A stretch of DNA of 64,000 bases from Candidatus Planktophila sulfonica (GTDB taxonomy: Bacteria > Actinomycetota > Actinomycetes > Nanopelagicales > Nanopelagicaceae), in assembly GCF_002288065.1 (NCBI RefSeq), contig NZ_CP016773.1, positions 682,001 to 746,000 of the forward strand. Reading direction: 5' to 3'. Below, in pieces: positions 1-64,000 of this stretch. Made by a program: the position numbers and the translations under genes. How positions within the stretch are numbered: the stretch's first letter is position 1; each line of letters opens with the position of its first letter. Below the pieces are notes generated by a model. It was not told the origin of the DNA, searched no databases, and saw only the letters and a program-made list of their open reading frames with translations.

Positions 1-1
1 G

Positions 2-256
2 ACTTTGGTGGTAATCGGTCTTCCTGGTAAGCCTTATGCAGTGCATGTGGGATCACTTCTTGATGGTCGACGCTCAATCGCGGGCTCAATGATTGGTGGC
101 ATTCCGCAATTACAAGAGATGCTCAACTTCTGCGGAGAAAAATCAATAGTGAGCGATGTTGAAGTCATCAAGGCTGATTACATCAACGAGGCATACGAAC
201 GAACAGTTGCAAGTGATGTGAAGTACCGATTTGTAATCGACGCTTCAACAATCTAG
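2..256 (+). CDS. Zinc-dependent NAD(P) alcohol dehydrogenase, 3' end only
   Basis: This is the C-terminal 84 or so residues of a gene that begins before the window. The reading frame is open from base 2 and ends in TAG at 254-256. The segment RRSIAGSMIGGIPQLQEML, followed by an INEAYER motif and a terminal VKYRFVIDAST-type ending, matches the C-terminus of the cinnamyl-alcohol/YahK-type zinc alcohol dehydrogenases, which reduce aldehydes with NADPH. The catalytic zinc ligands and the Rossmann fold lie outside the window, so activity cannot be judged here. It converges on the DUF554 gene with a 20-bp gap and no obvious terminator. The family call is firm; the substrate is unknown. Confidence 0.85.
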   Translation, partial: TLVVIGLPGKPYAVHVGSLLDGRRSIAGSMIGGIPQLQEMLNFCGEKSIVSDVEVIKADYINEAYERTVASDVKYRFVIDASTI

Positions 257-276
257 TTCAGACTAAGTAAGCTCGT

Positions 277-1011
277 TCAAATAAATTGATGTAGCAGTGT
301 GGCGATTACTGGCGCGATAATGAGCGCCGGCAATATGTTTGCTACTGCGATCTTCTTGATATCCAAAAGGCGTAATCCAATGCCCACGAGCATTAGGCCT
401 CCACAGATAGTCATGGCATCGATTTGATAAGGCTGAAGGACTGAGCCCAAAAAGAGTCCGACCAAGGTCCAGGCGCCTTGATAAATCGCAACGGGAATAG
501 CAGAGGCCGCAACTCCCCATCCCAGTGATGAGGCAAAAGCCATTGCCGCAAAGAAGTCGAGAGAGGATTTCAGAATCAATTGATCCAAGCCCTCTGACAT
601 TCCGTCGCTTACGCTTCCGAGTATTGCAAGTGGTCCAATCACAAAGAGAAGCGAAGCTGAAACAAATCCTTCAATAAAGGGTCCGTCACTTGATGCCTTG
701 AATTTCTGGCGCAGAGTTTCGCCAAACTTATCCAATCTATTTTCAAGAGAGAGCGCAGATCCGATAAGTCCACCAAGCAACATTGCACCCAGAATAACGA
801 GGAGGGTCGATCCATTAGGAAGTGAATCAATAAAGGTCGATGACCATAGCGGCATAAGCGCTGATGCCGCCCCGAGCAAAGTGATGAGACCAAGAATGTC
901 GGTGATGAGGCTCAGCGATTTCTTGGTCAAGCGACTTCCGGCACCGATACCAATGGTGGATCCAATGATAATTGCAATGACATTGATGAGCGTTCCTAGA
1001 CCTGCAAACAT
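277..1011 (-). CDS. DUF554 family membrane protein
   Basis: A 244-aa polytopic inner-membrane protein of the DUF554 (YdfK/YqgA-like) family. The N-terminus (GLGTLINVIAIIIGSTIG) and the glycine-rich helix beginning ILGAMLLGGLIGS are typical of the family, and about seven hydrophobic segments fill the protein. Its function is not established; some annotations call it a transport protein without evidence. The ATG at 1011 is preceded by TATAGT (1018-1023, minus sense) with exactly 6 nt between, suggesting a leaderless mRNA. It is divergent from the YczE-like membrane gene, and the two -10 elements overlap. Confidence 0.85.
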   Translation of the reverse strand: MFAGLGTLINVIAIIIGSTIGIGAGSRLTKKSLSLITDILGLITLLGAASALMPLWSSTFIDSLPNGSTLLVILGAMLLGGLIGSALSLENRLDKFGETLRQKFKASSDGPFIEGFVSASLLFVIGPLAILGSVSDGMSEGLDQLILKSSLDFFAAMAFASSLGWGVAASAIPVAIYQGAWTLVGLFLGSVLQPYQIDAMTICGGLMLVGIGLRLLDIKKIAVANILPALIIAPVIATLLHQFI

Positions 1012-1017
1012 TGTTTA

Positions 1018-1027
1018 ACTATAGACT
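1018..1027. promoter_or_regulatory. Overlapping divergent -10 elements of two leaderless genes
   Basis: On the plus strand TAGACT (1022-1027) lies 6 nt before the ATG at 1034. On the minus strand TATAGT (1023-1018) lies 6 nt before the ATG at 1011. The two hexamers share two bases. A TAnnnT box 6-7 nt before a start codon is the known signature of leaderless transcription in actinobacteria. The start codons are only 22 bp apart, so the two polymerases could not open this site together. Confidence 0.6.
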
Positions 1028-1033
1028 TTACTA

Positions 1034-1702
1034 ATGAAATTTTCCGAACTTCTTAGCGTTCTCAAGCCACATAAGACAGTTCCGGTTACTCCTTGGCGCG
1101 CAGAACATAGATGGCAACTCTCCCCCACTCGTGTACTCATTCTCTTCTTTGGCCTTGCAATCTTCGGTCTCGGTGATTCACTTTTGGTTCAGGGCAACGT
1201 CGGCAACGCTCCATGGACTGTCTTCTCTCAGGGTTTAACGTTGAAAACAGGAATGAGTATTGGGTGGGCAACATTCGTTATAAGCGTTTTCGTTCTTCTT
1301 ATCTGGATTCCGCTCAATGAGAAACCAGGTTTTGGAACGCTTTCAAATATTGTTCTCATCGCCACTTTTATTGAAGTTGGCACACATATCTTCCCTAAAC
1401 AGAACTCAACCTTGTCAGGCGTCTTCTTTTCACTCCTTGGAATCGCGATGGTTGGCCTCGGCTCAGCGCTCTACATCACCTGTGGACTTGGGCCTGGTCC
1501 ACGCGATGGAGCTATGACTGGAATTCACTACAAGACCGGAATCAGAGTCGGCCGAGTTCGCCTCGGCATCGAGGTCCTCGTTCTGATCATCGGATGGCTC
1601 ATGGGTGGGACCGTCGGCATCGGAACAGCGCTATTTGCCCTCTTGATCGGCCAATCTGTGGCAATTTTCCTTGGGGTCGTGGCGCGTTTAACCCATAAGT
1701 AG
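1034..1702 (+). CDS. YczE/YyaS/YitT-family membrane protein
   Basis: A 222-aa membrane protein with about five hydrophobic helices. The family signature is visible as GLGDSLLVQGNVGNAPWTVF near residues 45-65 and the GLGPGPRDGAMTG loop near residues 150-162, both typical of the YczE/YyaS/YitT group. Bacillus YczE is linked to surfactin export, but no general function is known. The gene uses an ATG that follows a TAnnnT box by 6 nt and has no Shine-Dalgarno sequence, so it is probably translated from a leaderless mRNA. It is divergent from the DUF554 gene and 103 bp upstream of the purine permease. Confidence 0.8.
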   Translation: MKFSELLSVLKPHKTVPVTPWRAEHRWQLSPTRVLILFFGLAIFGLGDSLLVQGNVGNAPWTVFSQGLTLKTGMSIGWATFVISVFVLLIWIPLNEKPGFGTLSNIVLIATFIEVGTHIFPKQNSTLSGVFFSLLGIAMVGLGSALYITCGLGPGPRDGAMTGIHYKTGIRVGRVRLGIEVLVLIIGWLMGGTVGIGTALFALLIGQSVAIFLGVVARLTHK

Positions 1703-1716
1703 CCTTACGGCTGAAC

Positions 1717-1799
1717 TAGCCTTCAGACATCTTCCCTCGGTCTGTGAGCCGTCATTTCACACGGGGTCGCAAACACCCCCGTTACCAAAATCAGGAAGG
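1717..1799 (+). promoter_or_regulatory. Structured 5' leader of the purine permease gene
   Basis: This 103-bp gap contains a possible -10 (TAGCCT, 1717-1722), then an inverted repeat TGTGA (1743-1747) / TCACA (1757-1761), then a hairpin ACGGGG (1761-1766) / CCCCGT (1777-1782), and finally a Shine-Dalgarno AGGAAGG (1793-1799) 6 nt before the ATG. Unlike most neighbours, this gene therefore has a real 5' UTR that could fold. I do not recognise a known riboswitch class in it. The promoter position is a guess; the repeats are directly visible. Confidence 0.35.
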
Positions 1800-1805
1800 T
1801 TCGTC

Positions 1806-3242
1806 ATGCTCGATAGTTTCTTCAAAATATCTGAACGTGGCTCCACTGTAGGTCGTGAAGTTCGTGGCGGTCTCGTCACATTCTTCACCATGGCTTACAT
1901 CGTGGCGCTTAATCCACTCATCATTGGTCTTAGCAAGGATGCAGATGGAAAATTCCTTGGTGGTGGAGATGCTCCTAACCTAGCTCTCGTCGCCGCAATG
2001 ACAGCTCTTATGGCTGGCGTACTGACGATCCTTATGGGAGTTGTCGGTAACTACCCACTTGCGCTCGCAACAGGACTCGGTCTCAACACCTTCGTCGCAG
2101 TTGGAATTGCATCAAAGATGACATGGGCAGATGCCATGGGCCTTATCGTTCTTGAAGGAATCATCATCACAATTTTGGTTCTCACAGGATTTAGAACTGC
2201 TGTCTTCAAGGCAGTTCCAGCACAGTTGAAGATCGCTATCTCAGTTGGTATCGGTCTCTTCATCGCCCTTATCGGTCTTGTTGACGCAGGCTTCGTTCGT
2301 CGTACAGGAGCTGGTCCAGTACCAGTAACTCTCGGCGATGGCGGAACCCTCGTCGGCTGGCCAATTGTCGTCTTCGCACTTGGTCTCTTCCTTACTATCG
2401 GTTTGATAGTCAAGAAAGTTAAGGGTGCAATCCTTATCGGTATTGTTGTTGCAACAGCAGTTGCTGTCTTCATTGAAACAACTCTGAAGGTTGGTCCACT
2501 TTTTGACGGAGCTACAGGTAAGGTCAATCCAAAGGGATGGAACCTCAACGTTCCTGCAATGCCTGAGAAGGTAGTCGCAACACCTGATTTCAGCCTCTTC
2601 GGCCAATTCAACCTCTTCGGCTCACTCGATCGCGTTCCATTGATCACTGTGATCCTGCTTGTCTTCACCCTTTTGCTCTCAGACTTCTTCGACACTGTCG
2701 GAACAGTTACAGCAATTGGTCACGAGGCAAACCTCATCGATCGCGATGGAAATATTCCTAACAACGATCGCATTCTTCTCGTTGACTCACTCGCAGCAGT
2801 CGGCGGCGGCGTTGGAAGCATCTCTTCTAACACCAGTTACATCGAATCAGCTGCTGGCGTTGGCGAAGGAGCTCGTACAGGTCTTGCATCCGTGGTCACA
2901 GGTGTGTGCTTCTTGCTCACAACCTTCCTTGCGCCACTCGTAGCAATCATTCCTTACGAAGCAGCTACTCCGGCTCTTGTCATCGTTGGTTTCTTGATGA
3001 TGACTCAGATTAAGGGTATCGATTGGGAAGATTACGGAATTGCAATTCCTGCATTCCTTACAATCATCTTGATGCCATTTACCTACAACATCTCAGTTGG
3101 TATCGGTGCTGGTTTCGTAACTCACGTTGTGATCCGCTATATCCAAGGTCGTCGCAAGGATGTACATCCATTGCTTCTCTTAGTATCAGGTCTCTTCATG
3201 ATTTACTTCCTCACATCACCTATCAACCAGTGGGTTGGTTAA
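1806..3242 (+). CDS. NCS2 family purine permease (AzgA-like)
   Basis: A 478-aa polytopic transporter of the AzgA branch of nucleobase-cation symporter 2, expected to import adenine, hypoxanthine or guanine with protons. The N-terminus (VGREVRGGLVTFFTMAYIVALNP) and the GLGLNTFVAV segment near residue 90 are diagnostic. Residues DFFDTVGTVTAIG near position 300 form the conserved substrate-side motif of this branch. About 12-14 membrane helices fill the protein. It has a clear Shine-Dalgarno (AGGAAGG) and a structured leader, and ends at a strong bidirectional terminator. Its substrate is inferred from family membership only. Confidence 0.9.
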   Translation: MLDSFFKISERGSTVGREVRGGLVTFFTMAYIVALNPLIIGLSKDADGKFLGGGDAPNLALVAAMTALMAGVLTILMGVVGNYPLALATGLGLNTFVAVGIASKMTWADAMGLIVLEGIIITILVLTGFRTAVFKAVPAQLKIAISVGIGLFIALIGLVDAGFVRRTGAGPVPVTLGDGGTLVGWPIVVFALGLFLTIGLIVKKVKGAILIGIVVATAVAVFIETTLKVGPLFDGATGKVNPKGWNLNVPAMPEKVVATPDFSLFGQFNLFGSLDRVPLITVILLVFTLLLSDFFDTVGTVTAIGHEANLIDRDGNIPNNDRILLVDSLAAVGGGVGSISSNTSYIESAAGVGEGARTGLASVVTGVCFLLTTFLAPLVAIIPYEAATPALVIVGFLMMTQIKGIDWEDYGIAIPAFLTIILMPFTYNISVGIGAGFVTHVVIRYIQGRRKDVHPLLLLVSGLFMIYFLTSPINQWVG

Positions 3243-3260
3243 TTAGATAGTAAGTAGAAA

Positions 3261-3294
3261 GACCCCCACTTCATTATGAGGTGGGGGTCTTTTC
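3261..3294. terminator. Bidirectional rho-independent terminator
   Basis: A 13-bp stem runs from GACCCCCACTTCA (3261-3273) to TGAGGTGGGGGTC (3277-3289), with one G-T wobble and a 3-nt loop. It is followed by TTTTCTTTT on the plus strand and preceded by an A-rich stretch that reads as T on the minus strand. It separates the convergent purine permease and ung genes and should stop transcription from both sides. Confidence 0.9.
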
Positions 3295-3296
3295 TT

Positions 3297-3941
3297 TTAT
3301 AGCTTCCAGTCGATGGGTTCTCGCCCTTGTGCAACCAAGAGCTGATTTACTTGAGTAAAAGGTTTAGATCCAAAGAATCCTCTATAGGCGCTCAGCGGAC
3401 TTGGATGAACGCCCTCAATTTTGTAGGTGAAGAATATTGAAAGTTCTTGAGCTTGCTTGCCCCAAAGAACTGCAACGACATCTCTCTTACCTAACTCGGA
3501 GGCAATGTGATCAGTTATTCGTTGCCATCCAATATTGGTATGAGCATTTGATTCCCCTTGCCGCGTTGTCAGCACCCGATTGAGCAACAGGACACCTGCA
3601 GCACTCCAGGCAGAAAGATCACCGCTGGTTGGCGGTGTGATTCCTTGATCATCTTCCAATTCCTTAAAAATATTTCTCAAACTTTGTGGAATCCTTTCCA
3701 CTGATGGTGGCGTTGAAAATGCAAGCCCCATGGCATTACCCGGCGTTGGATAGGGATCTTGGCCGACAATCACGCATCTGATTGAGTCGAGGTCGAATTG
3801 AAAGGCTCGAAAAATTGAATCGAGAGAAGGTGATAAATCCTCACTTGCAATCTTCGAGAGCAACTCTGCAATGAGTGGATTTATCGGTTCAAAGACCGTT
3901 TCCCAACTAGAGTGCACGTGCGAAGAAGCGAGATCCTTCAT
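3297..3941 (-). CDS. ung: Uracil-DNA glycosylase (family 1)
   Basis: A 214-aa enzyme that removes uracil from DNA, starting base-excision repair. The water-activating loop GQDPYP is at residues 60-65 (catalytic Asp62), and the HPSPLSA minor-groove loop starts at His179. The frame extends upstream to 4061, but those 40 residues are poor in family similarity. The ATG at 3941 has a GGAAG Shine-Dalgarno and gives the usual family length, so I chose it. The start overlaps the end of the ABC ATPase gene by 35 nt, so the two are probably co-transcribed. Confidence 0.93.
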   Translation of the reverse strand: MKDLASSHVHSSWETVFEPINPLIAELLSKIASEDLSPSLDSIFRAFQFDLDSIRCVIVGQDPYPTPGNAMGLAFSTPPSVERIPQSLRNIFKELEDDQGITPPTSGDLSAWSAAGVLLLNRVLTTRQGESNAHTNIGWQRITDHIASELGKRDVVAVLWGKQAQELSIFFTYKIEGVHPSPLSAYRGFFGSKPFTQVNQLLVAQGREPIDWKL

Positions 3942-4695
3942 TGCGAACTTCCATAGGTAGTTCAAAGACTGCTGACATATGTTCCGAAGTGATGACTTCA
4001 TGAATTGGGCCCGAGACAGCAACTGCGCCATCTTTGAGAATAAGGGCATGCGTAGTTCCACTTGGAATCTCTTCGATATGGTGCGTCACAAGTATGGATG
4101 CCGGCGCAGCAGGGTCTGAGGCGAATTGCGAAAATCGTTTCAGCAAATCTTCTCGACCACCTAAATCGAGCCCCGAGGTTGGTTCATCAAGTAATAGCAG
4201 TTCTGGGTCAGCCATAAGTGCCCGAGAAATCTGAACTCGCTTCTTCTCACCATCACTCAAGGTTCCATAATCTCGATCCGCAAAATCTCTGACACCAAAT
4301 GTGGTTAAAAGCGCAACTGCGCGAGATTCATCCCAGAGGTCATAAGCCTCATTCCATCTTCCAAGAACAGCGTAAGCCGCTGTAAGAACAACATCGCGAA
4401 CTTTCTCGTCGTATGGAATATCTTCCGAAATCAAAGTTCCGCAGATGCCGATGCGATTACGAAGTTCCCAAAGATCTACGCGGCCCATCTCTTTATCTAA
4501 GACTTTTACTTGGCCTTGCGTTGGGAAAATTCTGGTTGCAAGAATTTGAAGGAGCGTGGATTTGCCTGCTCCGTTGGGTCCAAGAACAACCCATCTCTCC
4601 CCCTCAGATATTGCAAAGTTGATGGGACCGAGAATGGTGCGAACGCCACGGCGGACAGAAACATCCCTCAATTCGAGGACGCGTTGGCTACTCAT
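3907..4695 (-). CDS. Orphan ABC transporter ATP-binding protein
   Basis: A 262-aa single-domain ABC ATPase. The Walker A motif GPNGAGKST is near residues 39-47, the signature LSDGEKKRVQISRAL is around residues 145-160, and Walker B with the D-loop reads LLLLDEPTSGLD. No permease or binding-protein gene is next to it; the neighbours are ung and serB. It could energise a permease encoded elsewhere, or act as a soluble non-transport ABC protein. The start at 4695 (MSSQRVLEL) is chosen over a start at 4737 because similarity begins there. It is divergent from serB. Confidence 0.85.
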   Translation of the reverse strand: MSSQRVLELRDVSVRRGVRTILGPINFAISEGERWVVLGPNGAGKSTLLQILATRIFPTQGQVKVLDKEMGRVDLWELRNRIGICGTLISEDIPYDEKVRDVVLTAAYAVLGRWNEAYDLWDESRAVALLTTFGVRDFADRDYGTLSDGEKKRVQISRALMADPELLLLDEPTSGLDLGGREDLLKRFSQFASDPAAPASILVTHHIEEIPSGTTHALILKDGAVAVSGPIHEVITSEHMSAVFELPMEVRNEGSRFFARAL

Positions 4696-4778
4696 AGGGC
4701 TAAAAGATATATCGTCGAGGTGCAAAATCACTCGCAATTGTCAGCGTTAGGTAAGTGATTCGCGATAACCTGCGCCAT

Positions 4779-5981
4779 ATGAGCGATGAAAAGAGTGAAT
4801 TCACTGGCCTAATTCTCGTCTCTGGTATCGATACTCCAGGCATTACCCAGGCGCTCTTTGAGACCCTGGCACCATTTGCGATCACTGTTCTCGACATTGA
4901 GCAAGTTGTCATCCGCGAGCGATTGATTCTGACTGTCCTTATCTCACTCAACCCGGCGCATTCCGAAGCAATTGAGGAAGATCTTCAACTGTGTGGGCAG
5001 AAACTCGGCGTTGATATCGCGACTTCATTCCTTGAACAAGGTCAATCTTCCATTGCAGCGAAAACTGGCCTAGTACATGTTGTTGCACTCGGCAGCCCAT
5101 TGGCACCAACGGCCATAGCTGCAATCGCATCGGCCATTGCATCTCGCGGCGGAAATATCGAACGAATTCATCGCACTGCAAGCTACCCAATCACTGCGAT
5201 CGAATTCATCGTTTCAGATGCGGACCAAACAGATATCCGCGCATGCCTTGCTGAAGTTACGACTGCGCACTCTGTTGATATTGCCGTGTCCCCCGGCGGT
5301 CTGATGCGTTGGGCTAAGAAGCTCGTTGTCATGGACGTTGATTCAACCCTGATTCAACAAGAGGTCATCGAACTACTCGCCAACAAGGCAGGAGTTCAGG
5401 AGAAGGTAAAAGAGATTACCGACTCAGCAATGAGAGGCGAGCTCGACTTTAACGAGAGCCTTCGTGCACGAGTGGCTCTGCTTGCAGGTCTACCTGAATC
5501 TGTTATTACCGAAGTTCAAAAGGAAATCGCGCTTACACCTGGTGCGCGAACACTTGTGAAAACTCTCCATCAACTCGGGCATAGCGTTGCTGTCGTCTCA
5601 GGTGGATTCGTCTCAGTTATCGAGCCGCTCGTTAAAGAGCTAGGCATTGCCCATTACCGTGCCAATACCCTTGAAATCATCGATGGGAAGTTAACAGGTA
5701 AGGTCATTGAGCCAATTATTGATCGAGCAGCCAAGGCAACCGCTCTCAGAGATTTTGCTGAAATCGAAGGCGTCCAACTTGAGCAGACTGTTGCAATCGG
5801 TGATGGTGCAAATGATCTCGATATGATTTCGATTGCGGGACTTGGAATAGCATTCAACGCGAAGCCAGCAGTTAAGGCAGCGGCGGCAAGTTCTGTCAGC
5901 GCGCCATACTTGGATTCAGTTCTCTATCTCCTCGGAATTTCGCGTGAAGATATTGAAGAAGCTGGCGCGCAGCGAAAGTAA
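4779..5981 (+). CDS. serB: Phosphoserine phosphatase with N-terminal ACT-type region
   Basis: A 400-aa HAD-superfamily enzyme catalysing the last step of serine synthesis. The N-terminal 170 or so residues look like two ACT-type regulatory modules (first one starting FTGLILVSGIDTPGITQALF). The catalytic part begins at DVDSTL near residue 186 (nucleophile Asp), with GDGANDLDM as the motif carrying the magnesium-binding Asp near residue 340. The ATG at 4779 is preferred over the in-frame GTG at 4755; TAACCT lies 7 nt before it, suggesting a leaderless mRNA. Its TAA stop directly abuts the convergent stop of hisG. Confidence 0.93.
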   Translation: MSDEKSEFTGLILVSGIDTPGITQALFETLAPFAITVLDIEQVVIRERLILTVLISLNPAHSEAIEEDLQLCGQKLGVDIATSFLEQGQSSIAAKTGLVHVVALGSPLAPTAIAAIASAIASRGGNIERIHRTASYPITAIEFIVSDADQTDIRACLAEVTTAHSVDIAVSPGGLMRWAKKLVVMDVDSTLIQQEVIELLANKAGVQEKVKEITDSAMRGELDFNESLRARVALLAGLPESVITEVQKEIALTPGARTLVKTLHQLGHSVAVVSGGFVSVIEPLVKELGIAHYRANTLEIIDGKLTGKVIEPIIDRAAKATALRDFAEIEGVQLEQTVAIGDGANDLDMISIAGLGIAFNAKPAVKAAAASSVSAPYLDSVLYLLGISREDIEEAGAQRK

Positions 5982-6827
5982 TTAGAGTCTGCAGGCGTGA
6001 ATATCTGTAACAAGAATTCCGCGAGCACCAAGTGCCCACAGTTCATCCATCAGACGATTAGTATCTTTACGAAGAACCATTGCACGAACAGCCACCCAAT
6101 CCGCCTTCTGTAATGGTGAGATTGTGGGAGATTCAAGACCTGGAGTAATCGCACAAGCTTTATCAACGCTCGATGTTGGAATATCGTAATCAAGAAGAAC
6201 ATATTGACGCGCAGTGACAACGCCCTGCAGGCGTCGAATGAGAATTTCAAGTCCAGCCGGTAACTCTGAACCTGTTCTCTTAATGACAATTGCCTCTGAG
6301 ACCAGAATAGGTTCGCCGAATACTGCTAAGCCAGCCTGTTTCAATGTGTTTCCGGTGCTTACAACGTCAGCGATGAGATCTGCGACTCCGAGACGAACGC
6401 TACTTTCGACTGCGCCATCGAGGCGTACAACAGATGCTGAAATATTCAAATCAGCAAGGTGTTTTTCAACTAGCCCTGGGTAAGCAGTTGCAACTCGCTT
6501 ACCGGCTATATCTGAAGGCTTCCACTGGGTGCTAGCGGGTGCTGCAAACCTAAAAGTAGACGAACCAAAATCTAGTGCGAGAACTTCCTCAGCTTTAGCC
6601 CCTGAATCAATCAGCAAGTCACGTCCAGTTATCCCAGCCTCTAGTTCGCCAGAACCAACATAGATCGCGATATCGCGTGGGCGAAGATAATAGAACTCAA
6701 CCGAGTTATCTGGGTCCGCGAGAACTAGATCGCGAGAATCGGTGCGTTGTCTATAGCCAGCCTCTTTGAGAATTGCGATGGATGCATCGGCGAGTGAGCC
6801 TTTATTAGGAACAGCTATACGTAACAT
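5982..6827 (-). CDS. hisG: ATP phosphoribosyltransferase (long form)
   Basis: A 281-aa enzyme that joins ATP and PRPP in the first, feedback-controlled step of histidine synthesis. It begins [12 protein letters not shown] and carries the [12 protein letters not shown] and [13 protein letters not shown] motifs. The length and the C-terminal 75 or so residues indicate the long HisG_L form with its own histidine-binding domain. The start at 6827 has a GGGGAG Shine-Dalgarno; an in-frame ATG five codons upstream is less likely. It lies just downstream of hisE, as in other actinobacteria. Its stop codon directly abuts that of serB. Confidence 0.95.
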
Positions 6828-6845
6828 CTTCTCCCCTAGCAATCA

Positions 6846-7109
6846 TTAAAGAAACTTATAGATATCAGCAGGCGTTAAGCCTCGTGCGAGCATCAAAGTT
6901 TGAAGATGATAAATGAGCTGACTGATTTCTTCAGCTAACGCCTCATCGGTCTCATGTTCGGCAGCAAGCCAGACTTCGCCAGCTTCTTCAAGAATCTTCT
7001 TACCGATGCTGTGGACTCCTGCATCGAGAGCGGCGACCGTGCCAGAGCCTTCAGGGCGGTCTACCGCCTTCTGTGCCAACTCTTGCCAGAGCTGATCAAA
7101 AGACTTCAT
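6846..7109 (-). CDS. hisE: Phosphoribosyl-ATP pyrophosphatase
   Basis: An 87-aa MazG-like enzyme that removes pyrophosphate from phosphoribosyl-ATP, the second step of histidine synthesis. The family core [17 protein letters not shown] and the [15 protein letters not shown] helix carry the metal-binding acidic residues. It is the stand-alone HisE form, not fused to HisI. The ATG overlaps the stop of rpe by 4 nt, and hisG follows 18 nt later, so rpe-hisE-hisG are probably one transcript. Confidence 0.95.
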
Positions 7110-7777
7110 GGTGCGAGTTTACTGGAGATGGCTCGCTCGCGAAGAGCATTTACCATCCTTGCAGGATCCTCAGCGTTAAATACAGCGCTTCCAGCGACGA
7201 AGGTATCAGCTCCGGCTGTAACTGCTATTTCGATGGTTTCAAGTGAAATTCCACCATCTACTTGGAGCCAGATAGGGCGTGAACCAATAATTTTACGAGT
7301 TATCCGAACCTTCTCCATCATCGATTCCATGAATTTCTGTCCGCCAAAACCAGGTTCGACTGTCATGATTAAGAACATATCGACGTCGTCGAGAAATTCG
7401 GAGTATTGATCGATCGCTGTTCCTGGCTTTACTGCAAGCGCTGCTCTCGCGCCGTGGCTTTTGATTCCTTTAAGGGTTGAAGAGATATCAGAAGTAGCTT
7501 CAGCATGAATCGTCACACTGGCGGCTCCTGCAACTGCATAATCAATAGCAATCGAATCAACATTCGCCACCATTAAGTGGGCATCAATAGGGATTGGTGA
7601 GGCGGCAATAATCTTTGCAGCCGAGGAAAAATCAAAGGTGAAGTTGGGGACGAAGACATTGTCCATGACATCGAGGTGTATGAAATCACTAACCGGGGCA
7701 ATCTTGGCTATCTCTTGATCTAGGTGTCCAAAGTCAGCGTTAAGGATGCTTGGAGTTATGCGAATGTGCCCACTCAT
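7106..7777 (-). CDS. rpe: Ribulose-phosphate 3-epimerase
   Basis: A 223-aa TIM-barrel enzyme interconverting ribulose 5-phosphate and xylulose 5-phosphate in the pentose phosphate pathway. Motifs seen are [13 protein letters not shown] at the N-terminus, [10 protein letters not shown] with the metal-binding residues, [18 protein letters not shown], and VDGGIS near residue 175. The ATG at 7777 lies 6 nt after TAGGCT, whose first three bases are the TAG stop codon of rsmB, suggesting leaderless transcription from inside the operon. Confidence 0.96.
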
Positions 7778-7783
7778 GTCTTC

Positions 7784-7789
7784 AGCCTA
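7784..7789 (-). promoter_or_regulatory. -10 element of rpe sharing the rsmB stop codon
   Basis: Read on the minus strand, TAGGCT (7789 to 7784) ends exactly 6 nt before the rpe ATG, and its TAG (7789-7787) is the rsmB stop codon. The spacing equals that at eleven other starts in this window, the arrangement expected of a leaderless promoter. Confidence 0.5.
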
Positions 7790-9154
7790 AGCCTTCTTCT
7801 TAAAGAGCGCGAGAAACATTGAATCCGTTTCATGCACACTGGTCCAGAGAGCCATCGCTCTATCGCGCACGGCACCTTGCAGGTTTGCCGGCAAGAAAGG
7901 GGCAACATCAATTTGCTCCAGCTCAGGATGCGCCTTAAGAATCATCTTTACCTGACCAAAGGTTTCAGCAAAGTGAGGACTACAGGTTGCATAGCCGAAG
8001 ATGCCAGCATCAGAGAGATTGGCGATGGCCGAATTAGCGAGCTCTAACTGTAACTCAGTCAGTGCACGCAAATCTTGAACAGTTCTACGCCAGCGAACTT
8101 CAGGGCGTCGACGCAAAGCGCCAAGACCAGTACAAGGAACGTCAGCGATAATCGCATCGAACTTCTGTCCATGTGAGGAAATTTCTCGACCGTCTCCCAC
8201 CCAGACCGGAAACTTTCCAACAACATTCTTCACTAGCTTTGCTCGCGCCTCAGATACTTCGTTTGCTACGAAATCTCGACCTTCTACATCACAAATATGA
8301 GAGATGAGGGCGGCTTTACCGCCAGGACCAGCACAGAGATCGAGAACGGTTTTGGCAGATTTGGTTGCTTGCGAAAAGGCAAGAGCAACTAACTGTGAGC
8401 CTTCGTCCTGAACTCCGGCCTTGCGATGACGAATCAAATCGAGGGAACCAGGCGCTCCTTCAAATTTCGCACCATAAGGTGAGAAACGAGTTGCTATTGC
8501 GCCTTCAGAAACAAGTTCTTCTTGAGTTGAAGATCCTGGCCATGAAACAAGCGTTGGCGTTGCCGGGATGTTATTTGCACCCAACTCTTCCTCGACTCTT
8601 GCGTAATCTTTAAGAAGGTCAAAATAGGCAGAGACAATCCATTCTGGATGTGAATATTGAATTGAAAGTCTGGACACCGGGTCCTTCATGGCTAAGACAG
8701 GCTCAAGCCACTCTTCTAACGTCTTGGCACTGACTTTACGAAGAATCGCGTTGACGAAAGAGGCTTTAGATTCACCGATGACCTTACGTGCAAGCTCGAC
8801 AGTTGCAGATACTGCAGCGTGAGTAGCAACGCGCATTTCAAAGAGTTGATGAACACCTAATCTGCAGATATCAACGATTCCTTCATCGACTTCAGACCAA
8901 GGCCGATCAGAGACTTGGGAGAGTATGTAATCGTGACGCCCTTGCATACGCAAAGTTCCGTAAAGAAGTTCAGTGATGAAACCTTTATCTCGCTGTTCGA
9001 AATTACTTGCGTTAAGCGCTTGCGGTAGAAGTAGGTTCGAATATCCCCCGCGTCGGTTTACTTCAGAGAGAATGTCGTAGACCAAGACGCGAGGTGCATC
9101 TGGTTTAGGAGATTTGAATGAGTCTCGGCGTGCTTTAACCAAAGAGTTCACCAT
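7787..9154 (-). CDS. rsmB: RsmB-family 16S rRNA (cytosine-C5) methyltransferase
   Basis: A 455-aa protein expected to methylate a cytosine (C967 in E. coli numbering) of 16S rRNA with SAM. The N-terminal NusB-like RNA-binding domain covers about residues 20-150 (RLGVHQLFEM). The C-terminal methyltransferase has LDLCAGPGGKAALI for SAM binding, DVPCTGLGALRRRPE with the Cys of the PC motif, and YATCSPHFAE with the nucleophilic Cys of the TC motif. The ATG at 9154 overlaps fmt by 20 nt; a GTG one codon earlier is equally possible. The fmt-rsmB neighbourhood is widely conserved. Confidence 0.92.
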   Translation of the reverse strand: MVNSLVKARRDSFKSPKPDAPRVLVYDILSEVNRRGGYSNLLLPQALNASNFEQRDKGFITELLYGTLRMQGRHDYILSQVSDRPWSEVDEGIVDICRLGVHQLFEMRVATHAAVSATVELARKVIGESKASFVNAILRKVSAKTLEEWLEPVLAMKDPVSRLSIQYSHPEWIVSAYFDLLKDYARVEEELGANNIPATPTLVSWPGSSTQEELVSEGAIATRFSPYGAKFEGAPGSLDLIRHRKAGVQDEGSQLVALAFSQATKSAKTVLDLCAGPGGKAALISHICDVEGRDFVANEVSEARAKLVKNVVGKFPVWVGDGREISSHGQKFDAIIADVPCTGLGALRRRPEVRWRRTVQDLRALTELQLELANSAIANLSDAGIFGYATCSPHFAETFGQVKMILKAHPELEQIDVAPFLPANLQGAVRDRAMALWTSVHETDSMFLALFKKKA

Positions 9155-10040
9155 CACCTAAACGCGCACCGTTGAGCCAGGACTTGGCATCCATTCGCGA
9201 CTTCCCCGCTGGAGTCAAGAAACCTATTGAAACTGCATTGGAGGAAGTTCCTACAAGGAGCTCCTTATTGACTACCTTTAACACGCCAGGTTGAAGAGTC
9301 TCTTTGGAAATATTCACCGAATCTATCTTTACTACTTCGCCGCGGAATCGAGTCCAGGCACCCGGTGAAGATGTGAACGCTCTAATCTTTTGAGAAATCA
9401 ATTGGGCATCGAGGTTCCAGTTAATTTCACATTCCTCTTTAGAAATCTTCATGGCTCGAGTGGCGCCGTCGCTCTTCTGTGGTTCAGGGCGAATTCCAGC
9501 CTTGATAGCGTTCAGAGAATCTTCGACTGCTTCGACACCAAGTGCGCCTAACTCTGAAAATAGTTCATCACTCGTGATATCTGAATCAAGCGCAAATCTC
9601 TTTACTGAATAGATGGGGCCAGTATCCATTCCAGGATCTAATTGAAAGACCGTTACTCCAGAAACAGGATCTCCGGCCTCGATTGCTCGCTGGACTGGAG
9701 CAGCTCCCCGCCAGCGTGGAAGGAGTGAGAAGTGAAGGTTGAGACAACCATGCATAGGAATGCTCAGTAGTTCTTTGGGAAGAAGCACGCCATAACCAAT
9801 CGTCAAAAGAACATCAGCACCTTCTATGAGAGTGGCTGTTTCCGTTACCGAAGCAGGCTTGAAGCAAGGTACATCGTTATCACGAGCCCACTCGGAAATC
9901 ACTGACTCCTTGAGAGTTCGTCCTCGTCCTGCAGGGCGGTCGGGCTGAGTAATAACAGATAGCAATTGATGCTCTGAAGTGATCAACCAATTTAAAGTGG
10001 GAATAGCCACATCGGGCGTTGCCGCCACAATTATCTTCAA
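9135..10040 (-). CDS. fmt: Methionyl-tRNA formyltransferase
   Basis: A 301-aa enzyme that formylates initiator Met-tRNA. The N-terminal domain shows the formyl-tetrahydrofolate-binding segment with the catalytic LNLHFSLLPRWRGAAPVQRAI and the FQLDPGMDTGPI loop. The C-terminal oligonucleotide-binding domain begins near residue 205. The start codon is TTG at 10040, directly after the def stop, with AGAGGG as Shine-Dalgarno about 6 nt upstream. It is co-transcribed with def, whose product later removes the formyl group. Confidence 0.95.
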   Translation of the reverse strand: MKIIVAATPDVAIPTLNWLITSEHQLLSVITQPDRPAGRGRTLKESVISEWARDNDVPCFKPASVTETATLIEGADVLLTIGYGVLLPKELLSIPMHGCLNLHFSLLPRWRGAAPVQRAIEAGDPVSGVTVFQLDPGMDTGPIYSVKRFALDSDITSDELFSELGALGVEAVEDSLNAIKAGIRPEPQKSDGATRAMKISKEECEINWNLDAQLISQKIRAFTSSPGAWTRFRGEVVKIDSVNISKETLQPGVLKVVNKELLVGTSSNAVSIGFLTPAGKSRMDAKSWLNGARLGDGELFG

Positions 10041-10601
10041 TTAAAGCCCTCTGCCGAAGGGATCGTGCGGTGAGACTTTAATCTGCGGCTGCATGCCTGC
10101 TGAATTAGCCATGCCGAACCAATCTGATTCACGAATCTCTTTCATGGCGAGCTTTCGATCTTCCTCGGAGAGGCGATCAATAAAGAGAATTCCATTGAGG
10201 TGATCTGTTTCGTGTTGCAAAGCTCGGGCCAGTAACTCAGTTCCTTCAACAGTAATTGGTTCGCCGTGCATATTGAAACCCTTTGCAACAGCTCTAAATG
10301 CGCGAGGTGTTGGGTAAACCAGATCAGGAAAGCTCAAGCAACCTTCATCTCCGTCTTGGAGTTCTTCACTAAGGTCGAGAGTTGGATTGATGAGATGTCC
10401 CAACGCTTCATCGACATCCCAGACAAATACGCGAAGTGGAACACCAATTTGAGGGGCGGCGAGACCCGCACCTGGTGCATCGAGCATCGTTTCGGTGAGA
10501 TCTTTTACAAGAACGCGAAGTTCCTTATCGAAATCAATTACCTCAGAGGCCGGTGTAACGAGTACGGGATCGCCAAAGTGGCGAATCGGCATGATGGACA
10601 T
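10041..10601 (-). CDS. def: Peptide deformylase
   Basis: A 186-aa metalloenzyme removing the N-terminal formyl group from new proteins. The three family motifs are visible: GAGLAAPQIG near residues 44-53, EGCLSFPD near residue 85 (metal-binding Cys), and QHETDHLNGILF near residue 130 (HExxH metal and catalytic residues, here HETDH). The ATG at 10601 is 6 nt after TAGGAT (10613-10608), which directly follows the priA TAG stop. It heads def-fmt-rsmB. Confidence 0.96.
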   Translation of the reverse strand: MSIMPIRHFGDPVLVTPASEVIDFDKELRVLVKDLTETMLDAPGAGLAAPQIGVPLRVFVWDVDEALGHLINPTLDLSEELQDGDEGCLSFPDLVYPTPRAFRAVAKGFNMHGEPITVEGTELLARALQHETDHLNGILFIDRLSEEDRKLAMKEIRESDWFGMANSAGMQPQIKVSPHDPFGRGL

Positions 10602-10607
10602 GTGCTT

Positions 10608-10613
10608 ATCCTA
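10608..10613 (-). promoter_or_regulatory. -10 element of def next to the priA stop codon
   Basis: TAGGAT in minus-strand sense (10613 to 10608) sits 6 nt before the def ATG and immediately after the priA stop codon (10616-10614). No Shine-Dalgarno is visible, so a leaderless def-fmt-rsmB mRNA is likely. Confidence 0.5.
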
Positions 10614-12485
10614 CTATCGAGATAGCGAATAAGGGTCAATGCGAATTGATGCAAGGCTCTTCTTAGACGAACTGCGACGACGTTGGAACTCATGCAGTAA
10701 CGAGATGAGAGCCTCACCATCAATCAGTGGAACCAGAACAACGATTCGATCTATATCGCCCTTGAGTTGTGATGGGCCAAGGAATTGAGTTGATTCGGGC
10801 AAACGGGAGTCATCTTGAGCTTTCTTTAGTCCGCGCAAAAGCGATTGGGACTCAGTGGCTGCAATATCCATCGTGACAGCCCTAGTAAACGGAGGAAGAT
10901 TTACTTCGAGACGTTCACGTAGTTCACGTTGCGAAATCAGCGACGGCTTCCAGGCAGAGACGGCGCCAATGATCGGGCTATCTGCTGACATGACAAATGC
11001 AACTTTTCCCTTTTGCGAAGCCGAGGCACTGGTTGAAAAGAAGAGCTCGCGGGTTCGTTCGTGAGCTCGGATATCTGCCTGCATGAAGAAGCGATCTGCC
11101 TCGAGAATAATCACAAGGGCATAGCCGTTCTTGGTGATCGGAATGGCGCCAGGAGTGGCGATGACTAACCCTCGTTCATCGTCAAAACTATCAATCATCA
11201 ATTCCGATGACGATTGCACCACCTTTACTCCAGGAAAAGCCGCTCCAATCTCATATGCGAATCTTTCTGAGCCGCGACCCAAGAGATAAGGAGTTGAACC
11301 TTTACACCACACGCATCTCCACTCCGAATGAGCCTTGCCGCATATGGTGCATTCAAGGGATGTTTCTGAACCACGCTTGAGTAACTTGCCACCGCATTCA
11401 CAGAGAGCAGAGTTTTTGCATTTAGAACACACGACACTTTGCGAGTAACCCTTTCGAGGCGCGAGGAAAAGTACGGGTCCCGAATTCATTGCCTTGCGAA
11501 CCTCCCCCATTAACCTGCTGGGAATCAGCTCGCCATGCGATTGAGGATAAGCTGAAACATCGATGCGAGATTTACTTGATGAAAAATCGATCCATTTATT
11601 CTCAATAAGTCGAGCGACTTCAGAACTCGGTGAATAACCGACGAAAGTTAGATTGAGCTCTGATTTCATCGCTCGAAGGATGGCGACATCGCGGACATTC
11701 CATCCTGGAGAACGAACCTCATAATGTTGCTCAGAACCTTCATCCATAACGATGATTGACTCGAGATCGGTAATCGGTGCAAAGATTGCGCTTCTGGTTC
11801 CCAGCACAATCTGGCCTCGTCCATAACGACATAAAAGGAAATTGCGATATCGCTCAGATCTATCGAGTGCTGAATCGAGAACCACCGCTTCCGGTATCAG
11901 GGCGACCAGCCTCTGGACGGAGCGATTGTCGGGAACTATGACGAGTGTCGATCCCTTTCCTGAGTACCTGTCAATCGTCGAAAGCAGGAAGTTGAAACGA
12001 TTAACAGCTGGTGGAATATGAATATAAGTGCGATTTGGCTTCGTTTTTAACTGAGGCAATGCTGCCTCGACCCAGTTCTCTTTATCGACTGATGCAACCC
12101 GAGGAGGGATGGCTGATCGAATAACGTCGAACGGATGGGCCGCCCAACGAGCTGCTACAGCCGAAATAAGTTCAATCGATTCAAGCGTCGCAACGCTATG
12201 CAGGGATATTGCTTTCGAGATTGATTTCAAGACGGGTGAATCCGACGTACTCTCTCGAGTAAGAACTAGCCCTTCAACTTCTCGGCCATGAAAAGGAACT
12301 TGAACACGAACGCCCGTTGAGATAACAGCTGAGAGATTATCGGGTATTAAATAGTCATAACTTTGATCTAGATGAAAGACCCCAGAATCTACCCAGACCC
12401 GGGCAATCGGCAGATCTGATGAACTGCCTTCCGGTTTGAGCTTCGCTATCTCAGCTTTGAGACGAAGTGGCCTCGTAAGTGCCAC
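10614..12485 (-). CDS. priA: PriA-like primosomal protein N', helicase motifs lost
   Basis: A 623-aa PriA homologue, the replication-restart protein. The N-terminal DNA-binding region (FHLDQSYDYLIPD) is present, and eight zinc-binding cysteines lie at residues 353, 356, 362, 364, 379, 382, 391 and 394. The helicase core is degenerate. No GxxxxGKT Walker A loop precedes the TLVIVPDNRSV segment (about residue 180), and the DEEH box is replaced by DEGSEQ (248-253). The conserved GTRSAIFAP segment remains at about 229-237. Loss of the ATPase motifs is typical of actinobacterial PriA. The start is a GTG with GAAGG about 10 nt upstream; it lies 17 nt after metK. Confidence 0.88.
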   Translation of the reverse strand: MALTRPLRLKAEIAKLKPEGSSSDLPIARVWVDSGVFHLDQSYDYLIPDNLSAVISTGVRVQVPFHGREVEGLVLTRESTSDSPVLKSISKAISLHSVATLESIELISAVAARWAAHPFDVIRSAIPPRVASVDKENWVEAALPQLKTKPNRTYIHIPPAVNRFNFLLSTIDRYSGKGSTLVIVPDNRSVQRLVALIPEAVVLDSALDRSERYRNFLLCRYGRGQIVLGTRSAIFAPITDLESIIVMDEGSEQHYEVRSPGWNVRDVAILRAMKSELNLTFVGYSPSSEVARLIENKWIDFSSSKSRIDVSAYPQSHGELIPSRLMGEVRKAMNSGPVLFLAPRKGYSQSVVCSKCKNSALCECGGKLLKRGSETSLECTICGKAHSEWRCVWCKGSTPYLLGRGSERFAYEIGAAFPGVKVVQSSSELMIDSFDDERGLVIATPGAIPITKNGYALVIILEADRFFMQADIRAHERTRELFFSTSASASQKGKVAFVMSADSPIIGAVSAWKPSLISQRELRERLEVNLPPFTRAVTMDIAATESQSLLRGLKKAQDDSRLPESTQFLGPSQLKGDIDRIVVLVPLIDGEALISLLHEFQRRRSSSKKSLASIRIDPYSLSR

Positions 12486-12502
12486 GTCAGTAAAGCCTTC
12501 GA

Positions 12503-13693
12503 CTATTTAACGGCTGCTTGGAGTTCTGATACGCGATTAGTTGCTTCCCATGTGAAGTTAGGAAGCTCGCGACCAAAGTGACCGTAAGCAGCAGTCTGTG
12601 AATAGATCGGGCGCTTGAGATTGAGATCGCGAATAATCGCTGCAGGGCGAAGATCGAAGACAGTTGTTACTGCATTTTGAATCTTTTGAACAGGAACTGT
12701 CTCTGTTCCAAAAGTTTCAACAAATACACCCACAGGCTGCGCTTTACCGATTGCGTATGCAACCTGAACTTCGCAACGACGGGCAAGGCCTGCTGCTACA
12801 ACATTCTTAGCCACCCAACGCATTGCATAGGCTGCAGAACGGTCAACCTTTGAAGGGTCTTTACCTGAGAACGCTCCGCCGCCGTGGCGAGCCATTCCAC
12901 CGTATGTGTCAACAATGATCTTGCGTCCTGTAAGTCCTGCATCTCCCATTGGGCCACCAATTACAAAGCGACCTGTTGGGTTAATGAGCGTGCGCATATC
13001 TTTGCGAGGCAGATCAATCTTTGCCAAAACAGGATCGATTACTTGAGCAATGATTTCTGGTGTCAACTGCTTGATGACATCTACTTCTTCTGCATGCTGA
13101 CTTGAGATAACAACTGTATCGAGAGCCACAGCCTTATCGCCGTCGTACTCAATAGTTACCTGTGTCTTGCCATCAGGGCGAAGGTATGGAAGTGCGCCTG
13201 ACTTACGAACCTTAGAAAGTTGTTGAGCTAATTCGTGAGCCAACCAAATTGGAAGTGGCATGAGCTCTTTGGTGTCATCACACGCGTACCCGAACATGAG
13301 CCCTTGATCGCCAGCACCTTGAAGATCTAATGGATCTGCTGCAGATGAAACGCGGTGCTCAAATGCATCATCGACGCCTTGTGCGATATCAGGAGATTGC
13401 TGTCCGATGGAGATTGAAACGCCACAGCTATTTCCGTCAAAGCCCTTTACAGATGAGTCGTAACCGATACCAATAACTGTGTCACGGACAATGCCCATGA
13501 CATCTGCGTATCCGTTGGTGGTTACTTCACCGGCAACATGTACCTGACCTGTTGTGATGAGTGTTTCAACCGCGACGCGACTTGTTGGATCCTGGTCTAA
13601 GAGTGAATCAAGGATTGCATCCGAAATTTGATCAGCGATCTTATCTGGATGGCCTTCGGTAACTGATTCTGAAGTAAAGAGGCGTTTTGACAT
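12503..13693 (-). CDS. metK: S-adenosylmethionine synthase
   Basis: A 396-aa enzyme making SAM from ATP and methionine. Motifs include [13 protein letters not shown] near residue 15, [12 protein letters not shown] near residue 125 and [19 protein letters not shown] near residue 270. Length and sequence are full and typical. The ATG is 6 nt after TAGGTT (13705-13700), whose last base is the first base of the coaBC stop codon. The gap to coaBC is only 4 nt, so there is no room for a SAM riboswitch. Confidence 0.97.
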
Positions 13694-13697
13694 TGTC

Positions 13698-14882
13698 CTA
13701 ACCTAACTGAAGAAGGGCTTCATCGAGTAGTTGGTGAGCTAGCGTGTCTTTGGTGGTCTCTGCCACCTTCTTGGGTTCCTTACCTCGAACCAAGATAAAT
13801 CCATGAGTTGTCTCGCTATTGAAGATATCTCCCCCAGAAATATCATTGAGATAGAGAATATCGGCTCCTTTAGAAACCATCTTCGCCTGGGCGGTTTCGA
13901 GATTTTCGGAAGTTTCAGCTGCAAATCCGACAATAACTTGTCGAGACTTCTTTGCTGAGATTGTGCGCAAAATATCTGGATTTTCGACAAGGGCAATATT
14001 TGTGAATTCGTTCTTCTTAATCTTCGCATCCGCTATCTGCTTGGGGCGAGCATCTGCAACAGCGGCTGACATCACAAGAATATCTGTGTGAGTGAATTCT
14101 GCATCGAGTGCTGAGAGCATCTGTGATGCGCTCTCAACCTTAATTGTTCTTATGCCTTCAATGTCGGCAAGATTCGAATTTGCTGAAATGAGAGTTACTT
14201 GAGCGCCACGTCGCTGGGCCGAGCGTGCAACTGCATACCCTTGTTTGCCGGATGACTGATTTCCAATAAATCGAACTGGATCAATCGCTTCACGAGTACC
14301 GCCTGCGGTAATGAGCACTTTCTTTCCAAGAAGATCTGAACGTGAGCCCGTAATTTCGGCGAACTCCCCCAGAATGCGTGATGTTTCAGGAAAACGTCCC
14401 TGTCCCACATCTCCTGATGTGAGTGCGCCAGTATCTGGATCCATCACGTGATAGCCGCGGCTACGTAGCGTTGCAACGTTTGTCTTGGTGGCTTCGTCGT
14501 TCCACATCTCAGGGTGCATGGCCGGCACAATCAGTACAGGTGAGTTGGATGCAAGAATTACATTGGTAAGGAGATCATCTGCACGTCCCGCCGCAATTCT
14601 CGCCATGAGATCGGCAGTAGCAGGTGCGATGATGATGAAATTCGAGTTCTTTGCAAGAGAGATATGGCGGACTTCCTCTACGCTTTCAAAGACTTCCGTA
14701 GTGACCTTACGCCCTGAAAGCGCTTCCCACGTTGCCGACCCGACGAAGTTCAAGCTCGAAGGGGTAGGAACAACAGTTACGCCAAAACCGAGATCACGGA
14801 GACGACGGAGAAGATCGCAGGATTTATATGCCGCAATGCCGCCACCAACGCCGAGAATTACTTCACGGCCAAAACCTTGCAT
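13698..14882 (-). CDS. coaBC: Bifunctional CoaBC (phosphopantothenoylcysteine synthetase/decarboxylase)
   Basis: A 394-aa two-domain enzyme of coenzyme A synthesis. The N-terminal flavin-dependent CoaC domain (about residues 1-185) begins [20 protein letters not shown] and has PAMHPEMW with the catalytic His. The C-terminal CoaB domain starts at [19 protein letters not shown] and contains [18 protein letters not shown]. It forms 4'-phosphopantothenoylcysteine and then decarboxylates it. It follows rpoZ by 17 nt; the order gmk-rpoZ-coaBC is common in many bacteria. Confidence 0.95.
13700..13705 (-). promoter_or_regulatory. -10 element of metK overlapping the coaBC stop codon
   Basis: TAGGTT in minus sense (13705 to 13700) ends 6 nt before the metK ATG, and its final T is the first base of the coaBC TAG stop. 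An AGGA in the spacer could also act as a weak Shine-Dalgarno for a read-through mRNA, so both leaderless and leadered translation are possible. Confidence 0.45.
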
Positions 14883-14899
14883 GGTGGTTTACCTAAAAA

Positions 14900-15160
14900 T
14901 TAGGCGGTTGGTTCTAGATTTTCAATAGTCAAAAGACCTTCGTTGATTTCGCGAAGTGCAATTGACAATGGCTTCTCGTGAACGTGTGTATCAACTAGTG
15001 GCCCAACGTATTCAAGAAGACCTTCACCAAGTTGTGAGTAGTACGCATTAATTTGGCGAGCACGCTTTGCTGCATAGAGAACGAGGCTGTACTTAGAACC
15101 AGCCTTATCGAGAAGTTCGTCGATAGGTGGGTTTGTGATTCCATCCATATGTGCGCTCAT
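14900..15160 (-). CDS. rpoZ: RNA polymerase omega subunit
   Basis: An 86-aa omega subunit that helps assembly of RNA polymerase by chaperoning beta prime. [20 protein letters not shown] and the [12 protein letters not shown] helix are the conserved core. The ATG at 15160 has an AGGAG Shine-Dalgarno 6 nt away, whereas the frame could otherwise extend eight codons upstream. It sits between the mihF-gmk fusion and coaBC in the usual bacterial order. Confidence 0.93.
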
Positions 15161-15212
15161 CTGTACTCCTGTGTTTCGTAGCAATTAATGCTCTGCGGGT
15201 CTTGCAGCCTAT

Positions 15213-16085
15213 TTAGGCAGATACGAATTCTATCAGGGATGCGACTACCCCATCGACCTGGTCATTGATGAGGACTTTATCGAAGAAAGAGGCGGCAGCC
15301 ATCTCTTCTTGAGCCAAAGCCAAGCGGGCGGCTCTACGTTCTGGGCTATCGGTGCCACGACCTTCGAGGCGAGAAACGAGCTCTTCCCATGTAGGGGGCT
15401 CGAGAAATACGAGTATTGCTTCCGGAACCTTTGCCTTAACTTGCTTAGCTCCTGCGATCTCGATTTCAAGTAGAACGCTTTTGCCTACACGTAGTGAATC
15501 TTCAACAGCTCTTCGTGGAGTTCCATAACGGTTACCTGCAAACTCTGCCCATTCGAGAAATTCATTGGATGCAATGGCTGCATCAAATTCTTCATTTGAA
15601 CAGAAGTGATAGTCAATTCCATTTACCTCATTAAAACGAGGCGCCCGAGTTGTTGCTGAGACACTGACAAAGAATGGTGATGATTCTTTCAAAACCTTTG
15701 CGACAGTGCTCTTGCCGACACCACCGGGTCCCGAAAGTACAACCAACTTCCCAGGAGTGAGGCCGGAAGGAATCTTGAATTCATTATCTAAAGATTCCAA
15801 TTGATGTCTTCCAAGCCCTTGGATACGACGAGTTAATGAAATTCCAAGACGTTCCAGAATCGATTTGCCGCGAATTTTACCAACACCACTGATTGACTCA
15901 ACGAGTTCAAGTACACGCATCTTGGCGATTGCTTCATCATCTTTCGACATTGATACAACATCGGTTATCGACAGTTCGCCACTCTTTACGCGCGCTTTAA
16001 CAGCGGCTCTAATCTGACGCGACTCTTTAGCCTTTGCCAGCGCTCGGGCGCGCTCTTCCGGTGTCAGTTGTGGAGGTGCGCCCAT
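15213..16085 (-). CDS. gmk: In-frame fusion of integration host factor MihF and guanylate kinase
   Basis: A 290-aa protein with two recognisable parts. Residues 1 to about 103 match actinobacterial integration host factor (MihF): PPQLTPEERARALAKAKESR at the start, then an ISGVGKIRGKSIL DNA-contacting motif near residue 65-77. Residues from about 107 match guanylate kinase: P-loop GPGGVGKST at 119-127, SVSATTRAPR and the GIDYHF GMP-binding segment near 150-170. In most actinobacteria mihF and gmk are adjacent separate genes. Here there is no stop or start between them, only a short linker near residue 104. The ATG is 6 nt after TAGATT, whose TAG is the pyrF stop. The domain assignment is strong; whether the product is cleaved is unknown. 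Confidence 0.9.
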   Translation of the reverse strand: MGAPPQLTPEERARALAKAKESRQIRAAVKARVKSGELSITDVVSMSKDDEAIAKMRVLELVESISGVGKIRGKSILERLGISLTRRIQGLGRHQLESLDNEFKIPSGLTPGKLVVLSGPGGVGKSTVAKVLKESSPFFVSVSATTRAPRFNEVNGIDYHFCSNEEFDAAIASNEFLEWAEFAGNRYGTPRRAVEDSLRVGKSVLLEIEIAGAKQVKAKVPEAILVFLEPPTWEELVSRLEGRGTDSPERRAARLALAQEEMAAASFFDKVLINDQVDGVVASLIEFVSA

Positions 16086-16091
16086 GGGATA

Positions 16092-16097
16092 AATCTA
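16092..16097 (-). promoter_or_regulatory. -10 element of mihF-gmk sharing the pyrF stop codon
   Basis: TAGATT in minus sense (16097 to 16092) lies 6 nt before the mihF-gmk ATG; its first three bases (16097-16095) are the TAG stop of pyrF. No Shine-Dalgarno is present, so a leaderless mihF-gmk transcript starting at the end of the pyr operon is likely. Confidence 0.5.
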
Positions 16098-16796
16098 GTT
16101 GAGAATCTCGTCAGCGATGAATCGCGCCTTTGACTTCATTGCCTGCGCCCCATCAGACCATGCCTTGGTAATTGGACGACCAATCACCACGAAAGAAGCA
16201 CCCGCGGAGATTGCATCCTTCGGTGTCATGGTCCGCTTTTGATCATCGCTTCCTACTTCAGAGAGAGGGCGAACTCCTGGGGTAATAATGTGAGGCGTTG
16301 GTCCTACTGCCGAACGGATTGCCGCGATTTCAAGTGGAGAACAGACAATTGCTCGAGCACCAGCATCAACTGACATTTTCGCTAGAGCTACTGCGCTCTC
16401 TAGGGCTGGATTTGCGTAGCCGATTTCAAAGAGATCCTCTTCTGAAAGTGAGGTCAAAATCGTTACAGCAGTGACATCGGTTGCAGGAACTGCATCCACC
16501 GCAGCCTTCACCATTGCTCGACCACCAGATGCGTGAACGGTAAGGAATCTAGGTTTTAAGTTTTCGATTGCCTTAGCTGCCCCTTGAACTGTGTGAGGAA
16601 TATCGTGAAGTTTGAGATCGAGGAATATGTCCGCATCAGTCTCGGATTGGATGGCACGGATTCCTTCTTGGCCGAAGGATAGAAAGAATTCAAGGCCTAA
16701 CTTATAAACACTGACAGAATCTTGGGTTGCCGCAACCCATTGCTTTGCGATCTCGATATCTGGTGTATCAACAGCTAGAACTATTGGGGCTTTCAT
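16095..16796 (-). CDS. pyrF: Orotidine 5'-phosphate decarboxylase
   Basis: A 233-aa TIM-barrel enzyme converting OMP to UMP, the last step of the pathway encoded by this operon. The catalytic motif reads DLKLHDIPHTV near residue 60, with the Lys and Asp residues of the active site, followed by FLTVHASGG and IITPGVRP. Its length and motif match the short form found in Bacillus and E. coli; mycobacteria and many other actinobacteria have a longer divergent form. The ATG overlaps the pyrD stop by one base (TAATG). Confidence 0.94.
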   Translation of the reverse strand: MKAPIVLAVDTPDIEIAKQWVAATQDSVSVYKLGLEFFLSFGQEGIRAIQSETDADIFLDLKLHDIPHTVQGAAKAIENLKPRFLTVHASGGRAMVKAAVDAVPATDVTAVTILTSLSEEDLFEIGYANPALESAVALAKMSVDAGARAIVCSPLEIAAIRSAVGPTPHIITPGVRPLSEVGSDDQKRTMTPKDAISAGASFVVIGRPITKAWSDGAQAMKSKARFIADEILN

Positions 16797-17734
16797 TACG
16801 CCTCTTCTCTATGTGCGTAGCCGATGGCTTGTTGCAGAGTGGCAAAACCACGAGCTGCAAGAAGATCGCGCAATTCATTCTGAATCTCAATAAGAGCTGA
16901 TGGGTTTCCGAAACTTGCAGTACCAACAGATACTCCTGAAGCACCTGCCAAAATTAGTTCAAGTGCATCCCGGCCTGATGCGACTCCCCCCATTCCAAGA
17001 ATTGGAACTTTAGGAAGAGCAGCATGCACCTGATAGATCGCACGTACTGCAACAGGTTTAATCGCAGGACCAGAAAGTCCGCCTGTCTTGCCACCAAGAT
17101 GTGGTCGCATTGAGTCAATATTAATAACCATCCCTAAGACCGTATTGATAAGCGCTAATCCATCAGCGCCAGCATCGACTACGCCTCGTGCGATTGATGG
17201 TAGATCAGTTACATCAGGTGAAAGTTTCGCGATGATGGGTAAGTCGCCACCAATTGTCTTTCGCACGCCATCGATAACTCGCCTTGAGGCATCAGGGTCA
17301 CACGCAAAGACAAGGCCACGGTTTTCAACGTTCGGGCACGAGATATTTACTTCGACAGCGCTAATGCCTGAAACAGATCGAAGCTTACGAGCGAGAGTTG
17401 AGTACTCTTCTACGGTTTCACCAGCGATTGAAACAATGACTCTTGCTTTCTGCTCCAATAACCAAGGGACATCGTTAGCTAAAAACGAGTCGATACCTGG
17501 GCCTTGCAGACCGATTGAGTTCAACATTCCTGACGGAGTCTCAGCCATACGCGGCGTAGGACGTCCATGGCGCGGCTTGCTCATCACAGACTTGGTGACA
17601 ACAGCACCAATCTGGTTGAGAGGGAAGAATTGAGCTAGTTCTTTACCGCTGCTTGCACAACCACTGGCTGTAAATAACGGAGCTGGAAACCATGCATTTC
17701 CAAGAGTTGTAGACATATCCACTGGAAGCGTCAT
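16796..17734 (-). CDS. pyrD: Dihydroorotate dehydrogenase, catalytic subunit (class 1B)
   Basis: A 312-aa FMN enzyme oxidising dihydroorotate to orotate. Motifs are NPLF-like AWFPAPLFTASGC near the N-terminus, VNISCPNVENRG near residue 135 with the catalytic Cys region, and GMGGVASGRDALELILAGAS for phosphate binding. Together with the adjacent pyrK this indicates the NAD-linked class 1B enzyme, not the membrane quinone-linked class 2 enzyme of mycobacteria. The start at 17734 overlaps the pyrK stop as ATGA; an upstream 25-codon extension is rejected. Confidence 0.93.
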   Translation of the reverse strand: MTLPVDMSTTLGNAWFPAPLFTASGCASSGKELAQFFPLNQIGAVVTKSVMSKPRHGRPTPRMAETPSGMLNSIGLQGPGIDSFLANDVPWLLEQKARVIVSIAGETVEEYSTLARKLRSVSGISAVEVNISCPNVENRGLVFACDPDASRRVIDGVRKTIGGDLPIIAKLSPDVTDLPSIARGVVDAGADGLALINTVLGMVINIDSMRPHLGGKTGGLSGPAIKPVAVRAIYQVHAALPKVPILGMGGVASGRDALELILAGASGVSVGTASFGNPSALIEIQNELRDLLAARGFATLQQAIGYAHREEA

Positions 17735-18579
17735 GCGAGTGCCTCCGGAACTTTGCCGACAAGATCCCAACGAACATTGGCGCCATCCATAACAGGACCA
17801 TCGATACATGATCGCAGCATCGATGTTGTTCCATCGTCATTTTGTACTGGCAATACGCAGGTCATGCAGATACCAACACCGCACGCCATTGATTCTTCAA
17901 CAGCGCATTGATGAATTACTTCGGTGTCAGCGACTAGGGCAGTAATTGCGGAAAGCATCGCCATTGGACCACATGAATAAATAACGTCGATGTTTCGATC
18001 TCTAACAATTTCCAGAAGATTCTCAGTCACGCGCCCGGTTTCACCCATAGATCCGTCTTCTGTATAGATCTTTAGCGAGTTAACAGACCTCTTACCTTCC
18101 ATCGGTGCATAAATCTTTGTACCAACGCTCGCACCCAACAACATGTCAACCTTGCAGCCACGGCCTTTAAGAACATCTGCCAATCCGAAGAGCGGAGCTG
18201 AGCCATAACCACCACCAATAAGAAGGGCGTTGATTGGTTCTGTAGGAATTCCGAATGCGGTTCCAAGGGGTGCAATGATGTCAATCTCTGCTCCTTCTTG
18301 CTGAGAACAGAGCCACTTACTGCCCGAACCATGTGGGGCAACAATTAATTCCATTGTGCCCCCGTATTGGGAATTGTCTGCGACTCGAGAGATAGCGAAT
18401 GCGCGACGCAAAATCATCTTAGATGTATCGCCTCCAACGCGAATGGCAACGAAGTTACCCGGACGACAGCTCTTCACAATATCTCCGACATTGAGAAGAA
18501 TCTGGTGATAGGCACCGATACGTTTATTTGAAACGATGGTTACAACTTGCTGAAGTGCGCTCTTATTTATCGTAGCCAT
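17731..18579 (-). CDS. pyrK: Dihydroorotate dehydrogenase electron-transfer subunit
   Basis: A 282-aa FAD and 2Fe-2S protein that passes electrons from dihydroorotate dehydrogenase to NAD. Residues 30-110 form the FAD-binding barrel (RPGNFVAIRVG), and the NAD-binding region contains LLIGGGYGSAPLF. The iron-sulfur ligands are Cys233, Cys238, Cys241 and Cys258 (C-x4-C-x2-C-x16-C), all present. The start at 18579 overlaps the carB stop by one base (TAATG), and it overlaps pyrD by 4 nt, so subunits are likely made in a coupled way. Confidence 0.94.
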   Translation of the reverse strand: MATINKSALQQVVTIVSNKRIGAYHQILLNVGDIVKSCRPGNFVAIRVGGDTSKMILRRAFAISRVADNSQYGGTMELIVAPHGSGSKWLCSQQEGAEIDIIAPLGTAFGIPTEPINALLIGGGYGSAPLFGLADVLKGRGCKVDMLLGASVGTKIYAPMEGKRSVNSLKIYTEDGSMGETGRVTENLLEIVRDRNIDVIYSCGPMAMLSAITALVADTEVIHQCAVEESMACGVGICMTCVLPVQNDDGTTSMLRSCIDGPVMDGANVRWDLVGKVPEALA

Positions 18580-21500
18580 TAGCGTTTCAACCACTCTTGA
18601 ATTGGCGAAACGCTCAATTCGCCCGCCTGTAAGGCCTTGATTCCTTCGACAGCAGCGCTGAAACCAGCTGTCGTCGTGATGATAGGAATAGAACGCTGAA
18701 CAGCCGCTGTGCGAATAGCCCAGCCATCTGCTCGGGTACCACGACCAACGGGGGTATTGATAACAAGATCAATGTGACCTGCGTTGAGCATTTCGACAAT
18801 TGTCTTCTCACCCATTGGTCCAGTTCCTTGCGAATTCTTTCGGACGACAACAGTCGATACTCCATGTTCTGCAAGATATGAAGCTGTTCCATCGGTTGCA
18901 AGGAGTCTAAATCCGAGCGCCGATAATCCTTGTGCAGGTGCAATCCCGTGCTTCTTATCTTTATCCGCCAGTGAGATAAATACAGTCCCTGACTTAGGAA
19001 GTGGTCCAAAAGAACTTATCTGCGACTTGGCATAAGACTCACCGAATGTCGCTGCAATGCCCATCACCTCACCAGTCGAACGCATCTCAGGTCCAAGTAC
19101 TGCATCGACTCCGCGACCATCTGCTCGTCGGAAGCGGTTCCATGGAAGCACAGCCTCCTTGACGCTAATCCCCTTTGCAACGGCATCGCCTTGTGCTGGA
19201 AGTAGACCTTCTGCGCGCAACTCTGCAATTGTCGAACCAAGAGAGATTCGCGCTGCAGCTTTTGCGAGAGGGACGCCTGTTGCCTTGCTGACGAATGGCA
19301 CGGTGCGCGATGCGCGTGGATTTGCTTCGAGTACATAAAGAACTTGATCAGCCATTGCGAATTGAATATTGATGAGTCCGGAAACCCCAACGCCTTGGGC
19401 AATCTTTAACGTTGCTTCGCGGATCTGCACTCTTTGCGAATCAGAAATCGTCATTGCAGGCAATACACATGCGCTATCGCCAGAGTGAATTCCAGCTTCT
19501 TCAATATGTTCCATGATTCCACCGAGGAAGAGCTCAGTTCCGTCATAAAGTGCATCGACATCAAGTTCGATTGCAGAATCTAGGAATCGATCAACAAGTA
19601 CTGGGTGGTCCGGAGTGATATCTGTAGCGCGCGAAATGAAGCCTGAAAGGGCCTCATCATCGTAAACAATCTCCATGCCGCGACCGCCAAGAACAAAACT
19701 TGGGCGAACCAGAACTGGATAACCAATACGTTGTGCGATGGAGAGAGCTTCCATTTGAGAAGAAGCCATTCCGAATTCCGGTGCTGTCAGTCCTTGATCC
19801 TTAAGAACCTGACCAAATGCACCTCGCTCTTCAGCCAAGTTAATTGCATCAGGGCTTGTTCCAAGAATCGTGACGCCTGCAGCTTTGAGCCCTGCAGCTA
19901 AACCAAGCGGCGTCTGCCCACCCAGTTGTGTGATGACACCAAGCACTGGACCAGCCTGTGATTCGGCATGAACAATTTCAAGAACATCTTCAAGGGTAAG
20001 CGGCTCGAAGTAGAGGCGATCTGAAGTGTCGTAGTCAGTCGACACTGTCTCTGGGTTGCAGTTAATCATGATGGTTTCATAATCTGCAGCACGTAAGGTG
20101 AAGGAGGCGTGAACGCACGAATAATCGAATTCAATTCCCTGACCGATTCGGTTAGGACCACTGCCAAGGATTATGACGGCAGGCTTTGTTCGTGGACGAA
20201 CTTCCGTCTCTTCCTCATAGCTTGAGTAATGGTATGGAGTAAAGGCCTCGAACTCTGCCGCACATGTATCAACCGTCTTGTATACAGGACGAAGATTTAC
20301 TTGATGGCGCACTTTGCGGACATCTGCCTCAGCCATTCCGCGAACAGTTGCAATCTGAGCATCTGAGAACCCAGTCGATTTTGCTAACTTCAAAAGATCA
20401 AAAGTGAGTTCGCCTGGTTCACCAATAGTTCGCGCTACATCGTTAATGATTTCGATTTGGCGCAAATACCAACGATCTATCTTGGTTGAGGCGAAAACTT
20501 CATCCATCGTTGCACCCAACCAGAGTGCGCGTTGAACTTGCTGAAGTCGATATTCAGTCGGCATCTTCATCGACTCGAGAAGGCTGGACTTTTCGTCTGT
20601 TGAACGTGCATCCGTAAAGGTGAAAATTGCTTCCTTACGTTCTAGTGAACGTAGTGCCTTCATAAGAGCTTCAGGGAATGAGCGTCCGATGGCCATCGCC
20701 TCGCCAACGCTCTTCATCGTGGTCGTTAAGCGTGGATCTGCATCCTGGAACTTTTCAAAGGCAAAACGTGGAGCTTTCACAACGATGTAATCGAGTGTTG
20801 GCTCGAATGATGCTGGAGTTACCTGCGTGATGTCATTCTTAATCTCATCGAGGGTATAACCGATTGCTAGTTTGGTTGCAATCTTGGCGATGGGGAAACC
20901 TGTCGCCTTTGAAGCAAGTGCACTCGATCGAGATACGCGTGGATTCATTTCGATGACGATGATGCGACCCGTGTCAGGGTTAACTGCGAATTGGATATTA
21001 CATCCACCCGTATCGACACCGACTTCACGAATGATTGAGATCGATAGATCGCGAAGCTTCTGGTACTCAACATCAGTCAAAGTCAGAGCTGGGGCGACAG
21101 TGATCGAATCTCCGGTGTGAACACCCATGGGATCGATATTCTCGATACTACAGACGATAACAACGTTATCGACCTTGTCGCGCATTACTTCAAGTTCGTA
21201 CTCTTTCCAACCAATGATTGACTCTTCGATGAGAACTTCAGAAGTTGGGCTATGTCGAAGACCAGCACCGGCAATCTGACGAAGTGTTTCCTCATCAAAG
21301 GCAATACCTGAACCAAGTCCGCCCATGGTGAAAGATGGACGAATAACCGCCGGATAGCCAAGTTGCCCAACTGCGCCCATGACATCATCCATTGTGTGAC
21401 AAATAATGGAACGAGCTGATTCTCCCCCGACCTTTTCAACAATAGCTCTAAATAGCTCTCGGTTCTCGCCTCTTTCGATAGCCGCCACATCAGCGCCAAT

Positions 21501-21845
21501 CAATTTCACGTTGTACTTATCAAGTGTTCCGGCTTCGAAGAGTCCTATCGCAGCATTGAGTGCGGTCTGACCACCAAGCGTTGCAAGAACAGCATCTGGA
21601 CGTTCTTTGGCAATGATGCGTTCGATGAATTCAGGGGTAATCGGTTCGATATAGGTTGCATCCGCAAATTCAGGATCCGTCATGATTGTTGCAGGGTTTG
21701 AGTTAACCAAAATGACACGGATGCCTTCGGCTCGAAGAACTCGACAAGCTTGTGTGCCTGAGTAATCGAATTCGCACGCTTGACCAATCACAATCGGGCC
21801 TGAACCAATAACGAGAACGCTCTTAATCGAAGTATCGCGTGCCAT
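18579..21845 (-). CDS. carB: Carbamoyl-phosphate synthase large subunit
   Basis: A 1088-aa enzyme with the usual duplicated ATP-grasp architecture, making carbamoyl phosphate from ammonia, bicarbonate and two ATP. Each half begins with a GSGP motif ([20 protein letters not shown] at the start; [20 protein letters not shown] near residue 560). The last 130 or so residues form the MGS-like allosteric domain. It overlaps carA and pyrK by one base each. As the only carAB pair seen here it probably serves both pyrimidine and arginine synthesis. Confidence 0.97.
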
Positions 21846-22972
21846 TAAAGAGCCTCAACTTTTCTTGGATAAGCAACCATGAGGTCAACGAAGCGATCGA
21901 AGAGATAAGCGGCATCATGAGGACCGGCTGCCGCTTCTGGGTGATACTGAACGCTGAAAGCGCCGCGTTCTGTGAGTTCTAGACCTTCAACAACTCCGTC
22001 ATTAAGCGATACGTGCGTCACCTGGCCGGGGCCATAAACAGTCGAGAATCCTGAATCGGTTGGAGCTTGGAGCGCAAACCCATGATTATGCGCAGTGATT
22101 TCCACTTTTCCGGTCTTGCGATCCAAAACAGGTTGATTGATTCCACGATGACCGAATTGCAATTTATAGGTTTCGAAACCAAGAGCGCGACCAAGAATTT
22201 GGTGGCCGAAGCAGATACCAAAGACTGGAATCTCTTCACCGAGAACTTCACGTACCAAATCAATGGTCTCGGTCATCGTTGCTGGATCTCCGGGACCGTT
22301 AGAGAGAAATACACCATCCGGATTTATAGCTTGGATATCTGCAAATGATGAGTTGTATGGCATGACATGAACTTCAATCCCACGTTCAGCCATGGCACGA
22401 GGTGTTGCGCCTTTGATACCTAGATCAAGTGCTGCAACGGTAAATTTCTTTTCACCGATTGCTGGAACTACATAAGTTGTGTCCGTAGAAACATCATCAC
22501 TCAAGTAAGCGCCGCTCATTGCCTGTTGCTTACGAACCTCTATAACCATCTCTTCGCGAGATAGTTCAAGACCTGAGAAGATGCCTACGCGCATTGCGCC
22601 TCGATCGCGTAAATGGCGAGTAATTGCTCGAGTATCAACGCCTTGAATTCCAACAATGCCCTGGCTAATCAATTCAGCCTCTAAGTCATTCTCGCTTCGC
22701 CAATTGCTTGTCAGCGTCGAAGGGTTTCGTACGACGAAACCAGCAACCCAATACTTCTTAGATTCATTGTCATAGGCATTGACGCCGGTATTGCCGATAT
22801 GGGGCGCAGTCATCACAACAACTTGCTTGTGATACGAAGGATCCGTCAGAGTCTCTTGATATCCCGTCATTCCTGTCTGAAAGACGGCCTCACCAAAAGT
22901 TTTACCGGTAGCTGCCCATGATGTTCCCTCGAAGATTCGGCCATCATCGAGTACGAAGAAAGCTTTACTCAT
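21845..22972 (-). CDS. carA: Carbamoyl-phosphate synthase small subunit (glutaminase)
   Basis: A 375-aa subunit that releases ammonia from glutamine for CarB. The N-terminal domain ([25 protein letters not shown]) is followed by a class-I amidotransferase domain with VFGICFGHQ carrying the nucleophilic Cys near residue 250 and the VQYHPEA box with the catalytic His. Its ATG overlaps pyrC by 4 nt, and it shares one base with carB. Confidence 0.97.
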
Positions 22973-24255
22973 GAACGACCCCCTTCAAAAACAACCTCAC
23001 CGTTAAAGATTGTTGCGACAATCTGGCCTGGCAGCTCCATGCCATGGAACGGAGTATTGCGACTTCTTGAGGCTACTAGGTCTCTATCGACCCTGAACAG
23101 TGAGGTTGGGTCCATCACAGCAATGTGCGCAGGCGCACCTACCTTGAGCTCTTGGCCATGGTTTTCATAAAGGCCGATTCGCGCTGGCGCATAGCTCATG
23201 CGTTCGGCCACTGTCGCCCAATTGATGAGACCTGTCTCGACCATGGTCTTGTTCACAATACTGAGCGCCGTCTCGAGGCCAAGCATTCCGAAGGATGCTT
23301 CTTGCCATTCGCACTCCTTGGTCTCTGCAGGATGCGGTGCGTGATCCGTTGCAACAATATCGATAGTTCCATCGGCAAGAGCTTCACGAAGTGCCATCAC
23401 ATCTGCTTCAGTGCGAAGAGGTGGATTTACTTTAAATACCGGATCGTAGCTGCGTGCAAGTTCATCGGTAAGAAGTAAATGATGCGGAGTAACTTCTGCA
23501 GTCACGTTTATGCCACGAGCTTTCGCCCAACGGATAATCTCAACACCGCCGGCTGTAGTTAAGTGGCAAATATGTAAGCGAGCTTGAACGTGATCTGCAA
23601 GAAGAACGTCGCGGGCGATAATTGCTTCTTCAGCAATTGCTGGCCATCCCTTGAGGCCAAGTTGCGATGAAACAATTCCCTCGTTCATCTGTGAACCTTG
23701 GGTCAGACGTGGTTCTTGCGCATGTTGTGCTATCACGCCATTGAACTTCTTCACATATTCAAGAGCGCGACGCATCACCAGAGGATCAAAGACGCAATGT
23801 CCATCATCACTGAAAACTCGAACGCGGGCAACAGAGTCAGCCATTGCTCCGATCTCGGCTAAATGTTCGCCTTCCAGTCCGCGAGTGACAGCTCCAATAG
23901 GAAAGACATCAAGCAAACCTGTTGATTGACCGAGGCGGTAAACCTGTTCCACAACTCCAGCGGTATCTGCAACAGGTGAAGTGTTTGCCATGGCGCTCAG
24001 CGCGGTAAATCCACCCTTAACGCCAGCTTGCGATCCGGATTCCACAGTTTCAGCATCTTCCTTACCTGGCTCACGTAAGTGAGTATGTAGATCTACAAGA
24101 CCTGGAAGTACAACTGATTTCGAAGCATCGATGATCCGAGCATCGCTTGATTCAATCTTTGGTGAAATCTCAGCGATCTTTCCATCCTTGATAAGAAGAT
24201 CAGATTTCTTTCCATCTGGCAGCGTGCCTCCCGAGATGAGAATTGTTGAACTCAT
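22969..24255 (-). CDS. pyrC: Dihydroorotase
   Basis: A 428-aa zinc amidohydrolase (class I type) closing carbamoyl aspartate to dihydroorotate. [10 protein letters not shown] near residues 55-65 carries metal-binding His residues, [18 protein letters not shown] is another metal site, and [15 protein letters not shown] near residue 305 holds the catalytic Asp. The gene overlaps pyrB and carA by 4 nt (ATGA), as in an operon with translational coupling. Confidence 0.96.
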
Positions 24256-25199
24256 TCTGATGCTCCAATCTCTTGAGACCCTGCGAGAAGTAGATAAAGA
24301 ATTGCCATTCTGACGCTGACACCGTTGGTTACCTGCTCGAGAATTACCGAACGGGCGCTATCGGCGCTATCGGCTGTGATCTCAAGGCCACGGTTCATCG
24401 GTCCTGGGTGCATCACGATTGCAGTGGGTTTCATCTTCTTGAGACGATCCTTATTGAGTCCGAAGTAGCGCGAATATTCGCGAGCATTTGGGAAGAAGAG
24501 TTCTGTCATTCGCTCCATCTGAATTCGAAGCATCATTACGGCATCCACTGATTCGATAATTGAATCGAAGTCGTAAGAAACCTTCACCGGCCATGACTCG
24601 ACTCCGACCGGAAGAAGTGTTGGCGGAGCGACGAGTGTTACCTGTGCGCCAAGCTTTGTTAGCAAGAGGACATTTGAACGCGCAACGCGTGAGTGCAGAA
24701 CATCACCCACGATGGCAACATGTAAACCAGTAAGGTCGTCTCCCCCATGCGCCAAGTGTCTACGAATCGTGAAGGCGTCGAGCAACGCTTGACTTGGGTG
24801 TTCGTGCGTTCCATCGCCTGCATTCACGACAGACCCAGTCATCCATTGACTGTCTGCTAGGCGCTGTGCGGCGCCAGATGCGCTATGACGAATGATTACT
24901 GCGTCTGCTCCCATAGCTTGCAAAGTTTGCGCAGTGTCTTTCAGGGATTCACCTTTACTGACACTCGATCCCTTTGCAGAGAAGTTAATGACATCTGCAG
25001 ACAATCTCTTTGCCGCTGCTTCAAAAGAGATGCGAGTACGAGTCGAATCTTCAGCAAATAAATTTACAATCGTGCGACCTCGAAGAGTCGGCAACTTCTT
25101 CATTGGCCCATCAGAAACTCTTGCGAGTTCTTCTGCTGTATTGAGAATTTGAAGTGCTTCGACTTTACTGAGATCTGAGATCGAGAGAAGATGGCGCAT
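24252..25199 (-). CDS. pyrB: Aspartate carbamoyltransferase catalytic subunit
   Basis: A 315-aa enzyme joining carbamoyl phosphate and aspartate. The carbamoyl-phosphate loop [17 protein letters not shown] is near residue 50, [12 protein letters not shown] near residue 135, and [12 protein letters not shown] near residue 265. No regulatory pyrI gene is present, consistent with the actinobacterial type. It begins within the pyrR stop codon (TAATG). Confidence 0.97.
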
Positions 25200-25732
25200 T
25201 ACTTGCCTCCTTCTTCGAGTGAGACAGCATCTACGCCATCGAGTTCAGTGAATTGAACTTTGATGATCTGCGTTGGCGAGGTAGGAAGATTCTTGCCGAC
25301 GTAATCAGCCTTGATCGGAAGTTGTCTATGTCCACGATCTACCAGAACAGCTAACTGGACTGTCTTTGGGCGACCAATTTCACCGAGTGCATCGAGGGCG
25401 GCACGGATTGTTCGGCCAGAGAAGAGAACATCATCAATCAAGATGATGTTGCGATCTTCGACTCCAAGTGAAGGAATAGTTGTGGGCATCAGGGCTCTTG
25501 GTGGGCGCATGCGGAGATCATCACGATGCAAAGTGATATCTAAGGTTCCGGATTGAACCGGCTTCCCTTCGATAGCTTCTATATTGGCAGCGATGCGAGC
25601 GGCGAGATGAGCTCCTCGTGTAGGAATTCCTAGAAGAGTGATTGAGTCCGAACCAGAGTTACGTTCGAGGATCTCGTGGGAAATACGGGTAATAGCGCGT
25701 GCCATATCTGGCGCCGGCAGGGCAAGGCTCAT
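25199..25732 (-). CDS. pyrR: PyrR pyrimidine operon regulator / uracil phosphoribosyltransferase
   Basis: A 177-aa RNA-binding regulator that senses UMP/UTP and has uracil phosphoribosyltransferase activity in many species. The PRPP-binding motif [17 protein letters not shown] is near residue 95-110, and the N-terminal region ([10 protein letters not shown]) is typical. The ATG at 25732 has an AAGGAG Shine-Dalgarno; a longer frame to 25804 would run through the leader and is rejected. It is the first gene of the pyr operon and its mRNA leader carries a PyrR-binding loop. Confidence 0.95.
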
Positions 25733-25738
25733 GTAAAT

Positions 25739-25773
25739 CTCCTTCCCCGCCTCGCAGAGCGGGTCGTTAAAGG
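25739..25773 (-). promoter_or_regulatory. PyrR-binding RNA hairpin hiding the pyrR Shine-Dalgarno
   Basis: In minus sense, 25773 to 25739 reads CCTT, then a short spacer, then CCCGC, a loop TCTGCGAG, GCGGG, and AAGGAG. The inner CCCGC/GCGGG stem and the outer CCTT/AAGG pairing place the Shine-Dalgarno AAGGAG (25744-25739) inside the structure. The CTGCGAGG segment matches the CNGNGAGG core of PyrR-binding loops. The layout resembles the mycobacterial pyr leader, where PyrR represses translation. No intrinsic terminator is present, so attenuation by transcription termination is unlikely. Confidence 0.75.
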
Positions 25774-25784
25774 ATGTTGGCGGG

Positions 25785-25793
25785 AGTTTAGCA
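25785..25793 (-). promoter_or_regulatory. Extended -10 promoter of the pyr operon
   Basis: In minus sense the sequence is TGC followed by TAAACT (25793 to 25785), an extended -10 box. A transcript starting about 7 nt downstream would begin near 25778, giving a leader of about 45 nt that consists almost wholly of the PyrR hairpin. No good -35 is visible. Confidence 0.45.
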
Positions 25794-25845
25794 CTTAAGT
25801 TCACCGGCCTGTGGATAGGCGAAGTAGGCGTGGCAGTAGCTCACA

Positions 25846-25851
25846 TACCGT
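25846..25851 (+). promoter_or_regulatory. -10 element of the BldD-like gene
   Basis: TACCGT (25846-25851) lies 6 nt before the ATG at 25858 and no Shine-Dalgarno is present. This matches the leaderless spacing seen at many genes in the window. Confidence 0.4.
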
Positions 25852-25857
25852 CACGCC

Positions 25858-26358
25858 ATGAATACACAGGTCACCATCCAAGAAGTCTCATCCAAGTTAC
25901 GTGCCATTAGAACGGCTAAATCGCTCTCATTGAGCGATGTCGAGGTTTTGAGCCAGGGCGCACTTAAAGCGGTCGTATTGGGTTCTTATGAAAGAGGAGC
26001 CAGAACACTGAGCGTCAAGCGTGCCATCGCAATTGCAGAGCTATACCAAGTTCCGGTCTCTCAGCTATTCACTGATGAGAAACCCATCGAGTTGGTGACT
26101 TCTGGAAAGACCGTCATAGATCTTCGCGCTATCAATAGGCGAGCCCATGACTCTTCGCATCCTTCACACCATCGTTATCAATTGCTGGCCCGCGTAGCGC
26201 AGCGAATTGTCCGCTCTCGACAAGATTGGAATGGCGAAGTACTTTCTCTACGTCAGAGCGATCTAGAAACTATTGGAATCCTCTTTGACGAGCCAATTTC
26301 AGAAGTACTGAATTGGCTGGAAGATGAACGAATTCTTCTCAAGAAACGAGACGGTTAA
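25858..26358 (+). CDS. bldD: BldD-family transcriptional regulator with c-di-GMP motif
   Basis: A 166-aa DNA-binding protein. Residues 10-70 are an XRE-type helix-turn-helix (SKLRAIRTAKSLSLSDVE, VLGSYERGARTLSV) very close to Streptomyces BldD. The C-terminal domain holds R121-Q-D123, eight residues, then R132-Q-S-D135, which fits the BldD cyclic-di-GMP signature RxD-x8-RxxD. Streptomyces BldD represses developmental genes when dimerised by c-di-GMP. It lies between pyrR (divergent) and nusB (convergent, 4-nt overlap), the same place as in Streptomyces. Its targets here are unknown. Confidence 0.88.
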   Translation: MNTQVTIQEVSSKLRAIRTAKSLSLSDVEVLSQGALKAVVLGSYERGARTLSVKRAIAIAELYQVPVSQLFTDEKPIELVTSGKTVIDLRAINRRAHDSSHPSHHRYQLLARVAQRIVRSRQDWNGEVLSLRQSDLETIGILFDEPISEVLNWLEDERILLKKRDG

Positions 26359-26777
26359 ATTGCAATGCTTTCCTTGATTGAAGAGATGCGACCTAGGACG
26401 CCGTGGATATACCCGGCAGATTCATCGGTTGAAAGTTCTTTTGCAAGAGTGAGAGCTTCATCAATCGCGATTCCATCATCGAGATCAGAACTCCACACAA
26501 TCTCATAAATTCCCAGACGCAATATATTTCTATCGACTGCTGGAAGACGATCCATATCCCAGCCTTGGGCATAAGTAGCAATGAGCTCATCAATCTTGCG
26601 CTTGTTATCTGTTACGCCAGCAATTAGCGTCTTGGTGAATTCACGGATTGGACGTGCATCCGGACCTTCTTCAACAACATCGCGAAGAGTAAGGAGTTCA
26701 GCAGCCGAAGCGCCGCGAATATCAGCCTCGTAGAGTAAATCTAGAGTCTGTTTGCGAGCTTTACTGCGTGCTGACAC
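26355..26777 (-). CDS. nusB: Transcription antitermination factor NusB
   Basis: A 140-aa all-helical RNA-binding protein of the rRNA antitermination complex. It shows SARSKARKQTLDLLYEADIRG at the N-terminus and the core VDRNILRLGIYEIVWSSDL followed by AIDEALTLAKEL. The start is GTG overlapping the efp stop by one base (TAGTG), so the two are coupled. Its 3' end overlaps the convergent bldD by 4 nt. Confidence 0.95.
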   Translation of the reverse strand: MSARSKARKQTLDLLYEADIRGASAAELLTLRDVVEEGPDARPIREFTKTLIAGVTDNKRKIDELIATYAQGWDMDRLPAVDRNILRLGIYEIVWSSDLDDGIAIDEALTLAKELSTDESAGYIHGVLGRISSIKESIAI

Positions 26778-27337
26778 TAGTTGGCGCGACCCTGGTAAGA
26801 GCCATCGCGAGTATCAACAAGAACGATTTCATCCTGCTTGATAAAGAGTGGCACTTGAATCTGAATACCAGTTTCAACTGTTGCAGGCTTCGTTCCACCA
26901 GATGAACGGTCACCCTGAAGTCCTGGCTCTGTGTAAGTAATCTTGAGTGGAACTGATGCAGGAAGATCGATGTAGAGCGGATTTCCCTCGTGAATTGCAA
27001 CGATGGCTTCAGTGTTTTCGAGCATGTAATTCGCTGCATCTCCGACAGTTGCTTCTGAAATTGTCATCTGATCGAAGTTAACGTTATCCATGAAGACGAA
27101 GTCGTCGCCTTCCTTGTAGAGGAAGTTCATTTCGCGCTTTTCAAGGATTGCGATTTCAACCTTGACGCCTGCGTTGAAAGTCTTATCTACTACCTTGCCG
27201 GTCATTACCTGCTTGAGCTTGGTACGTACGAAAGCAGGACCCTTACCTGGCTTTACGTGTTGGAATTCAACGACTGTCCATAACTGACCTTCGATGTCGA
27301 GGGTCATGCCATTCTTGAGATCGTTTGTTGTTGCCAC
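26777..27337 (-). CDS. efp: Elongation factor P
   Basis: A 186-aa three-domain translation factor that relieves ribosome stalling at proline runs. The tip loop reads PGKGPAF with Lys32 as the residue reaching the peptidyl-transferase centre. This unmodified-type PGKGPAF loop is usual in actinobacteria. The start is GTG at 27337 with a GGAG Shine-Dalgarno about 6 nt upstream. It precedes nusB in the same order as in Streptomyces. Confidence 0.96.
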
Positions 27338-27401
27338 GGTAACTCCAGTTCATGCCTTCGCCTATCGAAGGTCAATAGAGAACGGAGTTTACAGTATGAA
27401 A

Positions 27402-27833
27402 TTAGGCGACAAGCGCCTTGAGCGCGATAAGCGCCAGAACGTAAGAATTTGGTCCGAAACCACCAATCGTTCCATTGGCCACACCAGAAATTACCGATGT
27501 ATGACGGAACTCTTCGCGCGCCAAAGGATTTGAAAGATGAACTTCAATCAGCGGAGCCTTGACCAACTCTGCAGCATCACGGATCGCATATGAATAGTGC
27601 GTGAAAGCTGCTGGATTGATAATTACTGGGGTGTTGGTATCTGCGGCTTCATGAAGCCAACCAATGATTTCTGCCTCGTCATTACTTTGACGAACATCCG
27701 CATCAAATCCATGTGTCTTTGCCGCACCCTCAATATGTGAAACAAGAGCTGGGTAAGTCATATCTCCATAGATCGAAGAGTCGCGAATATCGAGGCGCCC
27801 TAAATTAGGACCATTGAGAACGAGAACCTTCAT
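27402..27833 (-). CDS. aroQ: 3-dehydroquinate dehydratase, type II
   Basis: A 143-aa enzyme of the shikimate pathway. It starts MKVLVLNGPNLGRLDIRDSSIYG, containing the catalytic tyrosine region, and has INPAAFTHYSYAIRDA and EVHLSNPLAREEFRH, all typical of type II. The ATG at 27833 overlaps the aroB stop as ATGA. It is the last aro gene of the cluster; 64 bp separate it from efp. Confidence 0.95.
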   Translation of the reverse strand: MKVLVLNGPNLGRLDIRDSSIYGDMTYPALVSHIEGAAKTHGFDADVRQSNDEAEIIGWLHEAADTNTPVIINPAAFTHYSYAIRDAAELVKAPLIEVHLSNPLAREEFRHTSVISGVANGTIGGFGPNSYVLALIALKALVA

Positions 27834-28885
27834 TGGCAAAGCCTCTCATAAGCAGCATGCAGCGCGCTCTCAATTGGGTTTTCAAGTCGTTGTGTCTTTC
27901 CAACTTCTGAAATCACGACGAAGCGTAGAGAGTTACCACGACTCTTCTTATCAAGTTTCATCGCTGCGAGAAGTTCAGGCCACTCAGCACCTTTATAGAT
28001 AACGGGCAGTCCAAGGGCAACCAGGGTTTCGATATGCAATGCGCGCAATTCAGGAGTGATTAAATCCAGGCCTTCTGAGAGATAAGCGATGTAAGCCATT
28101 CCGATGGAGACACATTCTCCATGGCGTAGTGAGTATTTTGAGAGAAGTTCAACGGCATGACCAAAGGTGTGTCCGTAGTTAAGGATTTCTCGATCGAAGC
28201 TCTCTTTAAAGTCGCCAGAGACCACGAGCGCCTTCACTGCAACAGATCTCTCAATTAACTCAAGAGTTACCTCGCGAGAGGACCGAATATCTGCAAGTGA
28301 CTTTGATTTGATGAGATCAAGAATCTTCTGATCGCGAATAAATCCGCACTTAACTACCTCAGCAAGCCCTGCTGCAAAATCACGATCCGAGAGAGCGTCT
28401 AACCACTTTGGATCGATCAATACTGAGATTGGCGAATGGAATGCCCCAATAAGGTTCTTTCCATAGTCGCTATTGATTCCGGTCTTTCCTCCAACTGCTG
28501 CATCAACCATTCCTGCAACAGTTGTAGGAATGGCTACCCAATCAACTCCACGAAGCCAGCTCGCTGCCAGATATCCAGCAAAGTCCGTTACCGCTCCCCC
28601 GCCAATTCCCACAATTAAATCGGTACGAGTGAAACCTGCAGCGCCTAACCAATTCCACGCTTGGGATAAAACGTTGGCTGACTTTCCTGCCTCACCATCT
28701 GGGATAGGAAGATAGAAGAATTCGGTATCTCCTGAATCGAATGTAGGAATCCGATCTTTCATCGATTCGCTAAAAATAATAGCAACGCGAGTTCTCTCTT
28801 TGGTTAATTCAACGAGCTCTGCCTTGAAATCAACGTCGACGCAGACGTCATATTCACGGTCGGCACTTACATGAATTCTCTTCAC
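27830..28885 (-). CDS. aroB: 3-dehydroquinate synthase
   Basis: A 351-aa NAD- and metal-dependent enzyme converting DAHP to 3-dehydroquinate. Motifs are IGGGAVTDFAGYLAASWLRGVDW near residues 95-117, the VGGKTGINSDYGKNLIGAF segment, and NYGHTFGHAVE near residue 235 with metal-binding His. It overlaps aroK and aroQ by 4 nt each. Confidence 0.96.
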   Translation of the reverse strand: MKRIHVSADREYDVCVDVDFKAELVELTKERTRVAIIFSESMKDRIPTFDSGDTEFFYLPIPDGEAGKSANVLSQAWNWLGAAGFTRTDLIVGIGGGAVTDFAGYLAASWLRGVDWVAIPTTVAGMVDAAVGGKTGINSDYGKNLIGAFHSPISVLIDPKWLDALSDRDFAAGLAEVVKCGFIRDQKILDLIKSKSLADIRSSREVTLELIERSVAVKALVVSGDFKESFDREILNYGHTFGHAVELLSKYSLRHGECVSIGMAYIAYLSEGLDLITPELRALHIETLVALGLPVIYKGAEWPELLAAMKLDKKSRGNSLRFVVISEVGKTQRLENPIESALHAAYERLCQ

Positions 28886-29388
28886 TTCAGAACCTCCAAG
28901 ACGAGGGAGACAATCTCTGACTCAGACTTTTCATTCACATCTATGACGCTATCTGCAATTGATTCATAGATAGGTCTACGCGCCTCCATAAGAGTCTGCC
29001 ACTGACCACGCGGATTGTGCAGCAGTAAAGGGCGATCGCGATTAAATCCAATGCGCGGTGCAACCGTTGCAAGAGATATATCTAGGTAAATAACCGGTGA
29101 AGCGATTGCTCGCAGAGCAGATTGCGCATCCACTGAAATAGGCGCGCCTCCACCCAACGCAAGAACTGTGTCATCTGAGAGCAACTCATCCCGTAGAACT
29201 TTCTTCTCAAGAATACGGAATTCATCTTCGCCATCTTCCAAGAAGATATCCGATACTGATTTACCGGCACGTTCTTCGATGACATGATCAGTGTCGCGAA
29301 ACGCGATTCCTAAATTGCTCGCTACAAGCTGACCGATGGTGGTCTTTCCAGATCCCATCGGACCAATCAGAATAACGCGAGGAGCCAT
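28882..29388 (-). CDS. aroK: Shikimate kinase
   Basis: A 168-aa P-loop kinase phosphorylating shikimate. The Walker A loop is GPMGSGKTTIG at residues 9-19; FRDTDHVIEERAGKSVSDIF is the shikimate-binding region, and LALGGGAPIS is the third motif. Its ATG follows aroC by 5 nt, and its stop overlaps aroB. Confidence 0.95.
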   Translation of the reverse strand: MAPRVILIGPMGSGKTTIGQLVASNLGIAFRDTDHVIEERAGKSVSDIFLEDGEDEFRILEKKVLRDELLSDDTVLALGGGAPISVDAQSALRAIASPVIYLDISLATVAPRIGFNRDRPLLLHNPRGQWQTLMEARRPIYESIADSVIDVNEKSESEIVSLVLEVLK

Positions 29389-29393
29389 GAGAA

Positions 29394-30575
29394 TTACTTG
29401 AAGCGCAGATTCTTCATATAGGACTCGTAATTACGACGAACTTCCTGAACTGAATCGCCACCGAACTTTTCAAGTACAGCTTCTGCCAAAACAAGTGCTG
29501 CCATAGCTTCTGCAACAACACCCGCAGCCGGGACGGCGCATACATCAGAACGCTGATTGATGGCCTTTGCTGCTTCACCAGTCTTTACATCAATTGTGTC
29601 GAGCGCTTTAGGAACCGTAGAAATTGGTTTCATAGCAACAGAGACTCGCAAGATCTCTCCGTTGGACATGCCGCCCTCTGTTCCTCCTGCACGATCTGTA
29701 CGACGATGAATTGCGCCATCAGTTCCGCGTTCAATCTCATCATGAGCAACCGATCCACGGCGTGTGGCTGTTCGGAAACCGTCACCAATTTCAACGCCTT
29801 TAATTGCTTGAATTCCCATCATTGCAGCGGCTAATCGCGCATCTAATCTGCGATCCCAATGAACGTGTGAGCCAAGTCCAGGAGGCAAGTTGTAGGCAAG
29901 TACCTCGCATACTCCGCCGAGTGTGTCTCCATCAGAGTGAGCGGATTCAATTTCAGTGATCATGAGTGCACTCGTTGCAGGATCTGAACAACGAACAGGA
30001 TCTTCATCAATGCGTTTCATATCTGTTGCATCTGGAAGCTCGTAATTGTCAGGGATACGAACCGAACCGATAGAGACAACGTGGCTCAAAATTGTGATGC
30101 CAGTAGCCTGCTCGAGGAAATTACGTGCGATTGCACCGAGTGCAACGCGAGCCGCTGTTTCACGAGCACTTGCACGCTCAAGGATTGGTCGTGCGTCATC
30201 AAAATCGTACTTCTGCATACCTACAAGATCAGCATGCCCAGGGCGCGGACGCGATAGCGGTGCATTACGAGCAAGGTTTTCAATCTGGTCTGCAGGAACT
30301 GGATCGACAGACATTACCTTCTCCCACTTTGGCCATTCACTGTTACCGACCTGAACAGATATCGGTCCGCCTTGTGTGGTGCCTAGACGCACGCCGCCAA
30401 GAATGGTGACTTTATCTGCTTCGAAATTCTGTCGAGCACCACGTCCCACGCCGAGTCGGCGGCGGGCTAAGTGGAAATCGATATCTTCAGTCGTAATCGC
30501 AACATGAGCTGGCATGCCCTCGATGATTGCTGAGAGAGCTTGGCCATGAGATTCACCTGCTGTAATCCAACGCAT
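29394..30575 (-). CDS. aroC: Chorismate synthase
   Basis: A 393-aa FMN-dependent enzyme completing the shikimate pathway. It begins [20 protein letters not shown] and contains [29 protein letters not shown] near residue 105 and [10 protein letters not shown] near residue 300, all family signatures. The start at 30575 is chosen because the family N-terminus begins there; a frame extension of 21 codons is rejected. It lies 40 bp after the prepilin peptidase gene. Confidence 0.96.
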
Positions 30576-30615
30576 GAGCCTATTCTTGCAGATACCGAGT
30601 GATTCTCGCTCACCT

Positions 30616-31008
30616 TTAGAAATTACTCCAAGGGGCAAGAATCAAAGCCGCACCGCAGAGCGCGGGAGCAAAGGCCATATCACCACGCATTGAACGGTTT
30701 CGAATCAGATGCACCAGCACCAGGAATGAGGAGGCCACCAAGAGCGCCAGTAGGTAATCCGAAAACTGACTACTCGGTACAACAAAATTCAGAAGAACTA
30801 ACAGGAGTTTGGAGTCGCCGTAGCCGCAGCCGGATATCCAAGTGAATAAGAAAATAAGACAAGAAGTCAGGGCCAAGGTTCTGAGATCGAGATTGAACCC
30901 TTTTTTGAAGATAGAGGCGATCACAAGGAGAAGAAGTGCTGAATTTGGTATGCGATGGGTTCGAATATCAAAGGCTGCGATGAATACAAGTATTGACGAG
31001 ACAAGCAC
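30616..31008 (-). CDS. Small A24-family prepilin peptidase
   Basis: A 130-aa membrane protease with about four helices. The two catalytic aspartates are present: Asp14 in [10 protein letters not shown] and Asp65 in the GYGD motif (62-65). It lacks the N-terminal methylase domain, like the TadV/CpaA type. The start is a GTG immediately after an in-frame stop, so the first helix is short. A24 genes also sit between aroC and aroE in Streptomyces, so this place is conserved. No pilin or secretion gene is in the window, so the substrate is unknown. Confidence 0.8.
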
Positions 31009-31055
31009 CTAGTCAAGATAACGAGGTTATTTAGCGTTTGAATCCCGCTTGTGTA

Positions 31056-31862
31056 TTACCGCGAGGCCTTGCGCAAAAGAGGACGTATATGTTCGGCAAG
31101 AGCGTTGCGATCCAATGGTTTTTCTAGAACAAGCTCAAGCTGATCAATACCCTGATACAACAAAAGTTCTAATCCGTTGAGGACGTTTCCACCGCAATCA
31201 CTCCATCGTTGCGCTAGCTCAGTCGGCCAAGGCTTGTAAATAACATCGAAAAGTGTTGTCGAAATTCCAGGTTGCACTGAATTGGCGAGAAGATCTGCGG
31301 CTCCCGCTGGCGTGGTATTCACAACTAAGTCGTAATTGCCGAAATCAACATCAAGGTTCCATCTGTGATATTCGAACTTTGTATGAACCACAGCAGATTC
31401 AAGTGCTTCTTGTCGCACGCTCGAGCGCCCAAGCACGTGCAAATTCTTTGTAATGGAATCAAGGGCACCCGCCACTGCCCGCGCAGTTCCACCTGCGCCA
31501 AGAATTAAAACGGAGTCGAATTCCTTCAGCTCTGCATGAGCAAGAGCAGCAACGAGCCCACTTCCGTCGGTACTGGTGAGTGACCACGTGTTATCGCGAT
31601 TGATTAAGGTATTTCCGGATTGAATTCTGCGAGTTAGTTCATCAACTTCAACGTCTAGGGCGAGAACCTCCTCTTTAAGAGGCATGGTCAGCGATAAGTA
31701 ATCGAACTCAGAGCCACGTGTTTGTACAAACTCTTGCAAAGTGCCGGACGTAACTTCAATTGCAGAGTAAGTGCCTTCTAGACCGAGGAAATCAAAGGCA
31801 GCTTTATGCAAAACGGGAGATAAAGAGTGGGAAATCGGAGACCCTAATACTGCGCCTTTCAT
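31056..31862 (-). CDS. aroE: Shikimate dehydrogenase
   Basis: A 268-aa NADPH enzyme reducing 3-dehydroshikimate. The shikimate-binding motif GSPISHSLSPVLHKAAF is at residues 7-23, LTMPLKEE carries the catalytic Lys near residue 65, and the Rossmann loop is ILGAGGTARAV near residue 120. It overlaps mltG by 4 nt. Confidence 0.93.
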   Translation of the reverse strand: MKGAVLGSPISHSLSPVLHKAAFDFLGLEGTYSAIEVTSGTLQEFVQTRGSEFDYLSLTMPLKEEVLALDVEVDELTRRIQSGNTLINRDNTWSLTSTDGSGLVAALAHAELKEFDSVLILGAGGTARAVAGALDSITKNLHVLGRSSVRQEALESAVVHTKFEYHRWNLDVDFGNYDLVVNTTPAGAADLLANSVQPGISTTLFDVIYKPWPTELAQRWSDCGGNVLNGLELLLYQGIDQLELVLEKPLDRNALAEHIRPLLRKASR

Positions 31863-32899
31863 TTCTTTTCACTCCTAAATTTTCCTGCTCGTAAATTCTT
31901 CTTGTACTCAACTTTCCAGTCATTGAACTGGTTGATATCGCTGGTGAATCTGGTATCAAATGGCGCGACAGTGATGAAATATAACCAATCACCAGGCGTT
32001 GGGTTCACTGCGGCGCGCAGGGCATCCGCACCCGGATTATTAATCGGTCCAGGAGGCAATCCGTATTTACGATATGTGTTGTACGGTGAATTCAGCAAGG
32101 TTGATTGAGTACTAAGGAAGATGCTTCCTCGTGTCTTCTTGACGTAATGAACAGTCGAGTCAAACTGCAACGGCATACCTTTGACAATTCTGTTGCGAAT
32201 TACCTGAGATATCTTGGCAAAGTCCTCGGTATTTCCTTCGGCCTGAACTAGCGACGCAATGATCAGCAATTGTTGCGGCGTGAATTTCTCCCGTGAAGAG
32301 TAGAACCCGGCCGCCTTCATCTCTCTTAAAGCTCTATCGATCATGCTCTGTAAAGCCACTTTCGCTGAAGTATCAGTTGCGAAACTGTACTGGGCAGGAA
32401 AGAGCAGACCTTCGATTGATGAGAATCCAGATGGTTTAACAACCTTACTTAACGCACTGGCTACATCTGATTTCGTAAAGTTAGCAGCGTAGAACTGCGG
32501 AAGAATCTCAGATAACCAAGCGCCTTCAAAAATATTGATAAGCCCGGTGATGCGTGCTGAATCTAGAAGCTGATTGAGGGCTTCTGTCGCACAAAGATTT
32601 AGATCAATCTCATGGTTACCAGGTGCGACTTTCTGAGAGCGAGGATCTCCGACTGCAACCCGGAAATATGACCCGGATGATTTGACGACTCCGGCATCAA
32701 AAAGGGATTGAGCTATCTCTGATCCTGATTCACCTGCTGCAATGTTTATATTGGCTCTAGTTTGCGACGGTGAGCCACAAGGGAAATCAGGCGCGGAACT
32801 GCCAGGAACTCGAAGAAAGTGGAGGGAAAAGGTCACAACGCCAACAAGGCCCAGGGCTATGAGAATTCGAGAGAGAGGTGAGTTATTCCAGAGTTTCAC
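31859..32899 (-). CDS. mltG: Endolytic murein transglycosylase MltG (YceG-like)
   Basis: A 346-aa membrane-anchored enzyme thought to cut new glycan strands during peptidoglycan synthesis. A single N-terminal helix (ILIALGLVGVVTFSLHFL, residues 11-28) anchors it. The catalytic region contains LIIASLVQAEGNTEDFAKI, whose Glu aligns with the second acidic residue of the family (E/Q)xE motif, and PYNTYRKYGLPPGPINNPG near residue 290. The start is GTG and overlaps ruvX by 17 nt. Placement between ruvX and aroE is the actinobacterial norm. Confidence 0.92.
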   Translation of the reverse strand: MKLWNNSPLSRILIALGLVGVVTFSLHFLRVPGSSAPDFPCGSPSQTRANINIAAGESGSEIAQSLFDAGVVKSSGSYFRVAVGDPRSQKVAPGNHEIDLNLCATEALNQLLDSARITGLINIFEGAWLSEILPQFYAANFTKSDVASALSKVVKPSGFSSIEGLLFPAQYSFATDTSAKVALQSMIDRALREMKAAGFYSSREKFTPQQLLIIASLVQAEGNTEDFAKISQVIRNRIVKGMPLQFDSTVHYVKKTRGSIFLSTQSTLLNSPYNTYRKYGLPPGPINNPGADALRAAVNPTPGDWLYFITVAPFDTRFTSDINQFNDWKVEYKKNLRAGKFRSEKK

Positions 32900-33302
32900 T
32901 CAGTAGCCCTTGTTCCAATATCGCTACGGCAGCCATCGCATCAATAAGTGACTTCGAGTCACGCATCGATACCCCTGCCTCCTTCAACTTCCTCTGCGCA
33001 CTCACTGTTGAAAGTCTTTCATCAACTAGTTGAATCGGAAGGTTGGTAATGGATTGAACCTGTCCTACAAATGCTTCGACTTTCTCCGCACTCTCCCCCG
33101 TAATTCCGGACATGTTCAGGGGCTTGCCAATAAAAATTCGAATTGGTTCATGTTCAGAAAGAAGCGATGAAATCTCAGTAATGAAGTTCTTCGACTTCGT
33201 CTCAAGAACGCAGAGCGGTGAAGCGAGAATGCCATCGGGATCACAGAGCGCTACACCAGTGCGGACATCTCCATAATCGAAGGCGATACGTCGGCCTCGC
33301 AT
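32883..33302 (-). CDS. ruvX: RuvX/YqgF family putative Holliday junction resolvase
   Basis: A 139-aa RNase H-fold protein of the YqgF family, associated with pre-16S rRNA 5'-end maturation and proposed as a Holliday junction resolvase. The acidic active-site motif is FDYGDVRTGVALCD (residues 8-21), with IGKPLNMSG, VDERLSTVSA and a C-terminal SLIDAMAAVAILEQ Asp. It lies 5 nt after alaS and overlaps mltG. Confidence 0.93.
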   Translation of the reverse strand: MRGRRIAFDYGDVRTGVALCDPDGILASPLCVLETKSKNFITEISSLLSEHEPIRIFIGKPLNMSGITGESAEKVEAFVGQVQSITNLPIQLVDERLSTVSAQRKLKEAGVSMRDSKSLIDAMAAVAILEQGLLSETLE

Positions 33303-33307
33303 ATGCG

Positions 33308-35983
33308 TTACTTACCGGATATGGAATCGGCGATAGCGAGAAGAGCTGCCTGTGACTTAGATGCATCTGTTCCGCCACCTTGGGCGAAATCATCTTTACC
33401 GCCGCCTCCGCCACCAAGGATGGTTGAACCAATCTTTACGAGCGCGCCTGCCTTAAGTCCAGTTGCCTTGGCAGCATCGCTGACTGCAACCACGAGAACA
33501 GGTTTTCCTTCGTTGGCACTAATAAGTGCAACAGCAGATTGCGGTGCGCGAGCTTTGAGGTCAAGAGCGATCTTGCGCAGGTCATCACCAGTAATGCCAT
33601 CTGGCAGAACCGCAGTGACAGTCGTCGTTCCATTAAGAACTTGAGCGGAATCTGCAAGTGCACCGATTTGACCCATCGCCTGCGCAGAGCGAACTGCGGC
33701 AAGCTCCTTCTCAATATCCTTAATCTTGTTAAGTAGATCAGAGATACGTTCAGGAAGTTCTTCGGTTCGGGCGCCCTTGATAATTTCGGTCAGTGAATTC
33801 AACAGCACGTGCTCGCGCGCCAAGAATTTATAAGCATCGACTCCGACAAGTGCTTCAACGCGACGAACACCAGCACCTACAGATGATTCGCTGAGCAACT
33901 TCACTACGCCAAGTTGGCCTGAACGTTCGACGTGAGTTCCGCCGCAGAGTTCGCGAGCCCAATCACCAACACTGACGACGCGAACTTGGTCTCCGTACTT
34001 TTCGCCGAAGAGCGCCATCGCGCCGATCTTCTTTGCCGCATCTTGAGTCATAGTTTCGGCGGTGACTGCCAAGTTATCGAGCAAGAGTGTGTTGACGCGA
34101 GATTCAACTTCATTAAGTACTGAATCAGGAACTGCACCTGTCGATGGGAAGTCGAAACGGAAACGGCCTGGTGAATTCTCAGAACCTGCCTGCGTTGCTG
34201 TTTCTCCAAGAATTTCGCGGAAAGCTTTATGGACCATGTGCGTTGCGGTGTGAGCACGCGAAATTGCATGGCGACGCTCCATATCGATCGCAGCAAGTGC
34301 CTGCGAACCAGTAGTTACCTCACCTGAGATAACGCGGCCGCGGTGAACAGAGAGTCCATTAACCGGCGTCTGAACATCTTCAATTTCAACAACTGCGCCA
34401 TTAGAAAGTGTGATGCGACCGCCATCGGCAAGCTGTCCGCCACCTTCTGCATAGAAAGGTGTGCGGTCTAGAACAATTTCAACATCTTGGCCTGAATTCG
34501 CTGAAGCTACGCTCAGTCCATCCACCAAAATTCCATTGATTACCGATTCAGTTTCACTATGTGTGTAACCCACAAATGAGGAAGCGCCCTTTGAATCTGC
34601 GATCTTCTTATATTCGGAGAGATCTGTATGGCCGCTCTTCTTTGCTTTCGCATCGGCCTTTGCGCGGTCGCGCTGTTCGTTCATGAGACGGCGGAAACCA
34701 TCTTCATCTACTTCAAGGCCTTCTTCGCGAGCCATTTCGAGCGTCAGATCAAATGGGAAACCGTAGGTATCGTGAAGCTTGAAGACTTCTTCTCCTGGAA
34801 GGACGTTCTTCTTCGTAGATTTCAACTGAGTTGAAGCCATATCAAAGATCTGTGTTCCGGCCTTGAGTGTTTGCAGGAATGACTCTTCTTCAGCCACAGA
34901 GACAGCGAGAATGCGCTTTTGATCTGCAATAAGTTCAGGGTATTGAGGTCCCATTGCGCCAATTGCTGCAACAGTGAGCTCGGACATAATCGGATCGTTA
35001 ACGCCCAATAAACGCATATTACGAATCGTGCGGCGCATCATGCGACGAAGAACGTAACCACGACCTTCATTGCCTGGGGTAACTCCATCGCCAATCAACA
35101 TCGCTGATGTTCGCGCATGGTCTGCAACTACGCGCAGTGAAACATCTGTGTTCTGAGACTTTCCATAGTTAACGCCAGCGAGTGCCGATGCCTTCTTGAG
35201 AATCTGCATCGTTGTATCGATTTCATAGATATTTTCTACGCCCTGCAACAAAGCTGCAGTACGTTCTAGACCTAAACCAGTATCAATGCTCTTTGCAGGA
35301 AGTTCGCCGAGGATTGGGTAACCATCTTTACCGCCACCTGCACCGCGTTCATTCTGCATGAAGACAAGGTTCCAGACCTCCATGTAACGGTTCTCGTCAG
35401 CGATTGGTCCGCCTTCGACTCCGTATTCAGGTCCGCGATCGTAGTAAATTTCAGAGCAAGGTCCGCAAGGTCCCGGAACACCCATCGACCAGAAGTTATC
35501 TGCCATGTCGCGACGTTGAATGCGTTCGCGTGGGATGCCGATCTTCTTATGCCAAATATCAGCTGCTTCATCATCATCAAGATAAACAGTTACCCAGAGA
35601 CGTTCTTCAGGGAATCCATATCCGCCGTCCGCAACAGGACGAGTGAGAAGTTCCCAAGCAAGTGAGATTGCACCTTCCTTGAAGTAATCGCCGAATGAGA
35701 AGTTTCCGCACATCTGGAAGAAGGATGCGTGACGTGTTGTCTTTCCCACTTCATCGATATCAAGGGTTCGGACGCACTTTTGAACCGAAGTTGCGCGCTT
35801 GTATGGAGGTGTTACCTCACCCAGAAAGAATGGCTTAAACGGAACCATTCCTGCGTTAACAAGAAGAAGGTTTGGGTCATCAGCGATGAGAGATGCTGAA
35901 GGAACGACAGTGTGAGTTAAACCTTGACGGTTTTCGGATTCAAAGAAGCGCAGCCAGCGCGAACGGATCTCGGCGGAGTCCAC
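33308..35983 (-). CDS. alaS: Alanyl-tRNA synthetase
   Basis: An 891-aa class II synthetase. The N-terminal aminoacylation domain shows [22 protein letters not shown]-type motif 1 and [14 protein letters not shown]. The editing domain holds [11 protein letters not shown] and the distal [13 protein letters not shown] zinc motif. The C-terminal glycine-rich tail near residue 860 is typical of the C-Ala domain. It starts within the stop codon of the DUF948 gene (one shared base). Confidence 0.97.
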
Positions 35984-36339
35984 TAGTCAGATTTTTTCTT
36001 CGACTTGCGGCCCTTGCTGAGAGTTGCAGCGCCAAGGAGCGCTCCAGCAACTCGTCCAGTAGGACTTTCCATAAAACCAGTCGTTGCACCGGTCACCTTT
36101 GAAGTTACTTCTTCAACATTCTTGGTGATCTTTGCAAAACTTTCGAGAGGGCCATTGATAAGTTCCAGTGTGCGTGTTGACTCCGAGAGAAGCGGAGTTG
36201 TGTCATCGGTAAATGCTTTGAGGGAGGTTTTTGCCTCGTCGATGAACTTGCTTACTCGAAATACTGTGTAGGCAATCGCTACAGCGATCACGAAGAGTGA
36301 TGCCGCTGCAATTATCGTTGCAATTCCGCCTGGACCCAT
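35983..36339 (-). CDS. DUF948 domain membrane protein
   Basis: A 118-aa protein with one N-terminal membrane helix (residues 5-30), a middle region of polar helices likely to form a coiled coil, and a lysine-rich C-terminus ([10 protein letters not shown]). This matches DUF948 proteins commonly found just upstream of alaS in actinobacteria. The function is unknown. Its ATG is 6 nt after TAGGCT, so it probably opens the alaS transcript as a leaderless message. Confidence 0.8.
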
Positions 36340-36345
36340 GTTGTT

Positions 36346-36351
36346 AGCCTA
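36346..36351 (-). promoter_or_regulatory. -10 element of the DUF948-alaS operon
   Basis: TAGGCT in minus sense (36351 to 36346), 6 nt before the DUF948 ATG and 18 bp from the aspS stop. It is a leaderless-type promoter separating aspS from the alaS-ruvX-mltG-aro transcript. Confidence 0.45.
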
Positions 36352-36357
36352 CCTGAC

Positions 36358-38097
36358 TTACTCCTTTGGAGGAGTCCAATCGATGGCAGCTTCCTTTCGT
36401 TGCGCAGGAGTAATTGGAGTTGGTGCACCAGTAAGAGGGTCGCCACCGCTTGCAGTCTTAGGGAATGCAATTACCTCACGGATTGAATCAGAACCGGTGA
36501 GTAGTGCGCATACGCGATCAAGACCTAGAGCAATTCCGCCATGTGGAGGTGGACCGTAATTGAAAGCTTCGAGTAAGAATCCAAACTTGCTCTGTGCTTC
36601 TTCATCTGAAAGTCCAATTACAGTAAATACATCCTTCTGAATATTGCGATCGTGAATACGAATCGAGCCACCGCCGAGTTCAGTTCCATTAAGAACGATG
36701 TCATACGCATAAGCAAGTGCAGATGCAGGATCTGATTTAAATGTCGCTGCAAATTCAGGCTTAGGACCCGTAAATGGGTGGTGAACTGCAGTCCATCCCC
36801 CGTTATCAGTCGGTTCGAACATTGGCGCATCGACGACCCAAACGAATTCCCAGGCTCCTTGATTGATCAAGTTGCAGCGCTTGCCAATTTCAAGACGCGC
36901 TGCACCTAGAAGCTGTTGAGAAGATGATCGATCACCAGCGGCGAAGAAGATTGCATCTCCTGGGTTTGCGCCAACGAGTGCTGCAATTCCTGCTTGTTCT
37001 TCTTCAGAAATGTTCTTTGAAACAGGGCCACCAAGAGTGCCATCAGCATTTACAAGAATGTATGCGATTCCCTTTGCACCTCGCGCTTTTGCCCAATCCT
37101 GCCATGCATCGAGTTCGCGACGTGGTGAATCAGCTCCGCCAGGCATAACAACTGCACCAACATATGGCGCTTGGAATACGCGGAAAGGAGTGGACTTAAA
37201 GAATTCAGTAACTTCTGTTAATTCGTATCCGAAGCGAAGGTCAGGTTTATCTGAACCGTACTTATCCATCGCATCTGCATAGGTCATATGTTTGATCGGA
37301 GTTGGAATGTCGTAACCAACAGCTTCCTTCCAGACTTTGACCAAAATCTTTTCTGCAACAGCCAAGATATCTGCCTGATCGATAAATGACATCTCGATAT
37401 CTAGCTGAGTGAATTCAGGTTGGCGATCAGCGCGGAAATCTTCATCGCGGAAACAACGAGCGATCTGGTAATAACGTTCCATGCCAGCAACCATCAAGAG
37501 TTGTTTAAAGAGCTGTGGCGACTGTGGAAGTGCGTACCAGCTGCCTGGCTGCAAGCGGACAGGAACTAGGAAGTCGCGCGCACCTTCAGGAGTTGAGCGA
37601 GTCAGGTAGGGAGTTTCGATCTCAAGAAACTCAAGGTTCTCCATGACATTGCGGATGGCTGATGTGACTTTCGAACGAAGACGTAAGTTGGCAGCTGGAC
37701 CTTCACGGCGGAGATCAAGATAGCGATAACGAAGACGGACTTCTTCAGAGATATCAACTTCACTTCCGGAATCAACTGGGAATGGAAGAGGTGCAGATTC
37801 GCTCAGGACCACAACATCATCGCCCATAACTTCGATTGCACCGGTAGGAATATTTGAGTTTTCATTTCCCGCAGGACGTAGCGCAACTTCGCCAGTAATT
37901 TGAAGACACCATTCAGCGCGGAGTTGTCCGGCCATCTTTTCGTCGCGAATAACTACTTGAACAGAACCAGTTGCATCGCGGAGATCGATAAAGGCAACTC
38001 CCCCGTGGTCACGTCGACGTGCGACCCAACCAGCAAGGGTTACGGTCTGGCCTGCGTGGGAAGCGCGAAGTGCTCCTGCATCCTGATTTCTTAACAT
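36358..38097 (-). CDS. aspS: Aspartyl-tRNA synthetase
   Basis: A 579-aa class IIb synthetase of the bacterial type. The N-terminal OB-fold anticodon domain ([23 protein letters not shown]) occupies residues 1-110. The catalytic domain shows [13 protein letters not shown], the motif 2 [18 protein letters not shown] and motif 3 GIALGLDRV, with the bacterial GAD insertion between them. Whether it also charges tRNA-Asn cannot be told from sequence; no gatCAB or asnS gene is in the window. Confidence 0.96.
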
Positions 38098-38127
38098 TGT
38101 GAAAAGCCGCCTTTAATTGAGGGTGGA

Positions 38128-39396
38128 TTACAACGAGAGAGCTCGCTGCAATTCCTCCTGTAATTGGTCAATCTTAACGGAGGTTGTTACTCCATCAGAC
38201 ATTCTCTTGAGTTCAACAGCGCCCTCTTTAAGTTCAGATTCGCCCAGAACGATGACAAATCTTGCTCCGGACTTATCGGCAGCCTTCATGGCTCCCTTAA
38301 GAGCTCGATCTCCAAAGGCAATCTCCGTTTGGATTCCAACGCTTCGTAATTGCGATGCCATAACCAGTGTCTGCTCTTTTGCACCTTCGCCGAGAGGAAT
38401 GATGAAGAGATCAGATGTGAACTCTTGGGATGGGACGGTTGATTCTGCAATGGCAGCTAACAGCGCTCGATCTACTCCGAGACCAAAACCAATTCCGGAA
38501 AGAGATTGCCCACCGAGGGTTTCCATGAGGCCGTCGTAGCGACCACCGCCACCGATGCCGCTTTGCGCACCCAAATCAGGATGTACGAATTCAAATGTTG
38601 TGCCGGTGTAGTAATCCAAACCACGGACCATGCGCGGGTTGATGTTAAAAGCGATTCCCATTGCCGTGAGGTACTTCTGTACAGCTGCAAAATTCGCTGC
38701 AGATTCGGGCGACAAATAATCAAGAAGCAACGGGGCTTTTGCCATCGCAGCTTGCATATCAGGACGCTTATCATCGAAGAGGCGTAATGGGTTGATCTGC
38801 GCGCGAGCAGCAGTCGCCTCATCCAGATCAAGTGTTGTTATATATGAAAGTAAATCAACGCGATGAGCTGCGCGCGATTGCGCATCTCCTAGAGAAGTGA
38901 TCTCGAGGCGATAGTTTTTTAGTCCCAAGTTCTTAAAACCACGATCTGCAATGGCAATTACTTCTGCATCGAGAGCTGGATCTTCAGTACCAATTGCTTC
39001 GATGCCCACTTGGTAGAACTGTCGATAGCGACCAGCTTGTGGTCGCTCGGCTCGGAAGAATTGGCCGGAGTACCAGACCTTGACTGGAAGCTGACCGCGA
39101 TCAAGATTCTGTTCAATGACTGCTCGCATAACACCAGCAGTTCCTTCGGGACGCAAAGTAATTGAGCGACCACCTCGATCTTCAAATGTATACATCTCCT
39201 TAGAGACCACATCTGTGGATTCACCAACTCCACGACTAAAGAGATTGGTATCTTCAAAGACTGGAAGTTCCATCAATTGATAACCAGCGTTCTTCGCAGG
39301 CACGATCAACTGCTCGCGAACCCATTCGAAAGACTGGGATTCAGGAGGCAGATATTCGCGGACCCCTTTGGGCGCTTGGATCTTCTCGAACTTCAT
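38128..39396 (-). CDS. hisS: Histidyl-tRNA synthetase
   Basis: A 422-aa class II synthetase. Motif 2 ([23 protein letters not shown]) and the HisA-type motif [13 protein letters not shown] are present, and motif 3 reads [13 protein letters not shown]. The C-terminal anticodon domain begins near residue 330 ([15 protein letters not shown]). It overlaps the upstream hydrolase gene by 4 nt and precedes aspS by 30 bp. Confidence 0.96.
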
Positions 39397-40049
39397 GAGG
39401 TCAATTCTTTCAGATAAGGGTTGTTTTTTCGCTCGAATTTAATTGTGGTTTCAGGTCCATGTCCTGTCAGAACCCGTAAATCATCAGAAAGTGGCAACAC
39501 CTTGGATTTAAGGGTCTGCGTCATATCTTTTGCGCTGCCTGTTGGTAGGTCTGTGCGCCCTATCGAGCCAGCAAAGAGAACATCTCCGCTAATCAAAATC
39601 TCGTCATTGATGGTGAACATCAATGAACCTCGTGTATGACCAGGTGCATGGATTGCAGTGATATTCATATCGAGTAACTGCACAGTGGAACCATTCTTCA
39701 GTTCTTGCACTTTCTTAGGTTCAGTGAAATTCATGCCTTGCAGTTGAGAAATAAATTGCTCGCCATGTATTCCAGCAGGATCTGCAATAAATCTGCGGTC
39801 TTCTGAGTGAATATATGCAGGGATGTCATAACCATCGGCCAGCGGAGAGATTGAGAAGGTGTGATCAAGATGGCCGTGAGTTAAGAGAGCAGCCACAGGC
39901 TTCAGATTATGTTCTTCGATAATCATCCCGATCTCGTGGGAGATGTCGGGCATACCGGGGTCAACGATGATGCACTCTGAGCCTTCTGAAGGGGCGATAA
40001 CCCAGCAATTGGTCGCAAACATGGGTGCCGGAAATGAACGGACAAGCAT
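39393..40049 (-). CDS. Metallo-beta-lactamase-fold hydrolase (glyoxalase II-like)
   Basis: A 218-aa MBL-fold metal hydrolase. The metal-binding motif THGHLDH is at residues 57-63 (His58, His60, Asp62, His63), with further ligands in [12 protein letters not shown] near residue 135 and a terminal GHGPETTI. It resembles the hydroxyacylglutathione-hydrolase group, but actinobacteria of this kind generally lack glutathione, so the substrate may be a different thioester. It is placed before hisS, as in Streptomyces. Confidence 0.88.
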
Positions 40050-40185
40050 CTATATGACCCAATTTCTAGCGTGGATTTACGACTCGCGGAAGCACAGGGT
40101 ACCTTTGACCACGTAAACACTCGCACATATCAACGAAGGTCGCGTTCACACTGAACTCAACCGACGCGCTGAAGGGGAAAAAGCC
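40050..40185 (+). promoter_or_regulatory. Divergent intergenic region with promoter of the DUF349 gene
   Basis: This 136-bp gap separates the MBL hydrolase and DUF349 genes. A standard promoter faces right: TTGACC (40105-40110), a 17-bp spacer, and TATCAA (40128-40133). An AAGGGG Shine-Dalgarno lies 8 nt before the ATG at 40186, leaving a 5' UTR of about 45 nt. No clear promoter was seen for the leftward gene. Confidence 0.5.
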
Positions 40186-41502
40186 ATGACCGATATCAAT
40201 CCAACTGCTCTAGCTCAAACACACTCCACGCCAAGTGCTGCATCTGCACTCGTCGGAGACCCTTCACGATTTGGTCGCGTTGCCGAGGATGGCACTGTTT
40301 TTGTTCGAACCAACGATGGCGAGAAGCCTGTTGGTTCATACCCAGGAAAGACTGCCGAAGAAGCGCTCGCTTACTTCGTTCGTAAATTTGAAGCGCTCGC
40401 TTCTGAGGTTGCGCTCACTGCAGCGCGCATCACAAGTGGTGCAATGGTTCCGCAAGATGCTTATGAAGCAGTGAAGAAGCTGCGCCAGCAGGTTCGCGAA
40501 CTCAATGGCGTTGGCGATCTCGACGCACTTGCTGCATCCGTTGAGCAGATTGAGCCACTTATCGAAGGTCATCGCGAGGCATATGAGGCAAAGAAGGCTG
40601 CCGAGTCAGTTGCTAAGGCCGCTCGTCGCGAACAAATTTTGGTTGAGAAAGAGAAGATTGTTGCTGAAGCTGAATCACTCGCTCTCTCAGAGAATTGGAA
40701 GGTCACTGGCGATCGTCTTAAGGCGCTCCTCGACGAGTGGAAGGCTGCTCCTCGTTTAGATAAGAAAGCAGATGCTGAGTTCTGGAAGCGATTCTCAGCT
40801 TCTCGCAATAAGTTCGATAAGCGTCGCCGCACTCACTTCGCTGCGCTAGAAGCAACTGCCGGCAAAGTCTCAGAGGCAAAGACAGCGATCATCGCCGAGG
40901 CTGAAAAACTTGCAACATCAACTGATTGGGTAGCAACTGCTCGTCGTTTCAAGGTTTTGATGGATCAGTGGAAGGCAGCAGGTCGCGGAAAGAAGGGCGA
41001 CGATGCAAAGATGTGGGCTCGCTTTAAAGCAGCTCAGGATCAATTCTTTACTGCAAAGAACGCAGATCTCGAGAAGCGCGAAGTCTCAATGGCTGCAAAC
41101 CTCATTAAGCGTGAAGAAATCATCGTTCAGATCGAAGCACTTGTTCCGTTCACTGATGTGAAGCAGGCAAAGAACGCGCTCCGCGAACTCATGAATTCTT
41201 GGACAAAGATTGGCATCACGAACCGCGATAAGCGCGCAGCTCTCGATGCTCGCGTCTCTAAGGTTGAGGATGCAATCAAGGAAGCTGAAGCTGAGATCTG
41301 GCGTAAGACAGATCCAACTGCGAAGGCTCGTGCAGCTGAAGTTGTTAAGCAGCTATCTGACTCTATTGAAAGCTACGAGAAGGCTGCTGCTAAGGCAAAG
41401 GCTGCAGGCAATGAGAAGAAGGCTAAGGAAGCCGCTGAATCTGCTGAGGCTCGTAAATCTTGGCTTGCAGAAGCCCAGAAGCATCTCGCTGAATTTAACT
41501 AA
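40186..41502 (+). CDS. DUF349 coiled-coil repeat protein
   Basis: A 438-aa hydrophilic, helix-rich protein with repeated DUF349 modules. Repeats of the form ALxxEWKAAPRLDKKADAEFWKRF (near residue 185), LMDQWKAAGRGKKGDDAKMW (near residue 265) and LMNSWTKIGITNRD (near residue 335) are visible, and the C-terminus is a long charged coiled coil. The function is unknown. The gene is convergent with rel (10-bp gap), a neighbourhood kept in Streptomyces. It is one of only three plus-strand genes between 6 and 59.9 kb and has its own consensus-like promoter. Confidence 0.9.
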   Translation: MTDINPTALAQTHSTPSAASALVGDPSRFGRVAEDGTVFVRTNDGEKPVGSYPGKTAEEALAYFVRKFEALASEVALTAARITSGAMVPQDAYEAVKKLRQQVRELNGVGDLDALAASVEQIEPLIEGHREAYEAKKAAESVAKAARREQILVEKEKIVAEAESLALSENWKVTGDRLKALLDEWKAAPRLDKKADAEFWKRFSASRNKFDKRRRTHFAALEATAGKVSEAKTAIIAEAEKLATSTDWVATARRFKVLMDQWKAAGRGKKGDDAKMWARFKAAQDQFFTAKNADLEKREVSMAANLIKREEIIVQIEALVPFTDVKQAKNALRELMNSWTKIGITNRDKRAALDARVSKVEDAIKEAEAEIWRKTDPTAKARAAEVVKQLSDSIESYEKAAAKAKAAGNEKKAKEAAESAEARKSWLAEAQKHLAEFN

Positions 41503-41512
41503 CAGTTAATTC

Positions 41513-43672
41513 TTAGGTTCGATAGACGTCGTAGACGCCTTCGATACCGCGCACTGCTGCCAATACTGAATCAAGGTGCTTGGCATCTGCCATCTCAAAG
41601 GTGAAGCGCGAAATAGCAACGCGATCTTTTGAAGTACTCACTGCTGCGCTCAAAATGTTCACATGTTGCTCTGAAAGCGTACGAGTGACGTCAGCTAACA
41701 AGCGCGCACGATCGAGTGCTTCGACCTGAATATTGACCAGGAAGATGCTGGCCGCGCCAGCAAGCCAAGAGACCTTTACTACTCGTTCATTCTGATGGGT
41801 ACGCAAATCAGATGCGTTGATGCAATCATCACGGTGTACAGAGATTCCAGAACCTTTGGTAATGAATCCCATGATGCTATCCCCCGGTACTGGAGTGCAG
41901 CAACGCGCAAGCTTTACTAAGACATCATCTACGCCTTCCACTTCGATAGCGCTCGATGTTCGTTTCGCTGCCTGAACGCCTGTTGGGATATGTTCAATCG
42001 TTTGCTCAGGGTGCGAATCTTCAGCTCCCATGCTGGCGACAAGCTTCTCGATGATCGACGCTGCTGAAACGTGGCCATCACCAACGGCGCTATAGAGCGC
42101 ATCGATATCGGCGTAATGCATATCGTGAGCAAGCTCGAGTAGAGAATGTCCTGCAAAAATCTTTTGAAGTGGCAAACCTGCTTTGCGCATCTGGCGCGCA
42201 ATGGATTCACGGCCTGCATCAATAGCTTCTTCACGGCGCTCTTTGCTAAACCAGGCCTTAATCTTTGATCGCGCTCGTGGGCTCTTTACAAAGTTGAGCC
42301 AGTCGCGACTAGGACCTGCATGTTCACCCTTATTGGTAACAATCTCAATGACGTCGCCATTATTTAACTTTGATTCGAGTGGAACAAGGCGTCCATTGAC
42401 TTTCGCTCCCGCGCAACGAAGTCCCACATCTGTATGAACTGAGAAGGCGAAGTCGACTGGAGTAGAGCCACCAGGAAGTGCGACCACTGAACCTTTAGGA
42501 GTGAAGACGAATACTTCAGGGCTGCCAAGATCAAAGCGCAGTGCTTCTAGGAATTCAGAAGGATCTTCTGTCTCTTTCTGCCACTCGTGTAGTTGACGCA
42601 ACCAGAGCATTTCAGGAGAGCTGCTCTGTGGATCTCCCCCTTGCTTGTACTTCCAGTGCGCAGCGATACCGAACTCTGCACGAGAGTGCATGTCATAGGT
42701 GCGAATCTGAATCTCGATTGCTTTGCCATTAGGCCCAATTACGGTTGTGTGAAGAGATTGATAAAGATTGAACTTAGGCATTGCGATGTAATCTTTAAAG
42801 CGTCCTGGTACCGGGCTCCAGCGAGCGTGAATTGAACCAAGGACGGCGTAACAATCGCGAACATCATTTACCAGCACGCGGATACCAACAAGATCGTAGA
42901 TGTCATTGAAGTCTCGCCCACGCACAACCATCTTTTGATAGACGCTGAAGAAGTGCTTCTTTCTGCCAGTTACGGTTGCTGATATTTCGTCTTTGGCAAG
43001 ATCTGATTCGACAGCAGAGATTACTTCAGCTGTTAACGCATCTCGCGAAGGAGAGCGTTCTGCGACGAGACGAGAAATTTCCTCGAATTTCTTAGGTTCG
43101 AGAACACCAAAAGATAGATCTTCGAGTTCCCATTTAATTGCGTTCATACCTAGGCGGTGAGCAAGAGGTGCATAAATGTCGAGCGTTTCGCGTGCCTTTC
43201 GAGATGCGCTTTCGCCGGATACGAAACCCCATGTGCGCGCGTTGTGAAGGCGGTCTGCAAGCTTGATTACCAAAACACGGATATCTCGTGACATCGCGAT
43301 AACCATCTTACGAACAGTCTCTGCCTCAGCAGTTGGTCCGTAGGTCAACTTGTCGAGCTTCGTTACTCCATCTACGAGATTTGCAATCTCGTCGCCAAAG
43401 TCGGAACGTAATTGATCGAGCGAGTAAGGGGTGTCTTCAACAGTGTCGTGAAGAAGGGATGCAATGAGAGTTGTTTCATTCAGGCCAAGTTCGGCAAGGA
43501 TCTGGGTAACAGCAACAGGATGAGTTATGTAATCTTCGCCAGATTTCCTTAGCTGACCTTTATGGGCATTTTCGGCAACAAGAAAAGCGCGTTCTATTTC
43601 AGCGGTATTTGCCTGCGGATGATGCTCCTTAAGCGCACCAATGAGAGGTGCGATTAAGGGCAACGTCTGCAT
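41513..43672 (-). CDS. rel: Bifunctional (p)ppGpp synthetase/hydrolase
   Basis: A 719-aa Rel protein that makes and degrades the stringent-response alarmone. The HD hydrolase domain has HDTVEDT at residues 75-81, so hydrolysis is likely intact. The synthetase domain has RFKDYIAMPK and YQSLHTTV near residue 330. TGS (VFVFTPKGSVVALPGGSTP) and a C-terminal ACT domain follow. The ATG at 43672 gives the typical length; a 29-codon extension into secF is rejected. In many actinobacteria apt lies between secF and rel, but here the gap is 10 bp. Confidence 0.95.
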   Translation of the reverse strand: MQTLPLIAPLIGALKEHHPQANTAEIERAFLVAENAHKGQLRKSGEDYITHPVAVTQILAELGLNETTLIASLLHDTVEDTPYSLDQLRSDFGDEIANLVDGVTKLDKLTYGPTAEAETVRKMVIAMSRDIRVLVIKLADRLHNARTWGFVSGESASRKARETLDIYAPLAHRLGMNAIKWELEDLSFGVLEPKKFEEISRLVAERSPSRDALTAEVISAVESDLAKDEISATVTGRKKHFFSVYQKMVVRGRDFNDIYDLVGIRVLVNDVRDCYAVLGSIHARWSPVPGRFKDYIAMPKFNLYQSLHTTVIGPNGKAIEIQIRTYDMHSRAEFGIAAHWKYKQGGDPQSSSPEMLWLRQLHEWQKETEDPSEFLEALRFDLGSPEVFVFTPKGSVVALPGGSTPVDFAFSVHTDVGLRCAGAKVNGRLVPLESKLNNGDVIEIVTNKGEHAGPSRDWLNFVKSPRARSKIKAWFSKERREEAIDAGRESIARQMRKAGLPLQKIFAGHSLLELAHDMHYADIDALYSAVGDGHVSAASIIEKLVASMGAEDSHPEQTIEHIPTGVQAAKRTSSAIEVEGVDDVLVKLARCCTPVPGDSIMGFITKGSGISVHRDDCINASDLRTHQNERVVKVSWLAGAASIFLVNIQVEALDRARLLADVTRTLSEQHVNILSAAVSTSKDRVAISRFTFEMADAKHLDSVLAAVRGIEGVYDVYRT

Positions 43673-43682
43673 ATTTAAAGGG

Positions 43683-44732
43683 TTACTTGCGACCCTTGCG
43701 CTTTGGTTGGTTACGAGGACCGCTACCTGTTGAAGGACGAGCCGCCTTAACTTCAGCAACTACAGGTGCGCCACCACGAGCTGCAACTCGCTTTGCAAGA
43801 GCCTGCATTGCTGGCTCCTTCTCGCGAAGTTGAGCAAGGAATGGAGGTGCGATAAATACAGATGAGTATGTTCCCACCGCAAGACCGATGAAGAGTGCGA
43901 GCGAGAGATCCTTAAGAGTTCCTGCACCAAGAAGTCCTGCGCCCACGAAGAGAATTGCTCCTACTGGAAGAAGAGCGATAATCGATGTGTTAGCAGAGCG
44001 AACAAGAGTCTGGTTTACAGCCAAGTTAGCTGCCTGCGAATAGGTCATCTTGCTATTTGCAGCAACTGACTTTGTATTTTCGCGGACCTTATCGAAGACA
44101 ACCACGGTGTCATAGAGCGAATATCCAAGGATGGTGAGGAAGCCAATAACCGTTGCTGGCGTTACATCGAATCCAACAAGTGCGTAAATACCCACTGTTA
44201 TGAATACGTCGTGCACCACGGCAACGATCGCAGCAATAGCCATCTTAGGTTCGAAGGCCATAGCCAGGAAGAGCATTACTGCAAGAAGGAATGCGATCAA
44301 TCCGTAAAGAGCCTTCTTGGTAATTTCCTTACCCCATGAAGGTCCAACTAATTGAGTATCAATTGATTCTGCAGTTACGTTAAAAGTTGAAGTCAAAGCG
44401 TTCTCGACGGCTTGAGATTCAGCTGAAGTCAAAGATCCAGTTTGAATGCGAATCTTTGAATCACCGATCTTCTGGACGATAACTTCACCCGGAATGCCGA
44501 TATTTTCAACTGATGCGCGCGCCTGTTCTACAGTGACGGAAGCCTTATTGATTGTGTAAGAAGCTCCACCCTTGAACTCGATACCTAGGTGTAGGCCTTG
44601 AAAACCAAGGGCTGCCATTGAGGCGATGATGAAGACAGCAGAAATTGAATACCAACGCTTGCGGTTCTCAACAATGTTAAATGAAATCTCGCCTGAGTAG
44701 AGACGGCCACCGAAACCTGAAAGTTTAGCCAT
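43683..44732 (-). CDS. secF: Protein translocase subunit SecF
   Basis: A 349-aa membrane protein that works with SecD to pull proteins through SecYEG using the proton gradient. Six membrane helices are visible, with the first periplasmic segment after residue 45 and the conserved GFLTILGYSLYDTVVVFDKVREN motif near residue 195. The C-terminal 40 residues are basic and proline-rich (RPSTGSGPRNQPKRKGRK). It follows secD by 4 bp. Confidence 0.95.
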   Translation of the reverse strand: MAKLSGFGGRLYSGEISFNIVENRKRWYSISAVFIIASMAALGFQGLHLGIEFKGGASYTINKASVTVEQARASVENIGIPGEVIVQKIGDSKIRIQTGSLTSAESQAVENALTSTFNVTAESIDTQLVGPSWGKEITKKALYGLIAFLLAVMLFLAMAFEPKMAIAAIVAVVHDVFITVGIYALVGFDVTPATVIGFLTILGYSLYDTVVVFDKVRENTKSVAANSKMTYSQAANLAVNQTLVRSANTSIIALLPVGAILFVGAGLLGAGTLKDLSLALFIGLAVGTYSSVFIAPPFLAQLREKEPAMQALAKRVAARGGAPVVAEVKAARPSTGSGPRNQPKRKGRK

Positions 44733-44736
44733 GTGA

Positions 44737-46254
44737 TTATGCCTCCAATGGTGATGCAGGGTTAGATTTTCCGATGCTCTTGGCTGAGAAGCCTGAGAGC
44801 GGATGACCTGATGAGAAGAAGTTCGTCTTCGCGATCAGCGTTACCAGCGGCTTGGTAAAGATGAAGACGACAATAAGGTCGATAAGAGTTGTGATTCCGA
44901 GTGTCAGCGCGAATCCACGAACTCCGCCTACAGCGAAGAAGTAGAGAAGAACAGCGGAAAGAATCGAGACCATATCCGCGACGATGATTGTGTGACGTGC
45001 TCGCGCCCAACCACTTTCTACTGCAGATCGAAGTGAGCGACCTTCACGTGCTTCATCTCGAATACGTTCGAAGAAGACGATGAACGAGTCAGCTGTAATA
45101 CCGATTGCCACGATTGCTCCAGCAATTCCAGCCAAGGTGAGCGTAAATCCGATTGCTCCTCCAAGAACCAGGAAGATGAGATACAGGAGCAACCCTGCGA
45201 TGAGCAATGAGCCAACAGTTACTAATCCGAGTGCACGGTAATAAAGAAGAGAGAAGATGAATACAAGTCCGATACCAAGCGCTCCTGCGAGAAGACCTGC
45301 TTCAAGCTGGTCAGCGCCCAGTGTTGGTGAAACTTGCTGTACTTCACCACGATCGAATGCCAGTGGCAGTGCACCGTACTTAAGAACGTTGGCAAGGTCA
45401 TTAGCCTCAACCTGTGAGAACGAGCCAGTGATCTGAGCATTTCCTGAAGGAATAGCTTCATTAATAACTGGAGCAGATACAACAAGTCCATCGAGAACGA
45501 TTGCAACCTGATTCTGCGGTGATGGCAAAGTTGTCACGCGTGAAGTAAGCGCACCAAATGCTGAAGTTCCTTCGCCGTTAAATGTGAGCATTACATACCA
45601 AGCGCTGGTTCCCTGCTGATCTATTCCAGCAGATGCCTTTGAAACTTGGCGACCGAGTACTTCTGCAGGAGCCAATATGTACTTGCTCGCACCTGAGCGC
45701 GCACAAGCAACAATGACATCTGATGGTGAATCAGCGCCTGAACCTTGGAGATTTGCAGGGTTTGTACAGTCAAGAGCAGCAAAGCGAGCATTTACTTCTG
45801 CAGATACTCCACCGACAGGTGTTGCTGCAGATGCGCTTGTTCCGCCGAGTGCAGCAGATTCAGCCAATACTTGGCGGAAGCGAAGTTCAGCTGTCTGACC
45901 AACAAGATCGACCACACGTCGACCTGAATCTCCTGGAACAGAGATAACGATTTGGCGGTTGGCTCCACTTCCCTGTGCTGTTACTTCTGATTCAGCAACA
46001 CCGAGTGAGTTAACACGCTGGCGAATAATTGAAACAGCTTGGTCAATCGCTTCGGATGTGACCTTATTCGAATCATTAGATGCGCGAGGTTGCAGCGTGA
46101 CGCTTGTACCTCCGCGAAGATCGAGGCCGAGGCGAACCGAAGTCGCTCCCTGGATCAGAGCTGTGGCTAGTAGGCCGAAGATAATGACGGCCAAGAGAGC
46201 CAAGGCACGAACTGGGCGGCCCGAAGTCTTCATAGGTTTTGTAGGTGTGGACAT
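44737..46254 (-). CDS. secD: Protein translocase subunit SecD
   Basis: A 505-aa membrane protein paired with SecF. The N-terminal helix (residues 20-40) is followed by GLDLRGGTSVTLQ (D1 motif), a large periplasmic domain, and a C-terminal membrane block with GFTLTLAGIAGAIVAIGITADSF (D4/D5 motifs). The start at 46254 is used because a 28-codon extension lies in ruvB. TAGACT, whose TAG is the ruvB stop, lies 8 nt before the ATG. The usual yajC gene between ruvB and secD is absent here. Confidence 0.93.
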   Translation of the reverse strand: MSTPTKPMKTSGRPVRALALLAVIIFGLLATALIQGATSVRLGLDLRGGTSVTLQPRASNDSNKVTSEAIDQAVSIIRQRVNSLGVAESEVTAQGSGANRQIVISVPGDSGRRVVDLVGQTAELRFRQVLAESAALGGTSASAATPVGGVSAEVNARFAALDCTNPANLQGSGADSPSDVIVACARSGASKYILAPAEVLGRQVSKASAGIDQQGTSAWYVMLTFNGEGTSAFGALTSRVTTLPSPQNQVAIVLDGLVVSAPVINEAIPSGNAQITGSFSQVEANDLANVLKYGALPLAFDRGEVQQVSPTLGADQLEAGLLAGALGIGLVFIFSLLYYRALGLVTVGSLLIAGLLLYLIFLVLGGAIGFTLTLAGIAGAIVAIGITADSFIVFFERIRDEAREGRSLRSAVESGWARARHTIIVADMVSILSAVLLYFFAVGGVRGFALTLGITTLIDLIVVFIFTKPLVTLIAKTNFFSSGHPLSGFSAKSIGKSNPASPLEA

Positions 46255-46265
46255 AAGGGCAGAGT

Positions 46266-47306
46266 CTATGCGTCGGGCGCAGGCGTGTCGAAAAGGGTGG
46301 CGATTCCAGCAGGTGGTGTTCGTCCCACATGCTCCCACCCCATCGCTGTGGCGATACGGCCGCGTGGAGTGCGCGCCATAAAGCCATTACGGACCAAGAA
46401 TGGTTCGGCAACAGATTCAACTGTTTCAGTCTCCTCACCTACCGCGATTGCCAGAGTCGAAAGACCCACCGGTCCCCCGCCAAATCGCTCGATGAGCGCA
46501 ATCAAAACTGAACGATCCAGGCGGTCGAGCCCTTTGGCATCTACTTCATACATATCAAGTGCTGCCTTCGCATGTTGATGTGAAAGTGCATTAGATCCTT
46601 GCACCTGCGCGAAGTCGCGGACTCGTCGGAGTAAACGGTTTGCAATGCGAGGTGTTCCGCGAGAACGGCTGGCAATTTCAGCGATCGCAGATTTATCAAT
46701 TGTGAGGCCCAGAAGAGTCGCGCTTCTCGAAATAACTTCCTCAAGTTCTGACTCTTCATAGAAATCTAAATGAGCGGTGAATCCAAAACGATCACGAAGC
46801 GGTGAAGGAAGTAATCCGGCGCGAGTTGTAGCACCCACCAAAGTAAAGCGCGGAAGTTGAAGAGGGATAGCGGTTGCCCCTGGTCCCTTGCCTACAACTA
46901 CATCAACCCGGAAATCCTCCATTGCTAAGTAGAGAAGTTCTTCTGCAGGTCGCGGAAGACGATGAATTTCATCCAGGAAAAAGATCTCGCCTTCGACAAG
47001 AGAGGAGAGAATCGCAGCAAGATCTCCGGCATGTGTAATCGCAGGGCCGCTTGAGATGCGAATTGGAGCTTGCATCTCAGAAGCAAGAATCATTGCAAGT
47101 GTTGTTTTGCCGAGCCCAGGTGGACCAGAAAGAAGAATGTGATCTGCTGCCGCATCTCGTTTACGTGCTGCCGTTAAGAGAACATCAATTTGTTCGCGAA
47201 CTCGGTGCTGCCCAATGAAATCCCCCAGCGTCTTCGGGCGAAGGGCGTGTTCAGCAGCCGCGTCATCATTTCCGCTTTGAGGATTAACTAATCTCTCTTC
47301 GCTCAT
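46266..47306 (-). CDS. ruvB: Holliday junction branch migration ATPase RuvB
   Basis: A 346-aa AAA+ ATPase driving branch migration with RuvA. The Walker A loop is [11 protein letters not shown] near residue 61, Walker B is FFLDEIHRL near residue 110, and [18 protein letters not shown] is the sensor and arginine-finger region. The C-terminal winged helix ([11 protein letters not shown]) contacts DNA. It directly abuts ruvA. Confidence 0.97.
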
Positions 47307-47915
47307 TTATGCACGCCGTCCACTTTGGAGAGCAGCCTTGAGAAGTTCGGAGATATCAACGCTCTGCGCATCAATACCGTTATCTGCATACTGCGAAACA
47401 ACTGCTGTGATTGCAGAATCTGAATCCTTAGCTGTGAAACCGAGTGAGATGAGTGCTGAGGTAAGTTGTTCGCGCCAGACAGGTTGGTGAATCTGTTTAT
47501 GATCAACACTTCCGAAATCAGAGATCTTTCCTTTGAGTTCGAGAATCAATCGTTGGGCTCCCTTACGACCTATGCCGGGCACCTTCTCGATTGCCTTGAT
47601 ATCTTCTTGCGCAATTGCAACGGCTAGAGATTGTGGAGTGTGGGCTCCAAGAATGGCTAGAGCTACCTTTGGGCCAATACCTGAGACTGTCTGTACCAAT
47701 TCGAATGCTGAACGACTTTCCTCATCAAGGAATCCAAAGAGGGTAAGCGAGTCCTCGCGAACAACAAGGGAAGTGAAGAGCTGAACTGGAGTACCTAAAT
47801 TAAGTTGCGCAGTTGTTTGTGAAGTAAGCGAGACAGCTAACCCAACCCCACCCACTTCCACGACAGCGCGATCACTCGAGATCGATCGAACGATCCCATT
47901 AATTAGAGAAATCAT
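47307..47915 (-). CDS. ruvA: Holliday junction DNA-binding protein RuvA
   Basis: A 202-aa protein that holds the Holliday junction open. It begins [26 protein letters not shown] (OB-fold), has helix-hairpin-helix motifs at [13 protein letters not shown] and [16 protein letters not shown] (residues 70-130), and a C-terminal RuvB-binding domain. It overlaps ruvC by 4 nt. Confidence 0.96.
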
Positions 47916-48466
47916 TTGCCCACCAACTTTGCAAGACGAGATTTCTCGGCCTTAAGAGCGGCTTCAATTTTAGAGTTACCGCCACCGCGCCAGATATGGC
48001 AAATGGCTAACGCTAAAGCGTCAGTGCTGTCGACCGGTTTCGGAATCACTTCTAGATTCAATAACCGTTTCACCATTTCGGCAACTTGTGCTTTATTGGC
48101 TCGTCCTGATCCAGTGACCGCAGCTTTAACTTCTGAAGGAGTGTGCATCATTACGGGGATGCCGCGACGCGCTGCAACAAGGAGAGCGATTCCTGCCGCC
48201 TGACCTGTACCCATGACGGTGCGAACATTATGTTGAGAGAAAACCCGTTCTACGGCAATCACGTCTGGTTTATGAGTTGCTATCCACTCTTCAAGTTCTG
48301 ATTCGAGCTGGAGTAAGCGCTGTTCAAGTGGCGCATCAGCTGGAGTGAGGATGACCCCAACCCCAACGAGCGAGAGCGGCTTACCGATTGCACCTTCAAC
48401 GATTCCCACGCCACAACGAGTTAACCCTGGGTCTACACCCAAGACTCGTCGCTGCATATGGCTCAT
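47912..48466 (-). CDS. ruvC: Holliday junction endonuclease RuvC
   Basis: A 184-aa RNase H-fold nuclease that cuts Holliday junctions. Catalytic acidic residues lie in [10 protein letters not shown] (near residue 10), [10 protein letters not shown] (near residue 72) and [12 protein letters not shown] (near residue 145). The ATG at 48466 lies 8 nt after TAGGCT; a second ATG three codons in is possible. It heads ruvC-ruvA-ruvB. Confidence 0.95.
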
Positions 48467-48498
48467 AACTTCTAAGCCTAGGACTTAATGAAGTGGGA

Positions 48499-49251
48499 TT
48501 AAGAAAGGCTCGCCATAACTTCGTCTGAGACATCGAAGTTAGAGAAGACGTTCTGCACATCATCGAGCTCTTCAATGGCGTCGATGAGTTCGAACACTTT
48601 TTGAGCGCCCTCGGCATCAAGTGGAATCTGCATCGAAGGTAGGAATGATGAATCCGCAGATTCGTAATCAATACCGGCAGTCTGAAGTGCGGTACGAGCA
48701 GCAACCAGGTCACTAGCTTCGCAGACCACTTCGAATGATTCACCGAGATCGTTTACCTCTTCAACGCCAGCATCGAGCGCTGCTTCAAGAATTGAATCTT
48801 CTGTTGCTCCAACTGCCTTGTTGACGATGATGACGCCTTTGCGATTAAAGAGGTATGAAACTGAACCTGGGTCAGCCATAGATCCACCATTGCGCGTAAC
48901 AGCTACACGAACTTCAGAGGCAGCACGATTTCGGTTATCTGAAAGACATTCGATCATGATGGCAACACCATTTGGTCCATAACCTTCGTACATAATTGTC
49001 TGCCAATCAGCACCACCTGATTCGAGTCCTGCGCCACGCTTTACTGCGCGCTCAATATTGTCAGCAGGCATTGAATTCTTCTTTGCTTTTGCGATTGCAT
49101 CAAAGAGCGTTGGGTTTCCATCTACATCAGGTCCACCATTGCGCGCAGCAACTTCAATCGCCTTAATTAACTTCGCGAAGTTCTTAGCGCGACGGCCATC
49201 GATGACAGCCTTCTTATGCTTAGTTGTTGCCCACTTGGAATGGCCTGACAT
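48499..49251 (-). CDS. YebC/PmpR-family protein
   Basis: A 250-aa cytoplasmic protein of the YebC/TACO1 family. It starts [25 protein letters not shown] and has [20 protein letters not shown], the two best family signatures. Members were described as transcriptional regulators and more recently as translation factors that relieve stalling at proline-rich sequences; the latter would fit beside efp in function. The ATG has a GAGGTG Shine-Dalgarno. The ruvC-yebC-pdxT order is conserved in actinobacteria. Confidence 0.93.
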
Positions 49252-49309
49252 TTTTCAAACACCTCAATCGCTCTTTGGCTTAAATCTTTTTTTTGCTACG
49301 GGACCTACT

Positions 49310-49882
49310 TTATCTGCCTTTGCAGATCTCTTCAAAGAAGTAGCGGTGCACGGCTAAATCTTCAGTGAGTTCGGGATGAAAGCTCGTTGCGAGCAGGTTG
49401 CCTTGGCGAACGGCAACCGGATGGTCGGCGGCAGTGGAAAGAACCTCAACCCCCGGGCCCACCTCTTCGACCCATGGAGCTCGGATAAAGACAGCGTGCA
49501 GTGATTTTCCGTTGAAGTTCAGATCGGATTCAAAGGAATCAACTTGTCTTCCAAATGCATTTCTACGAACTGTAATGTCCAGACCACCAAAAGATTTCTG
49601 ATCCTTGATTCCGTCGACAATGCGATCGGCTAAAAGAATCATTCCTGCGCATGAACCGTACACAGGCAATCCCTTAGAGATGGAATCTCTTATTGGTTGA
49701 TAGAGATCGAAATTCTGAGCGAGATGAACAATTGTTGTTGACTCTCCCCCAGGAAGAATTAACGCATCCACACTTTCAAGCTCGGATACTCGACGAACAT
49801 CTACAGGTGCATGGCCACAATCAGCGACTGCTTTCAGGTGCTCGCGAAAATCACCTTGCAGAGCAAGTACGCCAACTTTCAT
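49310..49882 (-). CDS. pdxT: Pyridoxal 5'-phosphate synthase glutaminase subunit
   Basis: A 190-aa class-I amidotransferase giving ammonia to PdxS for vitamin B6 synthesis. It begins MKVGVLALQGDFREHL, has LPGGESTTI near residue 45, the nucleophilic Cys in GSCAGMILLA near residue 78, and SFHPELTED with the catalytic His near residue 168. It lies 39 bp after pdxS. The 58-bp gap to the YebC gene holds a T-run but no stem. Confidence 0.95.
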   Translation of the reverse strand: MKVGVLALQGDFREHLKAVADCGHAPVDVRRVSELESVDALILPGGESTTIVHLAQNFDLYQPIRDSISKGLPVYGSCAGMILLADRIVDGIKDQKSFGGLDITVRRNAFGRQVDSFESDLNFNGKSLHAVFIRAPWVEEVGPGVEVLSTAADHPVAVRQGNLLATSFHPELTEDLAVHRYFFEEICKGR

Positions 49883-49921
49883 TGCCCGTTAACCATTTCC
49901 CTGTATTTCTGAAGGAAAGGT

Positions 49922-50809
49922 TTACCAGCCGCGATCAGCGAGGCGATGTGGAACAGGAATATCTGAAACGTTGATTCCCACCATTGCTTCACCAAGTCCA
50001 CGTGAAACCTCAGCGAGGACCTTCGCATCATTATAGAAAGTTGTTGCCTTCACGCATGCAGCTGCACGTTGCGCAGGATTTCCGGACTTGAAGATTCCTG
50101 ATCCGATGAAAACACCGTCTGCGCCCATCTGCATCATGAGTGCAGCATCTGCAGGAGTTGCGATTCCGCCAGCAGTAAATAGAACTACGGGAAGTTTTCC
50201 GGTCTCGGCTACTTCCTTAACAAGAGCGTAAGGCGCCTGGAGTTCCTTGGCTGCTACATAAAGTTCATCTTCGCGCATTGAGGTAAGGCGTCGAATTTCA
50301 GCTCCGATTGTGCGCATGTGCATCATCGCATTGGAAACATCGCCGGTACCTGCTTCACCCTTTGAGCGAATCATTGCGGCACCTTCGTTGATACGACGCA
50401 GTGCTTCACCGAGATTTGTAGCACCACAGACGAAAGGAATCTTGAAGCCCCACTTATCAATGTGGTTGGTGTAATCCGCCGGTGTAAGCACTTCGGATTC
50501 ATCAATGTAATCAACATTAAGAGTCTCGAGTATCTGCGCCTCAACAAAGTGGCCGATACGAACCTTTGCCATAACTGGAATAGAAACCGCAGCCTGAATC
50601 TGTTGGATCATGTCGGGATCTGACATACGAGCAACTCCGCCTTGCGCGCGAATATCTGCGGGTACGCGCTCAAGCGCCATCACTGCACATGCGCCGGCAT
50701 CTTCGGCAATCTTCGCCTGTTCAACATTGACGACATCCATGATGGTGCCGCCCTTGAGCATTTCAGCCATTCCGCGCTTTACGCGTGCTGTGCCAGTTGC
50801 TTCAGACAT
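49922..50809 (-). CDS. pdxS: Pyridoxal 5'-phosphate synthase subunit PdxS
   Basis: A 295-aa TIM-barrel enzyme building PLP from ribose 5-phosphate, glyceraldehyde 3-phosphate and ammonia. Conserved segments are [31 protein letters not shown] with the catalytic Lys near residue 81, [13 protein letters not shown] and [14 protein letters not shown]. It has an AGGAG Shine-Dalgarno. Together with pdxT it gives a complete DXP-independent B6 pathway. Confidence 0.96.
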
Positions 50810-50851
50810 GATGTGAGACTCCTAATGTGAAATGAAATCGAGAAGTTGAGT

Positions 50852-51901
50852 CTACTTTGAACTCTTGATTCCCGCATCCGAGGTTTTTTTGGTGAATACA
50901 GGCTCTTTATCGGTGAGCGCGACCCAGATCTGGCCTTTAGCAAAGGCAATCTCTTCACCACCTGGGGTTCGCCATGTAGTACCCGAGCTCGCATTGTCGC
51001 GGGACCAATTCGCTTCAAAGGCTTTTCCGTCCCGCAAGATATATCCGCGACCAACACCCACGGTTGCTGAGAACGGAGTAACTCCGCCAACTTTGTCTTT
51101 ATAAATCGAATCAGTAATCGACACTAATTGGATAACAAGCGTCTTCGCACCAAGTCGCTTTCCTGAGGCAGAAATATTCGGAACTCCAACATGATCAAGT
51201 AACCATCGCTCTTCGTCTTCAGACCAATGTGCATCGTAGGAACTAGCCGGCCAAGAAAGATGAGCAGATTTGATATCCATTCCACCATCTGGCGCATCAC
51301 CAAATTTCCAACCCATGGACTTTGAAAGAGCGACAGGCAAATCTCGTTCTGACATCTGTTGCATGAGCAAATCCGCTCTTAGCACCATTGCATATGGCTG
51401 AATACGGTTGGGGTCGGTTGTGTAGATAGTTGACGACTGACTCTGTGCACCGAGATCTTCAAGATTTGCGGCTTCAATTACCGGTCGCATCTTCTTTTGT
51501 GCACCGCTATAGGCAAAAGCCACATTTCCATACTGCTCAAGAAGTTCGATATCTGAAATTCGTGCAGAACGAACTGGACCAATATGGGTTGGAATATTTG
51601 ATGAAAAAATTGCAGCTAGTCGGGTAAGGCCACCTTCTACTTGTTCAATATAGATAATGTCAGCATCTTCCAAACCAATTTGTGGATGAGCTTGGCGAGT
51701 GTCATCTATCTTCACAACCAAAACCGGGCCATCACCCCCAGGTAAGCCACTAATTGAATTAGTGGGCGAATCTTCAATAAATGGAAGCTTTGAAAGAAGT
51801 GGGTTATTTGGGTTAAGAACTGCTAACGCCACTACCCCAATCGAAAGCGCCGCGAGGGTTAGTCGCGCTGTCCTTTTAAAGAACATCGCCTTCGAATTCA
51901 T
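50852..51901 (-). CDS. DUF3048 (YerB-like) secreted or membrane-anchored protein
   Basis: A protein of about 350 aa with an N-terminal basic and hydrophobic segment (FFKRTARLTLAALSIGVVALAVL) that should anchor it or act as a signal peptide. The rest matches DUF3048: VVKIDDTRQAHPQIGLEDADIIYIEQVEGG and IGPVRSARISDIELL near residues 65-130. Its function is unknown and it acts outside the membrane. Possible starts are 51922, 51901 and 51886; no Shine-Dalgarno decides. It overlaps the LemA-like gene and precedes pdxS. Confidence 0.8.
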   Translation of the reverse strand: MNSKAMFFKRTARLTLAALSIGVVALAVLNPNNPLLSKLPFIEDSPTNSISGLPGGDGPVLVVKIDDTRQAHPQIGLEDADIIYIEQVEGGLTRLAAIFSSNIPTHIGPVRSARISDIELLEQYGNVAFAYSGAQKKMRPVIEAANLEDLGAQSQSSTIYTTDPNRIQPYAMVLRADLLMQQMSERDLPVALSKSMGWKFGDAPDGGMDIKSAHLSWPASSYDAHWSEDEERWLLDHVGVPNISASGKRLGAKTLVIQLVSITDSIYKDKVGGVTPFSATVGVGRGYILRDGKAFEANWSRDNASSGTTWRTPGGEEIAFAKGQIWVALTDKEPVFTKKTSDAGIKSSK

Positions 51902-52379
51902 ATGTGACGGGTTCTGGTGCATGTCCGGCAAGTCTGAAAAATCTAATGAACCACTTCTTTCGAACCATTTGAGTTCGATTTACCGCGTCAACGTGCATTG
52001 CTACTGCCATCTTGATTTTTTCAGTGAGATCTTTGAGTTCGCGAATGAGGTCTTGTTCATTCGCTCCTGATATATCTGTTGATGTCTCAAGCAGTATTCC
52101 CAGCGCTCCCGTTAAGCCAGTTTCGGCTTGAGATCTATCGCGCACACTGGCTTCACGAGCCTGGTGTGCCGCAAAGGTGAGAAGAAGAGACGAAGCTGGG
52201 TCAGAAATTTCAGATCTCGCTATTTCAATAGCAACTGCTGCACGGCGCTGTAATAAACCGTCTAAGTTAGCCCAACTTGTTTCAACTCGATTATGCAAGC
52301 GATCTAGCCGAGTTGCTGAATAAGAGAGATACCAAGCGATGAATGTAAGGAACAGGGCTCCAAGGATGTATCTGCTCAT
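51876..52379 (-). CDS. LemA-like membrane protein
   Basis: A 167-aa protein with one N-terminal membrane helix (residues 5-22), followed by RLDRLHNRVETSWANLDGLLQRRA, which resembles the LemA family core, and a C-terminal motif RFFRLAGHAPEPVTYEFE. This C-terminal motif is seen in actinobacterial proteins placed after the PIM glycosyltransferase gene. The function is not known. GGAG lies just upstream of the ATG. It is co-transcribed with pimA (2-bp gap). Confidence 0.7.
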   Translation of the reverse strand: MSRYILGALFLTFIAWYLSYSATRLDRLHNRVETSWANLDGLLQRRAAVAIEIARSEISDPASSLLLTFAAHQAREASVRDRSQAETGLTGALGILLETSTDISGANEQDLIRELKDLTEKIKMAVAMHVDAVNRTQMVRKKWFIRFFRLAGHAPEPVTYEFEGDVL

Positions 52380-52381
52380 CG

Positions 52382-53551
52382 CTATCTCCCCAAGAACTTA
52401 TTCCATGCGCGGTTTTCAGACGAAAGCGAAACAGTTGATCCACCAACCATCGCCATTTCATAGACATCATAAATCTTCTCAGCGACCACATCCCAATCGA
52501 ACTCTTGGGCGTAAAGCTTCCCGCGCTGTGCAATTGCTCGGCGTTTGCCCTCATCACCCAGCAGATCAATAATCTTTTCTGATAAATCGGCTGAGTTCTC
52601 TGATTCAAAGAGCGTTCCATATTGACCGTGCCCCAGGAGTGAATCAAAGGCAGGGATATCACTGGCTACTACGCTCGCACCGCCGGCCAACGCTTCGGCA
52701 AGAATGATTCCGAAAGATTCTCCACCAGTATTGGGTGCGATGTAGAGAGCGACCGAGGCAAGGAAATTCGCCTTCTCCTCTTCACTGATGCGTCCCAAAA
52801 AAGTAAATCGTGAATGTAGCGAGGGATCGATCTCCTTCAGCGCCGCCTCACTATCGCCAGGACCAGCAATGAAAACTTTCACATCTGGATATCGAGAAAT
52901 TACTGCGGGAAGAGCTGCAGCCAGAATGTCTAACCCTTTGCGCTTCTCTTCGAAACGACCAATAAAACCGATTGTGTTGCCTGTCCATCGCTTATCAATC
53001 GAACCATCTCGGTATCTATCTGCGTAAATTCCATTGGGCACAACAATCGCATCAGTTTCAAGATGCTCAGTCAGTGTTTCACGTGCCGCTTCACTGACGG
53101 CGATTCTCGCGGTCAGTTTTTCAATCACAGGTTCGAGAATCGGGGCCACCGCAAAAGTGACTTTCTGACGCTTTGCTGCAGCATGAAATGTTCCGACCAT
53201 TGGCCCTTCGGCTGCCCAGCATGCCAGCAGAGAGATCGAAGGAATTGCAGGCTCATGTAGGTGCAATACATCGAAACTTCCATTGTTAATCCACTGTCGA
53301 ACTCGAGCAAAAGCAATCGGTCCGAAGAGAACGCGTGCTACGGCTCCGTTATATGGAATTGAAATCGGACGACCTGCGCTGGTTACATAATCTGGAAGGT
53401 TCTCTTCATCGATTGCTGGAGCCAGAACTGAAACGTAATGTCCTTGACGGATTAAATACTCTGCGAGATCTCCGACGTGGCTTTGTACGCCTCCCGGTGT
53501 ATCCCATCCATAAGGGCAGACAATTCCGATTCGTTTCTTAGATAACGGCAT
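52382..53551 (-). CDS. pimA: PimA-like GT4 mannosyltransferase
   Basis: A 389-aa GT-B glycosyltransferase of family GT4. In actinobacteria this position and sequence correspond to PimA, which adds the first mannose from GDP-mannose to phosphatidylinositol on the cytoplasmic membrane face. GIVCPYGWDTPGGVQSHVGDL at the N-terminus and ESFGIILAEALAGG (E-x7-E motif, near residue 272) are the key motifs. The ATG at 53551 shares one base with the upstream TGA stop (TGATG). Confidence 0.9.
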   Translation of the reverse strand: MPLSKKRIGIVCPYGWDTPGGVQSHVGDLAEYLIRQGHYVSVLAPAIDEENLPDYVTSAGRPISIPYNGAVARVLFGPIAFARVRQWINNGSFDVLHLHEPAIPSISLLACWAAEGPMVGTFHAAAKRQKVTFAVAPILEPVIEKLTARIAVSEAARETLTEHLETDAIVVPNGIYADRYRDGSIDKRWTGNTIGFIGRFEEKRKGLDILAAALPAVISRYPDVKVFIAGPGDSEAALKEIDPSLHSRFTFLGRISEEEKANFLASVALYIAPNTGGESFGIILAEALAGGASVVASDIPAFDSLLGHGQYGTLFESENSADLSEKIIDLLGDEGKRRAIAQRGKLYAQEFDWDVVAEKIYDVYEMAMVGGSTVSLSSENRAWNKFLGR

Positions 53552-54444
53552 CAATTGCTCCCTTCAGAACTTTCATTACGAGCATCGACCCAGATCCTTT
53601 GCAGCATATGCCAATCTTCAGGATGCTGTGAAATCCCAACGGAGAAAAGTTCCGCAATAATCTGCACTGTCTCTTCAATGCGCTCAGTTTCACTTCCTTG
53701 GGTCGGCACCTGTACTTCATGGAAATCAATATGTATTCCGGTTTGCGTATAAGAGACGTGGGCAACAACAAGTGGGATTCCTGTTTTGACTGCCAATAAA
53801 GCCGGACCAGCTGGCATACGCGCATTGCTGCCGAAGAAATTAACATCGATCCCTGATTGAGATAGATCCCTGTCGGCAACAAGTGCGATCAATCGCTTCT
53901 CTTTGGCCCGCTTCACGAGAGTAATGAAAGACCTGCTATCAAGAGAAAGGACCTCGAAGCCCATTGATTCCCTATGGCGCAAGAACTTCTGAAACAGCGC
54001 TTCTGGTTTTAAGCGCTCGGCCACTGTCACTAAAGGAATACCTAGCGAACAGAAATAAGCACCAGCGTGATCCCAGTTTCCAGAATGAGGCAGCGCGACA
54101 ACTACTCCCCGGCAATCATTCATAGGATCGAGCAAGAAATTCTCATTGGTCGTTGTGACAGTCTTGCGGATTCTTTCCGTGCTCCAATTTTGAATACGGA
54201 AGGTGTCGCACCAATAACGCATATAAGACGACATTGATTGAGCGACCAGCGTCTCAAGTTCAATCTCATTGAGCTCTGGCTTCACTTGATGGAGATTGGA
54301 GCGAAGTCTTTGGATGCTCTTTCCATTGCGACGATGAGTGAGTTCGCCTATCGAATAGAAGAGTGAATAAGCCGTCTTCTCTGGCAGCGTTCTAACAATC
54401 CACCACCCAAGAAGATAGGCGATGAGCGTAATGCGATCTTTCAT
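53551..54444 (-). CDS. Phosphatidylinositol mannoside acyltransferase (PatA-like)
   Basis: A 297-aa LpxL/HtrB-family acyltransferase. The catalytic HxxxxD motif is His120-Asp125 in PHSGNWDHAG, and a later Glu-containing segment lies near residue 190-200. In mycobacteria the equivalent enzyme PatA acylates the mannose of PIM. It sits between pgsA (4-nt overlap) and pimA, which supports that role. The N-terminal hydrophobic stretch suggests membrane association. Confidence 0.9.
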   Translation of the reverse strand: MKDRITLIAYLLGWWIVRTLPEKTAYSLFYSIGELTHRRNGKSIQRLRSNLHQVKPELNEIELETLVAQSMSSYMRYWCDTFRIQNWSTERIRKTVTTTNENFLLDPMNDCRGVVVALPHSGNWDHAGAYFCSLGIPLVTVAERLKPEALFQKFLRHRESMGFEVLSLDSRSFITLVKRAKEKRLIALVADRDLSQSGIDVNFFGSNARMPAGPALLAVKTGIPLVVAHVSYTQTGIHIDFHEVQVPTQGSETERIEETVQIIAELFSVGISQHPEDWHMLQRIWVDARNESSEGSN

Positions 54445-55043
54445 TGATTCAGTAGTCCATTTCGAACCACTTTGATACGTTGGATAACTGTGACTACGCC
54501 GAGAATTGCAAGGAGCCAGAGTCCGGCTGCAAGTGCGTATGGCACATTCAGGCCTTCGAATCCGACAGCGGTGAGAATGATGACGAGGCGCTCAGTTCGT
54601 TCAGCGATACCAACAGAACAATCAATTGAATAGCTTTCGGCTTTAGCGCGGATGTACGGGATCAAAAGTCCTGTGACAAGAGTGATTAGCCCAAGATACG
54701 AAAGCTTGTCATCGGCTTCAATCAGCGGGATAAGGATTGCAATGATGATTGCTGAGTCCGTGATCCTGTCGATAGTTGAATCGAGAAATCCTCCCCACTT
54801 ACTTGCACCACTGTGAGAAATTCGAGCCATGGTGCCATCGAAGAGATCGCTAAGAGCAAAGAATGAAATAAAGAGAGTTCCAACGAAATACTCTTCCTGC
54901 GGATAGAAATAGCCGGCAGAGAGAAGAACGCCGAGTGCACCAAGCAAGGTAATTGTGTTTGGAGTAAGGCCAATTCGCAGGGCAAAGCGAGCCACCGGTT
55001 CAATTAATCGAGTGACTGCTGGTTTCAGTGCGCTACTAATCAT
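54441..55043 (-). CDS. pgsA: CDP-alcohol phosphatidyltransferase (phosphatidylinositol phosphate synthase)
   Basis: A 200-aa integral membrane enzyme. The CDP-alcohol motif is complete: Asp66, Asp69-Gly70, Ala73-Arg74, Gly84, Asp88 and Asp92. In actinobacteria the gene beside patA and pimA is phosphatidylinositol phosphate synthase, using CDP-diacylglycerol and inositol phosphate. I prefer the ATG at 55043 because TACGAT lies 7 nt upstream; the ATG at 55052 is also possible. This operon supplies the PIM lipid anchor. Confidence 0.9.
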   Translation of the reverse strand: MISSALKPAVTRLIEPVARFALRIGLTPNTITLLGALGVLLSAGYFYPQEEYFVGTLFISFFALSDLFDGTMARISHSGASKWGGFLDSTIDRITDSAIIIAILIPLIEADDKLSYLGLITLVTGLLIPYIRAKAESYSIDCSVGIAERTERLVIILTAVGFEGLNVPYALAAGLWLLAILGVVTVIQRIKVVRNGLLNQ

Positions 55044-55054
55044 CGGCACCATCG

Positions 55055-55060
55055 TAGGCT
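55055..55060 (+). promoter_or_regulatory. -10 element of the EF-G-like gene
   Basis: TAGGCT (55055-55060) is 7 nt before the ATG at 55068. It overlaps, on the other strand, the TACGAT box proposed for pgsA, giving another compact divergent start region. Confidence 0.35.
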
Positions 55061-55067
55061 TACCCGC

Positions 55068-55664
55068 ATGTCTTCACCTAGCGCCAACGCTGTGAAACGT
55101 ATCCATGTATACGGTCACGCCAGCGCATCTCCTCAGACCGTAGCAACTGCTTTCGGGGCACGCTTCACCGATAGCCCTGAAGGGGAATCCGACCTAGCAA
55201 TCTTTGCCATTAACCCTTCTGCTGGAATTGATCAGCTAGCAATAGATAATTGGGCCGCTCTCGATGATTTCCAGATTCCGCGAATGGTCGTAGTAAACGG
55301 CCTTGAAGGACAAGAGCTCGATTTTGAAGATGCCGTCATGGTTGCCAACCGCGTCTTTGATCAACTTGTAACTCCGTATCTAGTTCTTCACGACGATAAC
55401 GGCGAAGCTGCGGCGCTCATTAGATTGCAAGATTTACAGATTATTGATTACACCAAGAATCCACCACAGCTTCGAGCTAGCGATCCAGAACACGAGGAAC
55501 TCGTACGTGAATTCCGTGAAGAGTATTTCGATCTGACATCAGAGATGGATGAAGGCGCCTTTGCGGCTGGGATTCTATTTCCAGCTATTCCGATTAACTT
55601 GATAAAAGGTATCGGCGTAGATGTCGTGCAAAGCTATATAGATTTACTACCAAGCGGCAGCTAA
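55068..55664 (+). CDS. Degenerate EF-G-like G-domain protein
   Basis: A 198-aa protein that I compare with the G domain of elongation factor G. SDLAIFAINPSAGIDQLAI (residues 41-59) aligns with the EF-G segment around DGAVAVxDAVAGVQPQ, IPRMVVVNGLEG (70-81) with IPRIxFVNKMDR, and GVDVVQSYIDLLPSG (183-197) with the G-prime end motif GVQPLLDAVVDYLPS. The P-loop GxxxxGKT is absent and NKMD is replaced by NGLE, so GTP binding is unlikely. It is leaderless and overlaps the convergent HIT gene by 18 nt. A role near the ribosome is only a guess. Confidence 0.65.
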   Translation: MSSPSANAVKRIHVYGHASASPQTVATAFGARFTDSPEGESDLAIFAINPSAGIDQLAIDNWAALDDFQIPRMVVVNGLEGQELDFEDAVMVANRVFDQLVTPYLVLHDDNGEAAALIRLQDLQIIDYTKNPPQLRASDPEHEELVREFREEYFDLTSEMDEGAFAAGILFPAIPINLIKGIGVDVVQSYIDLLPSGS

Positions 55665-56171
55665 CTCTTCTCGAGTCATCGTAAGTAACTGCGGTAATAC
55701 TTTGGTCTTGCCAATTATTGGCATGAAGTTAGCATCGCCCGACCATCGAGGAACGATGTGTTGGTGGATATGTGCTGCAACTCCTGCACCTGAAATCGCA
55801 CCTTGATTCATTCCCAGATTAAATCCATCGGCGCTTGAAACCTTGCGAACGGTTTTCATGGCATGGGCGCTCAAGTCAGTGATTTCATGACGCTCTTCAT
55901 CGGTCAGATCGGTTAAATCTGCAACATGTCGATACGTGCACACAAGCAAATGTCCTGGGTTGTAGGGATAGAGGTTCATCACCACATAAGCGGTCTTACC
56001 GCGGGCAACAACTAGGCCTTCCTCATCCGAAAGTGACGGGATACGACAGAAGGGGCATTGAACATCGTTGCCATCAAGTGGGCGATTTTCCCCACGCAGG
56101 TAATCCAGGCGATGAGGAGCCCACAAGCGCTGCCAACCATCTGGCATGCCTACACCGTTGATTTCAGACAT
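55647..56171 (-). CDS. HIT-family nucleotide hydrolase/phosphorylase
   Basis: A 174-aa histidine-triad protein. The catalytic motif is His134-x-His136-x-His138 in AAHIHQHIVPRW, and a CPFC zinc pair (Cys40-type) lies near residues 39-42. Similar actinobacterial proteins act as Ap4A phosphorylases. It follows thrS by 2 bp, and this order is conserved; it could remove Ap4A made by the synthetase. The exact substrate is unproven. Confidence 0.9.
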   Translation of the reverse strand: MSEINGVGMPDGWQRLWAPHRLDYLRGENRPLDGNDVQCPFCRIPSLSDEEGLVVARGKTAYVVMNLYPYNPGHLLVCTYRHVADLTDLTDEERHEITDLSAHAMKTVRKVSSADGFNLGMNQGAISGAGVAAHIHQHIVPRWSGDANFMPIIGKTKVLPQLLTMTREELAAAW

Positions 56172-56173
56172 TA

Positions 56174-58162
56174 CTAAACCTGTTTACGGTTGGCGACGAT
56201 CTCTTTGATCTCCGCGATTGCATCTGCGATAGGAATTCCGTTCTTCTGATCACCATTGCGATATCTAAAGGAGACCGCTCCGGCGTTCATATCTTCTTCG
56301 CCTGCAATGACCATGAAAGGAATCTTCTGCATCTGTGCGTTACGCACCTTCTTCTGCATGCGGTCATCTGAAGAATCTAATTCAGCGCGAATACCCGAAG
56401 ATTTCATCTGCTTCACAACGCCATGTAAATAATCAGTGAAGTTATCGGCAACCGGGATTGCCATCACCTGTACTGGAGCAAGCCATGGAGGAAAGGCGCC
56501 CGAATAGTGCTCGGTAAGAACGCCAAAGAATCGCTCGATTGAACCAAAGAGTGCGCGGTGAATCATTACTGGTCGCTGACGTGAACCATCTGCAGCAGCG
56601 AATTCAAGTTCGAATCTTTGTGGCAGTTGGAAGTCAACCTGAATTGTGGACATTTGCCATGTGCGACCGATTGCATCTTTAGCTTGTACGGAAATCTTTG
56701 GTCCGTAGAAAGCAGCTCCGCCTTCATCAAGAACGAGTTCAAGATTCTGAGCAACTGCAGCTTTACGAAGAGCCTCAGTAGCTTCTGCCCAATCCGCATC
56801 TTCTCCAACAGATTTTTCTGGGTTGCGAGTTGAGAGTTCGAGGTAGAAATCTTTGAGACCGTAATCGCGGAGCAAGTTAAGAACGAAGGTGAGAAGTGAA
56901 TCGAGTTCACCTGGCATCTGCTCTTTGGTGCAGTAGATGTGAGCATCATCTTGAGTAAAGCCACGAGCGCGTGTAATACCGTGCAAAACGCCTGACTTTT
57001 CATAGCGATAAACAGTTCCGAATTCGAAGAGTCGAAGTGGTAGCTCGCGATAAGAACGTTGACGTGACTGGAAGATGAGATTATGGAACGGGCAGTTCAT
57101 CGGCTTCATGTAGTACTGCTGCCCCGCACGCTTAATTGTTCCGTCGGCATGGAGCTCTTCATCCATGATCATTGGTGGGTACATGCCTTCTGAGTACCAA
57201 TCCAAGTGGCCAGACTTCTGGAAGAGCGCTGCCTTGGTTAAGTGAGGTGAGTAAACAAATTCGTACTCTTCTTCTTCATGGCGCTTGCGCGAATAATCTT
57301 CCATCGCACGTCGAACGATTCCACCCTTTGGATGAAATACCGCAAGACCAGAACCGATTTCTTCGGGAAATGAGAAAAGGTCTAGCTCCTGGCCAAGGCG
57401 ACGATGGTCACGCTTTTCAGCCTCTGCAAGAAGTTCGAGGTACGCGTTGAGTTCATCTTGTGATGGCCACGCTGTTCCGTAGATACGTTGCAGCATTGGA
57501 TTCTTTTCAGACCCACGCCAATAAGCAGCGGCGCTACGCATCAACTTAAATGCTGGAATGTGTTTTGTAGATGGAAGGTGCGGCCCGCGACAGAGATCAG
57601 ACCAGACAGGTTGTCCATCTCGACCTAGATTGTCATAAATCGTTAACTCTGCGCCGCCAACTTCTACATTGGTCTCATCAGTTCCGCCACCCTTAATTCC
57701 AATGAGTTCGCACTTGTATGGCTCGTGAGCCAGTTCCTTCAGCGCATCAGCTTCAGTAGTAACTCGACGCTTAAATCGCTGTCCCTCTTTCACGATCTTG
57801 CGCATTGCGCTTTCAATCTTTTCTAGATCATCAGGATTGAAAGGGTTCTGTGGATCGAAGTCGTAATAGAAACCATCGGTGATGGGAGGTCCAATACCTA
57901 AACGTGTTTGTGCAAAAACTTGCTGCACCGCTTGTGCCATCACGTGCGCTGTTGAGTGGCGAAGAACGGCGAGTCCATCTGGTGAAGAAATTGAGATGCC
58001 TTCGATGACATCGCCATCAACAAGGTCGGTCCAGAGGTCCTTCAGAGCGCCATTTACTTTGCAGACAACAATCTCTTTATTCTCGGCAAAAATATGGGTT
58101 GGTTTCTGATCTGCCTCGATGCTGCGAACAGCGCCATCGACGGTTACAGAGATCATGGACAT
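56174..58162 (-). CDS. thrS: Threonyl-tRNA synthetase
   Basis: A 662-aa class II synthetase. An N-terminal TGS domain (about 1-60) is followed by the editing domain ([15 protein letters not shown] near residue 65), then the catalytic core with [13 protein letters not shown] (zinc Cys), [11 protein letters not shown] and a C-terminal anticodon-binding domain from about residue 560. The ATG at 58162 is 6 nt after TAGGCT, whose last base starts the pabC stop codon; no T-box leader is possible in the 4-bp gap. Confidence 0.97.
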
Positions 58163-58166
58163 GGGG

Positions 58167-58892
58167 TTAGCCTACCGAAACAGGCTTACAGTTCGCGCGA
58201 ATTTGCTCCTCAAGAACGCGTGAAGCATCTCCTATTTTCAATTTCATATCCCCGATATGCGAGATGGGCTGGGCGATTCGAAGGCTTGAGACCATAAATC
58301 CAGATTCGACCTCTGGAATTTCAGAGACGTGAATTGGCCGAACCTTCACTCCGCAATTCTCTACTGCGATTGCGCGGATAACGCCCGGAAGAATTCCAGA
58401 TGAAATGGGCGACGTGACCCACTCGCCTCCAATCAAGAAGATGAGATTCGATACGGCAGTTTCAGTGATTTCGTTCTTTTCATTAAAGAGCACACTGTCG
58501 TGATAACCCTCGTCATTGGCCGCATCAATTAACCCAAAGCGGAAGTCATAGGGAAAGCGCTTGTGAACTTCACCGATGACGGTTTGTGTGTAGAAATTCA
58601 GGCGAGCTGGTTCTGTTAGCTCAACGTAAGAGTCATGAGTGATATGGAAAATAACTTTCCCGAAGCAGATTCTCATTCGTCCCACATCATGAGGATTTTC
58701 GCCTAGAACTCTAATCATCTCTTCTCGAATGAAGTCTTCAGACGGAATTGAAATACCGAGTTCGAGCGCTGATTCCAAGGCTCGACGCATGTGGCGTCCA
58801 AGGGCAATGGGTGCACCGTTAACGGTCTTAATCGTTTCAAAGATTCCAGAACCTTGAGGGAAGCCATGGCTATCAAGTGCTACTGAACTCAT
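58167..58892 (-). CDS. pabC: Aminodeoxychorismate lyase-type class IV aminotransferase
   Basis: A 241-aa PLP fold-type IV enzyme. [24 protein letters not shown] near residues 15-38 and [18 protein letters not shown] near residue 150 are family signatures, and an HK pair near residue 124 probably supplies the PLP lysine. Next to pabB it should release pyruvate from aminodeoxychorismate to give 4-aminobenzoate for folate. A branched-chain or D-amino-acid aminotransferase role cannot be excluded on sequence alone. The start at 58892 overlaps pabB by 4 nt. Confidence 0.8.
58169..58174 (-). promoter_or_regulatory. -10 element of thrS overlapping the pabC stop codon
   Basis: TAGGCT in minus sense (58174 to 58169) lies 6 nt before the thrS ATG; its final T is the first base of the pabC TAA stop. 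No Shine-Dalgarno is visible. Confidence 0.5.
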
Positions 58893-59893
58893 AACTCTCC
58901 CCCCGCAATAGAAATGAGATGACGCGCTTTGAGCTGCGTCTCCTCCCATTCTGCAGCAGGATCACTTCCCCACGTGATTCCCGCTCCCGTTCCAAAATTA
59001 AGAGTGCTTCCTTCATGCCAGAAGGTGCGAATGGCAACAGATAATTCCGCACGATCACCATGAATCCAACCGAGAGTTCCGCAGTAAGGTCCACGCAATC
59101 CTTCATTTTCTTCAATGATGGAGAGTGCAGAACTCTTGGGCGCACCGCTTACTGATCCAGGAGGCATCGTGGCTTCCAAGATTTCACGCCATGAGATACC
59201 CGATTTCAATCTTCCTTCGACATCAGAGACGAGATGAGTAATCCCAGGATGCTTCTCATTTCTAAATAGCTCATTTACTTCGATTGATCCGGCATCACAG
59301 ATACGACCTAAGTCGTTACGCATCAAATCAACAATCATCAGATTCTCAGCTTTATCTTTCTCGCCAAATACATCCTGATCGCTTCGAATTGTTCCCTTGA
59401 TAGGCGAAGTAATGACCTTTAAACCATTTCTAGACAGGAAGCGCTCTGGGGATGCCGATGCGACTTCAAGGCCCTCAATATTGAGATAAAAAGCGAATTG
59501 CGCCGGATTGCGTTCAAGCAATTGAGAGAACAATCCTTCTAAAGAGCCCCCTTCAAAGGGTTGGCTCAAGATTCGGCAGGCGTTAACTTGGTAGACGCCA
59601 CCGAAGGCAATGGATTCACGAATCTTCGAAACATAAGCGGTGTATTCACTCTGACTCTGCGATGTCGACCAACGTGAAGTAAGAGGCTCCCAATCATGCG
59701 CTGAAAAATTGTTTTCCGAAACATTTGCGAAGCGAGCAAACCTGGCTTTACCTTCAAAAGAAATAGAGACTGCCCAGAACGATCCATCATCTAAACGGGT
59801 GGCGTCGTCAGTGATTTCGACGCAATTGGTTGCGTGAATTCCACCCATCCACATCTGCGTTATCGGGGCTGACATGGGGGCAAGGCTACGCAT
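58889..59893 (-). CDS. pabB: Aminodeoxychorismate synthase component I
   Basis: A 334-aa chorismate-binding enzyme. The PIKGT motif (near residue 165) is the form found in PabB; anthranilate synthase has an Ala where this Lys is. Further motifs are MIVDLMRNDLGRIC and PPGSVSGAPK. It is shorter than the usual 450 or so residues because most of the N-terminal domain is missing, a form known in some bacteria. The GAAGG before the ATG at 59893 supports that start over one at 59875. A glutaminase partner (pabA) is not in the window. Confidence 0.88.
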   Translation of the reverse strand: MRSLAPMSAPITQMWMGGIHATNCVEITDDATRLDDGSFWAVSISFEGKARFARFANVSENNFSAHDWEPLTSRWSTSQSQSEYTAYVSKIRESIAFGGVYQVNACRILSQPFEGGSLEGLFSQLLERNPAQFAFYLNIEGLEVASASPERFLSRNGLKVITSPIKGTIRSDQDVFGEKDKAENLMIVDLMRNDLGRICDAGSIEVNELFRNEKHPGITHLVSDVEGRLKSGISWREILEATMPPGSVSGAPKSSALSIIEENEGLRGPYCGTLGWIHGDRAELSVAIRTFWHEGSTLNFGTGAGITWGSDPAAEWEETQLKARHLISIAGGEL

Positions 59894-59928
59894 ATAAAGC
59901 CTTCGAAATCCCTTTCAATTTTCCCGCT

Positions 59929-59958
59929 TTGGCAGTTCAGCCCGCACTGCGCTAGATT
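59929..59958 (+). promoter_or_regulatory. Promoter of the tRNA operon
   Basis: TTGGCA (59929-59934), an 18-bp spacer and TAGATT (59953-59958) form a standard promoter whose transcript would start near 59965, about 10 nt before tRNA-Gly. Confidence 0.55.
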
Positions 59959-59974
59959 TGCCCCTGCACAAAAT

Positions 59975-60047
59975 GCGGACGTAGCGCAGCTGGTAGCGCG
60001 GAACCTTGCCAAGGTTCAGGTCGCGGGTTCGAACCCCGTCGTCCGCT
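59975..60047 (+). tRNA. tRNA-Gly (GCC)
   Basis: A 73-nt cloverleaf. The acceptor arm pairs GCGGACG with CGTCCGC, the anticodon loop is TTGCCAA with anticodon GCC, and the T-loop is GGTTCGAACC. The discriminator base is T, and CCA is not encoded. It reads GGC and GGU codons. It is the first of three tRNAs. Confidence 0.97.
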
Positions 60048-60095
60048 CGGATTAACCGCCGCTTCGAATTTATTTTCAGGTGGCGGTTTGTCTAT

Positions 60096-60166
60096 GGTCG
60101 GATGGCCGAGAGGCGAGGCAAGGGACTGCAAATCCCTCTACACGGGTTCAAATCCCGTTCCGACCT
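60096..60166 (+). tRNA. tRNA-Cys (GCA)
   Basis: A 71-nt cloverleaf. The acceptor arm is GGTCGGA/TCCGACC, the anticodon stem AGGGA/TCCCT encloses CTGCAAA with anticodon GCA, and the T-loop is GGTTCAAATC. The discriminator U73 is the known identity base for cysteine. CCA is not encoded. Confidence 0.97.
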
Positions 60167-60239
60167 CCAGCTCTTCTTTTTTCAATAAGAGAAGATTTGG
60201 TTGAGCACTACAATTACGACACACAATTGAATATACCTA

Positions 60240-60311
60240 GGACGATTGGCTCAGCGGTAGAGCACCACATTGACATTGTGGGGGTCACTGGTTCGATCCC
60301 AGTATCGTCCA
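60240..60311 (+). tRNA. tRNA-Val (GAC)
   Basis: A 72-nt cloverleaf. The acceptor arm is GGACGAT/ATCGTCC, and the anticodon stem CCACA/TGTGG encloses TTGACAT with anticodon GAC. The discriminator is A and CCA is not encoded. Gly-Cys-Val tRNA clusters are also found in Streptomyces. Confidence 0.97.
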
Positions 60312-60319
60312 CTTAAAAG

Positions 60320-60357
60320 AAAACCCCACCGCCACATCAGTGACGGTGGGGTTTTTT
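60320..60357. terminator. Bidirectional terminator after the tRNA operon
   Basis: CCCCACCGCCAC (60324-60335) pairs with GTGACGGTGGGG (60340-60351), a 12-bp stem with one mismatch and an ATCA tetraloop, flanked by A-run and T-run. It should end both the tRNA transcript and the convergent uracil permease transcript. Confidence 0.93.
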
Positions 60358-60366
60358 GTTTACTAT

Positions 60367-61629
60367 TTATTCAGCTTTTCCTGCAGCCTTATTAAGTGCA
60401 CGAAGCAGCTGATATCCGATCACGGCAACGAGTGTTCCGTTGATGATTCCGCCGAATGAGTAATCCCCACGCTTCCATGTCATATCTGCAATACCGATAA
60501 TCAATGTTGTTGCAGCGATGAAGAGGTTGGTTGAGTTACCAAAGTTGACCTTATTTTCGATCCAAATCTTTGCACCGAGAACACCGATCATTCCGTAGAG
60601 AGCAACTCCGACTCCACCAAGAACACCTGCTGGAGTTGCACTGAGTACAGCTCCGAACTTAGGAGATAGGGAGAGAAGGATGGCTCCGATACCTGCTACC
60701 CAATAAGCAGCAGTTGAGTAGATGCGAGTAGCAGCCATAACGCCGATGTTTTCAGCGTAAGTAGTTGTTCCTGAACCGCCGCCAGCTCCGGCAAGAGTTG
60801 TTGCTACGCCGTCTGCGATCAGTGCGTTACCCATTTGACCATCAAGATCTTTTCCTGTCATTGCAGCAACTGCCTTGACGTGGCCAACGTTCTCAGCGAT
60901 AAGAACAAGCACAACTGGCAAGAAGAGCAGGATTGCATTGACGTCAAATGATGGTGAGGTGAAGGTAGGAAGTGCAAACCACTTCGCAGCTTTCACGCCA
61001 TCAAAGTTGATATCGCCCTGAAGGGCCGCAAATGCGTACCCAATGATGATTCCACCGAAGATGCTGATGCGTCCTAGGAAGCCCTTTGATACTGCTCCAA
61101 TAATTGCAACTGAAGCAAGTGTCACGATTGCAGTAACAGGAGCTGCCTTGAAGTTGTTGTTAGCGGCTCCTGCAAGATTGAGGCCAATAATCATGACGAT
61201 AGAACCAGTGACAAGTGGAGGCAAGAGCCAGTTGATCCAACCGATACCGACTGCGTTGACAATCAAACCAACGATTGCAAGAAGTACGCCTGTTGCAACA
61301 ACGCCGCCAAGAGCGACAGCAATTCCACCACTAGCTTGAGCTGCTGCGATTGGAGCCAAGAATGCAAAAGATGAACCGAGATAGCTAGGTACTTGATTCT
61401 TGGTAAGTGCAAGGAAGATCAAGGTTCCGATACCAGAGAAGAAAAGTGTGGTGCTAGGCGGGAAGCCTGTAATGATTGGAACTAAGAATGTTGCGCCGAA
61501 CATTGCGGCGATATGTTGAACACCAACTCCGATAGTAAGTGGCCAAGCGAGACGTTCATCTGGCTTTACAACTTCTCCATCTTTAACTGACTTACCATTT
61601 CCATGTAGATTCCACGATAGAAGCGACAT
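60367..61629 (-). CDS. Uracil/xanthine permease (NCS2 family, UraA-like)
   Basis: A 420-aa NCS2 transporter with about 14 membrane helices, distinct from the AzgA-type permease at 1806. VGVQHIAAMFGATFLVP near residue 35 and the VLIAENVGHVKAV motif near residue 240 with the substrate-binding Glu are typical of UraA, as is GGGSGTTTYAENIGVM near residue 285. It probably imports uracil to feed the uracil salvage activity expected of PyrR. A GGAAGGA Shine-Dalgarno lies 5 nt before the ATG, preceded by two inverted repeats. Confidence 0.9.
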   Translation of the reverse strand: MSLLSWNLHGNGKSVKDGEVVKPDERLAWPLTIGVGVQHIAAMFGATFLVPIITGFPPSTTLFFSGIGTLIFLALTKNQVPSYLGSSFAFLAPIAAAQASGGIAVALGGVVATGVLLAIVGLIVNAVGIGWINWLLPPLVTGSIVMIIGLNLAGAANNNFKAAPVTAIVTLASVAIIGAVSKGFLGRISIFGGIIIGYAFAALQGDINFDGVKAAKWFALPTFTSPSFDVNAILLFLPVVLVLIAENVGHVKAVAAMTGKDLDGQMGNALIADGVATTLAGAGGGSGTTTYAENIGVMAATRIYSTAAYWVAGIGAILLSLSPKFGAVLSATPAGVLGGVGVALYGMIGVLGAKIWIENKVNFGNSTNLFIAATTLIIGIADMTWKRGDYSFGGIINGTLVAVIGYQLLRALNKAAGKAE

Positions 61630-61643
61630 CGCATTCCTTCCAG

Positions 61644-61672
61644 CTCAGTTGAGAACCACAGAGTTACTGTGG
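61644..61672 (-). promoter_or_regulatory. Two inverted repeats in the uracil permease leader
   Basis: Immediately upstream of the Shine-Dalgarno are CTCAGTTGAG (61644-61653) and CCACAG-AGTTA-CTGTGG (61656-61672), two adjacent perfect inverted repeats. They could be an operator or small RNA hairpins. They do not contain the PyrR loop consensus CNGNGAGG. Confidence 0.35.
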
Positions 61673-61739
61673 CCGGGGAATGTAAAAAGAGTAGAACTGA
61701 ACTACCTAGTAACTTCGATATGACACGAGTCTTCTGGGG

Positions 61740-61745
61740 TAGATT
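61740..61745 (+). promoter_or_regulatory. -10 element of the LysE-type gene
   Basis: TAGATT (61740-61745) ends 6 nt before the GTG start at 61752, matching the leaderless pattern of the window. Confidence 0.4.
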
Positions 61746-61751
61746 CATCGG

Positions 61752-62354
61752 GTGATTGCGCTACTGCCAGGATTCTTGACTGGGCTATCCCTCATTATCG
61801 CAATCGGCGCTCAAAATGCCTTCGTCATCAAACAGGGTCTATTACGACAGCATGTCCTCCTCATCGTTCTCATTTGCGCCATTTCTGATGCTGTTCTCAT
61901 ATTTCTCGGAACAGGTGGGCTGGGAGCGCTAGTTCAAAGTAATCAAGGATTGCTTGAAGTCATTCGTTGGTTTGGCGTCGCTTACTTAACTTGGTTCGGA
62001 ATTAAGAGTGTTAAATCGGCGTTCACTAATCAATCGTTGGAAGCTTCAGAAAGTCCAACAGTCAGTGCGCTCAAGGTTGCAACGACGGCCCTAGCGTTGA
62101 CCTGGCTCAATCCACATGTCTATCTGGATACGGTCATACTTTTAGGAAGTGTTGCAAATCAGTTCGATTCAGATCGTTGGTATTTCGCTATCGGCGCATC
62201 AGTTGCAAGTGTTCTGTGGTTTACCGTTATCGGTTTTGGCGCCAGGGCTGCCTCGAAATATATGTCGCGTCCAATATTTTGGAAGATCCTTGATTCACTG
62301 ATCGCAGTCGTCATGTTCTCGATTGCAATAACGCTCGCTTTCTTTAATTTTTAG
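61752..62354 (+). CDS. LysE/ArgO-family amino acid exporter
   Basis: A 200-aa membrane protein with six helices. IAIGAQNAFVIKQGL (residues 17-31) and ALTWLNPHVYLDTVILLGS near residue 118 are the LysE signatures. It probably exports basic amino acids such as lysine or arginine. The start is GTG with a TAnnnT box 6 nt before it. No LysG-type regulator is beside it. Its end overlaps the convergent EamA gene by 11 nt. Confidence 0.9.
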   Translation: MIALLPGFLTGLSLIIAIGAQNAFVIKQGLLRQHVLLIVLICAISDAVLIFLGTGGLGALVQSNQGLLEVIRWFGVAYLTWFGIKSVKSAFTNQSLEASESPTVSALKVATTALALTWLNPHVYLDTVILLGSVANQFDSDRWYFAIGASVASVLWFTVIGFGARAASKYMSRPIFWKILDSLIAVVMFSIAITLAFFNF

Positions 62355-63216
62355 TACGAGAGGTAAGCAGGATTCCCAAGGCAACAATCGCGATTCCTAT
62401 ATAACTCTGCAGAAAAAGAGCCTCGCCAATTACGATGGCAGCCAGGATCGTTGCAGTTGCGGGTTCGGCTAAAACCACTGTCGCAGCAAGACTGGATTCG
62501 ATTCTCTTGAGCCCAAACATAAAGAGCACGTAACCAATAGACGTTGTTACAAGTCCCAGCCATAGAACGGTGAGAAAACCTTGTGTAGTGAAGATCCATT
62601 TGGGGTTTTCGGTAAATAAGAACGGGAAACTGACCAGCGCTGCAACGCCAAAGGTTGTTGCCGTAAGCCACATATCCTGTGCACCCCTTGCGAGGGATTT
62701 GCGACAAACCACATTAAAGATTGCAAAACCTAACCCGGCAAGGACTGCCAAGCCCACTCCCTTAGGCTCAAATGATTCAACACCATCCGCAGTTCCCACC
62801 AAGATGATTCCAAGAACTGTCACTGAAGTTCCTAGGTACCAACTCTTCTGTGGTTTCTCTCGAAGAACTAAGTAAGCGACTATGGCTGAAAGTGTTGGAG
62901 CTGAACCAAGCGCTGTAACGGTTGCTATCGCGATACCGGTTGAATGCACGGCGCTGAAGAAAGTCAGTTGATACATTCCTATTCCAACACCACAGATGAT
63001 CAAATCAAGGAGGGGCATTCGTACATCTCCCCGAGTCTTTCTCTGAAAGTATGCGAAAACGAAGAGAAATGCGGAACCACATAAAAGTCTTGCTGAGGCG
63101 ACCGCGACAGGAGAAATATCCGGAACGCCAAGTTGTTGAGTTGTGCCAGTTGTTCCGAAGCAGAGAGCGGCACCAAGTACGGCGAAGATTCCCGCACGGT
63201 TCTTGGTAGTACTCAT
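62344..63216 (-). CDS. EamA-family (DMT superfamily) transporter
   Basis: A 290-aa transporter with ten membrane helices in two EamA repeats (first near residues 5-130, second from about 145). The N-terminal FAVLGAALCFGTTGTTQQLG and the helix LGLVTTSIGYVLFMFGLKRIESSLAA are typical. It probably exports a metabolite or amino acid; the substrate is unknown. The start at 63216 is chosen because TATCCT lies 6 nt before it and the next upstream ATG coincides with the divergent gene's start. Confidence 0.88.
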   Translation of the reverse strand: MSTTKNRAGIFAVLGAALCFGTTGTTQQLGVPDISPVAVASARLLCGSAFLFVFAYFQRKTRGDVRMPLLDLIICGVGIGMYQLTFFSAVHSTGIAIATVTALGSAPTLSAIVAYLVLREKPQKSWYLGTSVTVLGIILVGTADGVESFEPKGVGLAVLAGLGFAIFNVVCRKSLARGAQDMWLTATTFGVAALVSFPFLFTENPKWIFTTQGFLTVLWLGLVTTSIGYVLFMFGLKRIESSLAATVVLAEPATATILAAIVIGEALFLQSYIGIAIVALGILLTSRTKN

Positions 63217-63222
63217 CCGACG

Positions 63223-63238
63223 AGGATACTCGTAGTAT
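63223..63238. promoter_or_regulatory. Divergent leaderless -10 elements of the EamA and aldehyde dehydrogenase genes
   Basis: On the plus strand TAGTAT (63233-63238) is 6 nt before the ATG at 63245. On the minus strand TATCCT (63228-63223) is 6 nt before the ATG at 63216. The region also has the inverted repeat ATACT-CGT-AGTAT (63226-63238). The two start codons are only 28 bp apart. Confidence 0.5.
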
Positions 63239-63244
63239 GCGCTC

Positions 63245-64000
63245 ATGACATTTCGCGCGGTAAAACCAATTGATGGAACTCCTTACGGAGTTGAGATCCC
63301 AGAGCACACTAAAGGTGACGTTGATTCACGAATCAAGAAGGCGGCTGCCTCGGCGCATGCGATTGCTAATCAATCACCCAAAGAGCGAGCACTTCTACTT
63401 CGTACTATCGCTGCCGAGATCGAGGCCGTGCGCACTTCACTTGTCGAATCTGCATGTGCTGAGACCGCGCTCCCTGAAGCTCGCATCGGCGGCGAAATAA
63501 CTCGCACAACAGTTCAGTTCGAACTCTTCGCCCGTCTGGTTGAAACAGGTAAGCACCTGGGGGTTTCTATTGATAAGGCCGATGCTAACTACTCCCCTGC
63601 GCCACGTCCTGATATTCGCAAAATGAATGTGCCACTTGGAGTGGTGGCAATCTTTGCGGCAAGTAATTTCCCTCTCGCGTTCTCTGTAGCTGGCGGCGAT
63701 GCTGCATCCGCAATAGCTTCAGGTAATGCAATCATCGCGAAGGCTCATCCATCTCATCCGAATACCTGCTCCACGATTGAACTAGCTATCAAGTCAGCAC
63801 TGAAGAAGTGTGGGCTGAGCGAAGATACTTACTCCATCGTTCAAGGTGTTAACCCTCAGATCACTCATTGGTTGGCCCTTCATGAAGATGTGAAGGCAGT
63901 TGGTTTCACAGGATCTGAAGTTGTCGGAAGAATCCTGGTCGACTTGGCGGCAACTCGTAAGGAACCAATCCCAGTATTTGCTGAGATGGGAAGCCTCAAT
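63245..64000 (+). CDS. Aldehyde dehydrogenase, alpha-ketoglutarate-semialdehyde type (5' part)
   Basis: The first 252 codons of an aldehyde dehydrogenase that runs past the window end; the frame is open from 63245 to 64000. GVVAIFAASNFPLAFSVAGG (near residue 138, with the active-site Asn), AKAHPSHPNT and FTGSEVVGRIL (near residue 222) match the 2,5-dioxovalerate (ketoglutarate semialdehyde) dehydrogenase group. That group finishes pentose or sugar-acid breakdown to 2-oxoglutarate. The general-base Glu in AEMGSLN is present; the catalytic Cys is outside. The start has a leaderless -10. Confidence 0.85.
   Translation, partial: MTFRAVKPIDGTPYGVEIPEHTKGDVDSRIKKAAASAHAIANQSPKERALLLRTIAAEIEAVRTSLVESACAETALPEARIGGEITRTTVQFELFARLVETGKHLGVSIDKADANYSPAPRPDIRKMNVPLGVVAIFAASNFPLAFSVAGGDAASAIASGNAIIAKAHPSHPNTCSTIELAIKSALKKCGLSEDTYSIVQGVNPQITHWLALHEDVKAVGFTGSEVVGRILVDLAATRKEPIPVFAEMGSLN

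Follow-up and report, generated by a model that had tools for sequence, protein, structure and literature searches.

Within the window analysed here, a stretch of 64,000 nucleotides from Candidatus Planktophila sulfonica, a gene on the minus strand at positions 15,213 to 16,085 appeared to join mihF, encoding the actinobacterial integration host factor (IHF), to gmk, encoding guanylate kinase (Gmk). The locus raises the question of whether two neighbouring household genes have become one, and whether the product is a single bifunctional protein, a pair of ordinary proteins or an artefact of sequencing.

Organization of the fused gene and state of its two halves

The gene is a single open frame of 290 codons with an ATG start and, according to the list of open reading frames, no internal stop codon. 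The NCBIfam actino_IHF model (NF041260) matched residues 5 to 103 (15,777 to 16,073, minus strand) with 113 bits against a cut-off of 60 and covered profile positions 3 to 101 of 102. The guanyl_kin model (TIGR03263) matched residues 112 to 289 (15,219 to 15,752, minus strand) with 210.5 bits against an equivalog cut-off of 160.45, covering positions 1 to 179 of 180. Pfam placed H2TH_5 at residues 33 to 103 and Guanylate_kin at residues 113 to 289, both above their cut-offs. The P-loop at residues 119 to 127 (GPGGVGKST; 15,705 to 15,731, minus strand), which the preliminary description had called intact, was invariant in 31 aligned fusions, and the Gmk profile match was complete. Between the edges of the two NCBIfam profiles lies a linker of about 8 residues (104 to 111; 15,753 to 15,776, minus strand), in agreement with the earlier remark that no linker longer than a few residues was visible.

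Upstream of the fused gene is pyrF (16,095 to 16,796, minus strand; PF00215) and downstream is rpoZ (14,900 to 15,184, minus strand; PF01192), followed by an open reading frame at 13,698 to 14,882 (minus strand) that we take by homology to be coaBC, the gene annotated as coaBC at the same place in Tsukamurella. The order of all three neighbours is conserved. The proposed in-frame fusion of MihF and guanylate kinase was therefore confirmed: both domain models exceeded their cut-offs in one frame without a stop, at the same place in the gene order. The genome consists of a single contig of 1,344,614 bases with one IHF match and one Guanylate_kin match, which makes the fused gene the apparent sole source of both proteins.

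The structure prediction that had been recommended as a check was carried out, and both halves were folded in the AlphaFold2 model of the window protein (mean pLDDT, 87.5). The block at residues 101 to 110 had the lowest confidence (mean pLDDT, 66), and the pTM of 0.61 leaves the relative position of the two halves uncertain. The best Foldseek matches of the Gmk half were the Mycobacterium tuberculosis Gmk structures 1z8f (44% identity) and 1s4q (46%) over the aligned domain. Residues 4 to 103 of the IHF half aligned to 4itq (SCO1480) and residues 2 to 102 to 6tob (mIHF). Across 20 close pairs with usable divergence, drawn from 117 genes, dN/dS had a median of 0.054 in the IHF half and of 0.033 in the Gmk half. 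These low ratios suggest that both halves are under purifying selection.

The basic stretch RRxR, presumably the DNA-binding motif of mIHF, reads RRIQ at window residues 86 to 89 (15,819 to 15,830): the first two arginines are kept and the third basic residue is replaced by glutamine. Thus, DNA binding by the window protein may be altered. Arginine was found at this third position in 0/129 distinct fused sequences and 7/17 split sequences of the family, and the fused Nanopelagicaceae carry mostly Q, A or G. In the fusions of a second family, f36, described below, it was arginine in 1/56 and mostly G. Loss of the third arginine was considered as a general signature of fusion and rejected as not clean, since in a third family, f34, arginine was kept in 5 of 9 fusions and in 1 of 6 split genes, an inconsistent pattern.

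Distribution, origins and loss

The full-length frame without a stop was present in 33 of 37 genomes of the window's genus, its own genome included, and the four genomes without a match are 57 to 82% complete. In a wider sample of the family (f1, Nanopelagicaceae) the fused protein found a match in 271/296 genomes, and in all 108 of those with completeness of at least 90% and contamination of at most 5%; the rows listed for the genus spanned both halves, except for fragments in G274 and G299. Representative loci (n = 37) covered all 17 genera of the family sample, with one locus each for g26, g28, g35, g37 and g38. Twenty of these loci were fused and 17 split, which places the fused state in 11 genera (g1, g25, g26, g27, g28, g30, g31, g32, g35, g37 and g39) and the split state in six (g29, g33, g34, g36, g38 and g40). 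The order carB-pyrK-pyrD-pyrF-ihf-gmk-rpoZ-coaBC-metK-priA was kept throughout the retrieved part of each representative locus. In the split loci of g40 (8/8) and g34 (2/2) the mihF stop and the inferred gmk start overlap or touch (ATGA, TGATG, TAG-ATG or TAA-GTG), and the other seven split loci have 4 to 34 bases between them. The statement that in other actinobacteria mihF and gmk are two genes lying side by side was borne out by these loci and by a Tsukamurella record. Collectively, these data show that the mihF-gmk merger is a conserved, in-place fusion of neighbours.

The closest named relative of the window protein was encoded in CP015603.1 ('Actinobacteria bacterium IMCC25003'; 91% identity over the whole protein); a metagenome bin matched equally well, and more distant matches included several titled 'Candidatus Planktophila sp.'. 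Two other metagenome bins, CAMDBB010000001.1 ('Bifidobacterium breve', locus L092) and CAMBDL010000001.1 ('Streptomyces griseus', locus L119), hold fusions 78% and 66% identical to that of the window, and their titles look wrong.

Outside the family, the fused state was widespread in f36, where a hand count of the match listing gave one stop-free frame over both halves in 137/150 genomes. In the remaining 13 genomes the query was matched only in part (11 genomes), weakly and with no row listed (one genome) or not at all (one genome). Two of the f36 fusions fell just below the IHF cut-off of 60 (G663, 57.8 bits; G678, 55.3 bits). An f36 protein was 58.7% identical to a Microbacterium record whose gmk product of 298 residues passes both models. 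We infer from this closest named match that f36 is Microbacteriaceae or a very close family, with which the 85 genera and genome sizes of 0.9 to 4.6 Mb in the sample fit. In f34, 9/85 genomes were fused (4/4 in genus g103 and 5/11 in g117). Among the matches listed for 296 genomes sampled from the phylum, a single fused frame fell outside f1 and f36, that of G1102 (family f52), a frame of 287 residues in which purpose-built profiles matched both halves.

A separate observation concerns NZ_CP072877.1 (L299), titled 'plasmid unnamed' of Microbacterium sp. NIBRBAC000506063. This 465-kb sequence holds the core genes gmk, rpoZ and metK, has pyrF annotated as two overlapping pieces and carries Fic genes between gmk and rpoZ; it is either a chromid or an assembly problem.

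A sequencing or assembly error that masks a stop and a start between two genes would explain a single anomalous frame, and we assign this explanation a negligible probability. The same open frame recurs in the 33 genomes of the genus, among them the single-contig genomes G014 and G015, the fused state was found by representative loci in 11 of the 17 genera of the family, and the annotated Microbacterium gene contains both domains. Error was therefore rejected as the cause of the fusion. The impression of a single oddity was likewise not upheld, as the fusion occurs in those 11 genera and in two other families, in separate clades.

The domain pair was mapped on species trees built from eight flanking proteins, coaBC among them (3385 columns, IHF and Gmk left out), under a single simple model (LG+F+G4), with g35 forming a long and poorly placed branch. 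The wider tree contained 77 loci after 3 of 80 were dropped for too little sequence, and it placed the fusions of f1, f36 and f34 in separate clades. Within f1 the deep genera g29, g38, g33 and g36 were split and the inner clade was fused except for g34 and g40, which nested with the fused genus g32; an IQ-TREE run on 42 loci agreed on this nesting. The AU test rejected a tree forcing the fused genera of the family into one clade, both when the constrained search was fast (P = 0.0011) and when it ran longer and arrived at the same likelihood (P = 0.0007). The minimum number of changes between fused and split states was three in the f1 tree and six in the wider one, with loci lacking IHF scored as unknown. 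The history of the family comprised either one fusion followed by two splits or several fusions. Across these related bacteria, the same merger appears to have arisen several times independently.

IHF had been called essential in the preliminary description. This is reported for M. tuberculosis in PMC6155035. Of 19 actinobacterial genomes, chosen in part for the absence of IHF from their gmk locus, 10 had no IHF match above or near the cut-off anywhere in the genome. At nine loci (L167, L168, L169, L170, L195, L175, L176, L084 and L182; genomes G658, G661, G726, G717, G712, G513, G357, G040 and G423) no IHF was found beside gmk. These nine genomes and G326 lacked an IHF match above the cut-off genome-wide, three of them having weak matches under 21 bits; completeness is 78% for G726 and 83% for G712, and the gmk of G423 sits at the end of a contig. 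IHF thus seems to have been lost on several occasions, including within the fused family f36, and the absence of detectable IHF from some lineages suggests that the IHF half can be dispensable. A 10-kDa Clavibacter protein appears as 'Integration host factor' in PMC7839047 and could be an HU-type protein.

Internal gmk start codons

An internal start was defined as an in-frame ATG, GTG or TTG codon with a Shine-Dalgarno energy of -5 or lower, its position being counted in codons before the P-loop glycine. No such codon was found in the 40 codons before the P-loop of the window gene, a stretch that includes the linker. The only start-capable in-frame codons there were TTG at -23 (Shine-Dalgarno energy, -4.4) and TTG at -5 (-2.0). 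With no internal start, one bifunctional protein carrying its two domains at a 1:1 ratio would be expected from this gene. The fixed ratio proposed earlier thus gains support at the level of sequence for the window gene.

Four sister genera carry a candidate second start. Among the first 42 distinct fused genes of g25, g30, g31 and g39, codon -15 was a start with a Shine-Dalgarno site in 35/42, and the next best of about 260 columns reached 16/42. Where codon -15 encodes valine or leucine (n = 35), GTG or TTG was used in 31 genes compared with 7.3 expected. After the set was enlarged by 17 g25 genes to 59, which are related by descent and are not independent draws, codon -15 or -14 was a start with a Shine-Dalgarno site in 54/59 (g25, 20/20; g30, 3/3; g31, 17/22; g39, 14/14). 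Resampling of synonymous codons gave a mean of 14.8 and a maximum of 23 in 1000 draws, and of 250 codon pairs scanned, the runner-up that did not overlap this site reached 32/59. In 19/20 g25 genes exactly one of the two codons was a start, as a sliding real start would give. The exchange of ATG, GTG and TTG and the shift between two neighbouring codons would be hard to explain otherwise. No internal start was present at either codon in 5/22 g31 genes, or at those codons in the single g35 gene and the single g37 gene. These data suggest that g25, g30, g31 and g39 should mostly make the fusion plus free Gmk, and the putative internal start is a new detail beyond the fusion itself.

The signal was less distinct in the window's own genus, where codon -16 was start-capable in 28/74 genes and had a Shine-Dalgarno site in 19, compared with a synonymous null with a mean of 10.5 and a maximum of 18 in 2000 draws. 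With a slightly different Shine-Dalgarno window the count was 17 genes, near that of background columns. A start at -14 was seen in 5 of the 20 loci nearest to the window gene. Part of the genus may therefore keep a residual start and still make free Gmk. Among 54 distinct fused genes of f36, the fraction with a linker start and Shine-Dalgarno site was 0.20, compared with 0.15 to 0.57 in ten stretches of equal length, and no internal start stood above background. A cruder initial comparison of 20 fused and 17 split loci had found somewhat better values for starts with Shine-Dalgarno sites in fused linkers than in stretches inside gmk (P = 0.009) and no clear disadvantage of fused linkers against split ones (P = 0.20); it pooled genera with and without an internal start and was superseded by the per-codon tests.

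In g32, four loci (L058, L059, L293 and L294) have a longer linker in which codon -13 (-14 in L058) is ATG or GTG in 4/4 despite a change between methionine and valine. This is a possible further internal start, with a weak Shine-Dalgarno energy where it was computed (L058 and L059).

If the fused frame were cut or re-initiated in all of these organisms, the outcome would be two ordinary separate proteins. The starts in the sister genera and at -16 in part of the window's genus lean in that direction, as does the position of the linker as the least confident stretch of the AlphaFold2 model, yet the window gene has no such start and the f36 fusions show none above background. Even where an internal start exists, a free IHF would need a protease, because no stop codon allows IHF to end before Gmk. 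The linkers compared vary in sequence, and no shared cleavage motif was seen in them by eye. Initiation at internal codons outside the Shine-Dalgarno definition, or proteolysis, may still operate on fused genes. As an account of all of these organisms, two separate products are nevertheless rather improbable.

Interpretation and comparison with known systems

We consider it likely that the window gene encodes a bifunctional protein that arose when two neighbours fused in place. The mihF stop codon would have been lost in frame with gmk, joining the genes while those around them were not rearranged. The conserved synteny is observed directly, and the loss of the stop is suggested by split relatives in which the mihF stop abuts or overlaps the inferred gmk start. 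With no separate gmk start left, one polypeptide of approximately 31 kDa, as estimated from its length, would supply all IHF and Gmk at exactly 1:1. Intact domains and purifying selection suggest two working halves, most likely folded independently of each other and joined by a short flexible tether, of which the N-terminal half would bind and bend DNA and the C-terminal half would phosphorylate GMP to GDP. A large share of the cell's Gmk would then probably be nucleoid-bound. According to PMC6155035, mIHF is among the ten most abundant proteins of M. tuberculosis. If IHF is similarly abundant here, Gmk would be present at nucleoid-protein levels and mostly bound to DNA. The fused frames of g25, g30, g31 and g39 with their candidate gmk start would represent an intermediate state from which a return to split genes would be cheap, and the free Gmk added by that start may ease the fixed ratio.

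Whether the joining brought any gain is a further question. A stop codon between tightly packed genes might have been lost by drift and tolerated, with no benefit from the merger; this is compatible with a bifunctional protein and denies the benefit only. Such neutrality is a strong contender, with chances that we put a little short of even. The touching or overlapping genes of g34 and g40 mean that fusion needs only a tiny change, the trees require at least three changes of state in the family and six more widely, both partners are ordinary household proteins, and some f36 genomes appear to have given up the tie, with IHF missing beside gmk and not found elsewhere. Harder to reconcile with neutrality is the persistence of the fused state in the 137 f36 genomes, many of which measure 2 to 4.5 Mb and so are not streamlined, together with the linkers of the 54 distinct f36 genes, where no internal start rose above background. 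Guanylate kinase relatives are reported targets of the alarmone ppGpp in some bacterial groups. A more ambitious and in our view unlikely proposal is that Gmk is deliberately anchored to the chromosome through its link to a protein that in M. tuberculosis is among the most abundant, that guanine nucleotides are fed locally to transcription, that the guanine-nucleotide or ppGpp state changes DNA packing, and that this coupling evolved at least three times. Packed neighbours, a fused frame with an internal gmk start and a single bifunctional protein would on that proposal form a graded series.

On the favoured reading of a bifunctional protein formed in place, chromosome packing and guanine nucleotide supply would be physically tied in abundant freshwater bacteria and, judged by the closest named match, in Microbacteriaceae. 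The family also lets the first steps of gene fusion be followed in nature, since overlapping split genes, fused frames with a putative second start and full mergers occur together on a tree that is mostly resolved. No published description of a mihF-gmk fusion was found in the open-licence literature. NCBI types its IHF model as 'equivalog_domain', suggesting that multidomain members were known to those who built it. The public Microbacterium fused protein is annotated only as 'guanylate kinase', and IHF could be wrongly scored as missing by gene-name searches where a fusion carries that label.

Among known systems, the IHF half of the window protein is most readily compared with mIHF (Rv1388) and sIHF (SCO1480), to whose structures it aligns. 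Unlike these proteins, the window IHF is not free, has a kinase at its C terminus and carries glutamine at the third RRxR position. For M. tuberculosis, PMC6155035 describes gmk and rpoZ as the two genes downstream of mihF, an order shared with the relatives of the window gene, and reports that, owing to polar effects, both were needed on the complementing construct for a mihF deletion. The kinase half resembles M. tuberculosis Gmk (Rv1389) in its equivalog-level match to TIGR03263 and its identity to the two solved structures, but follows a DNA-binding domain within one polypeptide chain. In Tsukamurella tyrosinosolvens (NZ_LR134460.1), mihF and gmk likewise precede rpoZ, coaBC and metK in this order, as separate genes 6 bases apart. 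A counterpart in form in the public records is WP_223172673.1 of Microbacterium sp. NIBRBAC000506063, a 'guanylate kinase' of approximately 300 residues with the same domain order and matches to both models above cut-off (IHF, 69.6 bits). It most resembles the f36 fusions, which form a separate clade in the tree of flanking genes and whose basic stretch is mostly KRxG, compared with RRxQ in the window protein.
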